Positions 1 to 55,297 of a stretch of DNA of 55,297 bases are shown here, piece by piece. Source of the stretch: Candidatus Parcubacteria bacterium (GTDB lineage Bacteria > Patescibacteriota > Saccharimonadia > Saccharimonadales > 2-12-FULL-41-12); contig JAHWKM010000007.1 in assembly GCA_019347895.1 (NCBI GenBank), forward strand, positions 1 to 55,297. Reading direction: 5' to 3'. The notes under the pieces are model-generated. The model made no database searches. It had not been told where the DNA came from and worked only from the letters and a program-made list of their open reading frames with translations. A program made the translations under genes and the position numbers. Within the stretch, counting starts at the first letter, position 1; every line of letters starts with the position of its first letter.

Positions 1-1322
1 ATAACGAAAGGCTTGAATAGCTCCAGGGCCATCATTTTCGGCAGGCCGCACTGGTGCATCTTTAGTTCAGGTCCGGAAACTATAACTGAACGTCCGGAGT
101 AGTCGACTCTTTTTCCAAGCAGGTTCTGCCGGAATCGTCCTTGTTTGCCTTTGAGCATATCACTCAGAGATTTCAGCCGGCGGCGCTGGCCGGTAGCGGC
201 TACGGCGCGGCCTGACCGGGCGTTATTATTATCTATTAAGGCATCGACAGCTTCTTGGAGCATGCGCTGTTCGTTGCGGCAGATTACTTCCGGGGCGTTT
301 AAATCCATTAATTTTTTTAACCGGTTATTACGGTTAATTACACGCCTGTAAAGATCGTTTAAGTCGCTGGTGGCAAACCGTCCGCCTGTCAGCTGAACCA
401 TCGGCCTCAGATCCGGAGGAATCACCGGCAGAACACTCAAGCACATGCTGGTGGGCTTGATTCCCGCACGCTCCATACTCTCAAGCAAACGCAGGCGTTT
501 CATGATTTTTTTCTTGCGCTGTCCCTTAGCGTCCTCGGCTTCTTTAGTCAACTGGGCAATTAGCTGGTTCAGGTTGATTTCTTCCAGCAGCGCTTTGAGC
601 GCTGATCCGCCCATGCCGACTTTTATCAAATTCTGGACTTCATCAGGCATAGCCCGATATTCGTTCTCGTTTATCAAATTATATTTTAAAAGGCTGTCCA
701 GCTGTTCTTTCAAAGTATTGAAGTCTTCTTCGACTTCAGCCAGCTCTTTGGTTTGAGCTTCGGCTAAAGCCTTGACGTTAGCGTCTTCGCTTTTTGCTTC
801 GGCTTCATAGCGGGCTTTGATAGCCTCACCAGCGGCGGCGAATTCAGCTTCCTTGTCGGCCAGCATACGGTCGCGTTTATCAGCGTCAACTGAAATAACG
901 ATATAGCTGGCAAAATACGAAACTCTCTCCAGGCTTTTGACAGTCATGCCCAGAAGCAAGCCGACTGCGCTTGGAGTTCCGCGCAGGAACCAGATGTGCG
1001 AAACCGGCGTGGCCAGGGTAATGTGGCCCATTCGCTCGCGCCGGACGATAGATTTAGTGACTATTTCACCGTTTTTATCAACCGCCGCTTCGCGGGAACG
1101 CACGCCTTTGTATTTAGTATCATGCGGATTTATGTCCTTCGCGGGGCCGAAAATGCGCTCGCAGAATAGTCCGTCGCGCTCTGGTTTTTGGGTGCGGTAA
1201 TTGATGGTTTCCGGCTTGGTAACCTCGCCGTAACTCCAATCCATAATGTCATCGCTACTAGCAACGCTTAACTGCACCGCATCAAAATCTGCAATATTCG
1301 TTCCGGTATTATATCGTCTCAT
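1..1322 (-). CDS. rpoC: DNA-directed RNA polymerase subunit beta' (N-terminal part, runs off the window)
   Basis: Largest catalytic subunit of RNA polymerase; only the first 440 residues are in the window. The ATG at 1322 follows AGGAG about 7 nt upstream. The N-terminus reads ...[11 protein letters not shown]... and the left edge carries the conserved [20 protein letters not shown] stretch that precedes the catalytic NADFDGD motif, which lies outside. The gene starts 46 nt after rpoB stops, so the two form the usual rpoBC operon. Odd point: the N-terminal zinc ribbon, which in most bacteria has four Cys (CxCG ... CxxCG) right after the GPxKD motif, has no Cys here; that stretch reads [11 protein letters not shown] ... 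[13 protein letters not shown]. Identification is certain; loss of the zinc site is read directly. Confidence 0.97.
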
Positions 1323-1368
1323 TATAAAACTCCTAATCGTTTAAAGTTCTTGAAGTTTGAAATTTTCA

Positions 1369-4300
1369 TTAGCTATTTTCCTCGCTTTGTTCTTCATCAA
1401 AAGTACTTGACGTTACTGTCGTGGCCGGAATATCGTCTTCCAGCTCCATTACCATATACTCGTCGGCGGTCGCCTCTTCCGTAACGTCGATATTGTTTAT
1501 TTCGTTATCGGGAACGTCTACGTTCGATAGGTCCGCGGCCTCATCTTTGATGTTTTCGGCCAGAACTGCCTCCGCGTCAACCACTAGATCTTCCTCGATC
1601 AAATCCACCTTCAGCCCAAGTCCTTGCAGTTCCTTAACCAGCACATTGAAGCTTTCTGGAACTTTCGGACCGACAATCGGGGTTTGCTTAATTATTGACT
1701 CGTACGCCTTGCTTCGGCCATAAACATCATCGGATTTAATGGTCAGCATTTCCTGCAGGGTGTGGGCCGCGCCGTAAGCTTCAAGCGCCCAGACTTCCAT
1801 TTCGCCGAAGCGCTGGCCGCCGTTTTGGGCTTTTCCACCGAGCGGCTGCTGGGTAACCATAGTGTAGGGGCCGGTCGAACGGGCGTGGATTTTATCGGTC
1901 ACCATATGGGTGAGTTTCAAAATGTACATCGTGCCGACTACCGTAGTTTCCTTAAAAGCCTCCCCGGATCGCCCGTCATAAAGCTGGCGTTTGCCGTCCT
2001 GAGGCAGGCCGGCTTCTTTTAGCAGTTCTTCGATCTTCTCAAGACTGACGCCTCTAAATGACGGAGTGGCTATCTTGAGTCCAAGTGTCTCCGCCGCAAT
2101 ACCGAGGTGGGTTTCAAATAGCTGGCCCAGGTTCATGCGCGACGGTACCCCTAGCGGATTAAGTACGATATCTACGGGCTCGCCGTCTTCGGAAAATGGC
2201 ATGTCCTCAACCGGCAAGATACGGGCAATCACGCCTTTGTTGCCGTGACGGCCTGCCAGCTTGTCGCCGACTTGTATCTTACGCATCTGAGCGACAAATA
2301 CTTGGATTTGCATGATAACGCCGGCCTTTAGTTCGTGGCCGTTCTCGCGGGAAAAAATTTTAACGCCCACGACTTTGCCGTGCTTGCCGTTGCTCATGCG
2401 CTGCGAGGTGTCCCGGACTTCTTTGGCTTTTTCCCCGAAAATAGCTCGAAGCAGCCTCTCTTCGCTGGAAAGTTCCTGCTCGCCCTTAGGCGTAATTTTA
2501 CCGACTAAAATGTCGCCGGGATGTACCTCGGCGCCGATCCGGACAATTCCGTTTTCGTCCAAATGCCGAAGCGCATCTTCCGACACATTAGGAATGTCGC
2601 CGGTAACGATTTCCGGGCCCAGCTTGGTTTCGCGGACTTCGGTCATAAAATCCACGATGTGGATACTGGTCAGGGTATCGTCTTCAACCAGCCTTCTGGA
2701 AATAACAATGGCATCCTCAAAGTTATAGCCATCCCATGGCATGAAAGCTACCCGCAGGTCGCGCCCCAGCGCTAACTCGCTGCCTTCTATAGACATGCCT
2801 TCGATGAGAGCGTCGCCTTTTTTGACCTTTTGGCCTTTGGTGACTGTTACCCGCTGGTTTATGCAGGTGCCTTCATTGCTGCGGATAAAATGCAGTGGTT
2901 TATAGGTCGCTTTTGATTTGCCGTAGCTAACCACTACTTCATCGGCAGTAGCCTTTATGACTTCGCCTGAATCTTCAGCGTAGACGATTTGACCGCTGTT
3001 GGCAGCTACGGTTGCTTCCAGCCCGGTGCCAATAGTCGGTGCTTTAGGGCGGACAAGCGGTACGGCTTGCTTCTGCTGGTTAGAACCGACTAAAGCGCGG
3101 TCAACGCGGTCTCGTTCTACGAACGGCACTAAGCCGGCGATGGACCCGATAATCTGATTATGGGCGGCATCCATATGGGTTACGTCATTAGCGTCGGTCT
3201 CGCCAACTTCCAGGTGGACACGGGCAGCTACACGCTCGTCTACAAAATGTCCGTTCTTATCTACGGCATTGCCGGCACCGGCTATGATAGTTTTTTCTTC
3301 TTCGGCAGCATCTAAAAATTCAACCTTATTGCTTACAGTCGCTTTAACCGGCCAGGTAGCCCGGGACTTGACGCCGGCAAGTTTCTTAGCGTCGGCTTCA
3401 GTAATTTTAGCGCCGGCTTTGACTATAAGCTTGCCGCTCTCATCCTCCAGGTTATGGGCCGCTATATGTCCGGCGGCATCATTAGCAGTTACCGCGTTAA
3501 TTACTTTTTTGTATGGTGTTTCTATAAATCCGTAATCATTTATCCGGGCGTAGTTTGCCAGGTTTAATACCAGTCCGATGTTGGCGCCTTCCGGCGTTTC
3601 CACAGCGCAGATTCGGCCATAGTGGGTTTCATGGGCATCGCGGACTTCAAATCCGGCGCGTTCCCGCGACAATCCACCGGGACCCATGGAGCTTAGGCGC
3701 CTTTTATGGGCCAGTTCGCTTACCGGGTTAATTTGGTCCATGAACTGGGACAGCTGCGAGCTGGCAAAAAATTCGCGCACGGCTGCCACGACAGGCCGGG
3801 CATTTATCAGCTGGCCGGGTGTGACCGTCTCAATTTCAGACATGCTCATGCGGTCTTTAGTATTGCGCTCCATTCGAAGCAATCCGATTCTAAACTGGCG
3901 CTGGACAAGCTCGCCGACAAGTTTAACCCGGCGGTTAGCCAAACTGTCGATATCGTCGGCTGGTTCCTGTGTGTTGTTCAGGCGAATTATTTCGGCGACG
4001 ATAGCCGTCAGATCTTCCAGGCGCATAACGCGATTTTCGGCTGTGTTTGGAATCTTAATATCCAGGCGTTTATTTATTTTATGCCGACCAACCCGGCTGA
4101 AATCAAACCGCTTGGGATTGTAAAACATGTTTTCCAGCAAGCTTCGGGCGTTTTCGACTGTCGCAAGATCACCAGGACGCAGCCGCCGGTAAACTTCTAT
4201 CAAAGCTTCGGAAGCTGTCTTGGCAGGGTCTTTATCTATAGTGTTTTGCAGATAGTTAATAGTACCTTGATCGACATGGGCAAAAGTTTCCTTTATCTGG

Positions 4301-4926
4301 GCTTCCGTCATCCCTAGAGCGCGCAGTAAGGTAGTGACAGGAATTTTGCGCTTGCGGTCAATCTTTACGTATAGAGTACTGTTAGCGGCTGTTTCGAATT
4401 CCAGCCAAGCGCCGCGGCCCGGAATAACTTTAGCGCCGTAAAGGCTATGGCCGGCTGTAGTTTCAGCCGTAAAAAAAACGCCAGCTGAGCGGATCAGCTG
4501 GCTTACGACTACGCGCTCGGCGCCGTTAATTACAAATGTACCGCGAGATGTCATCCACGGGAAATCACCGAGATAAATTTCATGTTCTTTTACTTCGCCG
4601 GTGATTTTGTTTGTCAGCTGCACCTGGGCTTTTAGCGGTGCTTCAAAACTCACGTTATTTTCCCGGGCTTCGGCTTCGGACATCTTTGGCTTATCAAAAT
4701 GGTATTTTTTAAAACTGAGGCTTAATTTAGTGCCCGTATAGTCATCAATCGGGCTGATCTCGGCCAGCAGCTCGCCCAAGCCTTCATCTACAAACCATTG
4801 CCAGGAGCGGTTTTGGTGATCGACCAAATTAGGCAGGTCTAAAACCGAATAAGTATCAGATAAATAAGTTCGCTTATTTTGCTTGTTGTTTGTTTTTTGC
4901 GCAGTGGACACGGTTGGTTTAGCCAT
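1369..4926 (-). CDS. rpoB: DNA-directed RNA polymerase subunit beta
   Basis: Second catalytic subunit of RNA polymerase, 1185 aa, close to the bacterial norm. Hallmarks are seen throughout: the rifampicin-region stretch (FFASSQLSQFMDQINPVSEL, then HKRRLSSMGPGGLSRERAGF), GDKLAGRHGNKGVIA, and the C-terminal QRFGEMEVWALEAYGAA clamp region. About residues 470-570 form a lineage-specific Ala/Lys/Glu-rich insert. The last ~60 residues are an acidic, low-complexity tail beyond the normal end. The best Shine-Dalgarno (AAGGAG) lies about 16 nt before the ATG, unusually far, so expression may depend on leader folding. rplJ/rplL are not upstream, unlike the classical order. Very sure of identity; the role of the tail is unknown. 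Confidence 0.98.
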   Translation of the reverse strand: MAKPTVSTAQKTNNKQNKRTYLSDTYSVLDLPNLVDHQNRSWQWFVDEGLGELLAEISPIDDYTGTKLSLSFKKYHFDKPKMSEAEARENNVSFEAPLKAQVQLTNKITGEVKEHEIYLGDFPWMTSRGTFVINGAERVVVSQLIRSAGVFFTAETTAGHSLYGAKVIPGRGAWLEFETAANSTLYVKIDRKRKIPVTTLLRALGMTEAQIKETFAHVDQGTINYLQNTIDKDPAKTASEALIEVYRRLRPGDLATVENARSLLENMFYNPKRFDFSRVGRHKINKRLDIKIPNTAENRVMRLEDLTAIVAEIIRLNNTQEPADDIDSLANRRVKLVGELVQRQFRIGLLRMERNTKDRMSMSEIETVTPGQLINARPVVAAVREFFASSQLSQFMDQINPVSELAHKRRLSSMGPGGLSRERAGFEVRDAHETHYGRICAVETPEGANIGLVLNLANYARINDYGFIETPYKKVINAVTANDAAGHIAAHNLEDESGKLIVKAGAKITEADAKKLAGVKSRATWPVKATVSNKVEFLDAAEEEKTIIAGAGNAVDKNGHFVDERVAARVHLEVGETDANDVTHMDAAHNQIIGSIAGLVPFVERDRVDRALVGSNQQKQAVPLVRPKAPTIGTGLEATVAANSGQIVYAEDSGEVIKATADEVVVSYGKSKATYKPLHFIRSNEGTCINQRVTVTKGQKVKKGDALIEGMSIEGSELALGRDLRVAFMPWDGYNFEDAIVISRRLVEDDTLTSIHIVDFMTEVRETKLGPEIVTGDIPNVSEDALRHLDENGIVRIGAEVHPGDILVGKITPKGEQELSSEERLLRAIFGEKAKEVRDTSQRMSNGKHGKVVGVKIFSRENGHELKAGVIMQIQVFVAQMRKIQVGDKLAGRHGNKGVIARILPVEDMPFSEDGEPVDIVLNPLGVPSRMNLGQLFETHLGIAAETLGLKIATPSFRGVSLEKIEELLKEAGLPQDGKRQLYDGRSGEAFKETTVVGTMYILKLTHMVTDKIHARSTGPYTMVTQQPLGGKAQNGGQRFGEMEVWALEAYGAAHTLQEMLTIKSDDVYGRSKAYESIIKQTPIVGPKVPESFNVLVKELQGLGLKVDLIEEDLVVDAEAVLAENIKDEAADLSNVDVPDNEINNIDVTEEATADEYMVMELEDDIPATTVTSSTFDEEQSEENS

Positions 4927-4968
4927 ATATTTAGTAAAATAACTCCTTGTAACGTTTATGAAGACTAG

Positions 4969-5075
4969 CCGGCAATGTGGTTTTATTGCCGGAAATTTAT
5001 GATTTTTGGGTTTCCAGAAAACAGCATTTTCTGGTTTTTAGAAAGTTTTGTCCTTTAGAAATAGTTTCTAAAGGA
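4969..5075 (-). promoter_or_regulatory. Three consecutive hairpins in the rpoB leader
   Basis: Three perfect inverted repeats sit between the putative rpoB promoter and its start: 5051-5075 (11-bp stem, 3-nt loop), 5014-5034 (8-bp stem, 5-nt loop) and 4969-4992 (8-bp stem CCGGCAAT/ATTGCCGG, 8-nt loop). None is followed by a clean U-run on the minus strand, so they need not be intrinsic terminators. Possible roles are mRNA stability, autoregulation or attenuation of rpoBC; this is inference. Confidence 0.6.
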
Positions 5076-5167
5076 TTTGGCGCCGAAGAATACTGCGTAC
5101 AACGTTGTGAAATTTGCTTTAATTTTGAAGCAATATCAACTATGCCGACCACTACTTCTTATTTACT

Positions 5168-5195
5168 AGAATACAGAGTTTGGGGTTGGAGTCAA
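5168..5195 (-). promoter_or_regulatory. Putative rpoBC promoter
   Basis: On the minus strand TTGACT (5190-5195), a 16-nt spacer and TATTCT (5168-5173) resemble a sigma70-type promoter, giving a leader of about 235 nt before rpoB. The rest of 5196-5530 holds no convincing gene: it is an A/T-rich stretch with short inverted repeats and spurious short reading frames on both strands. Confidence 0.5.
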
Positions 5196-5530
5196 GAGTT
5201 TTCGAGCTTTTCCTTTAGAAAAGAAACAATCCAAAGTTCTTGCGACCAAGAGCCAAGTCGTTCCATTTTTGTGCCGACAAAAACCGAACCAGAAAAACTC
5301 CCAGGCAGATTGCCAAAAACTATTGAAAATAAACCACCCAAAAGCCGAACTGAAAAGACTCCTTTGGTCGGTCCAGCTCATACTATACTAAACTAAGAAA
5401 GGAGCTGGCTGGTTTTCAGCTGGATTCGACTTTTTGCAATTTATTTTTATCGGTCTTGCCAAATGTTAGCCAAAAGCAGAATCTAAAAGGCTTACTTTTC
5501 GATAGTAAAATTATAGATAACTAAAACAGC

Positions 5531-6688
5531 TTATTGTCTGAGTAAACCTTTTAATAAAGCTTTAGATTTTCTTCCTGATTGGCCAGACAGCTGGGCAGAA
5601 AGATCCGAAAGGCTAATATTCAAACTCGTGATTCCAAGTTCCGTTGTAGTATTTAATCTTTTAAAATAACCCTGTATCGCATTTAACGCTGCATCTAATT
5701 GTTGCCCATATCCAGGAGTTCCTATATCAGACTCAAGGTTTCTATCTATTGGTACAATAAATGAATTTCCTTGTGCATCTCTAGTTAAATGAAATCCACT
5801 GTTTTCTATAAAGGTTCCATCCAACCTTAGGCCATCAAGTATAAGTTGTGTGTTTCCGTCATTTGTCTGAGCAATAGTTAATCGCATTGAGCTACCAGCT
5901 TCCATCGGGACTTCCGGTAATTGGATCTCCGTGGTGTTAGCACTGATATCTCTTCGAAGAGGTTTATTTCTAGCGGCATATGCTGTTAAGCTTGACATTC
6001 CAATTTGATATATCTCACTGGCTTTTCTCAAATGTGGATGAGTATCTTTTCCTCGTAAATTAAATAGGTCTTCATCGTTTTCATGTGCTTTAGATACCGG
6101 CGTTCTTCCTATAATTGATCCTAGCCTCCCTATTGCTATTTTATCTTCCATGCATAAAACTGGAAATCCCCAACCTGAACTTGCCAGCCTACTAGCAGCT
6201 TGCCAGTCCCCTGTTGCGTGACTAGTTGTGCTCTTTGCTGGTAAATTTTCTGCCCGTAGGCTAAGCCATTCTTCTGGAGTTGCAAGATAAGATGCAGCCC
6301 CTGTTTTTGCTACATAAAAGTCAGTGCCCACCGATCTAAATTCGTGGAATCCAGGGGTTACGGCTCTCAACGTATGAGGGTCTAGGAGATAAGTCATAGC
6401 ACCGTGTTTAGCATATAAGGATGCCGTTCTTTGTTCTCTGTCAATAATTACTCCATGACCGCCGTTAGCGTTACCAGCCTCCCCTCTTTGCAAACGCTCA
6501 AGACTTGAGCATATTGAATCAGCGCTAACTACCATTTCTTGTCGTGATTGAGAATCTCTTACGACAGGGTTGGGCATCACTGCTGCAAACATATCACGTT
6601 CCTTAAGATAATTCCGATCAAAATGCTCTAGTGACATTCTTTCTGTCAATCTGTCGCCATATAGTTCTAATTCCGAAAACTCACTCAT
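5531..6688 (-). CDS. Hypothetical protein, 385 aa, no recognised family
   Basis: I do not recognise this protein. It is predicted soluble: there is no signal peptide or membrane segment. The N-terminal ~50 residues are charged and helical, the middle (about 75-160) looks mixed alpha/beta, about 245-315 is rich in beta-type alternation (TEIQLP..., MRLTIAQ..., TQLILDG...), and the C-terminus is basic (GRKSKALLKG). It starts 27 nt after the clpP stop but has its own promoter overlapping that stop. No Shine-Dalgarno is seen, and the -10 box lies 7 nt before the ATG, implying a leaderless transcript. It is an orphan insertion between clpP and the rpoBC operon. Coding status is strong (long open frame with no rival frame). 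Confidence 0.8.
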   Translation of the reverse strand: MSEFSELELYGDRLTERMSLEHFDRNYLKERDMFAAVMPNPVVRDSQSRQEMVVSADSICSSLERLQRGEAGNANGGHGVIIDREQRTASLYAKHGAMTYLLDPHTLRAVTPGFHEFRSVGTDFYVAKTGAASYLATPEEWLSLRAENLPAKSTTSHATGDWQAASRLASSGWGFPVLCMEDKIAIGRLGSIIGRTPVSKAHENDEDLFNLRGKDTHPHLRKASEIYQIGMSSLTAYAARNKPLRRDISANTTEIQLPEVPMEAGSSMRLTIAQTNDGNTQLILDGLRLDGTFIENSGFHLTRDAQGNSFIVPIDRNLESDIGTPGYGQQLDAALNAIQGYFKRLNTTTELGITSLNISLSDLSAQLSGQSGRKSKALLKGLLRQ

Positions 6689-6695
6689 GCTCTAT

Positions 6696-6723
6696 ATTAT
6701 AATATAATATTCAGTTTAGTCAA
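6696..6723 (-). promoter_or_regulatory. Leaderless promoter of the 385-aa orphan
   Basis: Minus strand: TTGACT (6718-6723, overlapping the clpP stop codon), 16-nt spacer, TATAAT (6696-6701), then only 7 nt to the ATG. A transcript would begin at or next to the start codon. Confidence 0.65.
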
Positions 6724-7348
6724 TCCTTGATGTTATTTTTTGGTTTTTTGGAACGGTCGATATGACTTGGTCGATTATGCCGTAATCTTTGGCCTCGTCC
6801 GAGGTTAGCCACTTGTCCCGCTCCAGGTCTTCGTGGATTTTGTCGACTTTTTGACCGGTGTTTTTAGCCATAATTTCTTCCAGAAGTTTCTTTATGCGCA
6901 GAGCTTCTCTCAGATCAATTTCCTGGTCGGTTACCTTGCCGCGTGTTCCGCTGGACGGCTGGTGCATCATGACTGTTGCGTTCTGTAGCAACGAGCGCTT
7001 GCCTCGGGTGCCGCTGGATAGTAAAAATGCCGCGGCGCTGGCTTGTACGCCTATGCCGACAGTTTGGATGTCATTGCTGACGTACTGCATGGTGTCGTAA
7101 ATCGCCAGGGCGTCATAGACGCTGCCGCCGGGGCTGTTGATGTATAGCTTGATGTCTTTTTTAGGATTTTCATTTGCCAAAAAAAGCAGCTGGGCCACAA
7201 TCAAGTTTGCCGTATGCGAATTGATATCCGTACCCACAAAAATAATGTTGTCGCGCAAAAGCCGCGAGTAAATATCATAGGCCCGCTCAACCCGGCCTTC
7301 GGTTTCTATAACTGTCGGTATTAATACTTGGCTTTCCAGTTCGCTCAT
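6716..7348 (-). CDS. clpP: ATP-dependent Clp protease proteolytic subunit
   Basis: Serine peptidase that forms the tetradecameric chamber working with ClpX/ClpC-type ATPases in protein quality control. At 210 aa it is the normal length. The nucleophile region [14 protein letters not shown] (Ser near residue 100), the His region MMHQPSSG (about 125) and the Asp region [19 protein letters not shown] (about 175) give the complete catalytic triad. The start is set by an AAGGAAGGAG ribosome-binding site upstream of the ATG. Upstream lies a near-perfect CIRCE operator overlapping the promoter, so HrcA-controlled heat-shock expression is expected. The trigger factor gene lies just upstream, as in many bacteria. 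Confidence 0.97.
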
Positions 7349-7382
7349 CCCTTTAGAAGCTCCTTCCTTAAGTATGAAAATA

Positions 7383-7423
7383 ATTATATCAATAAACTAG
7401 CACTCGTCAACCCAGAGTGCTAA
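7383..7423 (-). promoter_or_regulatory. clpP promoter with overlapping CIRCE (HrcA) operator
   Basis: The inverted repeat CTAGCACTC-N9-GAGTGCTAA (7397-7423) matches the CIRCE consensus TTAGCACTC-N9-GAGTGCTAA with one mismatch. The minus-strand promoter TTGACG (7405-7410), 16-nt spacer, TATAAT (7383-7388) overlaps it, so HrcA bound here would block RNA polymerase. CIRCE is an established HrcA site for chaperone genes; its use at clpP here is inferred from position. The remaining 7424-7520 shows nothing else clear. Confidence 0.88.
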
Positions 7424-7520
7424 ACCATAAATCACTGTGGCCTCTTGCGGATAAATTCCGCCTGGATTTTGATACTAGCTTTCACATAAACCCTTCGGCG
7501 ATCAGTAAATTGCTTGCGTT

Positions 7521-8810
7521 TTATGAAGCCGATGAAGAAGTTAGCAGCTGGAGAACTTTCTCCATTAGCATGCGGTTGGCTATGTCCTGGCGGTTTTCCG
7601 GCTTTTCCAGCTCGGCTAGCATTTTTTGGTCGTTTTTGTGCTGGCCTTTTAGAACTTGCAGATGGACTTCCAGCTCCTCTATAGTTACTGTCAGATTTTC
7701 TTTTTGGGCGATTTCCGACATGACCAGGCTGGTTTTTATCTGCTGTTCGGCTTGTGGCTTTAGCACTGTTTCGACGTAGCTTTCATCCGTCAGGCCTTCT
7801 TGCTCTAAAAATTCCTGGTAAGTTATTCCGCGGTAAGTCAGGTTGCGCTTGGCCTCCTGCAAATTATGCTCCAGCTGGTGCTTAACCATAGATTCCGGTA
7901 TCGCCACCTCTGCTTTATTGACTATATTGCCGACAAGCTCGTTTTGGTAGTCGCGGTCTTGCTGGTTTTGTTTCTCCAAAGTTAATTGCTTCTTAATATC
8001 GTCCTTCAGCTCTTTGACGGTTTTAAACGGACCGACTTTAGAAGCCAGTGCGTCGTCTAGCTCAGGTTCGATTATTTCTTTGACGGCTTTGACATTGACT
8101 GTAAAAATAACTTTCTTGCCGGCCAAAGCTTTTACTCCGTAGTCTTTAGGAAAGGCCAGACTAAAGGTCTTTTCCTCGCCCGCTTTCGCGCCGATCAAGT
8201 TATCTTCAAAGCCGGGTATAAATGCGTTGCTGCCCAAAATCAGCGGGAAATCGTTGCCTTCCGCGCCGGCTATCGGCTGGCTCTTTTCGTCTACTCCTTT
8301 GAAATCTATCAAAACTTCGTCGGATTTTTTTGCCGGCCTGTCGGCTGGCTGGCGTTCGGCCATTCTGGTTTTAATTGACTTTAAGACTTCGTCAATGTCT
8401 TTGGCGGTTACGGCCGGCTTATCTTTTTTGGCCAGCTTCATTTTCTTATAGTCGGGCAGTTTGATATCCCCGACTACATCGGCTGTAATTTCAAAATCTA
8501 AAGAAGAAAAAGGCACAAACTTTTTAACTTCAACTTGCGGCTGTCCGACGGGGCGGATTTTTTGCATCTGGGCTGCCTGGCTGTAAAGAGCGCTCATCGC
8601 CGTGTCTAAAAATTCTCGCTGAAGAACATTTTGGTCAACATATTTCTCCACTAAAGCGGCCGGCGCCGTTCCCTTGCGAAATCCGTCCAGCTTCACCTCG
8701 TCAGACAATTTAGCCAAAACTTGCTGTTTATGGGGCTTCAAATCCTCCTCCGCAGCAGTTATGGTGAGCTTAACTTTAGTATCTGATAACTTTTGAATCT
8801 CTGAGTGCAT
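7521..8810 (-). CDS. tig: Trigger factor
   Basis: Ribosome-associated chaperone and peptidyl-prolyl isomerase that meets nascent chains at the tunnel exit. It is 429 aa, normal length. The N-terminal ribosome-binding domain has the signature loop GFRKGTAP (family GFRxGxxP, near residue 43). An FKBP-type domain follows (about 150-240, with DEVLIDFKG ... LGSNAFIPGFEDNLIGAKAGEEK), then a long charged helical C-terminal chaperone domain. No Shine-Dalgarno is visible; an extended -10 (TGCTATAGT, hexamer 8819-8824) ends 8 nt before the ATG, suggesting a leaderless mRNA. hisS lies upstream in the same direction. Confidence 0.97.
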   Translation of the reverse strand: MHSEIQKLSDTKVKLTITAAEEDLKPHKQQVLAKLSDEVKLDGFRKGTAPAALVEKYVDQNVLQREFLDTAMSALYSQAAQMQKIRPVGQPQVEVKKFVPFSSLDFEITADVVGDIKLPDYKKMKLAKKDKPAVTAKDIDEVLKSIKTRMAERQPADRPAKKSDEVLIDFKGVDEKSQPIAGAEGNDFPLILGSNAFIPGFEDNLIGAKAGEEKTFSLAFPKDYGVKALAGKKVIFTVNVKAVKEIIEPELDDALASKVGPFKTVKELKDDIKKQLTLEKQNQQDRDYQNELVGNIVNKAEVAIPESMVKHQLEHNLQEAKRNLTYRGITYQEFLEQEGLTDESYVETVLKPQAEQQIKTSLVMSEIAQKENLTVTIEELEVHLQVLKGQHKNDQKMLAELEKPENRQDIANRMLMEKVLQLLTSSSAS

Positions 8811-8858
8811 AAAAAAACACTATAGCAGACATATCAAAAGAGGCCAAAAGGTGGTGAC

Positions 8859-10103
8859 TTAGGCCAATAACGTTTTGTTAATTTTACTAAGCGGAACTTG
8901 ATTTTCTATGCCTGTTTGAAGATTTTTTAAATTGAATTTTTGGACTTTCAGCTCGGCTTCACCTACGAAAAGTACGTATTTTACTCCTTGTTTGTCGGCG
9001 GCTTTGATTTTCTTGTCCAGTTTTCTGTCCGATGCATCTAAGCTGACATTCAGCCCTTTTTCTCTCAATCCGCTGGCTAATTTGTTGGCCTCCGTAAAAA
9101 CATCGCCTACTGTTGCTAAAACGAGATCGGTCGTATTTTTTAGTTCAGGAATTAGGTTATTGGTTTGCAGGAAATTCTGCAGCGTCACGTCGCCCATGCC
9201 AAACCCGACTGTCGGCACCGGCTCAACACCGAACAGTCCCACCAGCCCGTCGTAGCGACCGCCGCCGAATAAACTGCGGTTATTTTCATCGTTCGTATCA
9301 AAAACTTCAAAAACTATGTCAGTGTAATAATCAAATCCCCGGGCCAAGGAATTTTTAGGTATTACTTTTACACCTAAGCTAGCACATTTTTCAATTATTT
9401 CTTTTGTAGCTTCCGTTTCCCGGTCGTCCATCAAAAATTGATACAAATCATTCGGTTTATTGACCGCTTCTGTCAGTTTTGCTTTAAACTCCAGCTCGTC
9501 CATTTTTTCAAACCCGTCTATCAATCGGATGATTTTGTCGATCTCGACTTTTGGTTCGGCTGCATTGATTTTATTGTCAAGCAACACGCGCGAATTTAAC
9601 CTTATTTCATAACTGCCTTCTTTGGAGCCAAATGATTTCATCAGTGCGTCAGCCAGCTGGATTATTTCAACGTCGGCTTCAACCCCTTCTATACCGAAAA
9701 TATCAGCATTTAATTGCCAAAACTCCCGCAATCTTCCTTTTTGCGGCCGCTCATAACGGAAAAAATTGGCGATAGAATACAGCCGGGCCGGATAAGCCAA
9801 TTCTTGGCGGCGGGCAGCCACCATCCGGCTAACGGTCGGCGTCATTTCCGGCCGCATTATTACTTTGCGTTCGCCTCGGTCTGTAAAACTATAAGATTGA
9901 TCGTCAACAATCTCCTCACTGGTTTTGGCCGTAAAAAGTTCCAGCGGTTCAAGCACCGGCCCGTCATATTCCTCATAGCCGAAACTCTCGCAAACTTCCC
10001 GCCACTTATCAAACATCCACTTGCGCAGGCGCATATCCTCCGGATAAAAATCCCGAGTCCCCTTATATGGTTGTATAGATAGAGCCATGGTTATATCCAT
10101 CAT
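8859..10103 (-). CDS. hisS: Histidine--tRNA ligase
   Basis: Class II aminoacyl-tRNA synthetase that charges tRNA-His, 414 aa. Motif 1 region follows PYKGTRDFYP; motif 2 is seen as FFRYERPQKGRLREFWQLN; the histidine-specific motifs LARGFDYYTDIVFEV and GGGRYDGL (motif 3 region) are intact, and the C-terminal ~90 residues form the anticodon-binding domain. The start is uncertain: the frame opens MMDITMALSIQ, and the third Met (10088) is closer to the family start. No strong ribosome-binding site distinguishes them. Confidence 0.96.
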   Translation of the reverse strand: MMDITMALSIQPYKGTRDFYPEDMRLRKWMFDKWREVCESFGYEEYDGPVLEPLELFTAKTSEEIVDDQSYSFTDRGERKVIMRPEMTPTVSRMVAARRQELAYPARLYSIANFFRYERPQKGRLREFWQLNADIFGIEGVEADVEIIQLADALMKSFGSKEGSYEIRLNSRVLLDNKINAAEPKVEIDKIIRLIDGFEKMDELEFKAKLTEAVNKPNDLYQFLMDDRETEATKEIIEKCASLGVKVIPKNSLARGFDYYTDIVFEVFDTNDENNRSLFGGGRYDGLVGLFGVEPVPTVGFGMGDVTLQNFLQTNNLIPELKNTTDLVLATVGDVFTEANKLASGLREKGLNVSLDASDRKLDKKIKAADKQGVKYVLFVGEAELKVQKFNLKNLQTGIENQVPLSKINKTLLA

Positions 10104-10239
10104 ACATTAATTCTTTCACTTCCGTCAGTTGTGCTATCTCTATGCCCATTCTAACTTTTGTACTTACTGGTTGTTTAGTGCGTATTAATATAATAAACTT
10201 AAGCTGTATATAAAATAATTTACAATGAGATATTAATTT

Positions 10240-10350
10240 ATGAACACAGTAGCTGACATAGCAATATTATCTTTTGCGCTCGCAGGCTCAATTGCTGCCA
10301 TAGTGATTTTTCAGATAATAAAACTTCTTCGAAATCAAGACATAGAATAA
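10240..10350 (+). CDS. Small single-pass membrane peptide (36 aa)
   Basis: A short open frame encodes one hydrophobic helix (about residues 6-28: IAILSFALAG..., IVIFQII) followed by a positively charged tail LLRNQ, consistent with a small membrane protein with the C-terminus inside. It lies alone between hisS and the downstream membrane-protein pair. Only a weak purine stretch (GAGA) precedes the ATG. Hydrophobic composition in an otherwise A/T-rich gap favours a real gene but does not prove it. Confidence 0.4.
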   Translation: MNTVADIAILSFALAGSIAAIVIFQIIKLLRNQDIE

Positions 10351-10374
10351 ATCCAGTGTCATTTTTTCTTGACA

Positions 10375-10403
10375 TTGCTTTTTAATAACCGTAGGCGGAT
10401 AAT
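10375..10403 (+). promoter_or_regulatory. Putative promoter of the membrane-protein pair
   Basis: TTGCTT (10375-10380), 17-nt spacer, GATAAT (10398-10403), followed by an AAAGG ribosome-binding site before the ATG at 10431. A TTGACA just upstream (10370-10375) overlaps but is too far from the -10. Confidence 0.4.
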
Positions 10404-10430
10404 GAAAGCAAATTAAGTAAAGGTATAAAA

Positions 10431-11135
10431 ATGACTAAAAACCAAATAAATTCCGAGGATGTAGGCAGCGCCTTTGACCTATTAAAACCAAGCTTTGAAA
10501 TAGTTAAGCGCAACTGGATAGCTTTCACTGCGGTAAACATACTATCGCTAATATCTACAGTTATATTTATATTTTATAAATTCGATTACGCCTCTAAAGA
10601 TATAGAAGGATATTTAGCACCGGAAGGCGTTGTACTAGACAATCGCTTGGCCCTTTTTATTTTAATAACCCTTATCTTATTCGTTATTAGCTACTATTTG
10701 TTTGTCATGAGGACCGTATTACAAGTTGAAAGTACCGCGGGTAAAAAGCCTAGTCTTGGCCATCTTTTTGAAAAAGCCAAAAAATATTGGCTCCGATTGC
10801 TGGGGGTAATAATCATCACGGGCGTGATAATTGTAACGGGGCTTATTTTGCTGATTATACCGGGAATTATAGCTATTGGCCGCTTGGCACTGGCGCCTTA
10901 TTTTATGATAGACAAAGATATGGGCGTAATAGAGGCGATCAAAGCCAGCAATGAGGTAGGCAAGAAATACTTTTGGAAGGTTTTAGCCGCTGTCGGAGTC
11001 ATGTTTTTGATTGGTATAGGCGCCGCATTACTAGATGTCGTTCCTGTAATCGGCACTCTTCTCGGAACATTAATAACCATCGCTTTTTCTCTAGTCGTAC
11101 CGCTGAGATATCAGCAGCTTAAGAAGCTCGGCTAA
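10431..11135 (+). CDS. Multi-pass membrane protein, unknown function (234 aa)
   Basis: Integral membrane protein with about six hydrophobic segments (near residues 32-50, 74-93, 121-146, 150-165, 181-200 and 205-225). It starts with a short cytosolic region (SAFDLLKPSFEIVKRNW) and has an amphipathic linker LGHLFEKAKKYWLRLLG between helices 2 and 3. This layout resembles the broad DUF975/YciC-like group of bacterial membrane proteins, and the protein at 39161-40114 has a similar plan; the assignment is tentative. AAAGG lies 7 nt before the ATG. It forms a probable operon with the next gene (9-nt gap). Confidence 0.8.
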   Translation: MTKNQINSEDVGSAFDLLKPSFEIVKRNWIAFTAVNILSLISTVIFIFYKFDYASKDIEGYLAPEGVVLDNRLALFILITLILFVISYYLFVMRTVLQVESTAGKKPSLGHLFEKAKKYWLRLLGVIIITGVIIVTGLILLIIPGIIAIGRLALAPYFMIDKDMGVIEAIKASNEVGKKYFWKVLAAVGVMFLIGIGAALLDVVPVIGTLLGTLITIAFSLVVPLRYQQLKKLG

Positions 11136-11144
11136 GGTAAAACC

Positions 11145-11507
11145 ATGGCAGATAAAACAAAAAACGGCATAAAGTTGCGGATGGAAAAACAAGAGAGGAT
11201 GATGACCCGGCTTGGCTTTGAGCATCGTCGAAACGACGCATTGGTTGACATATGGAGTCTGTCGCACATTGTGTGGGCCATGCTGCTGGCATGGGTGATG
11301 AGCCCTCTGATAGCCCTGACTATAATGGTGCTTTGGGAGCCGCTGGAAGTATTAGTGTTATCGCCGCTTTTGGCGCGTTACGGTTTCGTCTTCGGTTTTG
11401 AATCGGTCAGAAACTCCCTGTCAGACATTTTATTTGATGTTATTGGTGTTTTTTTGGGAGCATTCGTTCTGGCAAAATATGTTGAACCGCCTTTTTTCTT
11501 ATTCTGA
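11145..11507 (+). CDS. Small membrane protein, unknown function (120 aa)
   Basis: A charged, basic N-terminus (about 1-35) precedes three hydrophobic segments (about 40-60, 62-80 and 95-112). The conserved-looking run RNSLSDILFDVIGVFLG resembles small membrane proteins of the VanZ/DUF2585 type, but I cannot assign it firmly. AAGGT ends 5 nt before the ATG, and the gene lies 9 nt after the previous gene, so the two are probably co-transcribed. No clear terminator follows; a T-run begins right after the stop. Confidence 0.75.
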   Translation: MADKTKNGIKLRMEKQERMMTRLGFEHRRNDALVDIWSLSHIVWAMLLAWVMSPLIALTIMVLWEPLEVLVLSPLLARYGFVFGFESVRNSLSDILFDVIGVFLGAFVLAKYVEPPFFLF

Positions 11508-11517
11508 CAACTTTTTT

Positions 11518-11695
11518 TGGTGGGCGAGAAAGGACTTGGTCACATCCCGCTACCCCGAAACTACATCTTTCAAAACAAGTTTTGAAGAGTAGGTTTCCTT
11601 GCGAACTGCCACCGGCAGTTCTCACCTTCACGGCCCGTGAAGTTTCAAGGCTTGCCTAGCATTGAAAAAGCCTGGCTCCAGCCAGACATTTACAA
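11518..11695. repeat. Duplicated tRNA-Leu 3' end followed by a hairpin array
   Basis: Bases 11518-11538 are an exact 21-nt copy of the 3' end of the neighbouring tRNA-Leu (11696-11716, CCA end plus acceptor strand and part of the T arm), in the same orientation. Between the two copies are several short perfect inverted repeats: TTCAAAAC/GTTTTGAA near 11572, GAACTGCC/GGCAGTTC near 11603, CTTCACG/CGTGAAG near 11627 and a GCCTGGCT/AGCCAGAC-type pair near 11671. No gene is visible. The layout resembles the attachment-site duplication left by elements that integrate into tRNA 3' ends. Confidence 0.7.
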
Positions 11696-11782
11696 TGGTG
11701 GGCGAGAAAGGACTTGAACCTTCACGGGTTTTACCCCACTAGTTCCTAAGACTAGCGTGTCTACCAATTCCACCACTCGCCC
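11696..11782 (-). tRNA. tRNA-Leu (anticodon UAG)
   Basis: 87 nt including an encoded CCA. Acceptor stem GGGCGAG/CTCGCCC pairs perfectly, the discriminator base is A, a long variable arm marks a class II tRNA, and the anticodon loop CUUAGGA gives UAG for CUN codons. It is transcribed on the minus strand; its 3' end is duplicated downstream. Confidence 0.95.
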
Positions 11783-11804
11783 CTGATTTTGTTACCAGAG
11801 TATT

Positions 11805-12338
11805 TTAGCTGATTTTACGATAAAAAACCAGCTGAGCGTCGCCGTATTTTTTAGCTTTCAACTTCTCTGCATGCTGCAAGCTTGGTACTTCCAGGTTCCC
11901 GGGCCAATCAAGCACATATAACCCGCCAGGTTTCGTATGCTTAACCAGTTTTTGGATTAGTGATAACTGAAGATTGTCGTATGGCGGTGCGGCCAAAACG
12001 ATATCAAATAAAGTGTCCGGATTATTATCGCTCCAGCCCGAAGCATTGGCCCGGATAGCTTTGACTTCATCCCCCAGCCTGAGCTGTTTGATGCTTTTTT
12101 TTATAGATTCAATCGCACCTTTGTCAATATCGACGGCAGCTGCGTGTTTAGCCCCCCGGCTGACAGCCTCAAAGCTAAGAGCCCCGCTGCCGGCAAAAGC
12201 GTCAAATATAGTCAGACCTTCGATATCTCCCAACGCAGAAAATAAACCGCCCCGCGCCTTTTCGCTCATCGGATGCGTCCGATGTCCTTTTGGTCCTTCA
12301 AAATTCCGTCCGCCCAGCTTCCCAGCAATAATCCTCAC
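11805..12338 (-). CDS. rsmD: 16S rRNA (guanine-N2)-methyltransferase, RsmD-like
   Basis: SAM-dependent Rossmann methyltransferase (177 aa from the GTG at 12338) expected to modify G966 of 16S rRNA. The N-terminus MRIIAGKLGGRNFEGPKG and the T.PMSEKARGGLFSAL stretch are typical of RsmD, and motif I reads IFDAFAGSGALSFEAVSRGA. Odd point: the catalytic motif IV, normally (D/N)PP(Y/F), reads APPY (in LAAPPYDN), so the acidic residue is missing. I chose the GTG because it gives the family-typical start and sits 6 nt from an extended -10 (TGATATAAT, hexamer 12345-12350), implying leaderless transcription. Its promoter abuts the palindrome at 12361-12396, so the PaaX/Cas2-like protein might also influence it. 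Confidence 0.88.
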   Translation of the reverse strand: MRIIAGKLGGRNFEGPKGHRTHPMSEKARGGLFSALGDIEGLTIFDAFAGSGALSFEAVSRGAKHAAAVDIDKGAIESIKKSIKQLRLGDEVKAIRANASGWSDNNPDTLFDIVLAAPPYDNLQLSLIQKLVKHTKPGGLYVLDWPGNLEVPSLQHAEKLKAKKYGDAQLVFYRKIS

Positions 12339-12360
12339 CCCCAAATTATATCACCAACCA

Positions 12361-12396
12361 CTAACACTTTTGCGACGATCGTCTAAAAAGTGTTAG
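12361..12396. repeat. 36-bp palindrome, upstream copy (likely operator)
   Basis: Outer arms CTAACACTTTT and AAAAGTGTTAG (11 bp) are perfect, and the centre GACGATCGTC is itself a perfect palindrome; only two base pairs between arm and centre fail to match. It ends 10 nt before the ATG of the PaaX/Cas2-like gene and covers the region where that gene's promoter must lie (possible -10 TAGTAT at 12394-12399). A closely matching copy lies beyond the gene. Confidence 0.9.
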
Positions 12397-12406
12397 TATT
12401 TTTAAT

Positions 12407-12910
12407 ATGCGCGAGAAAGACAGGTTAGCGAAAAAATATCGCTCATCCACACGCTATATCTTGTCCGGATTAATTCCTTACACGGAGGCCAATGTTAAGT
12501 TATCGTTTAAACCTTCAGCGTTTTTTAACGATTTAGAAAAACTAGACCGGGTTTACTCTAATAAAAAAGCTTTGCAGAATGCTTATTATCGCTCCATTAA
12601 GAAAGGTTTGGTTGAATTATCCGATGACGGAATACCGAGATTGACGGATAAAGGAAGGCGAAGAATTAGGGAATATGAGCCGAAAAAGATTAAAAACGGA
12701 AAATTGATGGTTGTTTTTGATATACCGGAAGCGCAGAGATTAAACCGCAACCGCTTGAGAACACTCCTAAAAGAATTGGATTTCAAGCAAGTACAAAAAA
12801 GTGTCTGGATATCAAACAACGATTCCCGCGAATATCTAAAATTAGAAATCAAACAAAATAAACTAGAAAATTTCGTAGAAGTATTTGAAGCCCGTTCAAT
12901 AAATATTTAG
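12407..12910 (+). CDS. PaaX-family / Cas2-like winged-helix protein
   Basis: 167 aa. The N-terminal ~95 residues are basic with a winged-helix-like pattern ending LTDKGRRRIREYEPKK. The C-terminal domain begins KLMVVFDIPEAQRLNRNRLR and continues LLKELDFKQVQKSVWIS, a clear match to the ferredoxin-like fold shared by the PaaX C-terminal domain and Cas2, including the DIPE strand and the QKSVW motif. Known PaaX proteins are transcriptional repressors and Cas2 proteins are CRISPR adaptation factors or nucleases; no cas1 or CRISPR array is nearby, so a regulator or DNA-binding role is more likely. The gene is alone and bracketed by two copies of a 36-bp palindrome. No Shine-Dalgarno is seen. Confidence 0.85.
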   Translation: MREKDRLAKKYRSSTRYILSGLIPYTEANVKLSFKPSAFFNDLEKLDRVYSNKKALQNAYYRSIKKGLVELSDDGIPRLTDKGRRRIREYEPKKIKNGKLMVVFDIPEAQRLNRNRLRTLLKELDFKQVQKSVWISNNDSREYLKLEIKQNKLENFVEVFEARSINI

Positions 12911-12933
12911 TCAAGATAAAACTTAAAATTTTA

Positions 12934-12969
12934 CTAACACTTTTTCGACGATCGGCTAAAAAGTGAGGG
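12934..12969. repeat. 36-bp palindrome, downstream copy
   Basis: A direct-orientation copy of 12361-12396, identical at 31 of 36 positions. CACTTTT/AAAAGTG arms and the GACGATCG centre are kept; the last four bases differ mostly (GAGGG side). It begins 24 nt after the stop of the PaaX/Cas2-like gene. Confidence 0.88.
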
Positions 12970-13067
12970 TAATTTGGGTTGGGTTTATGGTTGTTTGATT
13001 TTTTGGTTTGGATTTTAGGTTTTTGATTAGATTTAGGTTTGGGGTTTAGTTTAGGTTTGTTATGGAG
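12957..13067 (-). terminator. G-less, C-rich tract after recG (possible Rho-utilisation site)
   Basis: The plus strand has no C for 111 consecutive bases, so the minus-strand RNA leaving recG has no G here and carries many CC/CCC groups among A/U. Unstructured C-rich, G-poor RNA is the known loading platform for Rho. The tract covers the last few recG codons and the 3' flank. It contains no gene. Confidence 0.45.
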
Positions 13068-15085
13068 CGGTAGTTTGATATTTGGCAGGCTAGATCGGGG
13101 TAGTTTGCCAGCTGTTCTTTTGACTCGATGAAATCTTTGGCGGAATTTCTGGCTGACTCAATTAGCTTTACGTCTGTTAATTTGGCTACGCGCAAATCAA
13201 GCTGGCCGGATTGCATCCGGCCGTAGATAGCTCCGGGACCGCGGATTTCGAGGTCTAATTCCGCGAGCTTAAATCCATCGGTTGTATTTTCCAGAGCCTT
13301 AAGTCGTTTGGAAGGCGCTTTGCTGTCACTCATAACTATGTAGCAGTACGCTTGCTGGCCCCGTCTGCCAACACGGCCGCGCAGTTGGTGTATCTGGGCC
13401 AAACCAAAGCGTTCGGCGCCTTCCACCAGCATAATAGTTGCGTTCGGCACATCTACCCCCACCTCTACGACAGTAGTTGAAACTAATATATTCAGGTTTT
13501 TATGTACGAATTGTTCCATAATCTTCTCTTTTTCATCCGCTTTCATCTTGCCGTGCAGCAAGCCCACTCTGCGGTGCTTGAAAACACTTTTTGCCAAGCC
13601 TTCATAAACCCGCTCGGCCGACAAGGCTTGCAGCATGTCAGATTCAGCGATCAAGGGGCAAACCACGAACATTTGGCTGCCGGCGGCTATTTCTTTATCG
13701 ACCTTGCGATACATCTGCAGACGTGAATTCGGTGAAACAATCTCTGTTTTAACCGGCAGCCTGCCTTTCGGCTTTTCGCTAATAATTGAAATATCCAGCT
13801 CGCCGTAAAGTGTTAGAGCCAGGGTGCGCGGAATTGGAGTAGCAGTCATTGTCAGCACGTGAGGCATCGTGCCTCCAGATTTTTTTTGAAGTTTCTTGCG
13901 CTGTTCCACGCCAAACCGGTGTTGTTCGTCAACTATTACCAAGCTCAGTTTGTGCATGTCGACTTTTTCGGCTATCAGCGCGTGGGTGCCTATTATGAAT
14001 TTGGCTTTGCCGGATTTAATTTGTTTATGGGCCGCTGATTTTTGCGCTGGTTTCATGCTGCCGATAAGCAAAATAGCTTCGTGCTCCTTCCCGATAGATT
14101 TGAGCATGGAATGAAGCGTATCAGCGTGCTGGCGAGCCAAAAGTTCTGTCGGCGCCATAAAAGCCGCTTGATAGCCATGGTCCGCTGCCATGAGCGCCGC
14201 CATAGTAGCCACCACTGTTTTGCCGGAGCCGACGTCGCCTTCAACCAGCCGGTTCATCGGCTCGTCCTTTTGCATGTCCTGGTAAATTTGCCAAACTACT
14301 TTGCGCTGCGAATCAGTAAGCTTAAAAGGGAGACGGGCGACAAATTGTCTTGCCAAATCTTCTTTAAATGGAATCACGTGGGTTTTCTCAGCGCTGGCCT
14401 GCTTTTTATTTATTAAGCTGGCAAGGCTTAAGCCAAAAATTTCTTCAAAACCCAAGCGTTTTTTAGCGGCCTCCATACGGCCCATATTTTTTGGAAAATG
14501 CATCGCCATAATAGCTTCTGATCGGTCAAGCAAATTATTTTCGGCGATAATTTGATCAGGCAATGTTTCTTCTAAATTTTCTATAATATTTCTAGCGCTG
14601 GCTATAATTTTGCGAATAGCGGCAGATTTTAACCCTTTTGTCTCGCGGTAAACCGGCACAATTCGCGCGGCATTAAGCGGAAAATCGCTGGCCAGCTCTA
14701 CGCTTGGATTCATAACCGCAAAACGCTGGTAGCTGAGCTCGAAATTTCCGGAAATAAAATATTCTTGATGGGATTTTAATGATTCAACGCGGTACGGTTG
14801 GTTAAACCAGACCAGGCGTACACTGCCGGACTCATCACTGGCGATGGCTTCGGTTATATGCATCCCGCGCCGGACGTACCGGCCCTTGGCAGAAGTGATC
14901 TTGGCTTTTATGGAAACCTGCCCCGGTTTAAGAGCGGAAATAGGGCTTAAACTAGAAAAATCATCATACCGCCGAGGAAAATAATTAATAAGATCATTAA
15001 CCGTTTCCACGTCAAGAAGTTTAAATTTCTTGGCAATAGTTTCACCGACACCTTTAAGTGAAACGATATTTTTTTCCAGTTCCAT
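13046..15085 (-). CDS. recG: ATP-dependent DNA helicase RecG
   Basis: Superfamily 2 helicase that regresses stalled replication forks and processes branched DNA, 679 aa. The N-terminal HhH/wedge region (LKGVGETIAKKF ... FPRRYDDFS) and OB fold (about 55-150) precede the helicase core: Walker A EGDVGSGKTVVA, Q/Ia region APTELLARQHA, motif II VDEQHRFG (DEQH box typical of RecG), motif III TMTATPIPRTLALT, motif VI QLRGRVGRRGQQAYCY. Length and motifs are normal. No Shine-Dalgarno is seen; TATACT (15093-15098) ends 7 nt before the ATG. The 3' end runs into a G-less tract that may terminate transcription. Confidence 0.97.
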   Translation of the reverse strand: MELEKNIVSLKGVGETIAKKFKLLDVETVNDLINYFPRRYDDFSSLSPISALKPGQVSIKAKITSAKGRYVRRGMHITEAIASDESGSVRLVWFNQPYRVESLKSHQEYFISGNFELSYQRFAVMNPSVELASDFPLNAARIVPVYRETKGLKSAAIRKIIASARNIIENLEETLPDQIIAENNLLDRSEAIMAMHFPKNMGRMEAAKKRLGFEEIFGLSLASLINKKQASAEKTHVIPFKEDLARQFVARLPFKLTDSQRKVVWQIYQDMQKDEPMNRLVEGDVGSGKTVVATMAALMAADHGYQAAFMAPTELLARQHADTLHSMLKSIGKEHEAILLIGSMKPAQKSAAHKQIKSGKAKFIIGTHALIAEKVDMHKLSLVIVDEQHRFGVEQRKKLQKKSGGTMPHVLTMTATPIPRTLALTLYGELDISIISEKPKGRLPVKTEIVSPNSRLQMYRKVDKEIAAGSQMFVVCPLIAESDMLQALSAERVYEGLAKSVFKHRRVGLLHGKMKADEKEKIMEQFVHKNLNILVSTTVVEVGVDVPNATIMLVEGAERFGLAQIHQLRGRVGRRGQQAYCYIVMSDSKAPSKRLKALENTTDGFKLAELDLEIRGPGAIYGRMQSGQLDLRVAKLTDVKLIESARNSAKDFIESKEQLANYPDLACQISNYRSITNLN

Positions 15086-15148
15086 GCAGCTCAGTATAAC
15101 CTGAACTAAGCTCCTAGAGGCGCATAGCAGATTTATCTTTGATAAATA

Positions 15149-15544
15149 TTAATTTTCGGGGAAACTGTTTAGCTGTGCAACATCTTCGGCAATTGCTTCA
15201 ATATCTACTCCGGTATCCTGGACAGCTGCGATGGCATCTCTAGCCAACTGTACTTCATTTCCATAAATTACTGTAGCCGTTTCTCCTTTTTTTCTATCAT
15301 ATCTCTGCAGCCTCATTTCAAGCGGCATTCTTCCCTTGAGAGTGGGGTATTCACTAGGACTGGGATCTGGCTCATTTTCGAGAGACAGTCTACGACCGAG
15401 CTTATTATCGAGGGATAGACCCACAATTCCCGATACTACGGCAGCAGCAAATTCAAGGTCAATGTCATTGTGCGGGTCTAATCTTATGTGAGAAACCTCA
15501 ATCTTTGTATGTCCATATACTTCGCCTTCGAGAAATGTACGCAT
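15149..15544 (-). CDS. Hypothetical protein, 131 aa, no recognised family
   Basis: Not recognised. Predicted soluble and acidic, mixed alpha/beta: an N-terminal strand region (FLEGEVYGHTKIEVSHIRL), a helix about residues 28-48, an Arg/Pro-rich middle, and a C-terminal helix DAIAAVQDTGVDIEAIAEDV. It lies alone between recG and tyrS with its own strong promoter and no Shine-Dalgarno, the same leaderless arrangement as the 385-aa orphan. The 60 nt between it and recG shows nothing notable. Confidence 0.65.
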   Translation of the reverse strand: MRTFLEGEVYGHTKIEVSHIRLDPHNDIDLEFAAAVVSGIVGLSLDNKLGRRLSLENEPDPSPSEYPTLKGRMPLEMRLQRYDRKKGETATVIYGNEVQLARDAIAAVQDTGVDIEAIAEDVAQLNSFPEN

Positions 15545-15550
15545 AGTTAT

Positions 15551-15582
15551 ATATTAAAGTAATATTGATATATTATCAATAT
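15551..15582 (-). promoter_or_regulatory. Leaderless promoter with overlapping inverted repeat
   Basis: Minus strand TTGATA (15574-15579), 17-nt spacer, TAATAT (15551-15556), then 6 nt to the ATG. The -35 box lies in one arm of the inverted repeat ATATTGATA/TATCAATAT (15562-15570 and 15574-15582), which could be an operator. Confidence 0.6.
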
Positions 15583-15607
15583 AGTGATATTAACGTAAGC
15601 GTTATTA

Positions 15608-16834
15608 TTATTTTTCTATAATGGCAAAGGAGTTTTTGCCGCGTTTTAATAAGTTTGGCCCGCTATTGAATAAATCTTGGGTTTTTGGGCCGGCTTTCTG
15701 TCCGTTGACAGAAATCGCACCGGAATTTATGAAATTCCTAGCTTCCGTTTTAGAACCGGCTAAACCGGCCTCCACGATTACCGCCGCCAAGTCGTCTTTT
15801 ACTTTTACAGTGGGCAGTTCGGCCTTCAGTATCTCGACTTCTTCTTGGACAAGTTGTTTGAAATTTATTTCACCGAATAGTACTTCGCTGGCTCGTTTAA
15901 CGGCCGCGGCCTTGTTCAGACCGTGGACGATCCCGGTGACTTGGTCGGCCAAAGTTTTTTGGGCCAGCCGTCCGCCTCTGTCATGGTTAAATTTGACCAT
16001 TAATGCGTGGATTTGCTGCTGGTTCAAAATAGTATAAATTTTTAAATAATCCTCGACGCTTTCATCGTCAACGTTCAGCCAGAACTGGTAAAACTGATAG
16101 ACGCTGGTTTTTTCCGGATTGAGCCATATCGCGCCGGCCTCGGTTTTACCGAATTTTTCGCCCGTAGCTTTATTGACTACCAATGGCGCAGACCAAACAT
16201 GCGCCTCTTTTTTGGCCACCCGGCGGATTAGTTCGACTCCGGCAATGCTATTCCCCCACTGGTCGGCGCCGCAAATTTGCAAGTTGACACCCTTCGTCTG
16301 GTTCAAATGTAAAAAATCATAGCCCTGTATCAAGGAATAGCTGAATTCGGCGTAGCTTATACCGGCTGCATTTTCTCCCAGGCGGTTTTGGACGAATTCC
16401 CGGCTCAACATCTGGCGCATCGCTACGTGCTTGCCGAAATCCCGCAGAAAATCAATATATTTTATCTCTTTAAACCAATCGATATTGTCTACGATTTCAA
16501 ATTCCAGGTCTATAAAAAGTTGTTTGCATTGGCTAGCTATCGTCTGTTTGTTGGCTTCGACTTCTTCCGCGCTTTGCAGATCGCGTTCGCTGGTTTTGCC
16601 ATCCGGGTCGCCAATCAATCCCGTAGCGCCGCCAATTAGTATAACTGCCTTATGACCGGCCTCTATAAAATGCCTGACCATCATGGCAATCGCCAGGTTT
16701 CCAATAGTCAGCGAATCGGCACTGGGGTCCACACCCCAGTAAAAAATGTACTTTTCCCTATCAAGCGCAGCCGTGTCAGACAATGTGGTTTGATAGGCGA
16801 ATCCCCGCCATGCCAGTTCGTTTGATAACTTCAT
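15608..16834 (-). CDS. tyrS: Tyrosine--tRNA ligase
   Basis: Class I synthetase charging tRNA-Tyr, 408 aa, typical of the short bacterial type with an S4 domain. The HIGH-equivalent reads DPSADSLTIGNLAIAMM, and the KMSKS-equivalent is KFGKT (in NKATGEKFGKTEAGAIWL). The tyrosine pocket stretch SYSLIQGYDFLHL and GADQWGNSIAGVELIRR are intact. The C-terminal S4 RNA-binding domain starts near residue 345 (GSKTEARNFINSGAISVNGQ). No Shine-Dalgarno; TATACT (16843-16848) ends 8 nt before the ATG. The 121-bp divergent gap to the PBP gene must hold both promoters. Confidence 0.97.
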   Translation of the reverse strand: MKLSNELAWRGFAYQTTLSDTAALDREKYIFYWGVDPSADSLTIGNLAIAMMVRHFIEAGHKAVILIGGATGLIGDPDGKTSERDLQSAEEVEANKQTIASQCKQLFIDLEFEIVDNIDWFKEIKYIDFLRDFGKHVAMRQMLSREFVQNRLGENAAGISYAEFSYSLIQGYDFLHLNQTKGVNLQICGADQWGNSIAGVELIRRVAKKEAHVWSAPLVVNKATGEKFGKTEAGAIWLNPEKTSVYQFYQFWLNVDDESVEDYLKIYTILNQQQIHALMVKFNHDRGGRLAQKTLADQVTGIVHGLNKAAAVKRASEVLFGEINFKQLVQEEVEILKAELPTVKVKDDLAAVIVEAGLAGSKTEARNFINSGAISVNGQKAGPKTQDLFNSGPNLLKRGKNSFAIIEK

Positions 16835-16890
16835 TGGTATATAGTATAGCGAAATATCTAATTTTCAGCACTGTGGAACGCTAAAAATGC

Positions 16891-16896
16891 TATAAT
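16891..16896 (+). promoter_or_regulatory. -10 box of the class A PBP gene
   Basis: A consensus TATAAT in the tyrS/PBP divergent gap. No good -35 is visible 16-18 nt upstream. The leader to the ATG at 16956 would be about 55 nt, with a distant AGGA as the only ribosome-binding candidate. Confidence 0.45.
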
Positions 16897-16955
16897 GGAT
16901 GATGACTGTGGAGACCCAGTAAAGAGTTAATATAGGATAACCTAAAAAAATTTAA

Positions 16956-19900
16956 ATGATTAAACGACCTTCAAAGAATTTTAAAGTACCTCGGCCCCGC
17001 CGAAGCTTGAATAAAAGCAAGAGCCGCTCCCAATACATAACCAAAAAAGGCAATCACATAAAATTGCACAGCAGCTTCAAAAGTCGCTGGCAGGCTAAGC
17101 GAGACTCCAGGTCTCGAAAAAAAGCCGCCTACCTGGCCAGTATGCCGAGAGACCGTTTTAAGCGAACTTTATATAGAATGCATCCGAAAAGAGTTGCCAA
17201 ATACTGGTTCAGCCGCGAGGGGGGCATTATGGCCCTAAAATTAACAGGGGTTGGCATATTAGCCGTTTTCTTGCTTTTGGTAGGTGTTTTCGCATATTTC
17301 AGGAAAGATCTGCCCAACTTGCGCGACATCTCCGGCAATAACATCGGCGGCTCAATCCGCTACTTTGACAGGACCGGAAAAACCCTGCTTTGGGAGGATT
17401 ATGACGCTATCAAGCGTATTCCTGTGCAGGACGAGAATATATCCCAGGTAGTTAAAGACGCCACAATAGCCATTGAAGACAAAGATTTCTTTAGTCACGG
17501 CGGCTTTGACGTGCGCGGCATTGCCAGGGCGGCAATCCATAACGTCACGGGCAATAGCAACAGTACTCAGGGCGGCTCGACCATCACACAGCAGCTGGTC
17601 AAACTGACCCAAAGCTGGACCAAAGAACGGACATATACCCGCAAAGTAAAAGAATTGATTTTATCAGTCGAATTGGAACGCTCTTATTCTAAGAAAGAAA
17701 TTCTGGCGGGCTATTTGAATACCGCCCCGTACGGCGACATTACTTACGGTGTCGAGGCTGCCATGCAAGACTATTTCCAAAGGCCGGCTAGTAAAATCAC
17801 TCTGGACGAAGCGGCCTTTTTAGCGGCAATTCCTAAATCTCCCACGATATATTCGCCACATGGCGCCCGTTATAATAAAAGCTCGCTAATCGGCCGGCAG
17901 CATTACGTGCTGGACCTGATGGCCGAACAAGGCAAGATTACAGAAGAAGAACGCGATAAGGCTAAAGAGGTTGATACGCTAAAGAAAATTAAACCTCGCC
18001 AGCCCAAATATCATGGTATCCAGGCGCCATGGTTTGTGCTAACCGCCAAAGAAAAATTAATCGAAGAACGCGGCGGCGAGACTGTCCAGCTAGGCGGACT
18101 CAAGATAACCACCACACTAGACTTAGAAAAACAGAAGATTGCCGAAGAAGAAGTTGAGAAAGGGTTACCGCGAGTAAGATACCAAGGCGGCGACACCGCC
18201 GCTTTCGTTTTGGAAAATGTCAAAACCGGGCAAGTGGAAGCGCTGGTCGGCGGTTCGGATTTCAGGAATAAAGAGTTCGGCCAGAACAATTACGCGCGGC
18301 TCAAGCTGCCGCCCGGTTCCAGTTTCAAACCTTATGATTACATCTCTCTTATAGAGCACACCGACCAATTCGGCGCCGGTGCCGTACTGTATGATACGCC
18401 GGATCCGATCCCAGGCTATCCTTGCACCAACAAAGCCCGTAAGGGTGGCAATTGCCTAAAAAATTACGACTTCCGCTATCCCGGTCCGCTTACGCTGCGC
18501 TACGCTCTGGGCGGCTCCCGTAACGTACCGGCCGTTAAATCCATGCTGATAGCCGGCATCGATAAAACTATAGAAACCGCCAACAGCTTAGGCCTCAAAA
18601 ACACCGGCAACGATAAAATCGAGGGTCACGGCTATAAGTGCTATAAAGATGACGCCCTGACAGAAGAAGGGCCGTGCTATGCCTCTTCCGCTATTGGCGA
18701 CGGCGCTTATTTGAAACTTGACGAGCACGTGCATGCCTTCAGTACAATTTCCCGCAACGGGCGCCTGATACCCCAGACATACATTCTAAAGATCGAAGAC
18801 GCGGCCGGAAAAGTCATCTCAGAATGGGAGCCAAGCGAAGGCGAACAAGTAGTACGGCCGGACTCAGCCTACATAGTGGCCGACATCATGAGCGACCCAA
18901 GGGCTAGCTACTTTAGCCGCAAGTCCCAGCTGTATGACGGCCATAAATTCTCAATGAAAACCGGCACCACCAACGACTCCAAAGACGGTTGGATGATGGG
19001 CTTCTCAACCCAGTATGCAGCGGGCGTTTGGGTGGGTTATCATAACCGCCGGGTTGAAATGTCCGGCTTCATGGAAAGAATGACCCAGCCTATATGGGAC
19101 GGGGTAATGCGCCGGGTGCATGACAAACTTGAACCAGAGGAGCGGCCTAGGCCGGAGGGTATTCAAGAGCTTCCCGCCTTTGTTGTTCGCAACCACGTAG
19201 GTGTTGGCTCGATAGAACCCAGCCCGTCCAAGGATCTTTTTCCATCTTGGTATAAAAGCAAGACTAATTCCAACCGTGACGCCATAATAGACAGGGTATC
19301 AAAAAAGTTGGCTACTGATTGTACTCCGGAGCGCGCCAAGCAGCGGGCCAGCAACGCCCAGGCCAATCTTTTCTCAGGCGACAAATTCCACGGCGGAAGC
19401 GCCTCCACCAACACCAGCGAAAAAGACGACGTCCATAGGTGCGAAGACGCTAAACCGGCCATTACTTTAACTGCCGATCCTACTTGCGACAAATCATGTA
19501 CATTTACCGCTACCGTCTCCCAAGGCACCCACCCGATCTCTAGCGAAGAATTTCCCGGTACGGTTAATTTCATCATCGGCGGCAATGTAGTAAAGTCAGT
19601 AAACGTTAGCAGCAGCCCCTCAACTGTTACTCTCAGCTACAACTCTAATCTAAGCGGAACCAAAACAGTCAGAGCGGAAATAATCGACAGCGTCCTTTAT
19701 GACGCCAGCGACAGCCGCTCAGTAACTTTCAAACAAGCTGGCGGCAATGATGACGATGATGAGGACGGGCCCTCTATAACTTCAGCCAGCTGGAGCGACG
19801 GGAAATTCAGCTTCACATGGAGCAGTAACGGAGCTGCCTCGATCCGCTGGGCAAACGGTCCCAACAAAGACGAGGAGATTTGTAATGGCGTAAATTCGTG

Positions 19901-19991
19901 TACCAGCACCACGGTAGCTCCTACCGGCAATAAAGCTTATGCCCAAGTGGGCAATGCTAAATCATCAGACTATCCTATATCCGGACTCTAG
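16956..19991 (+). CDS. Class A penicillin-binding protein (glycosyltransferase/transpeptidase)
   Basis: Bifunctional peptidoglycan synthase, 1011 aa. A long basic cytosolic N-terminus (about 1-90, rich in Lys/Arg/Ser) precedes one membrane helix (about 93-115, LKLTGVGILAVFLLLVGVFA). The GT51 domain follows with catalytic-Glu motif EDKDFFSHGGFDVRGIARA and GGSTITQQLVK. The transpeptidase domain shows SSFK (in LPPGSSFKPYDYI), SRN (in LGGSRNVPAV) and KTG (in MKTGTTNDSKDGW). The C-terminus (about 830-1011) carries Ig/fibronectin-like beta domains with paired Cys, probably binding wall material. A basic tail and wall-binding end of this kind suit a monoderm envelope. A terminator hairpin lies downstream. 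Confidence 0.95.
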   Translation: MIKRPSKNFKVPRPRRSLNKSKSRSQYITKKGNHIKLHSSFKSRWQAKRDSRSRKKAAYLASMPRDRFKRTLYRMHPKRVAKYWFSREGGIMALKLTGVGILAVFLLLVGVFAYFRKDLPNLRDISGNNIGGSIRYFDRTGKTLLWEDYDAIKRIPVQDENISQVVKDATIAIEDKDFFSHGGFDVRGIARAAIHNVTGNSNSTQGGSTITQQLVKLTQSWTKERTYTRKVKELILSVELERSYSKKEILAGYLNTAPYGDITYGVEAAMQDYFQRPASKITLDEAAFLAAIPKSPTIYSPHGARYNKSSLIGRQHYVLDLMAEQGKITEEERDKAKEVDTLKKIKPRQPKYHGIQAPWFVLTAKEKLIEERGGETVQLGGLKITTTLDLEKQKIAEEEVEKGLPRVRYQGGDTAAFVLENVKTGQVEALVGGSDFRNKEFGQNNYARLKLPPGSSFKPYDYISLIEHTDQFGAGAVLYDTPDPIPGYPCTNKARKGGNCLKNYDFRYPGPLTLRYALGGSRNVPAVKSMLIAGIDKTIETANSLGLKNTGNDKIEGHGYKCYKDDALTEEGPCYASSAIGDGAYLKLDEHVHAFSTISRNGRLIPQTYILKIEDAAGKVISEWEPSEGEQVVRPDSAYIVADIMSDPRASYFSRKSQLYDGHKFSMKTGTTNDSKDGWMMGFSTQYAAGVWVGYHNRRVEMSGFMERMTQPIWDGVMRRVHDKLEPEERPRPEGIQELPAFVVRNHVGVGSIEPSPSKDLFPSWYKSKTNSNRDAIIDRVSKKLATDCTPERAKQRASNAQANLFSGDKFHGGSASTNTSEKDDVHRCEDAKPAITLTADPTCDKSCTFTATVSQGTHPISSEEFPGTVNFIIGGNVVKSVNVSSSPSTVTLSYNSNLSGTKTVRAEIIDSVLYDASDSRSVTFKQAGGNDDDDEDGPSITSASWSDGKFSFTWSSNGAASIRWANGPNKDEEICNGVNSCTSTTVAPTGNKAYAQVGNAKSSDYPISGL

Positions 19992-20067
19992 AAGTAAATA
20001 ATACTGATCGTAGGCCAGCCGCAAGCTTCGATACAGATTCGCACGGCTTTTTCGCTAAGAGCGCCAT

Positions 20068-20096
20068 AAACAGATTACTTGTTTATCTGTTTTTTT
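20068..20096 (+). terminator. Intrinsic terminator of the PBP gene
   Basis: An AAACAGAT/ATCTGTTT stem with a 9-nt loop is followed by a T-run on the plus strand. It overlaps the last codons of the convergent PIN-TRAM gene. Confidence 0.65.
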
Positions 20097-20757
20097 GGTG
20101 CGGTACGGAGTTTGTGGTGGCGAAGAGCATTTTTCCTGATTCCGTTTGATGATAACGGTCTACTTGCACCTCAACGGTTTTGCCAATTAGTTTTATCGCG
20201 TTATCCACCACTACCATAGTCCCGTCATCTAGATAGCCGACGCCTTGGCCCCGGCCGCTGCCTTTTTGCACGATCTTGACCTTTATAGATTCCCCGGGCA
20301 AGACTAACGGCCGTAAACTAAGCGCCAATTCATTGACATTTAGTACGCGCACGCCTTCCACGTTGGCAACCTTATTCAGATTATAGTCGGTCGTATAGAG
20401 GTCTGCCGAAATTTTTTTAGCCAGCTCGACAAGTTTGTCGTCAGTAGCCCGCAGGCCATAAAAATCTTGTCGATTGATAGTAACTTCAGCCGTATTTATA
20501 GTTTGCAGCCTTTTGGCTACATCCAGCCCAAATCTCGCCCTTGCCCGCTTATGCGAATCATTACCGTCGGCCAGCAGCTGGAGTTCTTTTAAAATAAATT
20601 GCGGGATGACAATCTGCGAAGGCGTAAATCCGGCGCTTACAAGTTCAACTATTCGCCCGTCGATTAACCCGCAACTATCAAGGATTATTTTCCTGGCTGA
20701 TTTAGAATTATTTTTTAGGAAAAATTTTTTCTTTAGCAGCATTACAATGCCTGCCAA
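20083..20757 (-). CDS. PIN-TRAM domain protein (YacL-like)
   Basis: 224 aa. The PIN nuclease domain (about 20-150) opens KIILDSCGLIDGRIVEL with the first catalytic Asp, continues FILKELQLLADGNDSHKRARARFGLD with the conserved Glu/Asp, and has DLYTTDYNLNKVANVEGV with the C-terminal Asp. A TRAM RNA-binding domain follows (about 160-215). The YacL family normally has several N-terminal membrane helices; here only a short basic/hydrophobic start remains, so this is a soluble or peripheral version. Substrate unknown, probably RNA. It lies downstream of radA in the same direction, and a start at Met7 (20739) is possible. Confidence 0.85.
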   Translation of the reverse strand: MAGIVMLLKKKFFLKNNSKSARKIILDSCGLIDGRIVELVSAGFTPSQIVIPQFILKELQLLADGNDSHKRARARFGLDVAKRLQTINTAEVTINRQDFYGLRATDDKLVELAKKISADLYTTDYNLNKVANVEGVRVLNVNELALSLRPLVLPGESIKVKIVQKGSGRGQGVGYLDDGTMVVVDNAIKLIGKTVEVQVDRYHQTESGKMLFATTNSVPHQKNR

Positions 20758-20769
20758 GGCAATAATTTG

Positions 20770-20820
20770 AAAAATGAGAATTGAGAATTGAATAAAAAAT
20801 GAGAATTGAGAATTGAGAAT
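20770..20820. repeat. Short tandem repeat (GAGAATT units)
   Basis: Two imperfect copies of a ~25-nt unit built from AAAAATGAGAATTGAGAATT fill the gap between radA and the PIN-TRAM gene. It looks like a slippage-prone microsatellite-like tract; no function is evident. Confidence 0.75.
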
Positions 20821-20822
20821 TT

Positions 20823-22178
20823 TTAGCTCCTTGGTTTTAAATAAGTATTCAGCGCACCCTTCACGGTGGAAACCGGTCTATAAATTTTATCCGGCTTGTT
20901 TAGCGTTACATTCGGTCCGATAACTAGATCAAAACCTAGTTTTTTGGCCTCGGCAATCCGCTTGTCCGCGAAAGCCACCCGTCTGACTTCCCCGCTCAAA
21001 CCGACCTCGCCGAAAACTACCGGATTGTCCTTTAGCTCCAAACCTTTGGCAGCCGAACCGATACTCAAGCATATCGCCAAATCCGCCGCCGGTTCCGACA
21101 ACTTGATACCGCCGACAATATTAACATAAACGTCCTGATCGGCCAGGTTGAGCTTGGTGCGCTTTTCCAGCATGGCTATCAACAAATTCAGCCGGTTCAA
21201 ATCAATACCGCTAGCTGCCCGCTTAGGGTAGCCGTAAGAAGTCCTGTTGACAAGAGTCTGAACCTCAACCAGCAATGGCCGGCTGCCCTGCATGGTGGCC
21301 AAAACTACCGAACCGTCGGTTGACTGGCGTTCAGCCAATAAGCTGGCTGAGGGGTTATCGACTTGGATCAATCCTTCCTCGCGCATCTCAAAGATTCCAG
21401 CTTCGTTAGTAGAGCCGAAACGATTTTTGATTCCGCGCAGTATTTTAAAACCGCCGTAGCGGTCACCCTCTAAATTCAATACCACGTCCACCACGTGCTC
21501 TAAAATCTTCGGGCCGGCGATGTTGCCTTCCTTAGTAACATGTCCGACCAGTACAACTGCCGTATTGCTCTGCTTGGCGGCATTCAAAAGCAAATGCGCC
21601 GAATTAGTTATCTGGCTGACGCTGCCCGCGGAAGATGCCGCCCCGTCCACCGCCATAGTCTGGATTGAGTCCACAAAAACCACCTTGAATTTTCCGCCCA
21701 TGATAGACGATGCAATATCCTCGGTACTGGTAGAAGTTGCAAGTTCCAATTGGGAGTCGGATAAATTCATCCTGGAGGCGCGCATGCCCACTTGGTGGGC
21801 TGATTCTTCTCCGCTGATATACAAAACCGGCTGATTTTTAGACAAATTTGCCGCCACGCTCAACAGCAGGGTACTCTTGCCAATTCCGGGTTCGCCCGCC
21901 ATCAACACCACGCTGCCGGGTACTATGCCGCCGCCGAGCACAATATCCACATCCTCGATATTTGTAAAATAGCGCTTTTGGCTGTCGGCTTTAGTTACTT
22001 CCTTTGGTTTTACACTTTTGAGTGGTTTGCCGGCTGATTTTAAAACTGCGCCGCTTATCGACAAGGTTTCTTCTTGTTCCAGCGTATTCCACTCGCCGCA
22101 GACGCTGCATTTTCCCGACCACGCCGCATGCTGGGCTCCGCAGCTGCTGCAAACAAATTGTACCTTTGCCTTGGCCAT
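20823..22178 (-). CDS. radA: DNA repair protein RadA
   Basis: RecA-like branch-migration ATPase, 451 aa. The N-terminal Cys4 zinc finger is complete (CSSCGAQHAAWSGKCSVCGEW), Walker A reads GEPGIGKSTLL, the RadA-specific KNRFG motif is present (GIKNRFGSTNEAG), and the C-terminal Lon-protease-like domain (about 280-451) is intact. Length is normal. It starts immediately after the stop of the HExxH gene, so the two genes are translationally linked. Confidence 0.97.
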   Translation of the reverse strand: MAKAKVQFVCSSCGAQHAAWSGKCSVCGEWNTLEQEETLSISGAVLKSAGKPLKSVKPKEVTKADSQKRYFTNIEDVDIVLGGGIVPGSVVLMAGEPGIGKSTLLLSVAANLSKNQPVLYISGEESAHQVGMRASRMNLSDSQLELATSTSTEDIASSIMGGKFKVVFVDSIQTMAVDGAASSAGSVSQITNSAHLLLNAAKQSNTAVVLVGHVTKEGNIAGPKILEHVVDVVLNLEGDRYGGFKILRGIKNRFGSTNEAGIFEMREEGLIQVDNPSASLLAERQSTDGSVVLATMQGSRPLLVEVQTLVNRTSYGYPKRAASGIDLNRLNLLIAMLEKRTKLNLADQDVYVNIVGGIKLSEPAADLAICLSIGSAAKGLELKDNPVVFGEVGLSGEVRRVAFADKRIAEAKKLGFDLVIGPNVTLNKPDKIYRPVSTVKGALNTYLKPRS

Positions 22179-23150
22179 CTAGCGCGATTTCTCGCCGGGA
22201 ATTATGTTGCTGTCGATAGCGTCAACCAATTCTTGTTCGGCTGTCGCCAGCGAATTTCTTTCTTGAACCAGCTGGTTATAGTAGTTAACCTTCTGTTTGG
22301 TAGAGTTAATAAGCCGGTTGTAGCTGCCGACCAGAGCATTAAAATTAGCCACCTGGGCATTGTACTGTTCCACCTCGTTATCTGCCAGCATACGGTCAAG
22401 CTCCCTGCGGCGCTGTTCAATCTCAGCGTTCCTTTGCTCTATCTCAACCTGGCTGGCTTCAATCTGGTTTTTTAACGACTGCAGCTGCTCGTCTAGTCTA
22501 TCTACTTGATTTCGAAGCTTAATAAAAGCTTGCTCGTACTGTCCGGAATAGCTGACAACCCGCTTGCGGTCATTGAAATACTGGCCGTAATATTCTTCCA
22601 GTTCCGCCGGCAGGTCCATTACCTCCGTTGCTAAGATGGAATGAAGCTCATTAGCTACTATGGACGAATCATCTGTCCGGTAATTTTCCACGGTCTTGTT
22701 TATACGCTCGTCTTTTATCTGCTTGAAGAAACTGGCAGTCATTTTATCTACCCTGTCTCTTTCTTTTGAATTGAGCCGATCATATACCGCATGCAGCACT
22801 TCATGGGCTGCTGTGACTTCAACCACCCCTTGCAGGCGCTTGTCTTCCACCTCAAGCAAATATATGCCTTGATTCTCAACGTAACAGCCAAGCACAATCG
22901 ACTGCTCAGTCTTACGACAATTCTGGTTAAATTCTACTTTGTCGTTAAGTTGCGGGTGGTTAACATAAAAAATTCGCCGCAAATCCGGCTTCATAGTAGT
23001 ATCATCTGCCAGCTGCACTATACGCTTCGGCGGTTCGTAATTGCGCAGCGCGTACCAGTCCATAATATTTTGGGCGTTTGAAAAAACCAAATACGTACCG
23101 CCTAAGATAATGGCAAGCAGGATCCATCTAACAATAAATTTTAATCGCAT
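22179..23150 (-). CDS. Membrane-anchored HExxH protein with coiled-coil tail
   Basis: 323 aa. An N-terminal membrane helix (about 5-25) leads to an extracytoplasmic domain with a zinc-peptidase-like HEVLH motif (in TAAHEVLHAVYDRL, about residue 130) and a downstream Glu-rich helix (NELHSILATEV) that could give the third ligand. The domain is followed by a coiled coil of about 100 residues (QLQSLKNQIEASQVEIEQRN onward). Substrate unknown; a wall or envelope metallopeptidase is plausible. TATAAT lies 11 nt upstream of the ATG. It directly precedes radA. Confidence 0.8.
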   Translation of the reverse strand: MRLKFIVRWILLAIILGGTYLVFSNAQNIMDWYALRNYEPPKRIVQLADDTTMKPDLRRIFYVNHPQLNDKVEFNQNCRKTEQSIVLGCYVENQGIYLLEVEDKRLQGVVEVTAAHEVLHAVYDRLNSKERDRVDKMTASFFKQIKDERINKTVENYRTDDSSIVANELHSILATEVMDLPAELEEYYGQYFNDRKRVVSYSGQYEQAFIKLRNQVDRLDEQLQSLKNQIEASQVEIEQRNAEIEQRRRELDRMLADNEVEQYNAQVANFNALVGSYNRLINSTKQKVNYYNQLVQERNSLATAEQELVDAIDSNIIPGEKSR

Positions 23151-23221
23151 ATCTGAAGCTAATTATAGCTTAAAGAGTTATTTTTATAAAAATACCAAAA
23201 GGTTCTTGCAACAATGAACCA

Positions 23222-23784
23222 ATTTCGGCGGTACTTCGTACCTACCCCGAGTTCCTTTTTTGTCTGAAAAAAGGAACCGAAAAAGCAGACAGCCAAGTTG
23301 CCAAACACGACTGGCTTGAGATACCAGGCTGATTGGTTAGGCAAAAAACGTCCCTTCGGGGCCGGTCTTCGAATTTATAATTAATATAAGATGATTCTCA
23401 GACTAGCTTTTGCCTAAGTGATTCCAACCAGCGCAGGTTCAAACCAATCGGTTTGGCAAATGCTGGTTAAAAGCGGATGAGAAAACTTTGTTTTCTCAAG
23501 GTTGAATTTTGAGAAATTCAAGAATTTCTCATCTAATTTTGGTCAGCATTTATGAAAACTGATTGGGCTGAATTGTCTGGAGGCCGAATCCAGCCGAAAA
23601 GCTAGTCCAAAATCAGCTGAAATTAATATTTTGGACCGATCCGCCAGCTGGCGGAGAGTTTTTTCGGCGCGGCCGGAAGATGATTCAGGGCAGTCAGGTT
23701 TTTATAACCTGCTGTTGTTTCTTTGCCTACTTTCTTGTCAACACAAGAAAGTGGGTCGGGGTAGGTACGAAGTACCGCCGAAAT
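23222..23784. repeat. Hairpin island bounded by a perfect 28-bp inverted repeat
   Basis: The ends 23222-23249 and 23757-23784 are exact reverse complements (28 nt), each containing the small hairpin GGTACTTCGTACC. Just inside each end is a longer hairpin (23251-23277, 11-bp stem; 23729-23752, 10-bp stem). The interior holds further perfect stems: 23479-23497, 23511-23530, 23605-23636, 23641-23654 (CCGCCAGCTGGCGG). No open frame of any quality is present in 23151-23810. It could be a structured RNA, a degenerate mobile element or a repeat insertion island. Confidence 0.75.
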
Positions 23785-23810
23785 ATCTTGGTTCTTTATA
23801 AAAGCACAAT

Positions 23811-24311
23811 TTAGACGTCTAAATCGTCAAGGTCGGCTAATTCTTTGCGAGTTTTAGACCAAGAGTCTTCTTCTTCATTTTTGTTTTTCGTGTCATCCGG
23901 CTGGTCGGGCTCATTAGACTCCTCGTCAATACTTGCCGCGAGGTCCTCTACGGCCTGTACGGATTCTTTGCTGGCGCTGCTGCCGGTACTCTCGTCCCCC
24001 CACAATCCGCCGCTTGTTTGGCTGGCGCTCTCCTCGCGGGTACTTGCCGATGGACGTTCTGGACCATTATCAACAATTTTTAGATTGTACCGGGCGTCAT
24101 TCTTTGTACCTAATGCCCTAAGTAAGGTTCTGATGCTTTGCGCCGTAGCGCCTCTCTTGCCGATAACCCGGCCCAGGTCTTCTGGGTCGACCGTTAGCTC
24201 AAGCAAAACACCCTTTTCGTCAATTCTTCGTTCTACTACTACTGCGTCTGGTTTGCTGACAAGTGACTTTACGACAAATTCTACAAACTGCTGGTCAATA
24301 CTGCTACTCAC
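23811..24311 (-). CDS. KH-domain RNA-binding protein (KhpA/YlqC-like) with acidic tail
   Basis: 166 aa. The first ~80 residues form a KH domain of the KhpA type, with the GxxG loop in GRVIGKRGATAQSIRTLLRA. KhpA proteins bind RNA, with KhpB as partner, and affect division and ribosome-related functions. The remaining ~85 residues are a Ser/Glu/Asp-rich, probably disordered tail; usual KhpA proteins end near 80 residues. It lies 66 nt downstream of rpsP, the classic rpsP-khpA order. Confidence 0.9.
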   Translation of the reverse strand: MSSSIDQQFVEFVVKSLVSKPDAVVVERRIDEKGVLLELTVDPEDLGRVIGKRGATAQSIRTLLRALGTKNDARYNLKIVDNGPERPSASTREESASQTSGGLWGDESTGSSASKESVQAVEDLAASIDEESNEPDQPDDTKNKNEEEDSWSKTRKELADLDDLDV

Positions 24312-24377
24312 GGAGTTACTCCTTTGTTAATGATGCTAAATATTATATCGGCTCTTGCGCCATCGGCCAAGTTCTTA

Positions 24378-24893
24378 CTACTTTGTTTTGGCCTCTGCTT
24401 TTTTATCTTCTGGAAATTCGTCTTCGTTTGGCGGGGTCTTAGTTTCGTCATTACCTTTATCGATCTCATCTTGGTCGGCTGCGCTTGTTTCTTCGCTAAT
24501 CGGTGCTTCAACATCTGCAGCTGTTGATTCGCTAGCAGCCGGCACTTCTTCGGCTGCAGGTTCGACAGCTTTTTCTACTGCCGGGCGATTTTTACGGAGT
24601 TTGTCAGGATTCTTTATTTCGCTTTTTTTCTTGGCTGGCGGTTCAACCCATTTTGGCAGGCTGATTTTTTCTGATTTGAAAAGTCTTACCACTCTATCGC
24701 TAGGCTGGGCGCCATTCTTTAGATACAGCTCTGCTTTATCTTTTGTAATCGATGAAGTTTTGCTGTGGGGATCATAGCTGCCGAGCAATGCCACATACTT
24801 GCCGCTGGTCGGTGCCCGCCGGCTATCTTGGACGACGATTCGGTACATTGAGTGGCCTTTGCGGCCAAGCCTCTGCATACGGATGCTTAGCAT
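24378..24893 (-). CDS. rpsP: 30S ribosomal protein bS16 with extended C-terminus
   Basis: Small-subunit assembly protein. The first ~85 residues are canonical (IRMQRLGRKGHSMYRIVVQD, SYDPHSK, YLKNGAQPSDRVVRLF). The protein is 171 aa, about twice the usual length: from ~100 on it has a Lys/Pro then Ala/Glu/Asp-rich low-complexity extension. A GGAGAT ribosome-binding site precedes the ATG, and a good promoter lies at 24935-24963. It leads the rpsP-khpA pair. Confidence 0.96.
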   Translation of the reverse strand: MLSIRMQRLGRKGHSMYRIVVQDSRRAPTSGKYVALLGSYDPHSKTSSITKDKAELYLKNGAQPSDRVVRLFKSEKISLPKWVEPPAKKKSEIKNPDKLRKNRPAVEKAVEPAAEEVPAASESTAADVEAPISEETSAADQDEIDKGNDETKTPPNEDEFPEDKKAEAKTK

Positions 24894-24934
24894 AAATTAA
24901 TTTATCTCCATAACTTACTTGTATTATTTGCATA

Positions 24935-24963
24935 ATTTTACAGTAGTAAAACAGATTGGTCAA
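24935..24963 (-). promoter_or_regulatory. rpsP promoter
   Basis: Minus strand TTGACC (24958-24963), 17-nt spacer, TAAAAT (24935-24940), followed by a GGAGAT ribosome-binding site and the rpsP start. Confidence 0.65.
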
Positions 24964-24971
24964 CAACGTGG

Positions 24972-25697
24972 TTATTTTTTATAATATTCCAGGGCTTCGA
25001 CGGCTGACTGCTGCTGGGCTTGCTGCTTGCTGGGGCCTTCGCCTTTGCCGCGAAGCTTGCCGCCGACGAATACGCCTATAGTAAAGATTTTATCGTGGTC
25101 GGGGCCTACTTCACTTAATACTTTGTAAACCGGCGTGGAGCCTTCACGGCTCTGGGCTAGTTCTTGCAAACGGCTTTTGGGATCCATCCATGAGCCGGTC
25201 TGTAAAATCGTCGGTAATGTGGCTAGGATTGTTTTGTCTATAAATTTCTTGGCCATATCATATCCTTGGTCAATATATATGGCGCCGACGACAGACTCAT
25301 AAGCGTTGGCCAATATTTGTGCCCTGGCGCGATCCGTTCCCCGGCGTTCTCCACGGCTTAAGCGCAGGTATTCTTCAAACCCTGCTTTTTCGGCTGCTTC
25401 GCCGATACTTTCAGTCCTCACCAAAGCGCTGCGCCAGTTAGTTAAAACGCCTTCCGGCTCACTGTAATTCTTATAAAGGTACTCAGTCACCACTAGCTCT
25501 AAAACCGCATCGCCTAAAAATTCCAGCCGCTCATTGTGCTCTCGGGCGGTTTTTTTATGTTCATTGATATAGGACCGGTGCGTGAAGGATGTTATTAGCA
25601 GCTCAATGTCATTAAAATCAGCCCCCAAAACATTCCTAGCAAAATCTTTATAGCGCTTAATATCGTTTTTATTCATATTCAACGGACCTGCATTCAT
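24972..25697 (-). CDS. rnc: Ribonuclease III
   Basis: Double-stranded-RNA endonuclease for rRNA and mRNA processing, 241 aa. The RNase III signature ERLEFLGDAVLELVV is present near residue 45, the second acidic cluster lies around ANAYESVVGAIYIDQGY, and a C-terminal dsRNA-binding domain spans about 170-240. An internal Met at residue 8 (25676) is an alternative start. The gene begins 12 nt after the Nudix stop in a compact nusB-Nudix-rnc group. Confidence 0.97.
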   Translation of the reverse strand: MNAGPLNMNKNDIKRYKDFARNVLGADFNDIELLITSFTHRSYINEHKKTAREHNERLEFLGDAVLELVVTEYLYKNYSEPEGVLTNWRSALVRTESIGEAAEKAGFEEYLRLSRGERRGTDRARAQILANAYESVVGAIYIDQGYDMAKKFIDKTILATLPTILQTGSWMDPKSRLQELAQSREGSTPVYKVLSEVGPDHDKIFTIGVFVGGKLRGKGEGPSKQQAQQQSAVEALEYYKK

Positions 25698-25709
25698 ACG
25701 GCCAACTTG

Positions 25710-26291
25710 CTAAAGTCCTCCGCTGCGAATTTTTTTAAGGCCCAGCAAAATTATCTTGCCTATATCTTCATACTCTATCTTATCCAGAGCTTCGTTGGCT
25801 TTAAACCAGCCGATGCCGTTCATCCAATCTTCCGGCTTAAGGTCATTAGTATCACCCTTCGCTTGAACCAGATAAATATCGGTGGTCATTAAAACCAGGC
25901 TGGTGGCGCGGCGATAACGGAAATTTATTTTACCTAGCCAGTTTAAAACCGTAAGTTCCTTTAGGCCCGTCTCCTCTTTTATCTCCCGCTCAGCGGTTTC
26001 TTTAGCGGATTCGTTTTCTTCAATGTGCCCTTTGGGTATGGTCCAGCGGTCTTTAGCGTCTTGTATGAGCAAGATTTCTACTTGGTTGGTTTTTTGATTC
26101 CGGCGAAAAACCATGCCGCCGCTGGTAGGTTCGCGGACTACTTCGTTGATTGTCGGTTTGCGCCGCGGTATAAATTTTTTGAATTTTTGAATAGGCTTAA
26201 TCGCCCCGGTATTCCCCAGTTTAGGAATTTTCGGTCTCGGAGGCTTAAACCCCTTCTTCTGTTTCGGCTCCTTGTCATTAGATTTGTTCAA
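25710..26291 (-). CDS. Nudix hydrolase
   Basis: 193 aa. The Nudix box is complete: GHIEENESAKETAEREIKEE followed by TGL, matching GX5EX7REUXEEXGU. The first ~45 residues are Lys/Pro-rich (KPPRPKIPKLG) and likely disordered. Substrate cannot be told from sequence; a nucleoside diphosphate or mRNA-cap-type role is possible. It lies between nusB and rnc in one transcription unit. Confidence 0.9.
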   Translation of the reverse strand: MNKSNDKEPKQKKGFKPPRPKIPKLGNTGAIKPIQKFKKFIPRRKPTINEVVREPTSGGMVFRRNQKTNQVEILLIQDAKDRWTIPKGHIEENESAKETAEREIKEETGLKELTVLNWLGKINFRYRRATSLVLMTTDIYLVQAKGDTNDLKPEDWMNGIGWFKANEALDKIEYEDIGKIILLGLKKIRSGGL

Positions 26292-26322
26292 TTTATGCTC
26301 CTGGAAAATATTTTGTAATCAG

Positions 26323-26796
26323 CTACTTTTTCTTAGTGCTTTTGGCTTTTGATTTTTTTGGTTTAGTGTCGGCCTCTATTTGGCTAAGCAATGTTCCAAG
26401 CACACCGTTTATAAATTTTGAAGAATTGTCGCCGCCGTAAGCCTTTGCCAGTTCGACGGCTTCATTTATTACCACTTTGGGCGGGACATCTTTGTGGTTT
26501 AACAGTTCATACGCGCCGATTTGCAGCACCATGTGGTCAATCTTGGCAATCTGGGCTAACGGCCAATCAGGGGCTATGGGCTGGAGTTTTTTATCCAGCT
26601 CAGTTTGATCTTTATTAACGCCGTTTACTAATTTTTTAATAAATTGTTTGTCGTCTAATTCAGCTTGATAGCGGCTAATATTGCGCTGCAAAACCTGGTC
26701 GATACTGACCGACTTCTCGCCGCATTCCCGCCTGAAAGCCACTTCATAAAGTGTTTGCAGCGAGATGATTCGGCCTAAATGGCGATTAGCGCTCAT
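26323..26796 (-). CDS. nusB: Transcription antitermination factor NusB
   Basis: RNA-binding all-helical protein that, with NusE, promotes antitermination at rRNA operons. 157 aa; typical features are [18 protein letters not shown] at the start and the C-terminal [21 protein letters not shown] stretch. The C-terminus has a Lys-rich tail. AGGAG lies upstream of the ATG. It follows rpmF by 33 nt. Confidence 0.95.
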
Positions 26797-26829
26797 TTGT
26801 TAATGCTCCTACGACATAGTATATCGTAT

Positions 26830-27024
26830 TTAATTTGCTTTTTTTGCTGTTTCGGTTTTTTTACTCAATGAGCCTGAGCCTTTAGTCGAACGGCCGGTTT
26901 CTCTTTTAGTGGTAAACACTTTTACCAGGCTTCTGGCGTTGACCTGGCGGGCCAGCTTGAGAACATGATGGCTCCGCCGGCTGGCGGTCTTCCTGTGACT
27001 GGTTCGTTTTTTGGGTTTTCCCAT
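26830..27024 (-). CDS. rpmF: 50S ribosomal protein bL32
   Basis: 64 aa. The N-terminus MGKPKKRTSHRKTASRRSHH matches the bL32 pattern (PKKRTS..R...RRSH). The usual C-terminal zinc site (four Cys or CxxC pairs) is absent; there is no Cys at all, as in C-minus paralogues, and the tail is Ser/Thr/Lys-rich. bS20 was considered because of size and basicity, but the motif favours bL32. A strong AAAGGAG site precedes the ATG. First gene of rpmF-nusB-Nudix-rnc. Confidence 0.85.
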   Translation of the reverse strand: MGKPKKRTSHRKTASRRSHHVLKLARQVNARSLVKVFTTKRETGRSTKGSGSLSKKTETAKKAN

Positions 27025-27049
27025 TAATTTCTCCTTTCAGTTACCCGTC

Positions 27050-27078
27050 ATTATATTACATTTAACTCTGTTTACCAA
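27050..27078 (-). promoter_or_regulatory. rpmF operon promoter
   Basis: Minus strand TTGGTA (27073-27078), 17-nt spacer, TATAAT (27050-27055). A CTCTGTT/AACAGAG inverted repeat (27065-27091) overlaps the -35 side and lies between this and the divergent LysM promoter. Confidence 0.6.
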
Positions 27079-27108
27079 CATCCGAACAGAGGTATTTAAC
27101 AAAAATCA

Positions 27109-27137
27109 TTGACTTTTTTGCTTATTAGTGTTATTGT
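27109..27137 (+). promoter_or_regulatory. Leaderless promoter of the LysM gene
   Basis: TTGACT (27109-27114), 17-nt spacer, TATTGT (27132-27137), then 7 nt to the ATG at 27145. The -35 box itself starts with a TTG that opens the reading frame further upstream, but a promoter there argues for the ATG as the real start. Confidence 0.65.
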
Positions 27138-27144
27138 TTACCTT

Positions 27145-27630
27145 ATGGCAAAACTTAGATACAGAACTTTAATACCCCGAGCAGAAGATCATGAAAGAGC
27201 TGATCCGGGAATATTAGAAAGTGTTGAAGTGAAATCAGCTGACCGTACAAAATTCATAAGAAGACGGGTCATTGCTTTAGCAATTGCTGGGTTAGGAATA
27301 GGAGCGGCAATAGGCGGTTTATCTGGAGAAAGAACGAATGCTGCCAAGACTCAGATGGCTAATCCAGGCCAACTAGGAAGTGATCATCGACAAAAAGAAA
27401 TTGAAATTCAGGAAGGAGACACATTGTCCGAGATTGCTCAAGAAGATCTCGAAGGCCGGGCTTCTCGCCAGCCTTTTGCGGAAAGCGCCACAGGTGCTGA
27501 TATATACGCAAGAACAGATGAGATAGCGAAAGCCAATGGAATTCCAGACCCTCATAGCTTAGCCGAGGGGCAAAAATTAGATTTGCCGTCTGGCAGTAGT
27601 GTTGTGATCCGAGTCAGTCCACTTGAATAA
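27145..27630 (+). CDS. Membrane-anchored LysM-domain protein
   Basis: 161 aa from the ATG at 27145. The cytosolic N-terminus has basic clusters (KLRYRTLIPR, TKFIRRR), followed by one membrane helix (about 43-62, VIALAIAGLGIGAAIGGL) and an outside LysM module (about 88-155: IEIQEGDTLSEIAQED ... IAKANGIPDPHSLAEGQKL). LysM binds N-acetylglucosamine in peptidoglycan, so a wall-attachment role fits. The module contains an insert of ~25 residues between its two helices. It converges with leuS, ending 3 nt from it. Confidence 0.85.
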   Translation: MAKLRYRTLIPRAEDHERADPGILESVEVKSADRTKFIRRRVIALAIAGLGIGAAIGGLSGERTNAAKTQMANPGQLGSDHRQKEIEIQEGDTLSEIAQEDLEGRASRQPFAESATGADIYARTDEIAKANGIPDPHSLAEGQKLDLPSGSSVVIRVSPLE

Positions 27631-27633
27631 AAT

Positions 27634-30099
27634 CTAAGTAACAAAGTTAATGAGTTTTTGGGGTACGTAGATGGTTTTGCGTATCTCATTTTTGTCTAAA
27701 TGCTGGGTAACCTTGGGATCGGCTTTAGCGGCATCGACTATAGCGGCTTCTGTGGCGTTAGCCGGAACTTCAATGTTGGCCCGCAGCTTGCCGTTAACTT
27801 GCACCACTATCTGGATTTTATCGGTTATCAAATATTTCTCGTCATGTTCCGGCCAGGCGCTAATATGCACCGAGCCTTCTTTGCCCAGGTCTTTCCAAAG
27901 CTCCTCGCTAATGTGCGGAGCAAACGGGGCCAGCAGCTGGAGCAATGTAGTCAGCGCGAACCGCCAATCGATTTTGGCTGCGAAGCCTTGATCGGCCTTG
28001 ATCTTATAAAGCTCATTTGTGTATTCCATAAGCGCGGCGATTGCCGTGTTGAACTGCATGTTTTGCAGGTCCTCGCTAACTTTTTTGATGGCTTTGTGCG
28101 CCGACCGCAAAATCGCTGCGTCATCCGCAGAACCTGCCTCAGGCGCTTCCAGAAATTCCTGAGTCAAAGTCCAAACCCGCATTAAAAACCTATGCGTTCC
28201 GCCTATGCCTTCCACGCTCCAGTTGGCTGCCTGGTTCCACGGTGCGATGAATAATTCCATCAATCTTATTGAGTCTGCTCCGTAGCCTTGAGTAATTAAC
28301 ACGCCGGGTTCGATCGTATTGTTTTTACTTTTGCTCATTTTTTGACCGTCTGGAGCTAAAATCATGCCATGGTTGCGCAGCTTGGAAAACGGCTCGTGAA
28401 AATTGATTATGCCTTCGTCATGCATTACCTTCGTCCAAAACCGGGCGTAAAGCAGATGCATCACGGCGTGTTCCGCTCCACCTATATAGTCATCGACCGG
28501 CAACCAGAATTTTGCCTTTTCATCGCTAAAGGCTTTTTCATCATTGTGCGGATCAGCAAAGCGCAGGAAATACCAGCTGGAACAGGCGAAACCGTCCATG
28601 GTATCTGTTTCCCGCTCGGCCTGTCCGCCGCATTTAGGGCAAGTTGTGTTAACGAATTCTGATGACCGGGCCAACGGGCTGCGGCCGTCGCCGCTTGGCT
28701 CGTATGATTCCATTTCCGGCAGCACAACCGGCAGCTGCCCGTCCGGAACCGGCACGGCTCCGTCCTTCGGACAATGAATAATCGGTATCGGAGCCCCCCA
28801 ATACCTTTGCCGGCTAATCAACCAATCACGGATTTTATAACTTACATGTGTAGTCGCCAGTTGGTTGTCTTCAAGATATTTGATTATTTCTTCCCGCAGG
28901 CTTCCGGCAATTTGACCCTTGAATACCTCTGGCTCCATCAATATCCCGTTTTTCATATCCGAATAACAATACTCTAGGTTTCGAACTTTTTCGGCTTCCT
29001 CCTTATCTGCCGGGAATAAAACTGGTTTAAGCTGTATGTTGTATTTTTTTGCAAACCGAAAATCGCGTTCATCATGAACTGAGCATTTCACAATGCCGGT
29101 GCCATAATGCGATAGTGCATAGCTAGCAACCCAAATGGGTAATTTACCGTTTCCTACTGGATCATCAATATAACGTCCCGTAAAAATTCCTTCTACATCT
29201 TCTTCGTCTGTATAACCTTGTAAGTCGCGCTTTTTCGTCATTTCTTTTGCGAATTTTAATACCTTTTTTTCTTCGGCTGCCCCCCTTACAAGTTCAGTCA
29301 AAAAAGGATGGTCTGGCGCAATAACTACAAATGTATCGGCAGTGAAGGCTTCAAAATGCGCAGAGAATGTTTGAATCTGCATGTCCGTCCCTGCAACGGG
29401 CGCAGTAAAAGTCATTCCTTTGCTGTGGCCGATCCAGTTACGCTGCATGGTTTTGATAGAAGGCGACCAGTCCACGTCATCCAAATCCTTTTCCAGCCGA
29501 TCGGCATATTCCGTAATCTTGAAGAACCATTGTTTTAACATTTTCTTCTCAACGGTTGAACCGCAGCGCCAGCATACGCCATTTTCCACCTGCTCATTAG
29601 CAAGTACCGTTTTATCGACCGGACACCACCACTGCGAGCTTTCTTTTTGATAAGCTAAGCCCCTTTTAAATAGCATCAGGAAAAACCACTGGGTCCATTT
29701 GTAATACGCTGGGTCTGTGCTGTTAATTTCACGCTCCCAGTCGTAATCAAAACCCATCTGGATCAGCTGCTGCTTAAAGCGTTTGGTATTTTCCTCCAGT
29801 GCCTTCTGCGGGCTGGTACCGGTTTTTATGGCGTAGTTTTCAGCCGGTAATCCAAAGCCGTCCCAACCCATCGGATGAAGAACATTAAACCCGCGCATCC
29901 GGTTAAAACGGCTTATAGTGTCGCCGATAGTGTAATTGCGCACATGGCCGACATGCATGGCCGCTCCGCTGGGATAAGGAAAATATTCCAGAACATACTT
30001 TTTTGGCTTGGTTTTGTGCTCACTAGCCTTGTAAATGCCGCTTTCATGCCAAACTTTTTGCCACCGCGGCTCAATTTCTTTTGGATTATACCTCTTCAT
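27634..30099 (-). CDS. leuS: Leucine--tRNA ligase
   Basis: Class I synthetase charging tRNA-Leu, 821 aa. HIGH motif AMHVGHVRNYTIGD near residue 45, zinc-binding CWRCGS region near 175, CP1 editing domain (about 220-415, including the acidic-rich GTGIVKCSVHDERDFRFAKK), KMSKS as DGQKMSKSKNNT near 575, and a C-terminal anticodon/tail domain. All are intact. TACAAT in a TGnTACAAT context lies 10 nt before the ATG, with no Shine-Dalgarno. Both tRNA-Leu genes it would charge are in this window. Confidence 0.98.
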   Translation of the reverse strand: MKRYNPKEIEPRWQKVWHESGIYKASEHKTKPKKYVLEYFPYPSGAAMHVGHVRNYTIGDTISRFNRMRGFNVLHPMGWDGFGLPAENYAIKTGTSPQKALEENTKRFKQQLIQMGFDYDWEREINSTDPAYYKWTQWFFLMLFKRGLAYQKESSQWWCPVDKTVLANEQVENGVCWRCGSTVEKKMLKQWFFKITEYADRLEKDLDDVDWSPSIKTMQRNWIGHSKGMTFTAPVAGTDMQIQTFSAHFEAFTADTFVVIAPDHPFLTELVRGAAEEKKVLKFAKEMTKKRDLQGYTDEEDVEGIFTGRYIDDPVGNGKLPIWVASYALSHYGTGIVKCSVHDERDFRFAKKYNIQLKPVLFPADKEEAEKVRNLEYCYSDMKNGILMEPEVFKGQIAGSLREEIIKYLEDNQLATTHVSYKIRDWLISRQRYWGAPIPIIHCPKDGAVPVPDGQLPVVLPEMESYEPSGDGRSPLARSSEFVNTTCPKCGGQAERETDTMDGFACSSWYFLRFADPHNDEKAFSDEKAKFWLPVDDYIGGAEHAVMHLLYARFWTKVMHDEGIINFHEPFSKLRNHGMILAPDGQKMSKSKNNTIEPGVLITQGYGADSIRLMELFIAPWNQAANWSVEGIGGTHRFLMRVWTLTQEFLEAPEAGSADDAAILRSAHKAIKKVSEDLQNMQFNTAIAALMEYTNELYKIKADQGFAAKIDWRFALTTLLQLLAPFAPHISEELWKDLGKEGSVHISAWPEHDEKYLITDKIQIVVQVNGKLRANIEVPANATEAAIVDAAKADPKVTQHLDKNEIRKTIYVPQKLINFVT

Positions 30100-30166
30100 A
30101 GCAGACTACATTGTAGCAAATTATCTCTTTAGCCGTTTGAGTATTATAATCTAGGCTAGATATTCT

Positions 30167-30952
30167 ATGATTACGCAAATATTTTTGCTGCAAGTTGTTT
30201 TATCCTTCTTTGTCGGCGGGCTTTATATAGCTGGCATGGTACGGATTTCCGAAAAGTTCGGCTCCAAAATCGGAGGGCTGTTAATAGGCCTGCCCGCGAT
30301 GGTTTTGGTGAGTCTGGTCTTCATTGCTATAACACAAGATAAAAGCGCGCTTTTAGAGGCTATCCAGATAATGCCGGCGACGGTAGCCGCGGGCAGTATA
30401 TTTTTGATGGTTTTTATTTTGCTATTTAGATACGGTCCTCTTTTGGCTTATCTTGGCGCGATCTTTGTCTGGCTTTCTTTGAATTTGCCTTTGGTATTTT
30501 TCGAAGTCAAAGAATTCTTCTGGGCATTATTAATTGGTATTGTGCTACTCATAATTAGTATGGGTTATTTTCATCGTTTGCCGCACATGAAGCTCCCGTC
30601 CCTTCATATAAAAAATAGTGAGCTGCTGCTGAGATTCTTTTTTGCGGGAGGTCTGGTGGCTCTCGCCGTCTTCATGGCCGAAGTCGCTAATCCGCTTTGG
30701 GGCGGGCTTTTGGCAAGCTTCCCGGTAGCATTTTCATCCACAGTAATCATCGTCACGCGGACGCATGGAAAGAAATTTTTGTCATCATTATCGCGGTCAA
30801 TGGTAAACGCCGGTATTGCTAACGTAGTCTTCGTGGTTGGGATTTTTATATTTGTCCCTATTTTTGGAGTACCTCTTGGGATAGTGTTGGGATATTTATT
30901 TTGCCTTGTATCAGCCGCAATTTCCTATTACTATATTATGTCTAAACTCTGA
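30167..30952 (+). CDS. Eight-helix integral membrane protein, DUF3147-like
   Basis: 261 aa, almost entirely hydrophobic, with about eight helices in two similar halves. Each half has a Gly-rich re-entrant-looking motif: FGSKIGGLLIGLPAMVLVSL in the first and NPLWGGLLASFPVAFSSTVI in the second. This internal repeat resembles DUF3147/small-transporter families, but no substrate can be named. It is divergent from leuS (67-bp gap with a TATAAT near 30143) and convergent with the aminotransferase. Confidence 0.75.
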   Translation: MITQIFLLQVVLSFFVGGLYIAGMVRISEKFGSKIGGLLIGLPAMVLVSLVFIAITQDKSALLEAIQIMPATVAAGSIFLMVFILLFRYGPLLAYLGAIFVWLSLNLPLVFFEVKEFFWALLIGIVLLIISMGYFHRLPHMKLPSLHIKNSELLLRFFFAGGLVALAVFMAEVANPLWGGLLASFPVAFSSTVIIVTRTHGKKFLSSLSRSMVNAGIANVVFVVGIFIFVPIFGVPLGIVLGYLFCLVSAAISYYYIMSKL

Positions 30953-30958
30953 CTTCGG

Positions 30959-32260
30959 TCAACCAGGGATTATCGCGGCTATGGTGCGGAGGGTTTCGGC
31001 AAATTTATTGTCATTAGTCTCCAAAAGCGTCATTCGAAATCCAGGGACATAACTGTTAAAACCAGTGCTTAGTGGCACCACGCAAATACCGGTTGCACCA
31101 AGTAATTGGTAGCAAAAGCGCTTATCAAAATCTGCTTCGTGGATTGCTGCTAATTCCGCATTTAGGAGCTTTTGGGCCTCGGGATTAGCCGCCGGAATGT
31201 TGAGCGGTTTGAGAATAAACTCTTCAGAAAATGTTACTGAAAGATAAAAGGCGCCCCTTGGCATAACCACATGCAGCGACGGGTGGCTGCCCAGTATTTC
31301 TACGGCACGGCGACCCCGTCTTTCATAACGAGCCAAACGTGCGGACAGGTGTTTGGGATAACGCGGGTCACTCAGGATCGTAGGCAAGACCGTTTGGGGC
31401 AAAGATGTCGAGCAAACCTCAGTCATTTTAGCGTTTTCGATTGAGCCGGCATACAGCGCAAAGTTCTCATCTGTATCAGTGTTATAAAATTCCACCCAAC
31501 CACATCGGCTTCCGGGCCATGGCACTTCCTTGGATAAGCCACGCATAATTACCGTTGGCACCCCGTCTGCTAGACTTGCCAACGAAACAAAATCGCTACT
31601 TTCATAAGCCATGTTCGCGTAAATCTCATCGGCGATCAAAAAAAGCTCATATTCCTGCGCGATTTTCACAAATTCCTTTAAAATTTTACGCGGATAGACC
31701 ATGCCGGTGGGATTGTCCGGATTAATAATAAGCAAACCTGCAATATTAGGATTACTTCGAACCTTATAACGTATCTCATTAACGTCGGGGTACCAGTTGT
31801 TGAGTGGATCTAGTTTGTATGTCAGCATTGCGGAACTGCCGTGTGCGCCTTCTAGAGAAGAATGGGTTGGATATGCCGGATTTGGGCCGAGAATGCGCGC
31901 CGACGGGTTGAGCCAGGTGTACACTTTATTAATAGCGTCGCCCAAGCCATTAAAGAAAAGAATGTTTTCAGCACTGAGATTTACACCAGTTTCCCGACTT
32001 CTAGCTACTGACAAAAATTCGCGGGCCTTTGTCATACCTTTAGTTGGGGAGTACTTATACGACGCACTTCCCTCGCTAGCTGCTTCAGCAACAATTTCGC
32101 GGGCCCATAGCGGAACTTCTTCTCCTTTAGACACAGGATCACCAATATTCTCCCAGGTAATATTAAGACCGGTTTGCTCGAGTTTATTTGCGAATTTAAC
32201 AATATCGCGAATCTCATACTTTAATTCCTCAGAACCAGGATGAACAATATTTAGCCTCAT
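30959..32260 (-). CDS. PLP-dependent aminotransferase, class I/II
   Basis: 433 aa. Fold-type I features: substrate/cofactor motif NPDNPTGMVYP, IADEIYANMAY with the cofactor-binding Asp/Tyr, the Schiff-base Lys in IMRGLSKEVPWPGSRCGW, and a C-terminal Arg region PGFRMTLLE. An alanine or aspartate-type transaminase is likely, but specificity cannot be read. Its ATG overlaps the stop of a tiny upstream frame, which in turn overlaps a truncated racemase-like ORF; together with ddl upstream this suggests a link to alanine and cell-wall supply. Confidence 0.92.
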   Translation of the reverse strand: MRLNIVHPGSEELKYEIRDIVKFANKLEQTGLNITWENIGDPVSKGEEVPLWAREIVAEAASEGSASYKYSPTKGMTKAREFLSVARSRETGVNLSAENILFFNGLGDAINKVYTWLNPSARILGPNPAYPTHSSLEGAHGSSAMLTYKLDPLNNWYPDVNEIRYKVRSNPNIAGLLIINPDNPTGMVYPRKILKEFVKIAQEYELFLIADEIYANMAYESSDFVSLASLADGVPTVIMRGLSKEVPWPGSRCGWVEFYNTDTDENFALYAGSIENAKMTEVCSTSLPQTVLPTILSDPRYPKHLSARLARYERRGRRAVEILGSHPSLHVVMPRGAFYLSVTFSEEFILKPLNIPAANPEAQKLLNAELAAIHEADFDKRFCYQLLGATGICVVPLSTGFNSYVPGFRMTLLETNDNKFAETLRTIAAIIPG

Positions 32261-32313
32261 TGAACCCCCCGCAAGTTAAACGATGTTATTGGCTTGATTT
32301 GTGGGTGGTTCAT
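32257..32313 (-). other. 18-codon frame overlapping both neighbours
   Basis: A minimal reading frame whose start overlaps the stop of the 55-aa ORF (ATGA-type) and whose stop overlaps the aminotransferase ATG. It may serve translational coupling rather than encode a functional peptide. Confidence 0.3.
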
Positions 32314-32477
32314 AATACTAAACTCCTCCGAACATCTGGCGACAAGCCAGTAAGTAGCGTATAGGAAAACAAGTCATGTTCGGCAGAGATGGCTGCGCGC
32401 GAAATTTCGATACGATTATATACCTCGTATGGACGCTCTAGCGTTTTTAATAGTTGTTTAATGTGTTTGCGGATCAT
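32310..32477 (-). pseudogene. Truncated alanine-racemase-like ORF (55 aa)
   Basis: A strong ribosome-binding site (AGGAGAGGAA) precedes the ATG. The peptide contains YEVYNRIEISRAAISAEHDL, which resembles the first strand and helix of alanine racemases (...EI(S/D)..AL.HN...); a full racemase would be ~370 aa, and the PLP Lys region is absent. It sits between ddl and an aminotransferase, the expected neighbourhood for D-alanine synthesis. It is either a remnant of a deleted alr or a small protein retained for coupling. Medium-low certainty on homology. Confidence 0.5.
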
Positions 32478-32490
32478 TTCCTCTCCTGGG

Positions 32491-33660
32491 CTAGAATTGC
32501 TGGAGATAGTTAGTGGAAAAGACGGTATTTTGACGATTGACGCGCTGCCAGCGCTCTTCAGCCAGGCGAGTCAGTGTTTGCACCAGCTCGACATTGGAAA
32601 TACCAGCAGCCCGCCAATTATGTGCGTAGAGACCGCCTGGCATGGGGTTAACTTCGTTGAAATAAACTGTTTCGCTCTCGTTATCGATCAACATATCGAT
32701 ACGAGCAATGCCTTCGCAGCCAAGAGCACGATAAACCTTTAGCCCAGTTTGCTCGGCTTTGTCATAAAGTTCTTTATAAAGCTTGGCCGGCAGTTCGCTG
32801 TAGCCCTGCGCTCCTTTAACGCCGCCCTTTTTGCCGCCGCCTTTTTTGCCGCCGCCCATATATTTGGTGTCAAAGTCAAAAAAGTCTTCCGGTTTGGTCA
32901 GCGGCCGTTCTAAAAATGCTGGTTTCAGCTCTTCATTACCCATAATGGGCAGCGTAACCTCAACTAAATGCGGGACTTCTTCTTCCACCAGCACCTTGTT
33001 GTCATAATGGCAGGCCACCTCAATAGCATTTTGCAATTCCTGGCGATTATTTACTCGTGTAATACCGATGCTCGAACCCAGATGGGCTGGTTTCACGAAT
33101 AATGGATATTCAAGCGAGTTCTCCAGCTCGTTTAAAATTTCACTACTTTTGCGCGCAAATGTATCGCGAAATAGATATTCATATTTCGAAACGCTTATTT
33201 TATTAGCTTCGGCTATTTGTTTGGCGAGCACTTTATCCATCGCTAGTACGCTGGCGTCTTGATCGCAACCGACAAAAGGTACATTGGCCATGCGTAGCAG
33301 CCCCATTAGGCTGCCGTCTTCGCCATAAGTGCCGTGCATAGCCGGAAAGACTATATCGATCTTGCGGGCTGTCTTGCGTCCGGCAATGCCACTGGCCTTA
33401 ACCAGTGTCATGCCGCCGTCAAACTGTACGCTTGCAGCTTGCGTCTTGTGTAAAAAGTCCTGGATTTGACCGGAGCTAAATAATGAAATATCCTTTAGCT
33501 TATCATCCCAATACCATACCCCATCCTTGGCAATATATACGGCTTCTACCCTGTGTTGGCGAGTCAACTCCAACGGCTTAATAATACTGGCTAAGGCCGT
33601 AACAACTGATACATCGTGCTCTGTAGAGCGCCCGCCAAATATAACTGCTATTGTTTTCAT
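32491..33660 (-). CDS. ddl: D-alanine--D-alanine ligase
   Basis: ATP-grasp ligase making the D-Ala-D-Ala stem terminus, 389 aa. Seen: N-terminal IAVIFGGRSTEHDVSVVTA, PAMHGTYGEDGSLMGLL, FVKPAHLGSSIGITRV, and the C-terminal EVNPMPGG metal-binding end. Odd point: the omega-loop after FFDFDTKY carries a Gly/Lys-repeat insertion (GGGKKGGGKKGG type, near residue 265, encoded by a short GGC/AAA-rich repeat at 32820-32860). The C-terminus extends ~45 residues past the grasp motif. A leaderless promoter lies directly upstream. Confidence 0.95.
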   Translation of the reverse strand: MKTIAVIFGGRSTEHDVSVVTALASIIKPLELTRQHRVEAVYIAKDGVWYWDDKLKDISLFSSGQIQDFLHKTQAASVQFDGGMTLVKASGIAGRKTARKIDIVFPAMHGTYGEDGSLMGLLRMANVPFVGCDQDASVLAMDKVLAKQIAEANKISVSKYEYLFRDTFARKSSEILNELENSLEYPLFVKPAHLGSSIGITRVNNRQELQNAIEVACHYDNKVLVEEEVPHLVEVTLPIMGNEELKPAFLERPLTKPEDFFDFDTKYMGGGKKGGGKKGGVKGAQGYSELPAKLYKELYDKAEQTGLKVYRALGCEGIARIDMLIDNESETVYFNEVNPMPGGLYAHNWRAAGISNVELVQTLTRLAEERWQRVNRQNTVFSTNYLQQF

Positions 33661-33667
33661 GCTTTTT

Positions 33668-33695
33668 ATTATAGCCGCTTATTTTACAATTACAA
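33668..33695 (-). promoter_or_regulatory. Leaderless promoter of ddl
   Basis: Minus strand TTGTAA (33690-33695), 16-nt spacer, TATAAT (33668-33673), then 7 nt to the ATG. Confidence 0.6.
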
Positions 33696-33715
33696 CCTAC
33701 AATTAACTGCTACAA

Positions 33716-35140
33716 TTAAAAATAATTGTCGGTCCAGTCATTTTGTAGGAGCCAGATGTCGCCGGCGGCGACATATTGATCAATGTTGCTGTAGAAATTT
33801 AGCGGGTCATCGCGAAGTTCTAGATCGCCGGTGTAACCTGCTTTTATTAGGCCGTCGTTAATATATTTGGTGACGGAATTTTGCATAAGAACTACTTTAT
33901 CAGGATGGGCTTTTGCGATGGCTTTGCCGATCTCGCGGTGTACCCGCTTAGTTTCTACGCCTTGGTCAACCAGGCCGGGCGTAACGTAAATTTTTCGTTT
34001 GGCTTTAAGCTCTTTTAAAAATTCCAAGCCGGCTAAAATTCCTTCGAAGTTACCATTATACGTATCGTCTAGAATCCAGCCGCCGCCAAGTTCTCTGGGC
34101 TGCATACGGTGTTCAAACGGCGCTGTCCGGCTGATAGCTGTTTCGATTTGCTTATTGCTAAGGCCAAGGTTATGGGACACTGCAACGCATAGAGCCAGCG
34201 GAGCGATTTGATGCCGGCCGAGCAGACCGCTTTCTACCTTAATCAAATTCCTTCCCTTGCTCATGGCAAATGAAACACCATCCAAGCTGCTCTCCACCTG
34301 CGAAATTTTCCATCCGTCCAAGCCGTGCCGGTTAAAGGAAATATGTTCTTTTTTTAAGTACGGTTTGACGGCTCGGCTCTCGGTATTGACATAGACTGGG
34401 CGGCTTTTTAGCTGGTCGCTGATACTAAACAAATCTTGGGCCACACCCTCCAGAGTTTTGTAGCCGTCAAGATGATTTGGCGCCAGGCCGTTAATAACCG
34501 CTACATCAGGATGGGTCAGCTCAGCCATTTTTTTAATATCCCCTGGCTCGGCTTCGCCGTATTCGATTAACAAAACCTCTTCGTCGCCGGTAAGTTTGCC
34601 AGCCCAGCGCGCCTGGCTGATCAAAACGTTTTTGTTGCCCGGCGTAACGGCCACGTTTTTTTGCGAGCCTAGGACTGTGTATAGCATTTCTTTTAGGCTG
34701 GTCTTGCCGTAGCTTCCCAGGATAGCGATCTTGACGGCTTTATGGTTGGCAAATATTCTCTCCGCAATTTTTACTTCATGAGCCCGCTTGGGTTTTTCGA
34801 CCAAAGCCCAGCCGATCAAAACCGTAATAAACAACATGAATATAATCCAAAAAGGTAAAAACAGCAGATAAATGATCTCTGCCGGAGAATAGGCAATGCT
34901 TGCCTGGACATTCAAGGCTATATAAAAAATAGCTAAAATATATCCATAAATTACCAAAACTTTTGCCTTGGTAGTCATGACTAATTTTTGGCGGCGCATT
35001 ACTCGTGATAAATTCGGAAATCTCGCAATCCACTCCAAAAATTTGCGCGGATCATACTCTACTTGCTGTAGCATATATACAAAATAGACTGGCATTTTGG
35101 GTGAAAAATAACTTAGCAACTTACGCACCACAAACCTCAA
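33716..35140 (-). CDS. MurF-like Mur ligase with N-terminal membrane region
   Basis: 474 aa. The ATP-binding P-loop of Mur ligases reads LGSYGKTSLKEML (about residue 142), followed by the ligase signatures VTPGNKNVLISQARW, EYGEAEPGDIKKM, NGLAPNHLDGY and a C-terminal DDTYNGNFEG region, closest to MurF, which adds D-Ala-D-Ala to the UDP-muramyl tripeptide. Two membrane helices (about 61-80 and 85-110) precede the catalytic core, unlike the soluble E. coli enzyme. It lies just downstream of a hydrolase gene (4-nt overlap) and upstream of ddl, which supplies its substrate. Confidence 0.85.
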   Translation of the reverse strand: MRFVVRKLLSYFSPKMPVYFVYMLQQVEYDPRKFLEWIARFPNLSRVMRRQKLVMTTKAKVLVIYGYILAIFYIALNVQASIAYSPAEIIYLLFLPFWIIFMLFITVLIGWALVEKPKRAHEVKIAERIFANHKAVKIAILGSYGKTSLKEMLYTVLGSQKNVAVTPGNKNVLISQARWAGKLTGDEEVLLIEYGEAEPGDIKKMAELTHPDVAVINGLAPNHLDGYKTLEGVAQDLFSISDQLKSRPVYVNTESRAVKPYLKKEHISFNRHGLDGWKISQVESSLDGVSFAMSKGRNLIKVESGLLGRHQIAPLALCVAVSHNLGLSNKQIETAISRTAPFEHRMQPRELGGGWILDDTYNGNFEGILAGLEFLKELKAKRKIYVTPGLVDQGVETKRVHREIGKAIAKAHPDKVVLMQNSVTKYINDGLIKAGYTGDLELRDDPLNFYSNIDQYVAAGDIWLLQNDWTDNYF

Positions 35141-35901
35141 TAATCACTTTCATTTAAAAAGCTCCTGGCCTTTTCAGCAATTAATTCAGGCTGCTCGTGA
35201 TGTAGAAAATGAGCCGCCCCGCTTATTATTTCCAACTTGGAATTGTTAATTTTGCCAGAAAGAATTTTGCCATAACGAACCGGGGTAAATGTATCTTTGT
35301 CGCCATAAAGTAATAGAACAGGTATTTTTACCCGCGCAGCATCATTTTGAATATCAAAATTAACTATATTTTTAAATGTTTCCTGCATTGACACCGCCGC
35401 GAAAAGATCAGAGCCGATCATTGCGTAGACTCTCTCTTTAATCCGTCCTTGAACCGATTTCGGCAAGGGCTTTAAAGATACCTTGGCGGGTTTGGCAAGG
35501 GCTTTATACAATAACTTTTTAGCTGAATTGCCGCTTCTTATCCCCGACGGCGCCAGAAGAATTAATTTTTGAACAACCAAATGTTGGTGCGCGGTTCCGT
35601 AAACAGCTATCGCCCCGCCGTTGGAATGCCCTATCGCAGCATAAGGCTTTATTTTTAATTTGTTTAGAAAGTTTTTTATAAAAACTGAATAATCGGGAAT
35701 GGACCAGATCGTAGGCGGTGCTTGGCTGCCGCCAAAACCCGGCAAATCAATAAGCACAAGGGAGTAATTATCCTTTAGCTTGTTGGCAAGCTTATCAAAT
35801 GTTTCAGAGCGATCAGCCCAGCCGTGCAGGCATAAAATAATTTTTTTACCAGTACCAAGCTTGCTATAAGAAACCAATAGATTGTCTACTACAACTTGCA
35901 T
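35137..35901 (-). CDS. Alpha/beta-fold hydrolase
   Basis: 254 aa. The oxyanion and HG motif LCLHGWADRSETF, the nucleophile elbow GHSNGGAIA (Ser near 91), the acid DTFTPVRYG and the catalytic His in SGAAHFLHHEQPE form a complete triad. A cap region spans about 130-185. Substrate unknown. Its stop overlaps the MurF-like start by 4 nt, so the two are translationally coupled. Confidence 0.92.
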   Translation of the reverse strand: MQVVVDNLLVSYSKLGTGKKIILCLHGWADRSETFDKLANKLKDNYSLVLIDLPGFGGSQAPPTIWSIPDYSVFIKNFLNKLKIKPYAAIGHSNGGAIAVYGTAHQHLVVQKLILLAPSGIRSGNSAKKLLYKALAKPAKVSLKPLPKSVQGRIKERVYAMIGSDLFAAVSMQETFKNIVNFDIQNDAARVKIPVLLLYGDKDTFTPVRYGKILSGKINNSKLEIISGAAHFLHHEQPELIAEKARSFLNESDY

Positions 35902-35927
35902 TATAGGTTCCAGTATAACAGTTTAAA

Positions 35928-36914
35928 CTAAGAGCTTTGACCGCCGCCTTGCTGCAGACGCTGTTGCAGCTCTTCGATAGTTATCGTATCCTCAGGAAAT
36001 TTAATTGGCCGGTAAAGATTGTAGCCGCTGTAGTTTTCCGTCCTGTCCGAGCTTCCGTATCTAACCTTTAGTATCTGGCGGTTGACTATATCAACCATAA
36101 CTTCCACGGCAACTCTCGGCGCGTTGGCGTAGCTTTCCGGATTGAACTGCCTTGGATCGGTTGCGCCGGTTAACTCGGCATACCTTGATAATACTTCAAT
36201 CAAGTCAGCCGGCTTGATAGACAGCTGATAAACATAAACCGGGCGATAATTTTCTACCTTTCGTTCTGCGGATTCAAATTCATAGAGCCTTTTTTGATTC
36301 ATTAGAGTTAGCAGTTGCTGGCGGGCTTCCGGCTTAAGATTACCGACCGGAACTATACTAAACAGCGATTCGTTTAAGAATGTGGCTTGTCCGCCTTTTG
36401 CGGGATCAGCTTCTCTTTTAGCCCACACTCCGATTAGCTTTTCAAAATTTTCGGCGCCGGGCAAATTCTCCTCGCCTTCGACTGAGCTGTAACGTACTAG
36501 ATCTATATTGGTTGTGCCGATAGTTTCAGTAGTTATTGTTGTTTCCTGCCGCTGTCTGCCTTTTTGCGATAACTCGGTAGAAGATTCGGCCGTTATTGTC
36601 GGAGGATAGAACGAAAGATAAGAAATTTGATTTACCCTTTGATTGCCATCATCCTGCAAAACTTGCCTGGTCACGCTTGTGGTCTGCAGGCTGTTTGCGA
36701 CGGCATCGTCCAATACCCTCTCAGGATTGATGACAATCTTGGTCCACCACGCCCAGCCGCTAGCACCTAGCAAAATCACAGCAGCGACAACAGCTGCCGC
36801 TAGAGCGTGTTTTACGGTCAGCTTCGGTTTTTTTAAGTATTTTTTATAATCAATTTTTAGTTTTTTTACATGCAATTTTTTAGATGATTTTTTTACAGGT
36901 TTTTTCCTTGCCAT
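35928..36914 (-). CDS. Membrane-anchored extracytoplasmic protein, unknown function (328 aa)
   Basis: A strongly basic N-terminus (about 1-38, Lys-rich) precedes one membrane helix (about 40-60, ALAAAVVAAVILLGASGWAWW) and a ~265-residue exposed domain with alternating beta-like segments. It ends in a Gln/Gly-rich tail. It resembles other anchored lipoprotein-like proteins of Saccharibacteria in layout, but I recognise no family. A GGGGAG ribosome-binding site precedes the ATG. It may head the hydrolase-MurF unit, separated by only 26 nt. Confidence 0.8.
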   Translation of the reverse strand: MARKKPVKKSSKKLHVKKLKIDYKKYLKKPKLTVKHALAAAVVAAVILLGASGWAWWTKIVINPERVLDDAVANSLQTTSVTRQVLQDDGNQRVNQISYLSFYPPTITAESSTELSQKGRQRQETTITTETIGTTNIDLVRYSSVEGEENLPGAENFEKLIGVWAKREADPAKGGQATFLNESLFSIVPVGNLKPEARQQLLTLMNQKRLYEFESAERKVENYRPVYVYQLSIKPADLIEVLSRYAELTGATDPRQFNPESYANAPRVAVEVMVDIVNRQILKVRYGSSDRTENYSGYNLYRPIKFPEDTITIEELQQRLQQGGGQSS

Positions 36915-37030
36915 AGTCTCCCCTAATATTTTTGGTTATTATATCAGAATTAATCGCTTAACTTTAATTTATCCCTTAATGTAACCGGCTCCGGTTTGTA
37001 CAATCGTAAAATTGCCATGCAATTCAAAAT

Positions 37031-37107
37031 TGGTGGAGATAGAGGGACTCAAACCCTCGACCTCTGCCCTGCCAGGGCAGCGCTCTAATCAACTGAGCTA
37101 TATCCCC
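37031..37107 (-). tRNA. tRNA-Ala (anticodon GGC)
   Basis: 77 nt including an encoded CCA. The acceptor stem GGGGATA/TATCTCC contains the G3:U70 wobble pair that identifies alanine tRNAs, and the anticodon loop CUGGCAG gives GGC. Two short inverted repeats follow downstream (TTGCATGGCAA and AACCGGAGCCGGTT near 37000). Confidence 0.95.
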
Positions 37108-37151
37108 GTGGAAAACACACTAAATTGTAACATGAATATTGTAGCCAGACA

Positions 37152-39164
37152 TTAACCGGATATAAGCTTATTGAACTCCTTTTCGTCAATGATTTTAGTA
37201 CCGAATTTTCTGGCTTTTTCCAGTTTGCTTGAGCCGACGTTAGCTCCGGCTACCAAATAGTCCGTATCCTTGCCGGTACTGGCCTGAAAAATTCCGCCCA
37301 GAGATCTTATTTTCTCAGCGGCCTGGTCGCGGCTCATTGATTCCAGCGAGCCGGTTATAACAAACCTTTTGCCCGTAATTTTACTTTTTTTGATATGAAT
37401 TTGCTTTGGCTCAACTCCAACGTTCTTAAAATCTACCAGAAGTTCTTGGTTTTGTGGATCTTCAAACCAGGCCACGATAGATTCAGCCACAACCCCGCCA
37501 ATACCTTCAACTTCCTGGAGCTCTTCAATGGTAGCAACTTTTAGTTTATCAAAATCTTTATAGCGGTTGGCTAGATCAACTGCCGTTTGCGTCCCTACAT
37601 GCCTGATGCCAAGAGCGTATATAAACCTATGCAGTTCGGGTCGTTTTTTCTCGGCAATTGCAGCCACTAATTTATTAGCTGATATGTCAGCGAATCTTTC
37701 TAGTTTCAACAATTGTTCGGATTTAAGCTTATAAAAATCAGCGGCATTACTAACCAGTTTTTGATTTAATAGTAACTCGACATTTTTTTCGCCGAGACCT
37801 TCTATATCAAGAGCGCTTTTAGAAGCAAAGTGCCGCAGATGGTTCGAAAGTCTGGCGGGGCATTTTGTGTTTGGGCAGCGCCAAACAGCCTCCTCTTCCT
37901 TGGCTTTTACTAGCTTTGTGCCGCACTCCGGGCAATTTTTTGGCATTTGGAATTTCTGTTCGCTGCCGTCGCGCAGTTTTATCATCGGCTCCATAACTTC
38001 AGGAATGATATCGCCGGCTTTATGTACCGCTACGGTATCGCCGACTCTGATATCCTTTCGCTTAACCTCTCCTTCATTGTGCATAGTGGCCATTTGTACC
38101 AAGCTGCCGGCGATAACCACCGGCTCAAGCATTGCCACGGGAGTAGCCGCACCGGTCCTGCCCACAGAAATAAAAATATCTTTTACTTTTGTGACGGCTT
38201 GCTCAGGCGGATACTTATAAGCAATTGCTCCGCGCGGCGCCTTGCCGACCGACCCGAGCCGGTCAAACTGGTTTTTTTGGTTTACGGTTACGACTAATCC
38301 GTCAGTGTTAAAAGGCAGCTGGGTTCGCTCGTCTTCCCAATAGTCGGCAATTTTTATAATCTCCTGAAATGTCGTTACCTGCTTTGCCTGTTTGTTAACA
38401 ATAAATCCCAGCTTGTTTGCTAAATCATACTCCTGCGCCTTGGTTTTTATACCTTCAGCTATAATTCCCCACGCATGAAAACGCAGCGGACGAGCAGCTA
38501 CCAGCGCCGGATCCAGCTGGCGTACTGTACCGGCCGCAGTGTTTCTTGGATTCATAAACTTGGGCAATCCGTCTTTTTCTCTCTGCTTATTTATTGCTTC
38601 GAAGTCTTTTTTATAAAGAAGTATCTCGCCGCGAACTTCCAGTGTACTATTGTAATAGTGCGCTGATACAGTTTTATCCTTACGAAGAGTTAGAGGTATT
38701 GAATTTATAGTTTTAACATTTTGGGTAACGTCTTCGCCCGTAAGTCCGTCGCCGCGGGTTAAGCCGCGGCTTAGCCGTCCTTTTTCATAAACCAGCGCAC
38801 AGGCTAAGCCGTCCATTTTAAGATCTACGTGATAATCCAGGCTTTGACCCGGCAGCAGTTTAGAAATTCTAGTTATCCAAGCTTTTAACTCTTCGGATGT
38901 AAACGCATCATTTAGACTCAGCATAGGCCGCGAATGCGGCACGGAAACAAATTTATCCAAAGGCTTTCCGCCTACTCGCTGTGTGGGCGAGTCGGGAGTT
39001 AAAAGCTCAGGATGCAACTCTTCCAATTCTCGTAGTTCTTGGGTTAGAGAATCGTAAATTTCATCCGTAATCATCGGGTCGTCTAGAACATGGTAGCGAT
39101 AGCGGTATTCGTCAATCTGCCGGCGCAGTTTCTCAACTCTCTCTTTAGTACTATTATTAATCAC
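37152..39164 (-). CDS. ligA: NAD-dependent DNA ligase
   Basis: 670 aa, normal length. Adenylation-domain catalytic Lys in VDLKMDGLACALVYE, GLTRGDGLTGEDVT, an OB domain, the Cys4 zinc finger CPECGTKLV ... CPNTKCPARL, tandem helix-hairpin-helix motifs, and a C-terminal BRCT domain (about 590-670, KRFVITGSLESMSRDQAAEKI). Joins Okazaki fragments and repair nicks. The start overlaps the stop of the upstream membrane-protein gene by 4 nt. Confidence 0.98.
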   Translation of the reverse strand: MINNSTKERVEKLRRQIDEYRYRYHVLDDPMITDEIYDSLTQELRELEELHPELLTPDSPTQRVGGKPLDKFVSVPHSRPMLSLNDAFTSEELKAWITRISKLLPGQSLDYHVDLKMDGLACALVYEKGRLSRGLTRGDGLTGEDVTQNVKTINSIPLTLRKDKTVSAHYYNSTLEVRGEILLYKKDFEAINKQREKDGLPKFMNPRNTAAGTVRQLDPALVAARPLRFHAWGIIAEGIKTKAQEYDLANKLGFIVNKQAKQVTTFQEIIKIADYWEDERTQLPFNTDGLVVTVNQKNQFDRLGSVGKAPRGAIAYKYPPEQAVTKVKDIFISVGRTGAATPVAMLEPVVIAGSLVQMATMHNEGEVKRKDIRVGDTVAVHKAGDIIPEVMEPMIKLRDGSEQKFQMPKNCPECGTKLVKAKEEEAVWRCPNTKCPARLSNHLRHFASKSALDIEGLGEKNVELLLNQKLVSNAADFYKLKSEQLLKLERFADISANKLVAAIAEKKRPELHRFIYALGIRHVGTQTAVDLANRYKDFDKLKVATIEELQEVEGIGGVVAESIVAWFEDPQNQELLVDFKNVGVEPKQIHIKKSKITGKRFVITGSLESMSRDQAAEKIRSLGGIFQASTGKDTDYLVAGANVGSSKLEKARKFGTKIIDEKEFNKLISG

Positions 39165-40114
39165 AAAAGCGCCCTATAAAGGTTGTAAGTATAAGCGTGA
39201 AAAAAATATAGCATCAAACCGCTTAAAATTAAAAACACCAGGACTGCTAAAAACGGCAGGAAATATATTAGCGGCAAAACTAGAATTACAAAAAACAAAA
39301 AGGACAAAACAGGTAGCCCGAGCAGTCTGAGAGCGACCGAAAATCTTCGATGCAGTACCAGATCCCGGGCTGAACGGAGAGCCTTAACGGGGGTCATGTC
39401 GGGCAATGTCACAATATAGAGCGCAAAGACTGACGATAAAACCATATATAGAGATAGTAAACTAAGAAGTAAAAACAAAATTATAAAGAAACTTTTTTCA
39501 ATAGGAGTGATTGCAATCGAACCTGCCATCGCGGTCGTTAGTAGGAAATTTCCTATTAAAAAAGGAATGAGCTGCAGCACAATCACGCAGGCAACCAAAA
39601 CAAATTGGGTGAACGGGTACAATCCCCGGTAAAAGGCTTGCTTAACACCGACCTTTTCGCCGGCGCTAACTTGTCGTATAGCCCATATTAAAGCCAAGCT
39701 GGCTATCAGGGTTATAAAAAGCTGGTAGACGCCGCCGGCTTCGCTGCCGGCATTGCCGCCGCTGCTTAATAAAACTCCCAGCAAGGTCAAAGAGGCGCCT
39801 AGCCCGCTCACCTCCCCGGCCAAGCCTTCATCGAGTTTCTGTTTGGTTTCAAAAAAATCCGTAAATGAACTTAAACCGCTAACCAATATTAAACTCAGCA
39901 AAATATAAACGGTAATTATGCCGAAGAAAAGTTTTTTATTGTTTAAAAGCAATCTGAGAGTTTGCTTAAAAAGCCGGTATATCCCCGGCAGTGGTTTGCC
40001 CAGGGGTTGTTTGATTGGTTTGGATAATCTAAAACTTTTATGGACTGGCCGCTTTTTAGTTCTGGGTTTTTTTACCGTAGTTTTTGCATTGGTATTTTTT
40101 TTCGTTACCGCCAT
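39161..40114 (-). CDS. Multi-pass membrane protein, unknown function (317 aa)
   Basis: A very basic N-terminus (about 1-45, Lys/Arg/Thr/Pro-rich) precedes about six hydrophobic helices. The layout, including an amphipathic loop VKALRSARDLVLHRRF before the last two helices, resembles the 234-aa protein at 10431-11135, so both may belong to the same broad DUF975/YciC-like group (tentative). It overlaps ligA by 4 nt. Confidence 0.8.
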   Translation of the reverse strand: MAVTKKNTNAKTTVKKPRTKKRPVHKSFRLSKPIKQPLGKPLPGIYRLFKQTLRLLLNNKKLFFGIITVYILLSLILVSGLSSFTDFFETKQKLDEGLAGEVSGLGASLTLLGVLLSSGGNAGSEAGGVYQLFITLIASLALIWAIRQVSAGEKVGVKQAFYRGLYPFTQFVLVACVIVLQLIPFLIGNFLLTTAMAGSIAITPIEKSFFIILFLLLSLLSLYMVLSSVFALYIVTLPDMTPVKALRSARDLVLHRRFSVALRLLGLPVLSFLFFVILVLPLIYFLPFLAVLVFLILSGLMLYFFHAYTYNLYRALL

Positions 40115-40123
40115 ATCCCATTA

Positions 40124-40996
40124 CTATAAGTTGTCGCCCATTTCGCGCAAGTTTTTAATCCGGTTTTCGATCGGCGGATGCGTGCTAAACAGTCCGGCAA
40201 AAGAGCTTTTCTTAAGCGGATTCGCAAAGAAAAGGTGCGCTGTCGAGGTATTGGCTTTTTTGGTGGCGCTTCCCTGCTTGCCTATCTTTTCAAGAGCGCT
40301 GGCTAATCCTTCGGGGTACCGCGTAGTCAAGGCGCCGGTCGCATCAGCGAGATATTCCCGGCGCCTTGAAATTGCCAGCTGGATCATGCTGGCGGCAATC
40401 GGTGCAATTATCATAGCGGCTAACCCGATGATTAACATATACGGATTTTTATTGTCGCGGGCTCCACCAAACCAGACCATGTGCAGTATTATGTCCGCCA
40501 GCAATGAAACAACCGACACTAGGGCGAAAGCAAACATAGAGACTCTAATGTCATAGTTTTTTACGTGTCCAAGTTCGTGCGCCATAACGCCCTCTAGCTC
40601 ATGGTCATCCAGGGCTTCCAGCAAGCCGGTGGTGGCGCATACCACGGCATTCTTGGGATTTCGGCCAGTAGCAAAAGCATTCAATGCCGGATCATCCATG
40701 ATGTAAACCTTGGGCGTAGGCATGCCCTCAGTAATTGCCAAATTTTCGACTATGCGGTAGAGCCGGGGATTATCTCTCTTTTGGATTTGGCGTGCGCCAT
40801 TGACAGCCAAAGCCATTTTCGAACCTGAGATATAAACAATCAGCGCGTAAATTAATCCGCCGATTAAAACAAAAGGAGTTATAGTAGGATGTCCTAGATA
40901 CTGTGCAACCACCCAGCCGAGCCCGCCGATCAGAATGATAAAAAACAAGAATATAAAGATAGTTTTTCGCTTGTTAGCCGCTATATTTGAATACAT
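40124..40996 (-). CDS. htpX: Protease HtpX homologue
   Basis: Membrane zinc metallopeptidase of family M48 that removes damaged membrane proteins, 290 aa. Two N-terminal helices (about 13-33 and 38-57), the zinc motif HELGH in VMAHELGHVKNYDI (about residue 139), two further helices, and the third-ligand Glu in SRRREYLADATGA are all present. HtpX and LemA genes are commonly neighbours; here a 430-bp S23 cassette separates them and ends 4 bp before this ATG, leaving no Shine-Dalgarno. Confidence 0.96.
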   Translation of the reverse strand: MYSNIAANKRKTIFIFLFFIILIGGLGWVVAQYLGHPTITPFVLIGGLIYALIVYISGSKMALAVNGARQIQKRDNPRLYRIVENLAITEGMPTPKVYIMDDPALNAFATGRNPKNAVVCATTGLLEALDDHELEGVMAHELGHVKNYDIRVSMFAFALVSVVSLLADIILHMVWFGGARDNKNPYMLIIGLAAMIIAPIAASMIQLAISRRREYLADATGALTTRYPEGLASALEKIGKQGSATKKANTSTAHLFFANPLKKSSFAGLFSTHPPIENRIKNLREMGDNL

Positions 40997-41000
40997 GGGT

Positions 41001-41433
41001 CGTATATCGTATTACGTATTAAGTATTACCGGGTCTCCTCGCTGCGCTTTTTATTAAACCGTTAGTCATTTTTTGGATCTCAATCACTTTGTCCTCTATT
41101 AATTTTAGCTCTTTTTGCGGTAAAAAACCAAGGTCGCAGGCAATATAGCTATGGCTTAACGTTTCTGTTAGCGAACCCAGAGCAATACTATAAAATTGGA
41201 TTTTATCTTTATCGCTATTTCTAGAGAAACCTTCAGCGATATTAGCGGGTACAGAAACCGCGGAACGCCTGATCTGTGATGTCAATCCAAATTTTTCCTC
41301 GCCGGGAAAGCTTTGGGTTATCTTATATGTGTATACAGCCAAAATCCTGGAAGCTTGCCAAGCACGCAATTGCGTAAATGAGGTAATTTTTTCTGAAGCC
41401 ACTGCTTTATACGTAATACTTATACGTTATACG
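41001..41433. mobile_element. S23 cassette bounded by imperfect terminal inverted repeats
   Basis: The left end (41001-41029) contains CGTATTACGTATTAAG followed by TATTAC; the reverse complement of the right end (41408-41433) reads CGTATAACGTATAAG then TATTAC, so the two ends are near-identical inverted repeats of ~21-22 bp. The cassette carries only the four-helix-bundle gene, whose stop lies inside the left repeat, and it fills the lemA-htpX spacer almost exactly. There is no transposase, so mobilisation in trans would be required; mobility is inferred. Confidence 0.6.
41019..41402 (-). CDS. Four-helix bundle protein (S23 / 23S rRNA intervening-sequence type)
   Basis: 127 aa. Family features: LRAWQASRILAVYTYKI at the start, LTSQIRRSAVSVPANIAEGF, and LGSLTETLSHSYIACDLGFL. 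These proteins form pentameric or similar helical bundles (related to Avd of diversity-generating retroelements) and were first found in 23S rRNA intervening sequences; their function is unclear. The start is a GTG (41402) with no strong ribosome-binding site. The gene is enclosed by inverted repeats between lemA and htpX. Confidence 0.9.
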   Translation of the reverse strand: MASEKITSFTQLRAWQASRILAVYTYKITQSFPGEEKFGLTSQIRRSAVSVPANIAEGFSRNSDKDKIQFYSIALGSLTETLSHSYIACDLGFLPQKELKLIEDKVIEIQKMTNGLIKSAARRPGNT

Positions 41434-41435
41434 TC

Positions 41436-42002
41436 CTAGAATTTAACGCCGACTGGTTTATTGACGGTAGTGGTTTCACCTTCATCAACTTCAAAAAATT
41501 CGCGCTCGGAAAAACCAAGTGGACCGGCAATTAGAATGTTGGGAAATGTTTGGATCTTAATATTCAAGTCCCGTGCTGAGCCGTTATAAAATCTGCGGGC
41601 AGCTTGGATTTTGTCTTCGGTGTCTACTAATTCTTCTTGCAGATGCTTGAAATTTTGGTCTGCCTTTAGATCCGGATAATCTTCGGCTACTGCGAAGATG
41701 CTCTTCAACGCTTCCTGAAATACATTTTCAGCTCTGGCTGCTTCCTGCGGGCCCTTTTCTTGGGCGTTTAAGGCATTTGAGCGAGCTTCCGTTACATCTT
41801 GAAAAACGGTTTTTTCATGCTTGGCGTAGCCTTTTACGGTTTCGATCAAGTTTGGAATAAGGTCATAACGTCTCTTCAGTTGGACTGTAATGTCGCTCCA
41901 AGCCTCATCCACCCGGACTTTAGCCTGCACCAAACCGTTATAAATTAAAATTATGCCAATAACCAATACGGCCAAAACTCCTAGTATTATCCACGTCGTC
42001 AT
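41436..42002 (-). CDS. lemA: LemA family protein
   Basis: 188 aa. An N-terminal membrane helix (about 3-22) is followed by the LemA core: VRVDEAWSDITVQLKRRYDLIPNLIETVKGYAKHE-type residues (about 30-65), AENVFQEALKSIFAVAEDYPDLKAD, and the C-terminal YNGSARDLNIKIQTFPNILIA motif. LemA proteins are anchored helical bundles of unknown precise function that often pair with HtpX. GGAG precedes the ATG. Confidence 0.95.
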   Translation of the reverse strand: MTTWIILGVLAVLVIGIILIYNGLVQAKVRVDEAWSDITVQLKRRYDLIPNLIETVKGYAKHEKTVFQDVTEARSNALNAQEKGPQEAARAENVFQEALKSIFAVAEDYPDLKADQNFKHLQEELVDTEDKIQAARRFYNGSARDLNIKIQTFPNILIAGPLGFSEREFFEVDEGETTTVNKPVGVKF

Positions 42003-42080
42003 ATTTTACTCCTGCTTTTCTCCCGTTAGTTTATGGTTATATTGTATCATTTTCACATTAATTAATATATCTCATGGTTT

Positions 42081-42105
42081 CTGTGAAAGGATAAACCTTT
42101 CACAG
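42081..42105. terminator. Perfect 10-bp hairpin in the folE-lemA gap
   Basis: CTGTGAAAGG and CCTTTCACAG flank a 5-nt loop, in the 137-nt gap downstream of folE. No U-run follows on the minus strand, so it may act as an mRNA 3' stabiliser rather than a full intrinsic terminator. Confidence 0.5.
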
Positions 42106-42139
42106 TCGAAATTGTGGTGTAGTAAGTTTTTTGTAAATG

Positions 42140-42679
42140 TTATTTTGTTAAGTTCAAAAACTCTTCGCGGGTTCTTAGATCACTTAAAAATATTCCTCTC
42201 ATGGCCGATGTTACCATGGTGGAATTTTGTTTTTCTACGCCGCGCATCATCATGCAAAAATGCTCAGCCTCTATTATGGCTGCGACGCCTTTTGGTTTGA
42301 CCTTTTCTTGCAGGGCATCGACTATCTGGCTGGTCAGTCGTTCCTGAACCTGAAGGCGGCGGGCAAACATGTCGGCTACCCGGGCAATTTTGGACAGACC
42401 GATAATGTGCTTGTCCGGTATATAGCCAATATGCGCCTTGCCGACAAACGGCAGCAAATGATGTTCGCAAAGACTGTAAATTTTTATATCTTTTACCAGC
42501 ACCATTTCGTTATAATTTTCTTTATATATCGCCCCGTTGACTACTTCGTCGATATTGGTATTGTAGCCGGCGGTTAAAAATTTGAGTGATTTTTCAACCC
42601 TGTCGGGAGTACCTTGCAGCCCGGCCCGGCTAGGATCTTCGCCAAGTTCTTGTAAAATTTTCCTGACTTCGTCTTTCAT
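42140..42679 (-). CDS. folE: GTP cyclohydrolase I
   Basis: 179 aa. First enzyme of tetrahydrofolate/pterin synthesis, converting GTP to dihydroneopterin triphosphate. Zinc ligands are visible: Cys and His in YSLCEHHLLPFVGKAHIGY, and the second Cys in EAEHFCMMMRGVEKQ. The GLSKIARVADMFARRLQVQE stretch is canonical. It overlaps folB by 4 nt, making a two-gene pterin operon. Confidence 0.97.
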   Translation of the reverse strand: MKDEVRKILQELGEDPSRAGLQGTPDRVEKSLKFLTAGYNTNIDEVVNGAIYKENYNEMVLVKDIKIYSLCEHHLLPFVGKAHIGYIPDKHIIGLSKIARVADMFARRLQVQERLTSQIVDALQEKVKPKGVAAIIEAEHFCMMMRGVEKQNSTMVTSAMRGIFLSDLRTREEFLNLTK

Positions 42680-43044
42680 TCCAAATTCCCTCTTATGGTA
42701 TATTCAGCTGTTACATCTTCTACCAGCAAGGATTTTGCAGCCGCCGGTTTGTGGACTACGATTCTCAGCCCGCTCACTTTGCCGAGCGAATATATTTTTT
42801 TGGCTATCGAATAGGCCATAGTTTCTATCAGCTTGAATTTTTTTTGCTCCACGACCCGCCTGACAAGCTCGCTAATTTGCCGGTAATCCTGTGTACTGCC
42901 TATATCATCATTACTAACCTCAGCCACAAGCTCAACGTCAATATAAAAAGTCTGCGGCCTGTCCTGCTCGCCGTCGTTTACGCCGTGATGGCCGATTGCC
43001 TTTATACCGGTAAGTTTAATCTTAGATTTAATTTCAGCCTCCAT
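42676..43044 (-). CDS. folB: Dihydroneopterin aldolase / epimerase
   Basis: 122 aa. Family features: KLTGIKAIGHHGVNDGEQDR near the start (normally ...GxHGVxxxE), DVELVAEVSNDDIGSTQDYR, and the C-terminal SGLRIVVHKPAA. It catalyses the step after folE and dephosphorylation. Its start lies 4 nt from a partial copy of the tRNA-Leu 3' end, so the gene may be read from a transcript that also carries the two upstream tRNAs. Confidence 0.93.
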   Translation of the reverse strand: MEAEIKSKIKLTGIKAIGHHGVNDGEQDRPQTFYIDVELVAEVSNDDIGSTQDYRQISELVRRVVEQKKFKLIETMAYSIAKKIYSLGKVSGLRIVVHKPAAAKSLLVEDVTAEYTIRGNLE

Positions 43045-43048
43045 TAAC

Positions 43049-43248
43049 TGGTGGGCGAGAAATTCGCCCGCATACTAGCCATTTCTTTATGGTGGGCGAG
43101 GAGGGACTCGCCTCGCTAGGAAAAAGAAACTTACTTTTTCTAATGCGACCCCAAAGGCCTTTGGCCTTTCTGGGGCAAGGGTCGGGGAATGCACATTTGG
43201 CATTCCCGTTCGAGTCCTCTTAAGCCAATTATAAAGAAAAGTCTAGCA
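43049..43248. repeat. Partial tRNA-Leu duplications and hairpins
   Basis: The 3' end of the adjacent tRNA-Leu(UAA) recurs at 43090-43110 (21 nt) and in shorter form at 43049-43060 (12 nt). A perfect 40-bp direct repeat (43071-43110 and 43249-43288) includes flanking sequence before the tRNA end. Between them are an AGGAAAAAG/CTTTTTCT hairpin near 43118, a CCCCAAAGGCC/GGCCTTTCTGGGG hairpin near 43150, GGGAATGC/GCATTCCC at 43185-43207, and an inverted T-arm-like segment (GTTCGAGTCC near 43208). No gene is present. Confidence 0.8.
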
Positions 43249-43267
43249 CATACTAGCCATTTCTTTA

Positions 43268-43356
43268 TGGTGGGCGAGGAGGGACTCGAACCCTCAAGGC
43301 TTATTCAGCCAACGGATTTTAAGTCCGTCGCGTATACCAAGTTCCGCCACTCGCCC
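43268..43356 (-). tRNA. tRNA-Leu (anticodon UAA)
   Basis: 89 nt including an encoded CCA. GGGCGAG/CTCGCCC acceptor stem, long class II variable arm, anticodon loop CUUAAAA giving UAA. Transcribed on the minus strand, 4 nt after tRNA-Cys. Confidence 0.95.
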
Positions 43357-43360
43357 AATT

Positions 43361-43434
43361 TGGAGGCGTCGACCAGAATCGAACTGGCATAAAAGGTTTT
43401 GCAGACCTCTGCGTAACCACTCCGCCACGACGCC
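43361..43434 (-). tRNA. tRNA-Cys (anticodon GCA)
   Basis: 74 nt including an encoded CCA. GGCGUCG/CGACGCC acceptor stem, anticodon loop CUGCAAA giving GCA, and U as discriminator base, the known cysteine identity element. Confidence 0.95.
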
Positions 43435-43450
43435 TTATTTATATTTTTTG

Positions 43451-43693
43451 CTATTTATATTTTTGCCTTAAAAGCTCTTTTTGTTGACCGGTTTTCAAAA
43501 ACCGTTCGAGGCTCATCGAATCCGTTCTGGTCGCACAAACTCTAGTTTCTAGCAGTACCCACGGCCGATAACCCTTTGTTGATTTTACCTTACCGTCATT
43601 ATGAAGTCTAAGCCTATTTATAACATTCGCAGTACTACCAACATATAAATCACCGTTGACTCGACTTTTAAGGATATAAACATAGTAGCCCAT
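43451..43693 (-). CDS. GIY-YIG domain protein (UPF0213/YhbQ-like)
   Basis: 80 aa from the ATG at 43693, which opens MGYYVYILKSRVNGDLYVGS, the standard family start; the open frame extends 29 codons further but that part is a CTGCC/GGCAG hairpin-bearing repeat. The GIY-YIG core (YYVYILK ... LYVGST) and the Arg in NVINRLRLHN are present, with Glu in MSLERFLK. These small nuclease-fold proteins are often standalone and of unclear role. Confidence 0.85.
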   Translation of the reverse strand: MGYYVYILKSRVNGDLYVGSTANVINRLRLHNDGKVKSTKGYRPWVLLETRVCATRTDSMSLERFLKTGQQKELLRQKYK

Positions 43694-43832
43694 AGGTTGT
43701 TTTGTGTCCTTCGGGAGATCTACCGAAAGTACGACAGACCAACGCCTAACTCCTCGCCTGTCTGCCGCAGGCAGAGCCAACGCGCCATATAAATAACAGA
43801 GTAAATTATAGCGTAATATATACTGGTTACAT

Positions 43833-44657
43833 ATGGCCTACGAATTTTTTTCGCTTAATGGAGAAATTTTGCCGGTTGAGCTGGCTAAGATTGAGCTGTC
43901 GAATATTGAATATGCTTATGGCTTTGGCGTCTATGAAAATGTGCGGGTATCTAAGGGTAGGATATTTTTCCTTAAAGAACATATCCAAAGGCTACTTAGC
44001 TCAGCCGAAATTATTGGTATCGAACACGGTTTTAGCTCTAGCTTAGTTGAAAATTCCGTAGAAAAATTGCTTGAAAAATTAAAACCGGAAACATGCAATG
44101 TAAAAATCCTGCTTATTGGCGGCAAGGATAAAGGCTCAGCTAATTTGTATATTATGTGCCTCAACCCGCTTTTTCCTGATAGGAAATTATACAAAACCGG
44201 CGCGTATTGCATTACCGAGAATTACGAAAGGCCATTTCCCCACGCCAAATCTCTTAATATGTTGCCGAGTTATCTGGCTTATAAAAAAGCTAAGCAGGTC
44301 GGGGCTTACGACGCGCTTTTGGTTAACCGAGAAAATAAAGTGGCAGAAGGAACCAGAACTAATTTTTTTGCTATAAAAGACAAGACTATTTATTCCCCTC
44401 CCGAATCAGAAATATTGCTAGGCGTCACTCGCGATAAGGTAATAAAAGTAGCCAAACAAAACAGTTACCAAGTCGTAGAAAAAGACTTGCCGCTGAGCGA
44501 GCTGCCGAAATATGACGGCACTTTTATAACCAGCACCGGTTCAAAAATAATGCCGATCAAAACAATTGACAATCTGGATTTTGAAATTCCTGATGAGCTT
44601 TATAAACTCATTGGACTATTTAATAAATTCTTGGACGATTACGCTAAGAAAAAATAA
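43833..44657 (+). CDS. Class IV aminotransferase (branched-chain / D-amino-acid type)
   Basis: 274 aa. Fold-type IV PLP enzyme: YGFGVYENVRVSKGRIFFLK near the start, the Schiff-base Lys in PHAKSLNMLPSYLA (about 148), VAEGTRTNFFAI, and ITSTGSKIMPIKTID. It could be a branched-chain transaminase, D-alanine transaminase or aminodeoxychorismate lyase; motifs do not decide. Given ddl and the absence of a full racemase here, a D-amino-acid role is worth testing. It is followed by a strong hairpin. Confidence 0.9.
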   Translation: MAYEFFSLNGEILPVELAKIELSNIEYAYGFGVYENVRVSKGRIFFLKEHIQRLLSSAEIIGIEHGFSSSLVENSVEKLLEKLKPETCNVKILLIGGKDKGSANLYIMCLNPLFPDRKLYKTGAYCITENYERPFPHAKSLNMLPSYLAYKKAKQVGAYDALLVNRENKVAEGTRTNFFAIKDKTIYSPPESEILLGVTRDKVIKVAKQNSYQVVEKDLPLSELPKYDGTFITSTGSKIMPIKTIDNLDFEIPDELYKLIGLFNKFLDDYAKKK

Positions 44658-44660
44658 ACT

Positions 44661-44771
44661 TTGCTTATTGTTGATTTATTCACCAATAAGCAATTTCTAT
44701 GGAAAGGGAGGATCCGAAGGCGAAGCCTGAGCTAAGGAGGGAAAAACCTGGAGAAAGGGTTTTCCCTCCTT
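44661..44771. terminator. Two perfect hairpins between convergent genes
   Basis: TTGCTTATTG/CAATAAGCAA (44661-44693, 10-bp stem) follows the class IV aminotransferase stop. AAGGAGGGAAAA/TTTTCCCTCCTT (44734-44771, 12-bp stem) lies just past the ahcY stop. Together they probably separate the convergent transcripts. Confidence 0.6.
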
Positions 44772-44776
44772 AAGAT

Positions 44777-46072
44777 CTAATAACGATAATGTTCAGATTT
44801 GAAAGGCCCGTTTTGTGAGACGTCCAGGTACTCGGCCTGATCTTTGGTTAACTTAGTAAGGTTGGCGCCAAGCGCTTCAACGTGGACTTTAGCAACTTTT
44901 TCATCCAGCTCTTTTGACAGACGATGGACATCTATTGAGTAGTCTTTTGTGAAAAGTTCGATTTGGGCTAAAACCTGATTGGAAAATGAGTTGCTCATTA
45001 CGAACGATGGGTGGCCGGTAGCGTTGCCAAGGTTTACTAGACGGCCTTCTGAGAGAACAATAATCCGGCTATTGTTTGGCAGCGTATATAGGTCCACCAG
45101 CGGTTTGACGTTTTGTTTTTTGACGCCTTTTAGATCATTAAGTGCGCCGATTTGTATTTCGTCATCGAAGTGACCAATATTACATACTATTGCCGTATCC
45201 TTCATGCGTTTCATATGATCGAGCGTGATAATGTCTTTGCAGCCAGTGGCGGTTACGAATATGTCGGCTTCATTGACCGCGTTTTCCATGGTTACTACTT
45301 CATAACCTTCCATCAGGGCTTGCAGCGCGCATATCGGATCAATCTCAGTAATTAAAACCCGACAGCCAAAGGCCCGAAGCGATTGGGCGCTGCCCTTGCC
45401 TACATCGCCGTAGCCAGCCACGACTGCTACTTTACCAGCCAGCATCACATCGGTTGCCCGTTTGATTCCGTCGATCAATGATTCTCGGCAGCCATATAAA
45501 TTATCGAATTTAGACTTGGTGACACTGTCATTAACGCTGATAGCTGGCATTTTCAGTATTCCCTTTTTTAGCATTTGATAAAGCTGGTTTACTCCGGTAG
45601 TTGTTTCTTCGCTGACTCCACGGATTTCCCCTAATAGTTCTGGATGTTTTTTGTGAACCAGCGCAGTCAAGTCACCGCCGTCGTCCAGTAGCAAGTTAGG
45701 GCCCTTGCCCTCAAAGTCCAAAGTCTGTTCAATGCACCACCAGTATTCTTCTTCAGTTTCGCCTTTCCAGGCAAAAACCGGCGTTCCAGCTTTAGCGACT
45801 CCAGCCGCCGCGTGATCTTGAGTGGAAAATATATTGCAAGACGACCAGCGCACATCGGCACCTAAAACTTGCAGAGTTTCTACCAATACTGCGGTTTGGA
45901 TTGTCATGTGGATGCAGCCGGCTATCCGCGCACCTTTAAGAGGCTGCGAGCTTTTATACTCTTCGCGTAGTGCTATCAGCCCCGGCATTTCCTTCTCAGC
46001 AAGAGTTATTTCGGTTCTGCCCCAACCGGCTAATTTAATATCCGCAACTTTGTAATCATTTTTAGAGCCCAT
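44777..46072 (-). CDS. ahcY: Adenosylhomocysteinase
   Basis: Hydrolyses S-adenosylhomocysteine to adenosine and homocysteine using bound NAD, 431 aa. Substrate-domain residues ([21 protein letters not shown]), the NAD-binding [27 protein letters not shown], and the C-terminal tail [10 protein letters not shown] are all intact; the tail completes the neighbour's NAD site in the tetramer. It overlaps the downstream end of the kinase gene by 11 nt (46062-46072), a tight two-gene unit. This enzyme is uncommon in reduced CPR genomes. Confidence 0.97.
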
Positions 46073-47024
46073 TTAAAATATCAATCTCCTCGCCAAAATT
46101 ATTCTTATACCTTTCTTTGATTTCCTTTTTATTATAATGCAATTGACTGCCATATTCTTCCACGACGTAAGATGCGACAGTCGCGCCAAGCTGGCCGCAT
46201 TTAACCAGCTCCCAGCCGCGAGAATAGCCGTATAAAAATCCAGCCCGGTAAGCGTCGCCCGCACCCGTCGGGTCAAGCACAACCTTTGGCTTAGCTACTC
46301 CTATATTTATCGCTGATTTTATTTTTTTACCTTGAATAATGGAGCCATTGGCCCCCTGAGTAGTAACAACCACTGGTACTTTTTGCTTTATCTCGCCTGG
46401 CGCTAAGCCTGATTTTTTGGACAACAATGACATTTCATAGTCGTTGACAATGATTATTTCCGCTGCATTGATCCCGGCTGTCAGATGCTCGCTCGGCACA
46501 TTGCTGACCTGCTGGCTAACGTCATAAAACAGCCGCAAGCCGAATTCCTTGCATTGGTAAACCTGCTTTCTCATACCTATCGGGTCGTGCGCGGAGACAG
46601 TTACTATTACTTGTTTACCCGCCCATTTGTCTAAGTTAAGCGTCTGGGAATCAGCCATGGCTCCCGCGTAAAACCCGCCAACTTGATTGTCTTCGGCATC
46701 ATTTATGACGTTGAATGAAGCCGTAGAAAGCTTGCTCACATGCACGTTCTCTATGTTTACGCCTTGCTTGGCAAGATCATCAATATAGTCCTTGCCGTCC
46801 TCGCCAACTGAGCCAACCAAAACAGGGACTTCACCTAGCCTGGCCAGGTTATAAGCGATATTGGCCCCCGTACCGCCACGCGATAATTCTATTTTCTCCA
46901 GCAGCATACTGATAGAGAATGTATGTAGTTTATCCGGCTGAATAAGATCGCGGTATTTGCCGTCGAAAGTCATAATGCGGTCAATCGCTATCGACCCGCA
47001 AACAATAAGTTCAGGTTTAATCAT
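46062..47024 (-). CDS. PfkB-family kinase, probably adenosine kinase
   Basis: 320 aa. PfkB signatures: the N-terminal [17 protein letters not shown] and the C-terminal catalytic [13 protein letters not shown] with the active-site Asp. Coupling to ahcY suggests it phosphorylates the adenosine that AhcY releases, pulling the equilibrium forward; a ribokinase-like sugar specificity is the alternative. TATACT lies 9 nt upstream of the ATG with no Shine-Dalgarno. Confidence 0.85.
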
Positions 47025-47098
47025 TTACGTACCAGTATAGCCGAAATGGGCCTGATTATAAAAATCCCTATTCTGCACTCCGTAAACCGCCTGCCACT

Positions 47099-47488
47099 CT
47101 AGTGACTGCCGGGCATTTCCATGCTGTCCATTGGGTTGTTGCCGCCGGTGTAACCCCATTGCAATTGCCATTGCCTCATTTGTTCCATCTCTGCGGTTTG
47201 GTTTTTTATGATGTCATCTGATAGCTTCTTGATTTCCTCATGCTTGGCATTCTTGTCTGATAATTCAGCCATATCAACCGCGCTTTTATGGTGTTCGATA
47301 ATAAAGGCCAAAAAAGCTTTATCATAGTCATCGCCAGTTTTATTTCCAAGCGAATCCGTCATCTCGCTCATACTCATGCCCCTACTATTTTCTGTATCTG
47401 GTTTTTCAAATGTAGTCGCGGCCACCGAGACTAACAAGCCGCCGATAAAAAATCCGATTAAAGCTGAAAGTAATGTCCGTGTTTCCAT
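47099..47488 (-). CDS. DUF305 protein
   Basis: 129 aa. An N-terminal membrane/signal helix (about 6-25) precedes a DUF305 domain with FIIEHHKSAVDMAELS (the family's H-H motif) and IIKNQTAEMEQMRQW. The C-terminus is Met/His-rich (NPMDSMEMPGSH). DUF305 proteins are often linked to copper handling; the metal here is inferred. It lies 5 nt after the DUF4396 gene. Confidence 0.9.
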   Translation of the reverse strand: METRTLLSALIGFFIGGLLVSVAATTFEKPDTENSRGMSMSEMTDSLGNKTGDDYDKAFLAFIIEHHKSAVDMAELSDKNAKHEEIKKLSDDIIKNQTAEMEQMRQWQLQWGYTGGNNPMDSMEMPGSH

Positions 47489-47493
47489 ATAAT

Positions 47494-47982
47494 TTACTCC
47501 TTGTGTTTATCATGAGCATGGTGTCCGCCGTGCCCCTCATGATATTTCATGACCAAAGCATGGCCTTTGTTCTTTTTTAACAGATGCTTGACGACGGGAT
47601 AGGCTGCAAAAAATGCTGCTGTTAAAGCTATGGGCATACTCACCCAAAATACCGGGTTGACAAGGCCGGCTTCCATTGCCCCGGGGATAACTGCCATCAC
47701 CAGGTTGTCTACCACTTCCATGGTTGCTATTGAAAGTGTATCTGCCGCAAATACAATGGATAGAGCCGCAAAGAAACCTACTCCCACCTGGAGAAGTGGA
47801 ATCGCAGATAGCGCGTAACCGAACAAAAAGGCCAAAGCTACCGCTAGTAAAATCGTAATGCCTACGGTCAAACCCAATGCCGTTCCAATTACTAAACCCG
47901 TAACTTCGCCGATGGCACAACCGGTTAAACAGTGCAGAGTTGCGCTACGGGCCATTTTATTGAGAGCCTGTACGTCTTCCAT
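47494..47982 (-). CDS. DUF4396 membrane protein with His-rich tail
   Basis: 162 aa, with four membrane helices and a start like other DUF4396 members (ATLHCLTGCAIGEVTGLVIG). The cytosolic or exposed C-terminus is very His-rich (EGHGGHHAHDKHKE), suggesting metal binding. It forms an operon with DUF305. An AAGGAGG site lies only 2 nt before the first ATG, so translation may start at the second Met (residue 10). Confidence 0.85.
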   Translation of the reverse strand: MEDVQALNKMARSATLHCLTGCAIGEVTGLVIGTALGLTVGITILLAVALAFLFGYALSAIPLLQVGVGFFAALSIVFAADTLSIATMEVVDNLVMAVIPGAMEAGLVNPVFWVSMPIALTAAFFAAYPVVKHLLKKNKGHALVMKYHEGHGGHHAHDKHKE

Positions 47983-48080
47983 ATCCTCCTTATTTTATAC
48001 CTCACGGATATATGGTAATAGTATAGACTACCATTAACGCAAATATAAACAGCCGTTGGAGGCACTGCAAAGACGTTTGT

Positions 48081-48377
48081 CTACCGAGGTCCCAAAGAAG
48101 CGGCGGCACGAGCCAAAACCGCGCCTATCAGACCATAGACAATCAAGGCGATCAAGGCCGTCCAGTCAAATACACTTTGCGTTACGACTCCCGGGCCGGC
48201 AACGGTCGCTTCTTGTCCGAAGATACCCGCGAACGGCGCCGCCAATGGAGTACTCCAGTCGTACACCCAATCTACAAAAGTGCTTGCCGGATTGGCGCCG
48301 AGAAGCCTGAATGCAAAACGCAGCCCTAGCAGCACCTCTATAAATCCAACTATAGCGTATAAAATTCCTGCGATCAT
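48081..48377 (-). CDS. YggT family membrane protein
   Basis: 98 aa with two hydrophobic hairpins. ILYAIVGFIEVLLGLRFAFRLLGAN and DWVYDWSTPLAAPFAGIFG are typical of YggT/YlmG proteins, which act in envelope organisation. Here it is a single-module version. The 176-nt gap upstream (48378-48553) shows nothing beyond possible promoter sequence. Confidence 0.85.
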   Translation of the reverse strand: MIAGILYAIVGFIEVLLGLRFAFRLLGANPASTFVDWVYDWSTPLAAPFAGIFGQEATVAGPGVVTQSVFDWTALIALIVYGLIGAVLARAAASLGPR

Positions 48378-48553
48378 ATGAAACTCCTTATTTAACTGTA
48401 CGGCTAACTATACGCTTGGCATATGTTAGTGCAGTAAGCTTTTTTACCGCTCGTTTAAACTATAAAGTAGTTTCTGTATGCCTGACAGCTAAAATCATTA
48501 TTACTGTTAATAGTTATAGCAAGAGAGGAGCGTTGCTTCAATTAATTTGGCAA

Positions 48554-48943
48554 TTAGCAGCCTTCTCCTCCGTAGTCGTGGGCATGGTTATAGCGGATGA
48601 CGTCCCTATATATGCTGGTGGATACGGTGATCCCGTGCAACCAACCCGAGTAGCCACAGATGTGCACGCGCGCTGTCCAGGCACTCCCGTTTGAATTAAA
48701 ATTGTGGCAGTGGTACCACCGCACGTTGTCGGTGTGCCCGCTATGTCGCCAAAGGTCGAAGCAGCTTGCGCCATAATGGTAGGCTTGTGCTGTGCGGGGA
48801 ACTAACACATTCGTATAGGTATAATAAGAAGCTACTCCGGCGATACTGAACACCATAGCTATTAATATCAGTTGAATTCTTGTAAGTTTATTTTTATAGA
48901 ACTTACCAATTCCCTTAGGAATAACTGAGTTTGGGATATGCAT
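48554..48943 (-). CDS. Secreted or anchored Cys/His-rich small protein, unknown (129 aa)
   Basis: A signal-anchor helix (about 22-42, IQLILIAMVFSIAGVASYYTY) precedes an exposed ~80-residue domain rich in His, Tyr, Trp, Asn and four Cys (ASCFDLWRHSG, WYHCHNFNSNGS, VHICGYSGW, GGEGC). The Cys could form two disulfides. I recognise no family. A good ribosome-binding site (GAGGAGGG) precedes the ATG. It may bind metal or a surface ligand; this is a guess. Confidence 0.7.
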   Translation of the reverse strand: MHIPNSVIPKGIGKFYKNKLTRIQLILIAMVFSIAGVASYYTYTNVLVPRTAQAYHYGASCFDLWRHSGHTDNVRWYHCHNFNSNGSAWTARVHICGYSGWLHGITVSTSIYRDVIRYNHAHDYGGEGC

Positions 48944-49116
48944 TTCGCCCTCCTCTTTCTTGCTTGCCCTTGTCGGCTGGCCAGCTTGAATTTTACTTAA
49001 ACTACAGTTACAGTATTTTTTCTTAAAATAATTATTAATGCCATGAAATATATTACAGTCGGGTTAACTAAGAAATTGAGTTTGGTCCGAAAAAACAAGA
49101 TTGTATTAATTTAAGC

Positions 49117-50349
49117 CTAAAACCTAAGAACTTTTTGGGCGAATACTCTTGGGATTGATTGAATTGGTTTAAGTCTGATTGGACTATAAACTTCCGCCCA
49201 TGCATTTTTCTTGCCGGTTATAAGGTCATGGATGATCATGGCCGAGGCAGTTCCGTTAGACAACCCCCACTTTCTGAAGGCCGACGCCACGTATAGGTTC
49301 TTTGACCAAGGATAAACCTTGCCGGCCAGCGGGATGCCATCATAAGTTATGTAATCCCTATCGGACCAGCGGTGCGTAATTTTTTTTACTCCAAAGTTTT
49401 CAAAAGCGTAATTTGCTAACTTGTCATAACGTTTATCTTTACTGAGTCTCAAGCCGGATATATTGCCGCCGCCGCCGATCAAAAGTGTTTGTTTGCTATC
49501 TTCTGCTTTAGGAAAGATTGAGTAATGGTTTTTGTCTGGAGAAATATACATCCCTTTGAGCTTTTTAGCCGGAGTTCCGGCAACTATATAAGACTCTGTC
49601 GGATACTCCAAAATACAATAAGCTCCCCGCGCCATAAGCGGCAAGGTAGGCACATTGGTAGCTACAATAATATTTTTTGACCGGACAGTCCCTTTAGAGG
49701 TACGAACCCGGCAAATCCGGCCGTCTTTTATGCCGATAACATTACTGTTTTCAAATACATAACTGCCGTTGCCGTCCACCGTCTTGGCCAAGCCGAGTAA
49801 ATATTTTTGCGAGTGTATCTTCCCCTGCCCAGAAAACTTGACTGCGCCCTTTACTTCAAAAGGCAGGGGGATATTCTTCTCAAAGCTGGCAGGCAAGCCT
49901 AAACGGACTGCTGTCTCAGCTTCTTTTTTAAAATACCTAACTTGCTTTTGATCTGCCGTATAAACAAAATTGTCATCAATTTCCCAATCGCAGGCTATCT
50001 TCTCGTCTGCAATAATTTTACCTACCAAAGTCACGGCTGCCTGGTTGGCCATGCCATATAAACGAGCCTTTTTTTCTCCCAAACGAGTATACAAATCTGC
50101 ATAAATTAGATTGTGCTGGGAGGTAACTTTGCCGGTTGTCCGCCCGGTGGTCCCTCCGCCAATAGTGCTTTTTTCTAATACCGCCACAGAATGGCCTGAT
50201 TTTTTTAACAAATAAGCCGCGCTCAGACCTGTTATCCCTCCGCCGATAATAACAGTGTCCACTACTATATTTTCTTCAAGTCGCGGATACATAGGTTGAA
50301 CATGGGCCTCCTTCCATAAGGAATATTCTTGTTTAGGTAAGTCCGGCAT
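49117..50349 (-). CDS. FAD-dependent oxidoreductase (DAO family)
   Basis: 410 aa. The N-terminal dinucleotide-binding motif VIIGGGITGLSAAYLLKKSG and the ATG-like GGTTGRTTGKVTSQHNLIY stretch match the glycine/D-amino-acid oxidase-like family that often carries a C-terminal Rieske domain; here the Rieske domain is absent. The C-terminal FAD-binding part (YDGIPLAGKVYPWSKNLYVASAF) is intact. Substrate unknown. GGAG precedes the ATG. The 173-nt gap downstream (48944-49116) shows nothing notable. Confidence 0.88.
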   Translation of the reverse strand: MPDLPKQEYSLWKEAHVQPMYPRLEENIVVDTVIIGGGITGLSAAYLLKKSGHSVAVLEKSTIGGGTTGRTTGKVTSQHNLIYADLYTRLGEKKARLYGMANQAAVTLVGKIIADEKIACDWEIDDNFVYTADQKQVRYFKKEAETAVRLGLPASFEKNIPLPFEVKGAVKFSGQGKIHSQKYLLGLAKTVDGNGSYVFENSNVIGIKDGRICRVRTSKGTVRSKNIIVATNVPTLPLMARGAYCILEYPTESYIVAGTPAKKLKGMYISPDKNHYSIFPKAEDSKQTLLIGGGGNISGLRLSKDKRYDKLANYAFENFGVKKITHRWSDRDYITYDGIPLAGKVYPWSKNLYVASAFRKWGLSNGTASAMIIHDLITGKKNAWAEVYSPIRLKPIQSIPRVFAQKVLRF

Positions 50350-50392
50350 TCATTGGCTCCTTTTTGACTAACTCTTAGTTGCTTCTGTTAAC

Positions 50393-50422
50393 TTGACGGG
50401 TATCTGGCTGAGCCTCCATAAT
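50393..50422 (+). promoter_or_regulatory. Promoter of the 135-aa membrane protein
   Basis: TTGACG (50393-50398), 18-nt spacer, CATAAT (50417-50422), followed by an AAGGAGGAGG ribosome-binding site before the ATG at 50464. Confidence 0.5.
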
Positions 50423-50463
50423 TATCCAGCATAATTAAGTCAACAATAATACAAGGAGGAGGT

Positions 50464-50871
50464 ATGTTACAAGCAGCAGCTAAAGTATTCGGAGTTCAAT
50501 ATATTCTCCGCGCTGCCGCCATTGTAACGCTAATTTTAGGAGTGCTTTTGATAGGCGCGTCCGATATGCTGCTTAAATGGTTCGGCAATGAGGAGGCCGG
50601 CAACCAGCATTTTGCCATCTACCTCGGGACAGCTTTGGTAGGGTTTTCGGTTATGAACTGGATTTATAGCAATTTCAACGACTTAAGCGTTCTAAAGCCG
50701 GCAATTTACGGCAACTTGGTAAGTTTGTCGGCGGCGCTCGTCATAGACATCGTATCCTTGGCACGGGGTAGCGTGAACTCCTCGATATGGTTAATCCTAC
50801 TGCTCCACCTTGTTTTCCTAGCAGCGTTCGCTTACTGCTTGAAAATAATACATAGACATAAACTAAGTTAA
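50464..50871 (+). CDS. Four-helix membrane protein, unknown function (135 aa)
   Basis: Four hydrophobic segments (about 15-35, 47-65, 77-97 and 103-125), with a small charged loop after the first (DMLLKWFGNEEAG). I recognise no family. A very strong ribosome-binding site (AAGGAGGAGG) precedes the ATG. It is divergent from the FAD oxidoreductase and convergent with the P-loop kinase. Confidence 0.7.
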   Translation: MLQAAAKVFGVQYILRAAAIVTLILGVLLIGASDMLLKWFGNEEAGNQHFAIYLGTALVGFSVMNWIYSNFNDLSVLKPAIYGNLVSLSAALVIDIVSLARGSVNSSIWLILLLHLVFLAAFAYCLKIIHRHKLS

Positions 50872-50902
50872 CCGCTGCTTGGCATCTTGAATCTCTTGTG
50901 CT

Positions 50903-51439
50903 CTAGGAACCTCTGAGTTCAAGAAAATTTCTAAGACCTTCCGCAGCAATTTCAAGCCTATCGGCAAAGCTGCTATCGTCTATCTGTACATTTATCTCCG
51001 ATTTGAACTCAGCCAAAAAGTTTCTATGTTGCTCTAAATAGTTGTCGAGATGGTCATCGGCCCATGAGGCACGACCAGTTTCGGCAAAAAGCTTTACTAG
51101 AAATGGTTTTGTTAATTCTATATTAATCAGGAAGCAGTCATAACCAGCTCGTGTAAAGTGTGATTTGCGCTCGGCCCATTTCCTGTCCATACTCCCGTCA
51201 AAGATAAATGACTTTTTAGACGAGATTAGCCTCTCATAACGTGACCGTTGACGCTTTTCAAATTCTTCAACTCCTCCAGGTATATTGATATCACTTATTC
51301 GCAGATCTTCTCTGACTTCATAGCGGATTTGATCTGTGCTGAATATAGGCAACCCGAATTCACACGACAAATAGTGAGCAATCGGCGTCTTGGAAGTACC
51401 AGGGACGCCTCCAAACACCACAGCAAACGGCTTCTTCAT
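50903..51439 (-). CDS. P-loop kinase (AAA_33-like)
   Basis: 178 aa. Walker A reads GGVPGTSKT; an FSTDQIRYEVRED stretch follows with a substrate-binding-like Asp/Arg, and KKSFIFDGSM resembles a Walker B. This fits small-molecule or nucleotide kinases of the zeta-toxin/AAA_33 type; the substrate is unknown. No antitoxin-like neighbour is visible. Confidence 0.8.
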   Translation of the reverse strand: MKKPFAVVFGGVPGTSKTPIAHYLSCEFGLPIFSTDQIRYEVREDLRISDINIPGGVEEFEKRQRSRYERLISSKKSFIFDGSMDRKWAERKSHFTRAGYDCFLINIELTKPFLVKLFAETGRASWADDHLDNYLEQHRNFLAEFKSEINVQIDDSSFADRLEIAAEGLRNFLELRGS

Positions 51440-51503
51440 AGAGCTATTTTAAAACATTAAATCAAAAAGCTCACCATGCTAGTAGGGTTTATACAAGCCA
51501 TTT

Positions 51504-51545
51504 CTATGCAAACGAACCGGTCTTGGCCTCTCCTGCCCACTTCTA
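51504..51545 (-). pseudogene. Relic 3' end of a second dihydrofolate-reductase-like gene
   Basis: This ~42-nt stretch matches the last codons of the gene at 51883-52491: it encodes ...GEAKTGSFA-stop, against ...GEVKTGSFA-stop, and the DNA matches ...AAGACCGGTTC.TTTGC.TAG. An in-frame stop lies just upstream. The 71-codon frame at 51479-51694 on the same strand reads it in another frame and is probably spurious. Confidence 0.5.
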
Positions 51546-51694
51546 CCTTGACCATGTTTGAATATCATACGTGCAGTTCTAAAACCAGCATTGATCAAAC
51601 CGATATTATTGGGTTTGGGCATTGAGAGCTGTCCTGATTGGCGAGTGTCAAAAGCACAATTTGTAGCGAGGCAGTGTTTAAGCCAATTTCTCAC

Positions 51695-51882
51695 TTTAAA
51701 TAATTAAAAATTGGTGAGTTTGCCGAGCATTGTGCTCTTTGACAATGAGACACTCACGATAGCTCGTCTGCCCAAGAGGTTTTGGCTACTTTTGACGGCG
51801 CAAAAGTAGCAATTCGGTTCCTTTCGCTGAACAGCGAATGAAAGAACATGGCTTGGTTCTTCACTGGAAGAACTATCTTTTT
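51695..51882. repeat. Intergenic hairpin repeats
   Basis: The gap holds a perfect hairpin GCTACTTTTG/CAAAAGTAGC (51785-51810) and TTCGCTG/CAGCGAA (51823-51838) followed by AATGAAAGAACAT. A similar TTCGCTG..CAGCGAATGAA.GAACAT string occurs in reverse orientation at 54742-54764. No gene is visible. Confidence 0.7.
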
Positions 51883-52491
51883 CTAAGCAAATGAACCGGT
51901 CTTAACCTCGCCAGATCTTCTATAATTGGCTACGATGACACCACTTGGCGAAGCTTTGAATTCCGTTAGCTCAAACGCAGCCGGGATTGTTCCCTCTGCG
52001 AATAGACGCTTACCTTTGCCAAGCATTATAGGAAATATCTTTAGCCATAGTTCGTCAACTAAATCATTCTTGAGCAAGGTTTGTATTAGCTTGCCACTTC
52101 CGTGCACTTGCAACATTGGACCATCTTGCTGCTTCAGCTCTTTTAACTTCGCAGCCACATCCCCCTCAATGAGCACGGATTTTTCCCAGGTCAATTTTGG
52201 CGATGAACCGGAAACAACATATTTTGTCGCTTTATTAAACGGGACAGTAGCCAGGGCTGCCGGATCTTGCTTCGGCCAATAAGCCGCGAATATATCATAG
52301 GTTTTTCTACCGAGAAGCAGGTCAAATGGCATGCCCATCTGCTCACCCATTACACTGCCCATAACCTCATCAAAATAGGGATAGGTCCACCCGCCATACT
52401 TGAAGCCGCCTGACGTATCTTCCTCCGGCCCGCCTGGAGCTTGCATCACGCCGTCAAGACTGACAAAAGTTAAGACAACTATCTTTCTCAT
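51883..52491 (-). CDS. Dihydrofolate reductase / RibD C-terminal family protein
   Basis: 202 aa. MRKIVVLTFVSLDGVMQAPG at the N-terminus, FDLLLGRKTYDIFAAYWP, VVSGSSPKLTW, LQVHGSGKLIQTLLKNDLVDELWL and FPIMLGKGKRLF are typical of the YyaP/YwjB-like NADPH reductase group rather than true FolA. The substrate is unknown. It may relate to the folE/folB pterin genes, but they are 9 kb away. The last codons are echoed by a relic at 51504. Confidence 0.9.
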   Translation of the reverse strand: MRKIVVLTFVSLDGVMQAPGGPEEDTSGGFKYGGWTYPYFDEVMGSVMGEQMGMPFDLLLGRKTYDIFAAYWPKQDPAALATVPFNKATKYVVSGSSPKLTWEKSVLIEGDVAAKLKELKQQDGPMLQVHGSGKLIQTLLKNDLVDELWLKIFPIMLGKGKRLFAEGTIPAAFELTEFKASPSGVIVANYRRSGEVKTGSFA

Positions 52492-52521
52492 ACTTGTATC
52501 TTAACAAATAGATTTGAATTT

Positions 52522-52683
52522 CTATGCTACACCACTGTCGATGCCAATAGGCTCTTTAAGATTAGCAATTGTTAAGCGGCTGAGCTGACGCATTATGCTC
52601 TCGAACCGTGTTTTTGGAAAAATCTCATCATGATCATACTCGAAAGCATCGGGATCGCTTTCACTGCATTGTGTATCAGCGCC
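52522..52683 (-). other. In-frame coding-like continuation after the TAG of the coiled-coil gene
   Basis: Directly after the TAG at 52684-52686 the same frame stays open for 53 codons to another TAG. The translation (starting GADTQCSESDPDAFEYDHDE and containing FPKTRFESIMRQLSRLTIAN) looks like protein: acidic linker then amphipathic helix. No start codon lies near its beginning. It may be a readthrough extension or the tail of a gene broken by a nonsense mutation. Confidence 0.45.
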
Positions 52684-54243
52684 CTATTGTTTTTTAGTTT
52701 TAGCAGCCTCAAAGTATTGGTTTACGGATCGTTCAGCTATTGCCATTGCTTGTTTTCGTTTTGAGCGATCAGTGAAGATTTCAGAGTGGGTATTTTGCAG
52801 AGCCATACAGATATATTTATAGATGGGTATCTTACTTTCATTACCAACCTCACCTTTGCTAATAATTTTGTTGGCCACTGCTCGTGCGGCCATAGTTTCA
52901 GTCCCCATTGTTCCAGCCGAACTTTTAACTCTTATCAAAGATCTGCTTACTTCACCTTCTATCATTAAACCATCGGCTTCAAAACTAGCTATAACATCTT
53001 GAATGGCAGTCTCAAAACTGATCTCCCACTCCGGTCTTTCCTTTTGGCGTCTTTCAATTGGCGGTTCAATTTGCATAGTTTGGGTTATGCTTTCGCCCAT
53101 ATCTTCATTAGGACCCCGAGGGATTTCCAGAGCTATGCCAGTTGATTCTGTAGCCTCTGCTGTCTGGAAAGAGTCAAGTATTATCGTATGCCAGTCGTCA
53201 TTTACCCATTCCGCCAGCTCATCAGAGTGGATTACTCGCTCATTTCTTTCTGGCTGTTCAGCTGGCACTGCTCTAAATACAGGGTAATGCCTCCCAAAAG
53301 GCTTGCCCGTAGTTTTGTTATAGCTTCTTCGCTCACCGTGCTGGAATACAAGGCCCTTGTCATAAAGAGTCTCCCCAATAATATCGACTTTGCCAAGCCG
53401 GTAATTAGAAATTAAAGCATTAATTCTCGATCGTCCTCGGGTTTCGTCCTTACCATAAAGTATCTCTGCCAAATCCTCGGCAGTAAATATATGCCCAGGC
53501 TCTTCCGCCAATAATAGACCAACATATTCGCTAGCATCGCTTAGTACTTCTTCCGGATATTCCCTACGTACCTTTTCTGCTATCTCTTCTTTGGTGAGTG
53601 TATCTGACTCTTCTGGGAAGTCATCTATTTCAATAAGGTCATCAGGGGACTCTGGCTCTGTTATCTCAGTGATTTGTTCAGGCTGTTTGGTGGAAATTAG
53701 ACGGGGTATTGGCCACGCTTTTCCTGCTACCTTGTATACGTCTGCCACTGCTTCATACTCATCTTCAAGTATTGTTTTCTCGACCTTTACTTCGAAGGCG
53801 GCGTTAGGCATCTGATTTTCTAACCGGGATGCTATCTCACTTAATCTAGAAGCTAGATCAGGGATGCGCCCTGCTACAAGTTCTTCCTCTTTGTGGATAG
53901 AGGCGGCTTCTTCTTGCTGCTGCTGTTCAATAGACGATAATTTGGCTGTAACCTCTCCCAGTGCGGCCGAAAGTCGCCTTTCTCTGTCAGCAAGCTGCTC
54001 ATACGGGGCTGCTGCTTGAGCCTCTGCCAATTCCTGAAATGTTCGGCCTTGCTCCGCGGTCAGGTAGTCAGTAGTCGCCTCTCTAAAGGGTTCAATAGTG
54101 ACCTGACCCGACTCCACCAACTCAGAATATAGCTGATTTTGGTCACCAATCTGGCTGGCAAGTTCATCAGCTTCTATAAAGTGGCCTCTATTCTCTTCAA
54201 GCCACTGACTATTATTGGGTATTTCTCCGCTCAATTCATGCAT
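52684..54243 (-). CDS. Large coiled-coil protein with possible winged-helix core, unknown (519 aa)
   Basis: I choose the ATG at 54243 (MHELSGEIPNN); the frame also opens at a TTG 9 nt upstream. Residues about 60-150 form a coiled coil rich in Gln/Glu/Ala; 195-225 is acidic; about 235-310 (EYVGLLLAEEPGHIFTAEDL ... RGRSRINALISNYRLGKVDI) resembles a winged-helix or similar helical DNA-binding domain; the C-terminal ~130 residues are helical (SLIRVKSSAGTMGTETMAAR). No family is recognised. A -35/-10 pair lies upstream. The reading frame continues beyond its TAG. Confidence 0.75.
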   Translation of the reverse strand: MHELSGEIPNNSQWLEENRGHFIEADELASQIGDQNQLYSELVESGQVTIEPFREATTDYLTAEQGRTFQELAEAQAAAPYEQLADRERRLSAALGEVTAKLSSIEQQQQEEAASIHKEEELVAGRIPDLASRLSEIASRLENQMPNAAFEVKVEKTILEDEYEAVADVYKVAGKAWPIPRLISTKQPEQITEITEPESPDDLIEIDDFPEESDTLTKEEIAEKVRREYPEEVLSDASEYVGLLLAEEPGHIFTAEDLAEILYGKDETRGRSRINALISNYRLGKVDIIGETLYDKGLVFQHGERRSYNKTTGKPFGRHYPVFRAVPAEQPERNERVIHSDELAEWVNDDWHTIILDSFQTAEATESTGIALEIPRGPNEDMGESITQTMQIEPPIERRQKERPEWEISFETAIQDVIASFEADGLMIEGEVSRSLIRVKSSAGTMGTETMAARAVANKIISKGEVGNESKIPIYKYICMALQNTHSEIFTDRSKRKQAMAIAERSVNQYFEAAKTKKQ

Positions 54244-54282
54244 CCAAAACAATATACACTATTTAGATTTAATTAGATTAAT

Positions 54283-54312
54283 ATATTACTATAAATCGTT
54301 AGTAAGTGTCAA
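54283..54312 (-). promoter_or_regulatory. Promoter of the coiled-coil gene
   Basis: Minus strand TTGACA (54307-54312), 18-nt spacer, TAATAT (54283-54288); the leader to the ATG at 54243 would be about 33 nt, with no clear ribosome-binding site. The rest of 54253-54407 holds short inverted repeats (CACGC/GCGTG near 54338) and no gene. Confidence 0.55.
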
Positions 54313-54407
54313 ATTTATTTTATTGCATTCCAAAACACGCGAGCGTGCCAATCTATATATAGTTTGATCGTACCAAGGCATAAAACATACGTTTTCTTGG
54401 TGTCCCA

Positions 54408-54704
54408 CTAACTTCCGGCGAATGGTGTTCCGAAGAGACCAACTGCAAGTTCTATCCAAATGAGAAGAAATGCTACCAAGAGTGCAACAATGACTGCTGC
54501 TCGGCGGTTGATATTTTTTATCTTCCTTGATGCCAACACAAGTAAGAGCCCGGTGCCGACCAGAAGCGTTCCCATGATTACGAAATCGCTCAGGGTTCAA
54601 GACCAATTCCCGAGCAATGGTATCAGCAATATAGCTGCCGTCACGACGAAAACGCTTGCAATGTCTTTGTTTCGCATAATGATACTAGTTCTTTTTTCTT
54701 TCAT
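54408..54704 (-). pseudogene. Small membrane protein gene interrupted by an in-frame TGA
   Basis: From ATG 54704 the frame encodes a basic start, a membrane helix (DIASVFVVTAAILLIPLLGN) and WS, then a TGA (54597-54599), then TLSDFVIMGTLLVGTGLLLV, a basic loop and a third helix (VIVALLVAFLLIWIELAVGL) ending FGTPFAGS before a TAG. Both halves clearly belong to one ~98-aa three-helix protein of a widespread small membrane family. The stop would be a TGG (Trp) or TGT/TGC change, or could be read through. The second half has no strong start of its own. Confidence 0.75.
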
Positions 54705-54746
54705 AACCTTAATCGTACCAAATAAAAAGCCTTAAGATGTTCCTTC

Positions 54747-54764
54747 ATTCGCTGTACAGCGAAT
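54747..54764. repeat. Perfect 18-bp palindrome
   Basis: ATTCGCTGTACAGCGAAT, a member of the same TTCGCTG/CAGCGAA repeat family seen at 51823-51838, here in the opposite orientation. It lies upstream of the interrupted membrane gene. The remaining stretch to 54928 shows only short inverted repeats. Confidence 0.7.
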
Positions 54765-54928
54765 AATTGTGCTTCTGACATTCACTCGTCAGGCCTGTCC
54801 GCCAAAGCCTGGGCGACGGCGGGAACTTCCAGAGCCTGACCAAAAGCGGAGAGTTGAAATAAGCGAAGAGTGCCACGAGGTCAAAGATATTGCCAGTAAT
54901 ATATTTAACAAATTGACACTTTCACTTC

Positions 54929-55297
54929 ATGTATACTCGCGGGGTGAAAGCTGCTACTTTTGACAAAGCAACCACTCAAGGGCATACTTGTTTCTTTTAT
55001 ACAGACGCCGTGGATCGGTTCGGAGTACTTGCACAGTACTTTAAGCAGGGCTTAGACAAGAATGAGCTGTGTATTTTTGTAACTGCCGAGTCCCAAGATG
55101 ACACAATCCATTATTTTATGAATGCAGGTTTAGACGTAAGCAAGCCTGTAAAGGATAAAGCTTTAAGAATATTTGAAATGAACTCCACTTATATTTCTAA
55201 CGGTAGATTTGTAACAGAGTACATGCTAAATAACGTCAGTAACTTTATAGACAACGCAAAAGAAAAAGGTTATAGCGGCCTGCGCACAGCCGGCGAG
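54929..55297 (+). CDS. MEDS-domain protein (N-terminal part, runs off the window)
   Basis: 123 codons are visible. TQGHTCFFYTDAVDRFGVLA, LCIFVTAESQDDTIHYFMNAG and NGRFVTEYMLNN match the MEDS (methanogen/methylotroph DcmR sensory) domain, a RecA/KaiC-like fold found in regulators and often fused to kinases or DNA-binding domains further on. The start is uncertain: ATG 54929 or GTG 54944, the latter 6 nt after TATACT. TTGACA (54913-54918) is only 13 nt from that -10. Confidence 0.75.
   Translation, partial: MYTRGVKAATFDKATTQGHTCFFYTDAVDRFGVLAQYFKQGLDKNELCIFVTAESQDDTIHYFMNAGLDVSKPVKDKALRIFEMNSTYISNGRFVTEYMLNNVSNFIDNAKEKGYSGLRTAGE

Follow-up and report, generated by a model that had tools for sequence, protein, structure and literature searches.

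The region between tRNA-Leu(UAA) and folB is likely a small non-coding cassette lodged at the 3' end of the tRNA gene and a member of a family of tRNA-end cassettes in the Saccharibacteria, and the same principle likely built the gene arrays found behind tRNA-Lys. We analysed a 55,297-nucleotide stretch of DNA (the window) from a genome of 907 kb in 27 contigs (the source genome, G000) and compared it with related genomes. The relatives are metagenome-assembled genomes, one per species and some of them incomplete; the searches were filtered and the open reading frame (ORF) calls were automatic.

The unit at tRNA-Leu(UAA) and its palindromic core

An earlier note on this DNA had reported three copies of the tRNA 3' end in one orientation (at 43049, 43090 and 43268), and the window sequence bears this out, with all three on the minus strand (Table 1). 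The perfect 40-bp direct repeat reaching outside the tRNA, also described there, was recovered at 43071-43110 and 43249-43288 with a spacing of 178. In each copy, 21 nt (43090-43110 and 43268-43288) are the 3' end of tRNA-Leu(UAA), CGAGTCCCTCCTCGCCCACCA on the minus strand, and the remaining 19 nt, which lie outside the tRNA, are the first half of its own terminator hairpin. Because the 40-bp repeat is perfect, chance can be excluded. Repeat copy 2 is the displaced former 3' end of tRNA-Leu. Between the first two repeat copies lies a conserved palindromic core, which we call A (43104-43217). The hairpins of this spacer, noted earlier as hairpin-rich non-coding DNA, are real, but that description missed that the spacer is itself a conserved element with a copy elsewhere in the genome: positions 43100-43187 recur with 89% identity at G000:C21:54657-54744. 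The second copy sits among serial tRNA-Lys(UUU) 3'-end copies that adjoin the intact gene, and a RibD_C/DHFR-like gene lies there between two such 3'-end copies. In a first scan of the relatives, the A block was likewise found beside other tRNAs.

Table 1. Features of the two tRNA-Leu units of the window and of the genes around them
Feature	Position	Strand	Evidence or remark
Intact tRNA-Leu(UAA)	43268-43356	-	ARAGORN; Rfam 59.2 bits; last 21 nt (43268-43288) are repeat copy 1
tRNA-Cys	43361-43434	-	ARAGORN
Terminator-like hairpin from the tRNA CCA end	43231-43267 (arms 43253-43267 and 43231-43246)	-	read from the sequence
L2, segment between terminator and R2; corresponds to an imperfect inversion of the acceptor 3' strand of the tRNA	43221-43230	-	permutation test
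R2, GGACTCGAAC, exact inverse of the T-loop/T-stem GTTCGAGTCC of tRNA-Leu(UAA)	43208-43217	-	
Type-A core, three hairpins (GGGAATGC.../GCCCCAG.../AGAAAAAG...), AGG end just before R3	43111-43207	-	folds, covariation, model R1 109.4 bits
Repeat copy 2: R3 (CGAGTCC), acceptor end, CCA, first terminator half	43071-43110	-	
Repeat copy 3, 11-nt remnant of the tRNA-Leu 3' end, CTCGCCCACCA	43049-43059	-	4 bp before the folB ATG
folB	42676-43044	-	TIGR00525, 72.8 bits, just above the 72.15 cut-off; starts right after copy 3
folE	42140-42679	-	4-nt overlap with folB; in the window and in G001 it stands between the tRNA element and lemA
tRNA-Leu(UAG) gene	11696-11782		
Unit at tRNA-Leu(UAG)	11518-11716	-	3' end 11696-11716, terminator, type-B core GTGAGAACTGCC 11614-11625, displaced 3' end 11518-11538, spacing 178 bp

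Seven copies of A fold alike, with a 7-bp closing stem (R2 GGACTCG with R3 CGAGTCC), AAC, three hairpins and AGG, and 16 of the 37 core pairs show compensatory changes, altered on both sides. A direct copy of the neighbouring tRNA's 3' end begins with R3, R2 is the inverse of that tRNA's T-loop/T-stem, and at nearly all A elements a terminator hairpin stands at the CCA end in an identical layout 3' of the tRNA. A covariance model of the core (R1) matched at 57 places (E ≤ 1e-4), spread over 25 of the 119 relatives, a lower bound since the search was filtered; 13 R1 matches are in G042. Of 333 genomes sampled evenly across the phylum, only three match, one of them from outside the order. No Rfam family was detected at the cores. 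The pattern TCGAACGGGANTGCCNNNNGGC had only chance matches in viral contigs, in coding DNA, and a pattern scan of genome contigs returned 11 matches, of which that in a Saccharibacteria genome of the same genus is relevant and the rest were taken as chance by organism alone. The 178-bp unit itself recurs, with its conserved core, behind 17 kinds of tRNA in 25 genomes, and this speaks against the suggestions that the intervening DNA is too short for an element and that it could be the scar of repeated excision. Behind tRNA-Leu(CAA) at one locus (L090, G072:C26), an A unit seems to occur twice in a row; the two versions are nearly identical and a stretch of N separates them.

We examined 52 A matches for their position relative to tRNA genes. 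Thirty-five start 43-58 nt 3' of a same-strand tRNA, with 17 anticodons represented, and at most of the others further elements, genes or a contig end lie in between. The arms match the tRNA next to which they stand. R2 agrees with its own tRNA at 6.49 of 7 positions (5.78 with permuted tRNAs), R3 at 6.74 of 7 (permuted 6.00) and the acceptor copy at 11.1 of 14 (permuted 7.4); in each of these three comparisons, none of 2000 permutations reached the observed value. The agreement of L2 with the inverse of its own tRNA is weakly above chance (5.46 of 14, permuted 4.82; 4 of 2000 permutations). Unusual T-arms, such as GGACTTG, GGATTTG, GGAATCG and GGAGTCG, are also mirrored in the arms, and in most cases the junction falls at a constant point of the T-loop (TT/CGARTCC).

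The second unit of the window, at tRNA-Leu(UAG), shares the 178-bp spacing of the tRNA-Leu(UAA) unit. Its core, type B (GTGAGAANTGCC-NGGTGGCANTTCGCAAGGNAACC...), is unlike A in sequence and has the same layout. It recurs in this layout behind tRNA-Arg(UCU), behind both tRNA-Lys genes and, in relatives, behind Val and Tyr tRNAs. Truncated tRNA-Ser and tRNA-Glu copies of the source genome also have B cores, placed in their T-loop, and related inserts are found in D-loops, so the arm loops of tRNAs seem to be insertion points; truncated copies with core inserts always stand beside the intact gene. Two further loci of this genome (L056 8258-8930, on G000:C27; L058 1281-1450, on G000:C20) hold truncated tRNA-Glu and tRNA-Ser copies with sets of hairpins in the D-loop and T-loop, directly upstream of the intact genes. 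At a third (L003 10938-11095, on G000:C21), a pseudo-copy of tRNA-Lys(UUU), lying upstream of the intact gene, is interrupted by several separate palindromic hairpins. Among the relatives, tRNA-Leu(UAA) 3'-end copies at L053 (G010), L035 (G032) and L047 (G015) have other, unrelated cores between inverted and direct arms, which suggests that there are more core types than A and B.

We compared the tRNA-Leu/tRNA-Cys region in the loci of 19 relatives, fetched by similarity. In G005 (same family), G045 and G049, lemA directly follows tRNA-Leu and the site is empty, and in G032, G015 and G010 displaced 3' ends are present at the tRNA-Leu locus. Occupied and empty versions of the site in related genomes support the earlier proposal that tRNA 3' ends serve as attachment or insertion sites. 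The order in the window is tRNA-Leu, A core, 3'-end copies, folB, folE, lemA, and in G001 (same genus) it is tRNA-Leu, degenerate A core, folE, lemA, with folB absent between the element and folE. The folB gene, perhaps with folE, may be cargo; given the 4-nt overlap of the two genes, a loss of folB in G001 is equally possible. Because a degenerate element is kept at the same tRNA in G001, the window's tRNA-Leu(UAA) unit may be old and immobile. Beside lemA, a 127-aa ORF on the minus strand (41019-41402) resembles, by eye, the four-helix-bundle proteins that are often inserted in 23S rRNA genes.

Gene cassettes and oriented arrays at tRNA-Lys

Several units carry genes between the tRNA and the core: a HAD hydrolase at tRNA-Gln of G071, RibD_C at tRNA-Lys(UUU) of the source genome, and ORFs at tRNA-Glu of the source genome and tRNA-Tyr of G077. 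At tRNA-Lys(CUU) of the source genome and of G042, several short genes follow that point away from the tRNA, and type B or A elements stand together with gene cassettes within one array. The cassette boundaries have AGTTGCRATARCGTCTACGRT-GGCCCTCCA in common, with the tRNA-Lys 3' end represented by (T)GGCCCTCCA. Many cassettes begin with a hairpin/T-run, followed by a promoter-like TTGTTATAAT before the ATG, and the cassettes appear to carry their own promoters.

Across the genomes, matches to a simple left-arm pattern, AGTTGCRRTARCG, were only modestly above the reversed control, and clustered matches led to the arrays. A sequence model of the Lys site (A3, R2) was built from 20 sites of nine genomes; the training sites of model R2 had first been noticed by eye. 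At E ≤ 5e-4, 124 sites were listed, 95 of them in 31 clusters from 28 genomes. Neighbouring sites are on one strand in all 64 pairs (64/64) and have a median spacing of 951 bp. At a loose cut-off, Lys sites occur in 64 of 119 genomes. Where a same-strand tRNA was in reach upstream of the first site, it was tRNA-Lys(CUU) in 16 genomes, tRNA-Lys(UUU) in two and another tRNA in none. A sample of 287 genomes from across the phylum has the site in this order only, apart from one genome of the same class, and viral contigs gave no match to it.

The array of G013 has at least 22 sites behind tRNA-Lys(CUU), a site consensus of its own (AGTTGCGATAAGCATCACYRTGGCCCTCCA) and ORFs that run 23 vs 4 in one direction. 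Its cargo includes NUDIX, EamA, radical SAM and epimerase proteins and many unknown proteins; that of G116 includes type II toxin-antitoxin genes, with PIN/RHH, YafQ-like and Phd-YoeB pairs. The tRNA-Lys(CUU) cassette array of G013 spans 20 kb (L260, G013:C15:11000-30990) and has many genes of unknown family, among which new small functional genes might be found.

The A/B cores and the Lys arrays may be linked, as they occur in the same arrays and have tRNA 3' ends as borders. We note that this is the weakest joint of the argument: the sites of the Lys gene cassettes lack the T-arm part of R3, so A elements and gene arrays may depend on different enzymes.

Proposed mechanism and alternative explanations

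A unit consists of a tRNA 3'-end copy with its own terminator and a palindromic core, followed by the displaced old 3' end. Since the unit brings its own tRNA 3' end and stops at the old one, insertion would rebuild the tRNA and push the previous end away. We infer that the units are mobile, through circular intermediates and site-specific recombination; in the genomes compared, one per species, neither a recombination event nor a circular form nor polymorphism within a species came to light. A cassette circle with a tRNA 3'-end copy would recombine with the tRNA gene inside the shared end; the exchange would be conservative, would take place where the tRNA 3' end and the cassette are identical, and would be carried out by a recombinase acting in trans. 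The tRNA would be rebuilt, and the displaced old end would become the border of the next unit. For the tRNA-Lys 3' end and the cassette site, the putative exchange sequence is TGGCCCTCCA. The palindromic cores hold the place that the arm AGTTGCRATARCG has in gene cassettes.

An integrase matching the repeat, which the earlier note had proposed to look for, did not emerge: none specific for the site was found, none is encoded in the units read, and none is among the ORFs around tRNA-Lys of G013, G035 and G116. Most relatives have a single tyrosine recombinase (PF00589 protein), and some carry extra integrases; G042, with 13 cores, has no second PF00589 protein. The recombinase of the source genome (G000:C1:36209-36736) is XerA-like (NF040815, 239.2 vs a cut-off of 220), and with the integron integrase model TIGR02249 the PF00589 protein of this genome scores 140.8, below the cut-off of 265. 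In roughly half of the G013 sites, the right arm (CTTATGC) is similar to a Xer half-site. A dif-like search (GCATAA-N5-8-TTATGYTWA) had matches in only 10 of 61 genomes, so the partial sharing of a Xer half-site stays a hint. The nearly universal XerA-like recombinase is the leading candidate for the acting enzyme, a role that we assign to it tentatively. A more far-reaching reading is possible, if rather doubtful: Saccharibacteria would capture genes by a general system with tRNA genes, and tRNA-Lys(CUU) in particular, as the platform for integron-like arrays and small palindromic cassettes, and this housekeeping recombinase would run it in place of a dedicated integron integrase.

Replication slippage, or fold-back at the terminator hairpin, could instead have copied the tRNA end with the terminator, followed by growth of the spacer hairpins, with no recombinase at work. 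Such tandem duplication explains the half terminator inside the window's 40-bp repeat as easily, and it suits the repetition of the whole terminator at tRNA-Leu(CAA) of G107 and G072, the terminator-to-R2 stretch at tRNA-Ser of G079, which matches the inverted tRNA end perfectly, and the presence of type-B cores and extra hairpins inside pseudo-tRNA copies. We nevertheless consider it unlikely. One core recurs at 17 tRNA kinds and in many families, genes lie inside units, and the oriented Lys arrays need gene capture. Distal 3'-end copies often have a terminator unrelated to the proximal one (G042 Ala and Arg, G032 Val, G070 Gln), and displacement by an incoming unit therefore fits better than simple duplication.

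The duplicated tRNA 3' end is also the classic mark of an integrative element, and the extra integrases of some relatives would agree with a decayed prophage, plasmid or integrative element that had tRNA-Leu as its attB. This origin is very improbable, however, for units of 178 bp with a defined core and no phage or conjugation genes; the same core stands at many different tRNAs, and core-rich G042 (13 matches) has one tyrosine recombinase only.

A third account concerns the molecule in which the core is folded. Among the pairs of model R1, G-U (37) and A-C (43) are equally rare and G-U is not preferred, whereas 161 tRNAs from the same loci have 63 G-U vs 1 A-C in acceptor stems and 55 vs 0 in T-stems; misalignment could add noise to the core counts but not erase a tRNA-like excess. 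As the core stems show no G-U preference, the structure was probably kept as a DNA palindrome rather than as RNA. The pairs are not conserved with G-U tolerance on one strand, as those of structured RNAs of the same genomes are, which disfavours the processed RNA that the earlier note had named as a refutation of its own reading. That the core is a non-coding RNA with a structure, or a signal for tRNA processing, conserved 3' of tRNA genes is the least probable account of all, given these counts, the absence of an Rfam match and the patchy occurrence at a given tRNA, despite the strong covariation, the constant distance from the tRNA and the location on the transcription side of the terminator.

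Comparison with known systems

The genomes of Saccharibacteria, which are ultra-small bacteria and mostly episymbiotic, measure about 1 Mb, and little is understood of how genes enter them. If our reading of the region as a tRNA-end cassette holds, the tRNA-Lys arrays would let these bacteria capture genes much as integrons do but with no integron integrase, by a route that is common in one order. They would make it testable how site-specific capture works without a dedicated integrase and would provide a simple marker for recently acquired genes in Saccharibacteria genomes. The system is widespread in Saccharibacteria and apparently undescribed: in the open-access literature, with preprints and subscription journals outside the search, we found nothing on integrons or tRNA-anchored cassette arrays in Saccharibacteria or Patescibacteria.

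The arrays resemble integrons and CALINs in their oriented one- or two-gene cassettes, a repeated site homogenised within the genome, and a content of toxin-antitoxin and many unknown genes. The tandem array of single genes in one orientation that is expected of an integron is present (64 of 64 pairs, median 951 bp). However, the anchor is a tRNA-Lys gene, whereas in integrons it is attI beside intI, and no intI gene was found next to the platform among the ORFs read and the PF00589 proteins. The Lys site contains the tRNA 3' end and has no recognisable GTTRRRY/RYYYAAC pair, the cassettes appear to carry their own promoters, and no integron integrase was found. Compared with attC, a folded hairpin with R and L boxes, the A cores do fold, but their arms derive from the tRNA T-arm and not from RYYYAAC/GTTRRRY; an attC-like fold of the Lys cassette sites was no better than that of shuffles (z -0.9 to -1.5).

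Elements that integrate at tRNA genes (by phage-type integrases, integrative and conjugative elements, islands and tandem accretion) likewise duplicate the 3' end at both ends, restore the tRNA and form tandem units, and we found the tRNA 3'-end direct repeat at both ends of the insert together with an intact tRNA. The units differ in having no integrase and a length of 0.2-1 kb, and in a palindromic core whose arms are inverted and direct T-arm copies. The tycheposons of Prochlorococcus are small cargo elements that use tRNA 3' ends; they are larger than the units described here and encode recombinases, a comparison made by description and not by sequence. REP and MITE palindromes are similarly short, non-coding, hairpin-forming and dispersed, whereas the arms described here follow the neighbouring tRNA and their position relative to it is fixed. 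With neither an integron integrase nor attC sites nor an integrase encoded in its units, the system is integron-like in its cassette logic and corresponds to tRNA-site integration in its choice of target.
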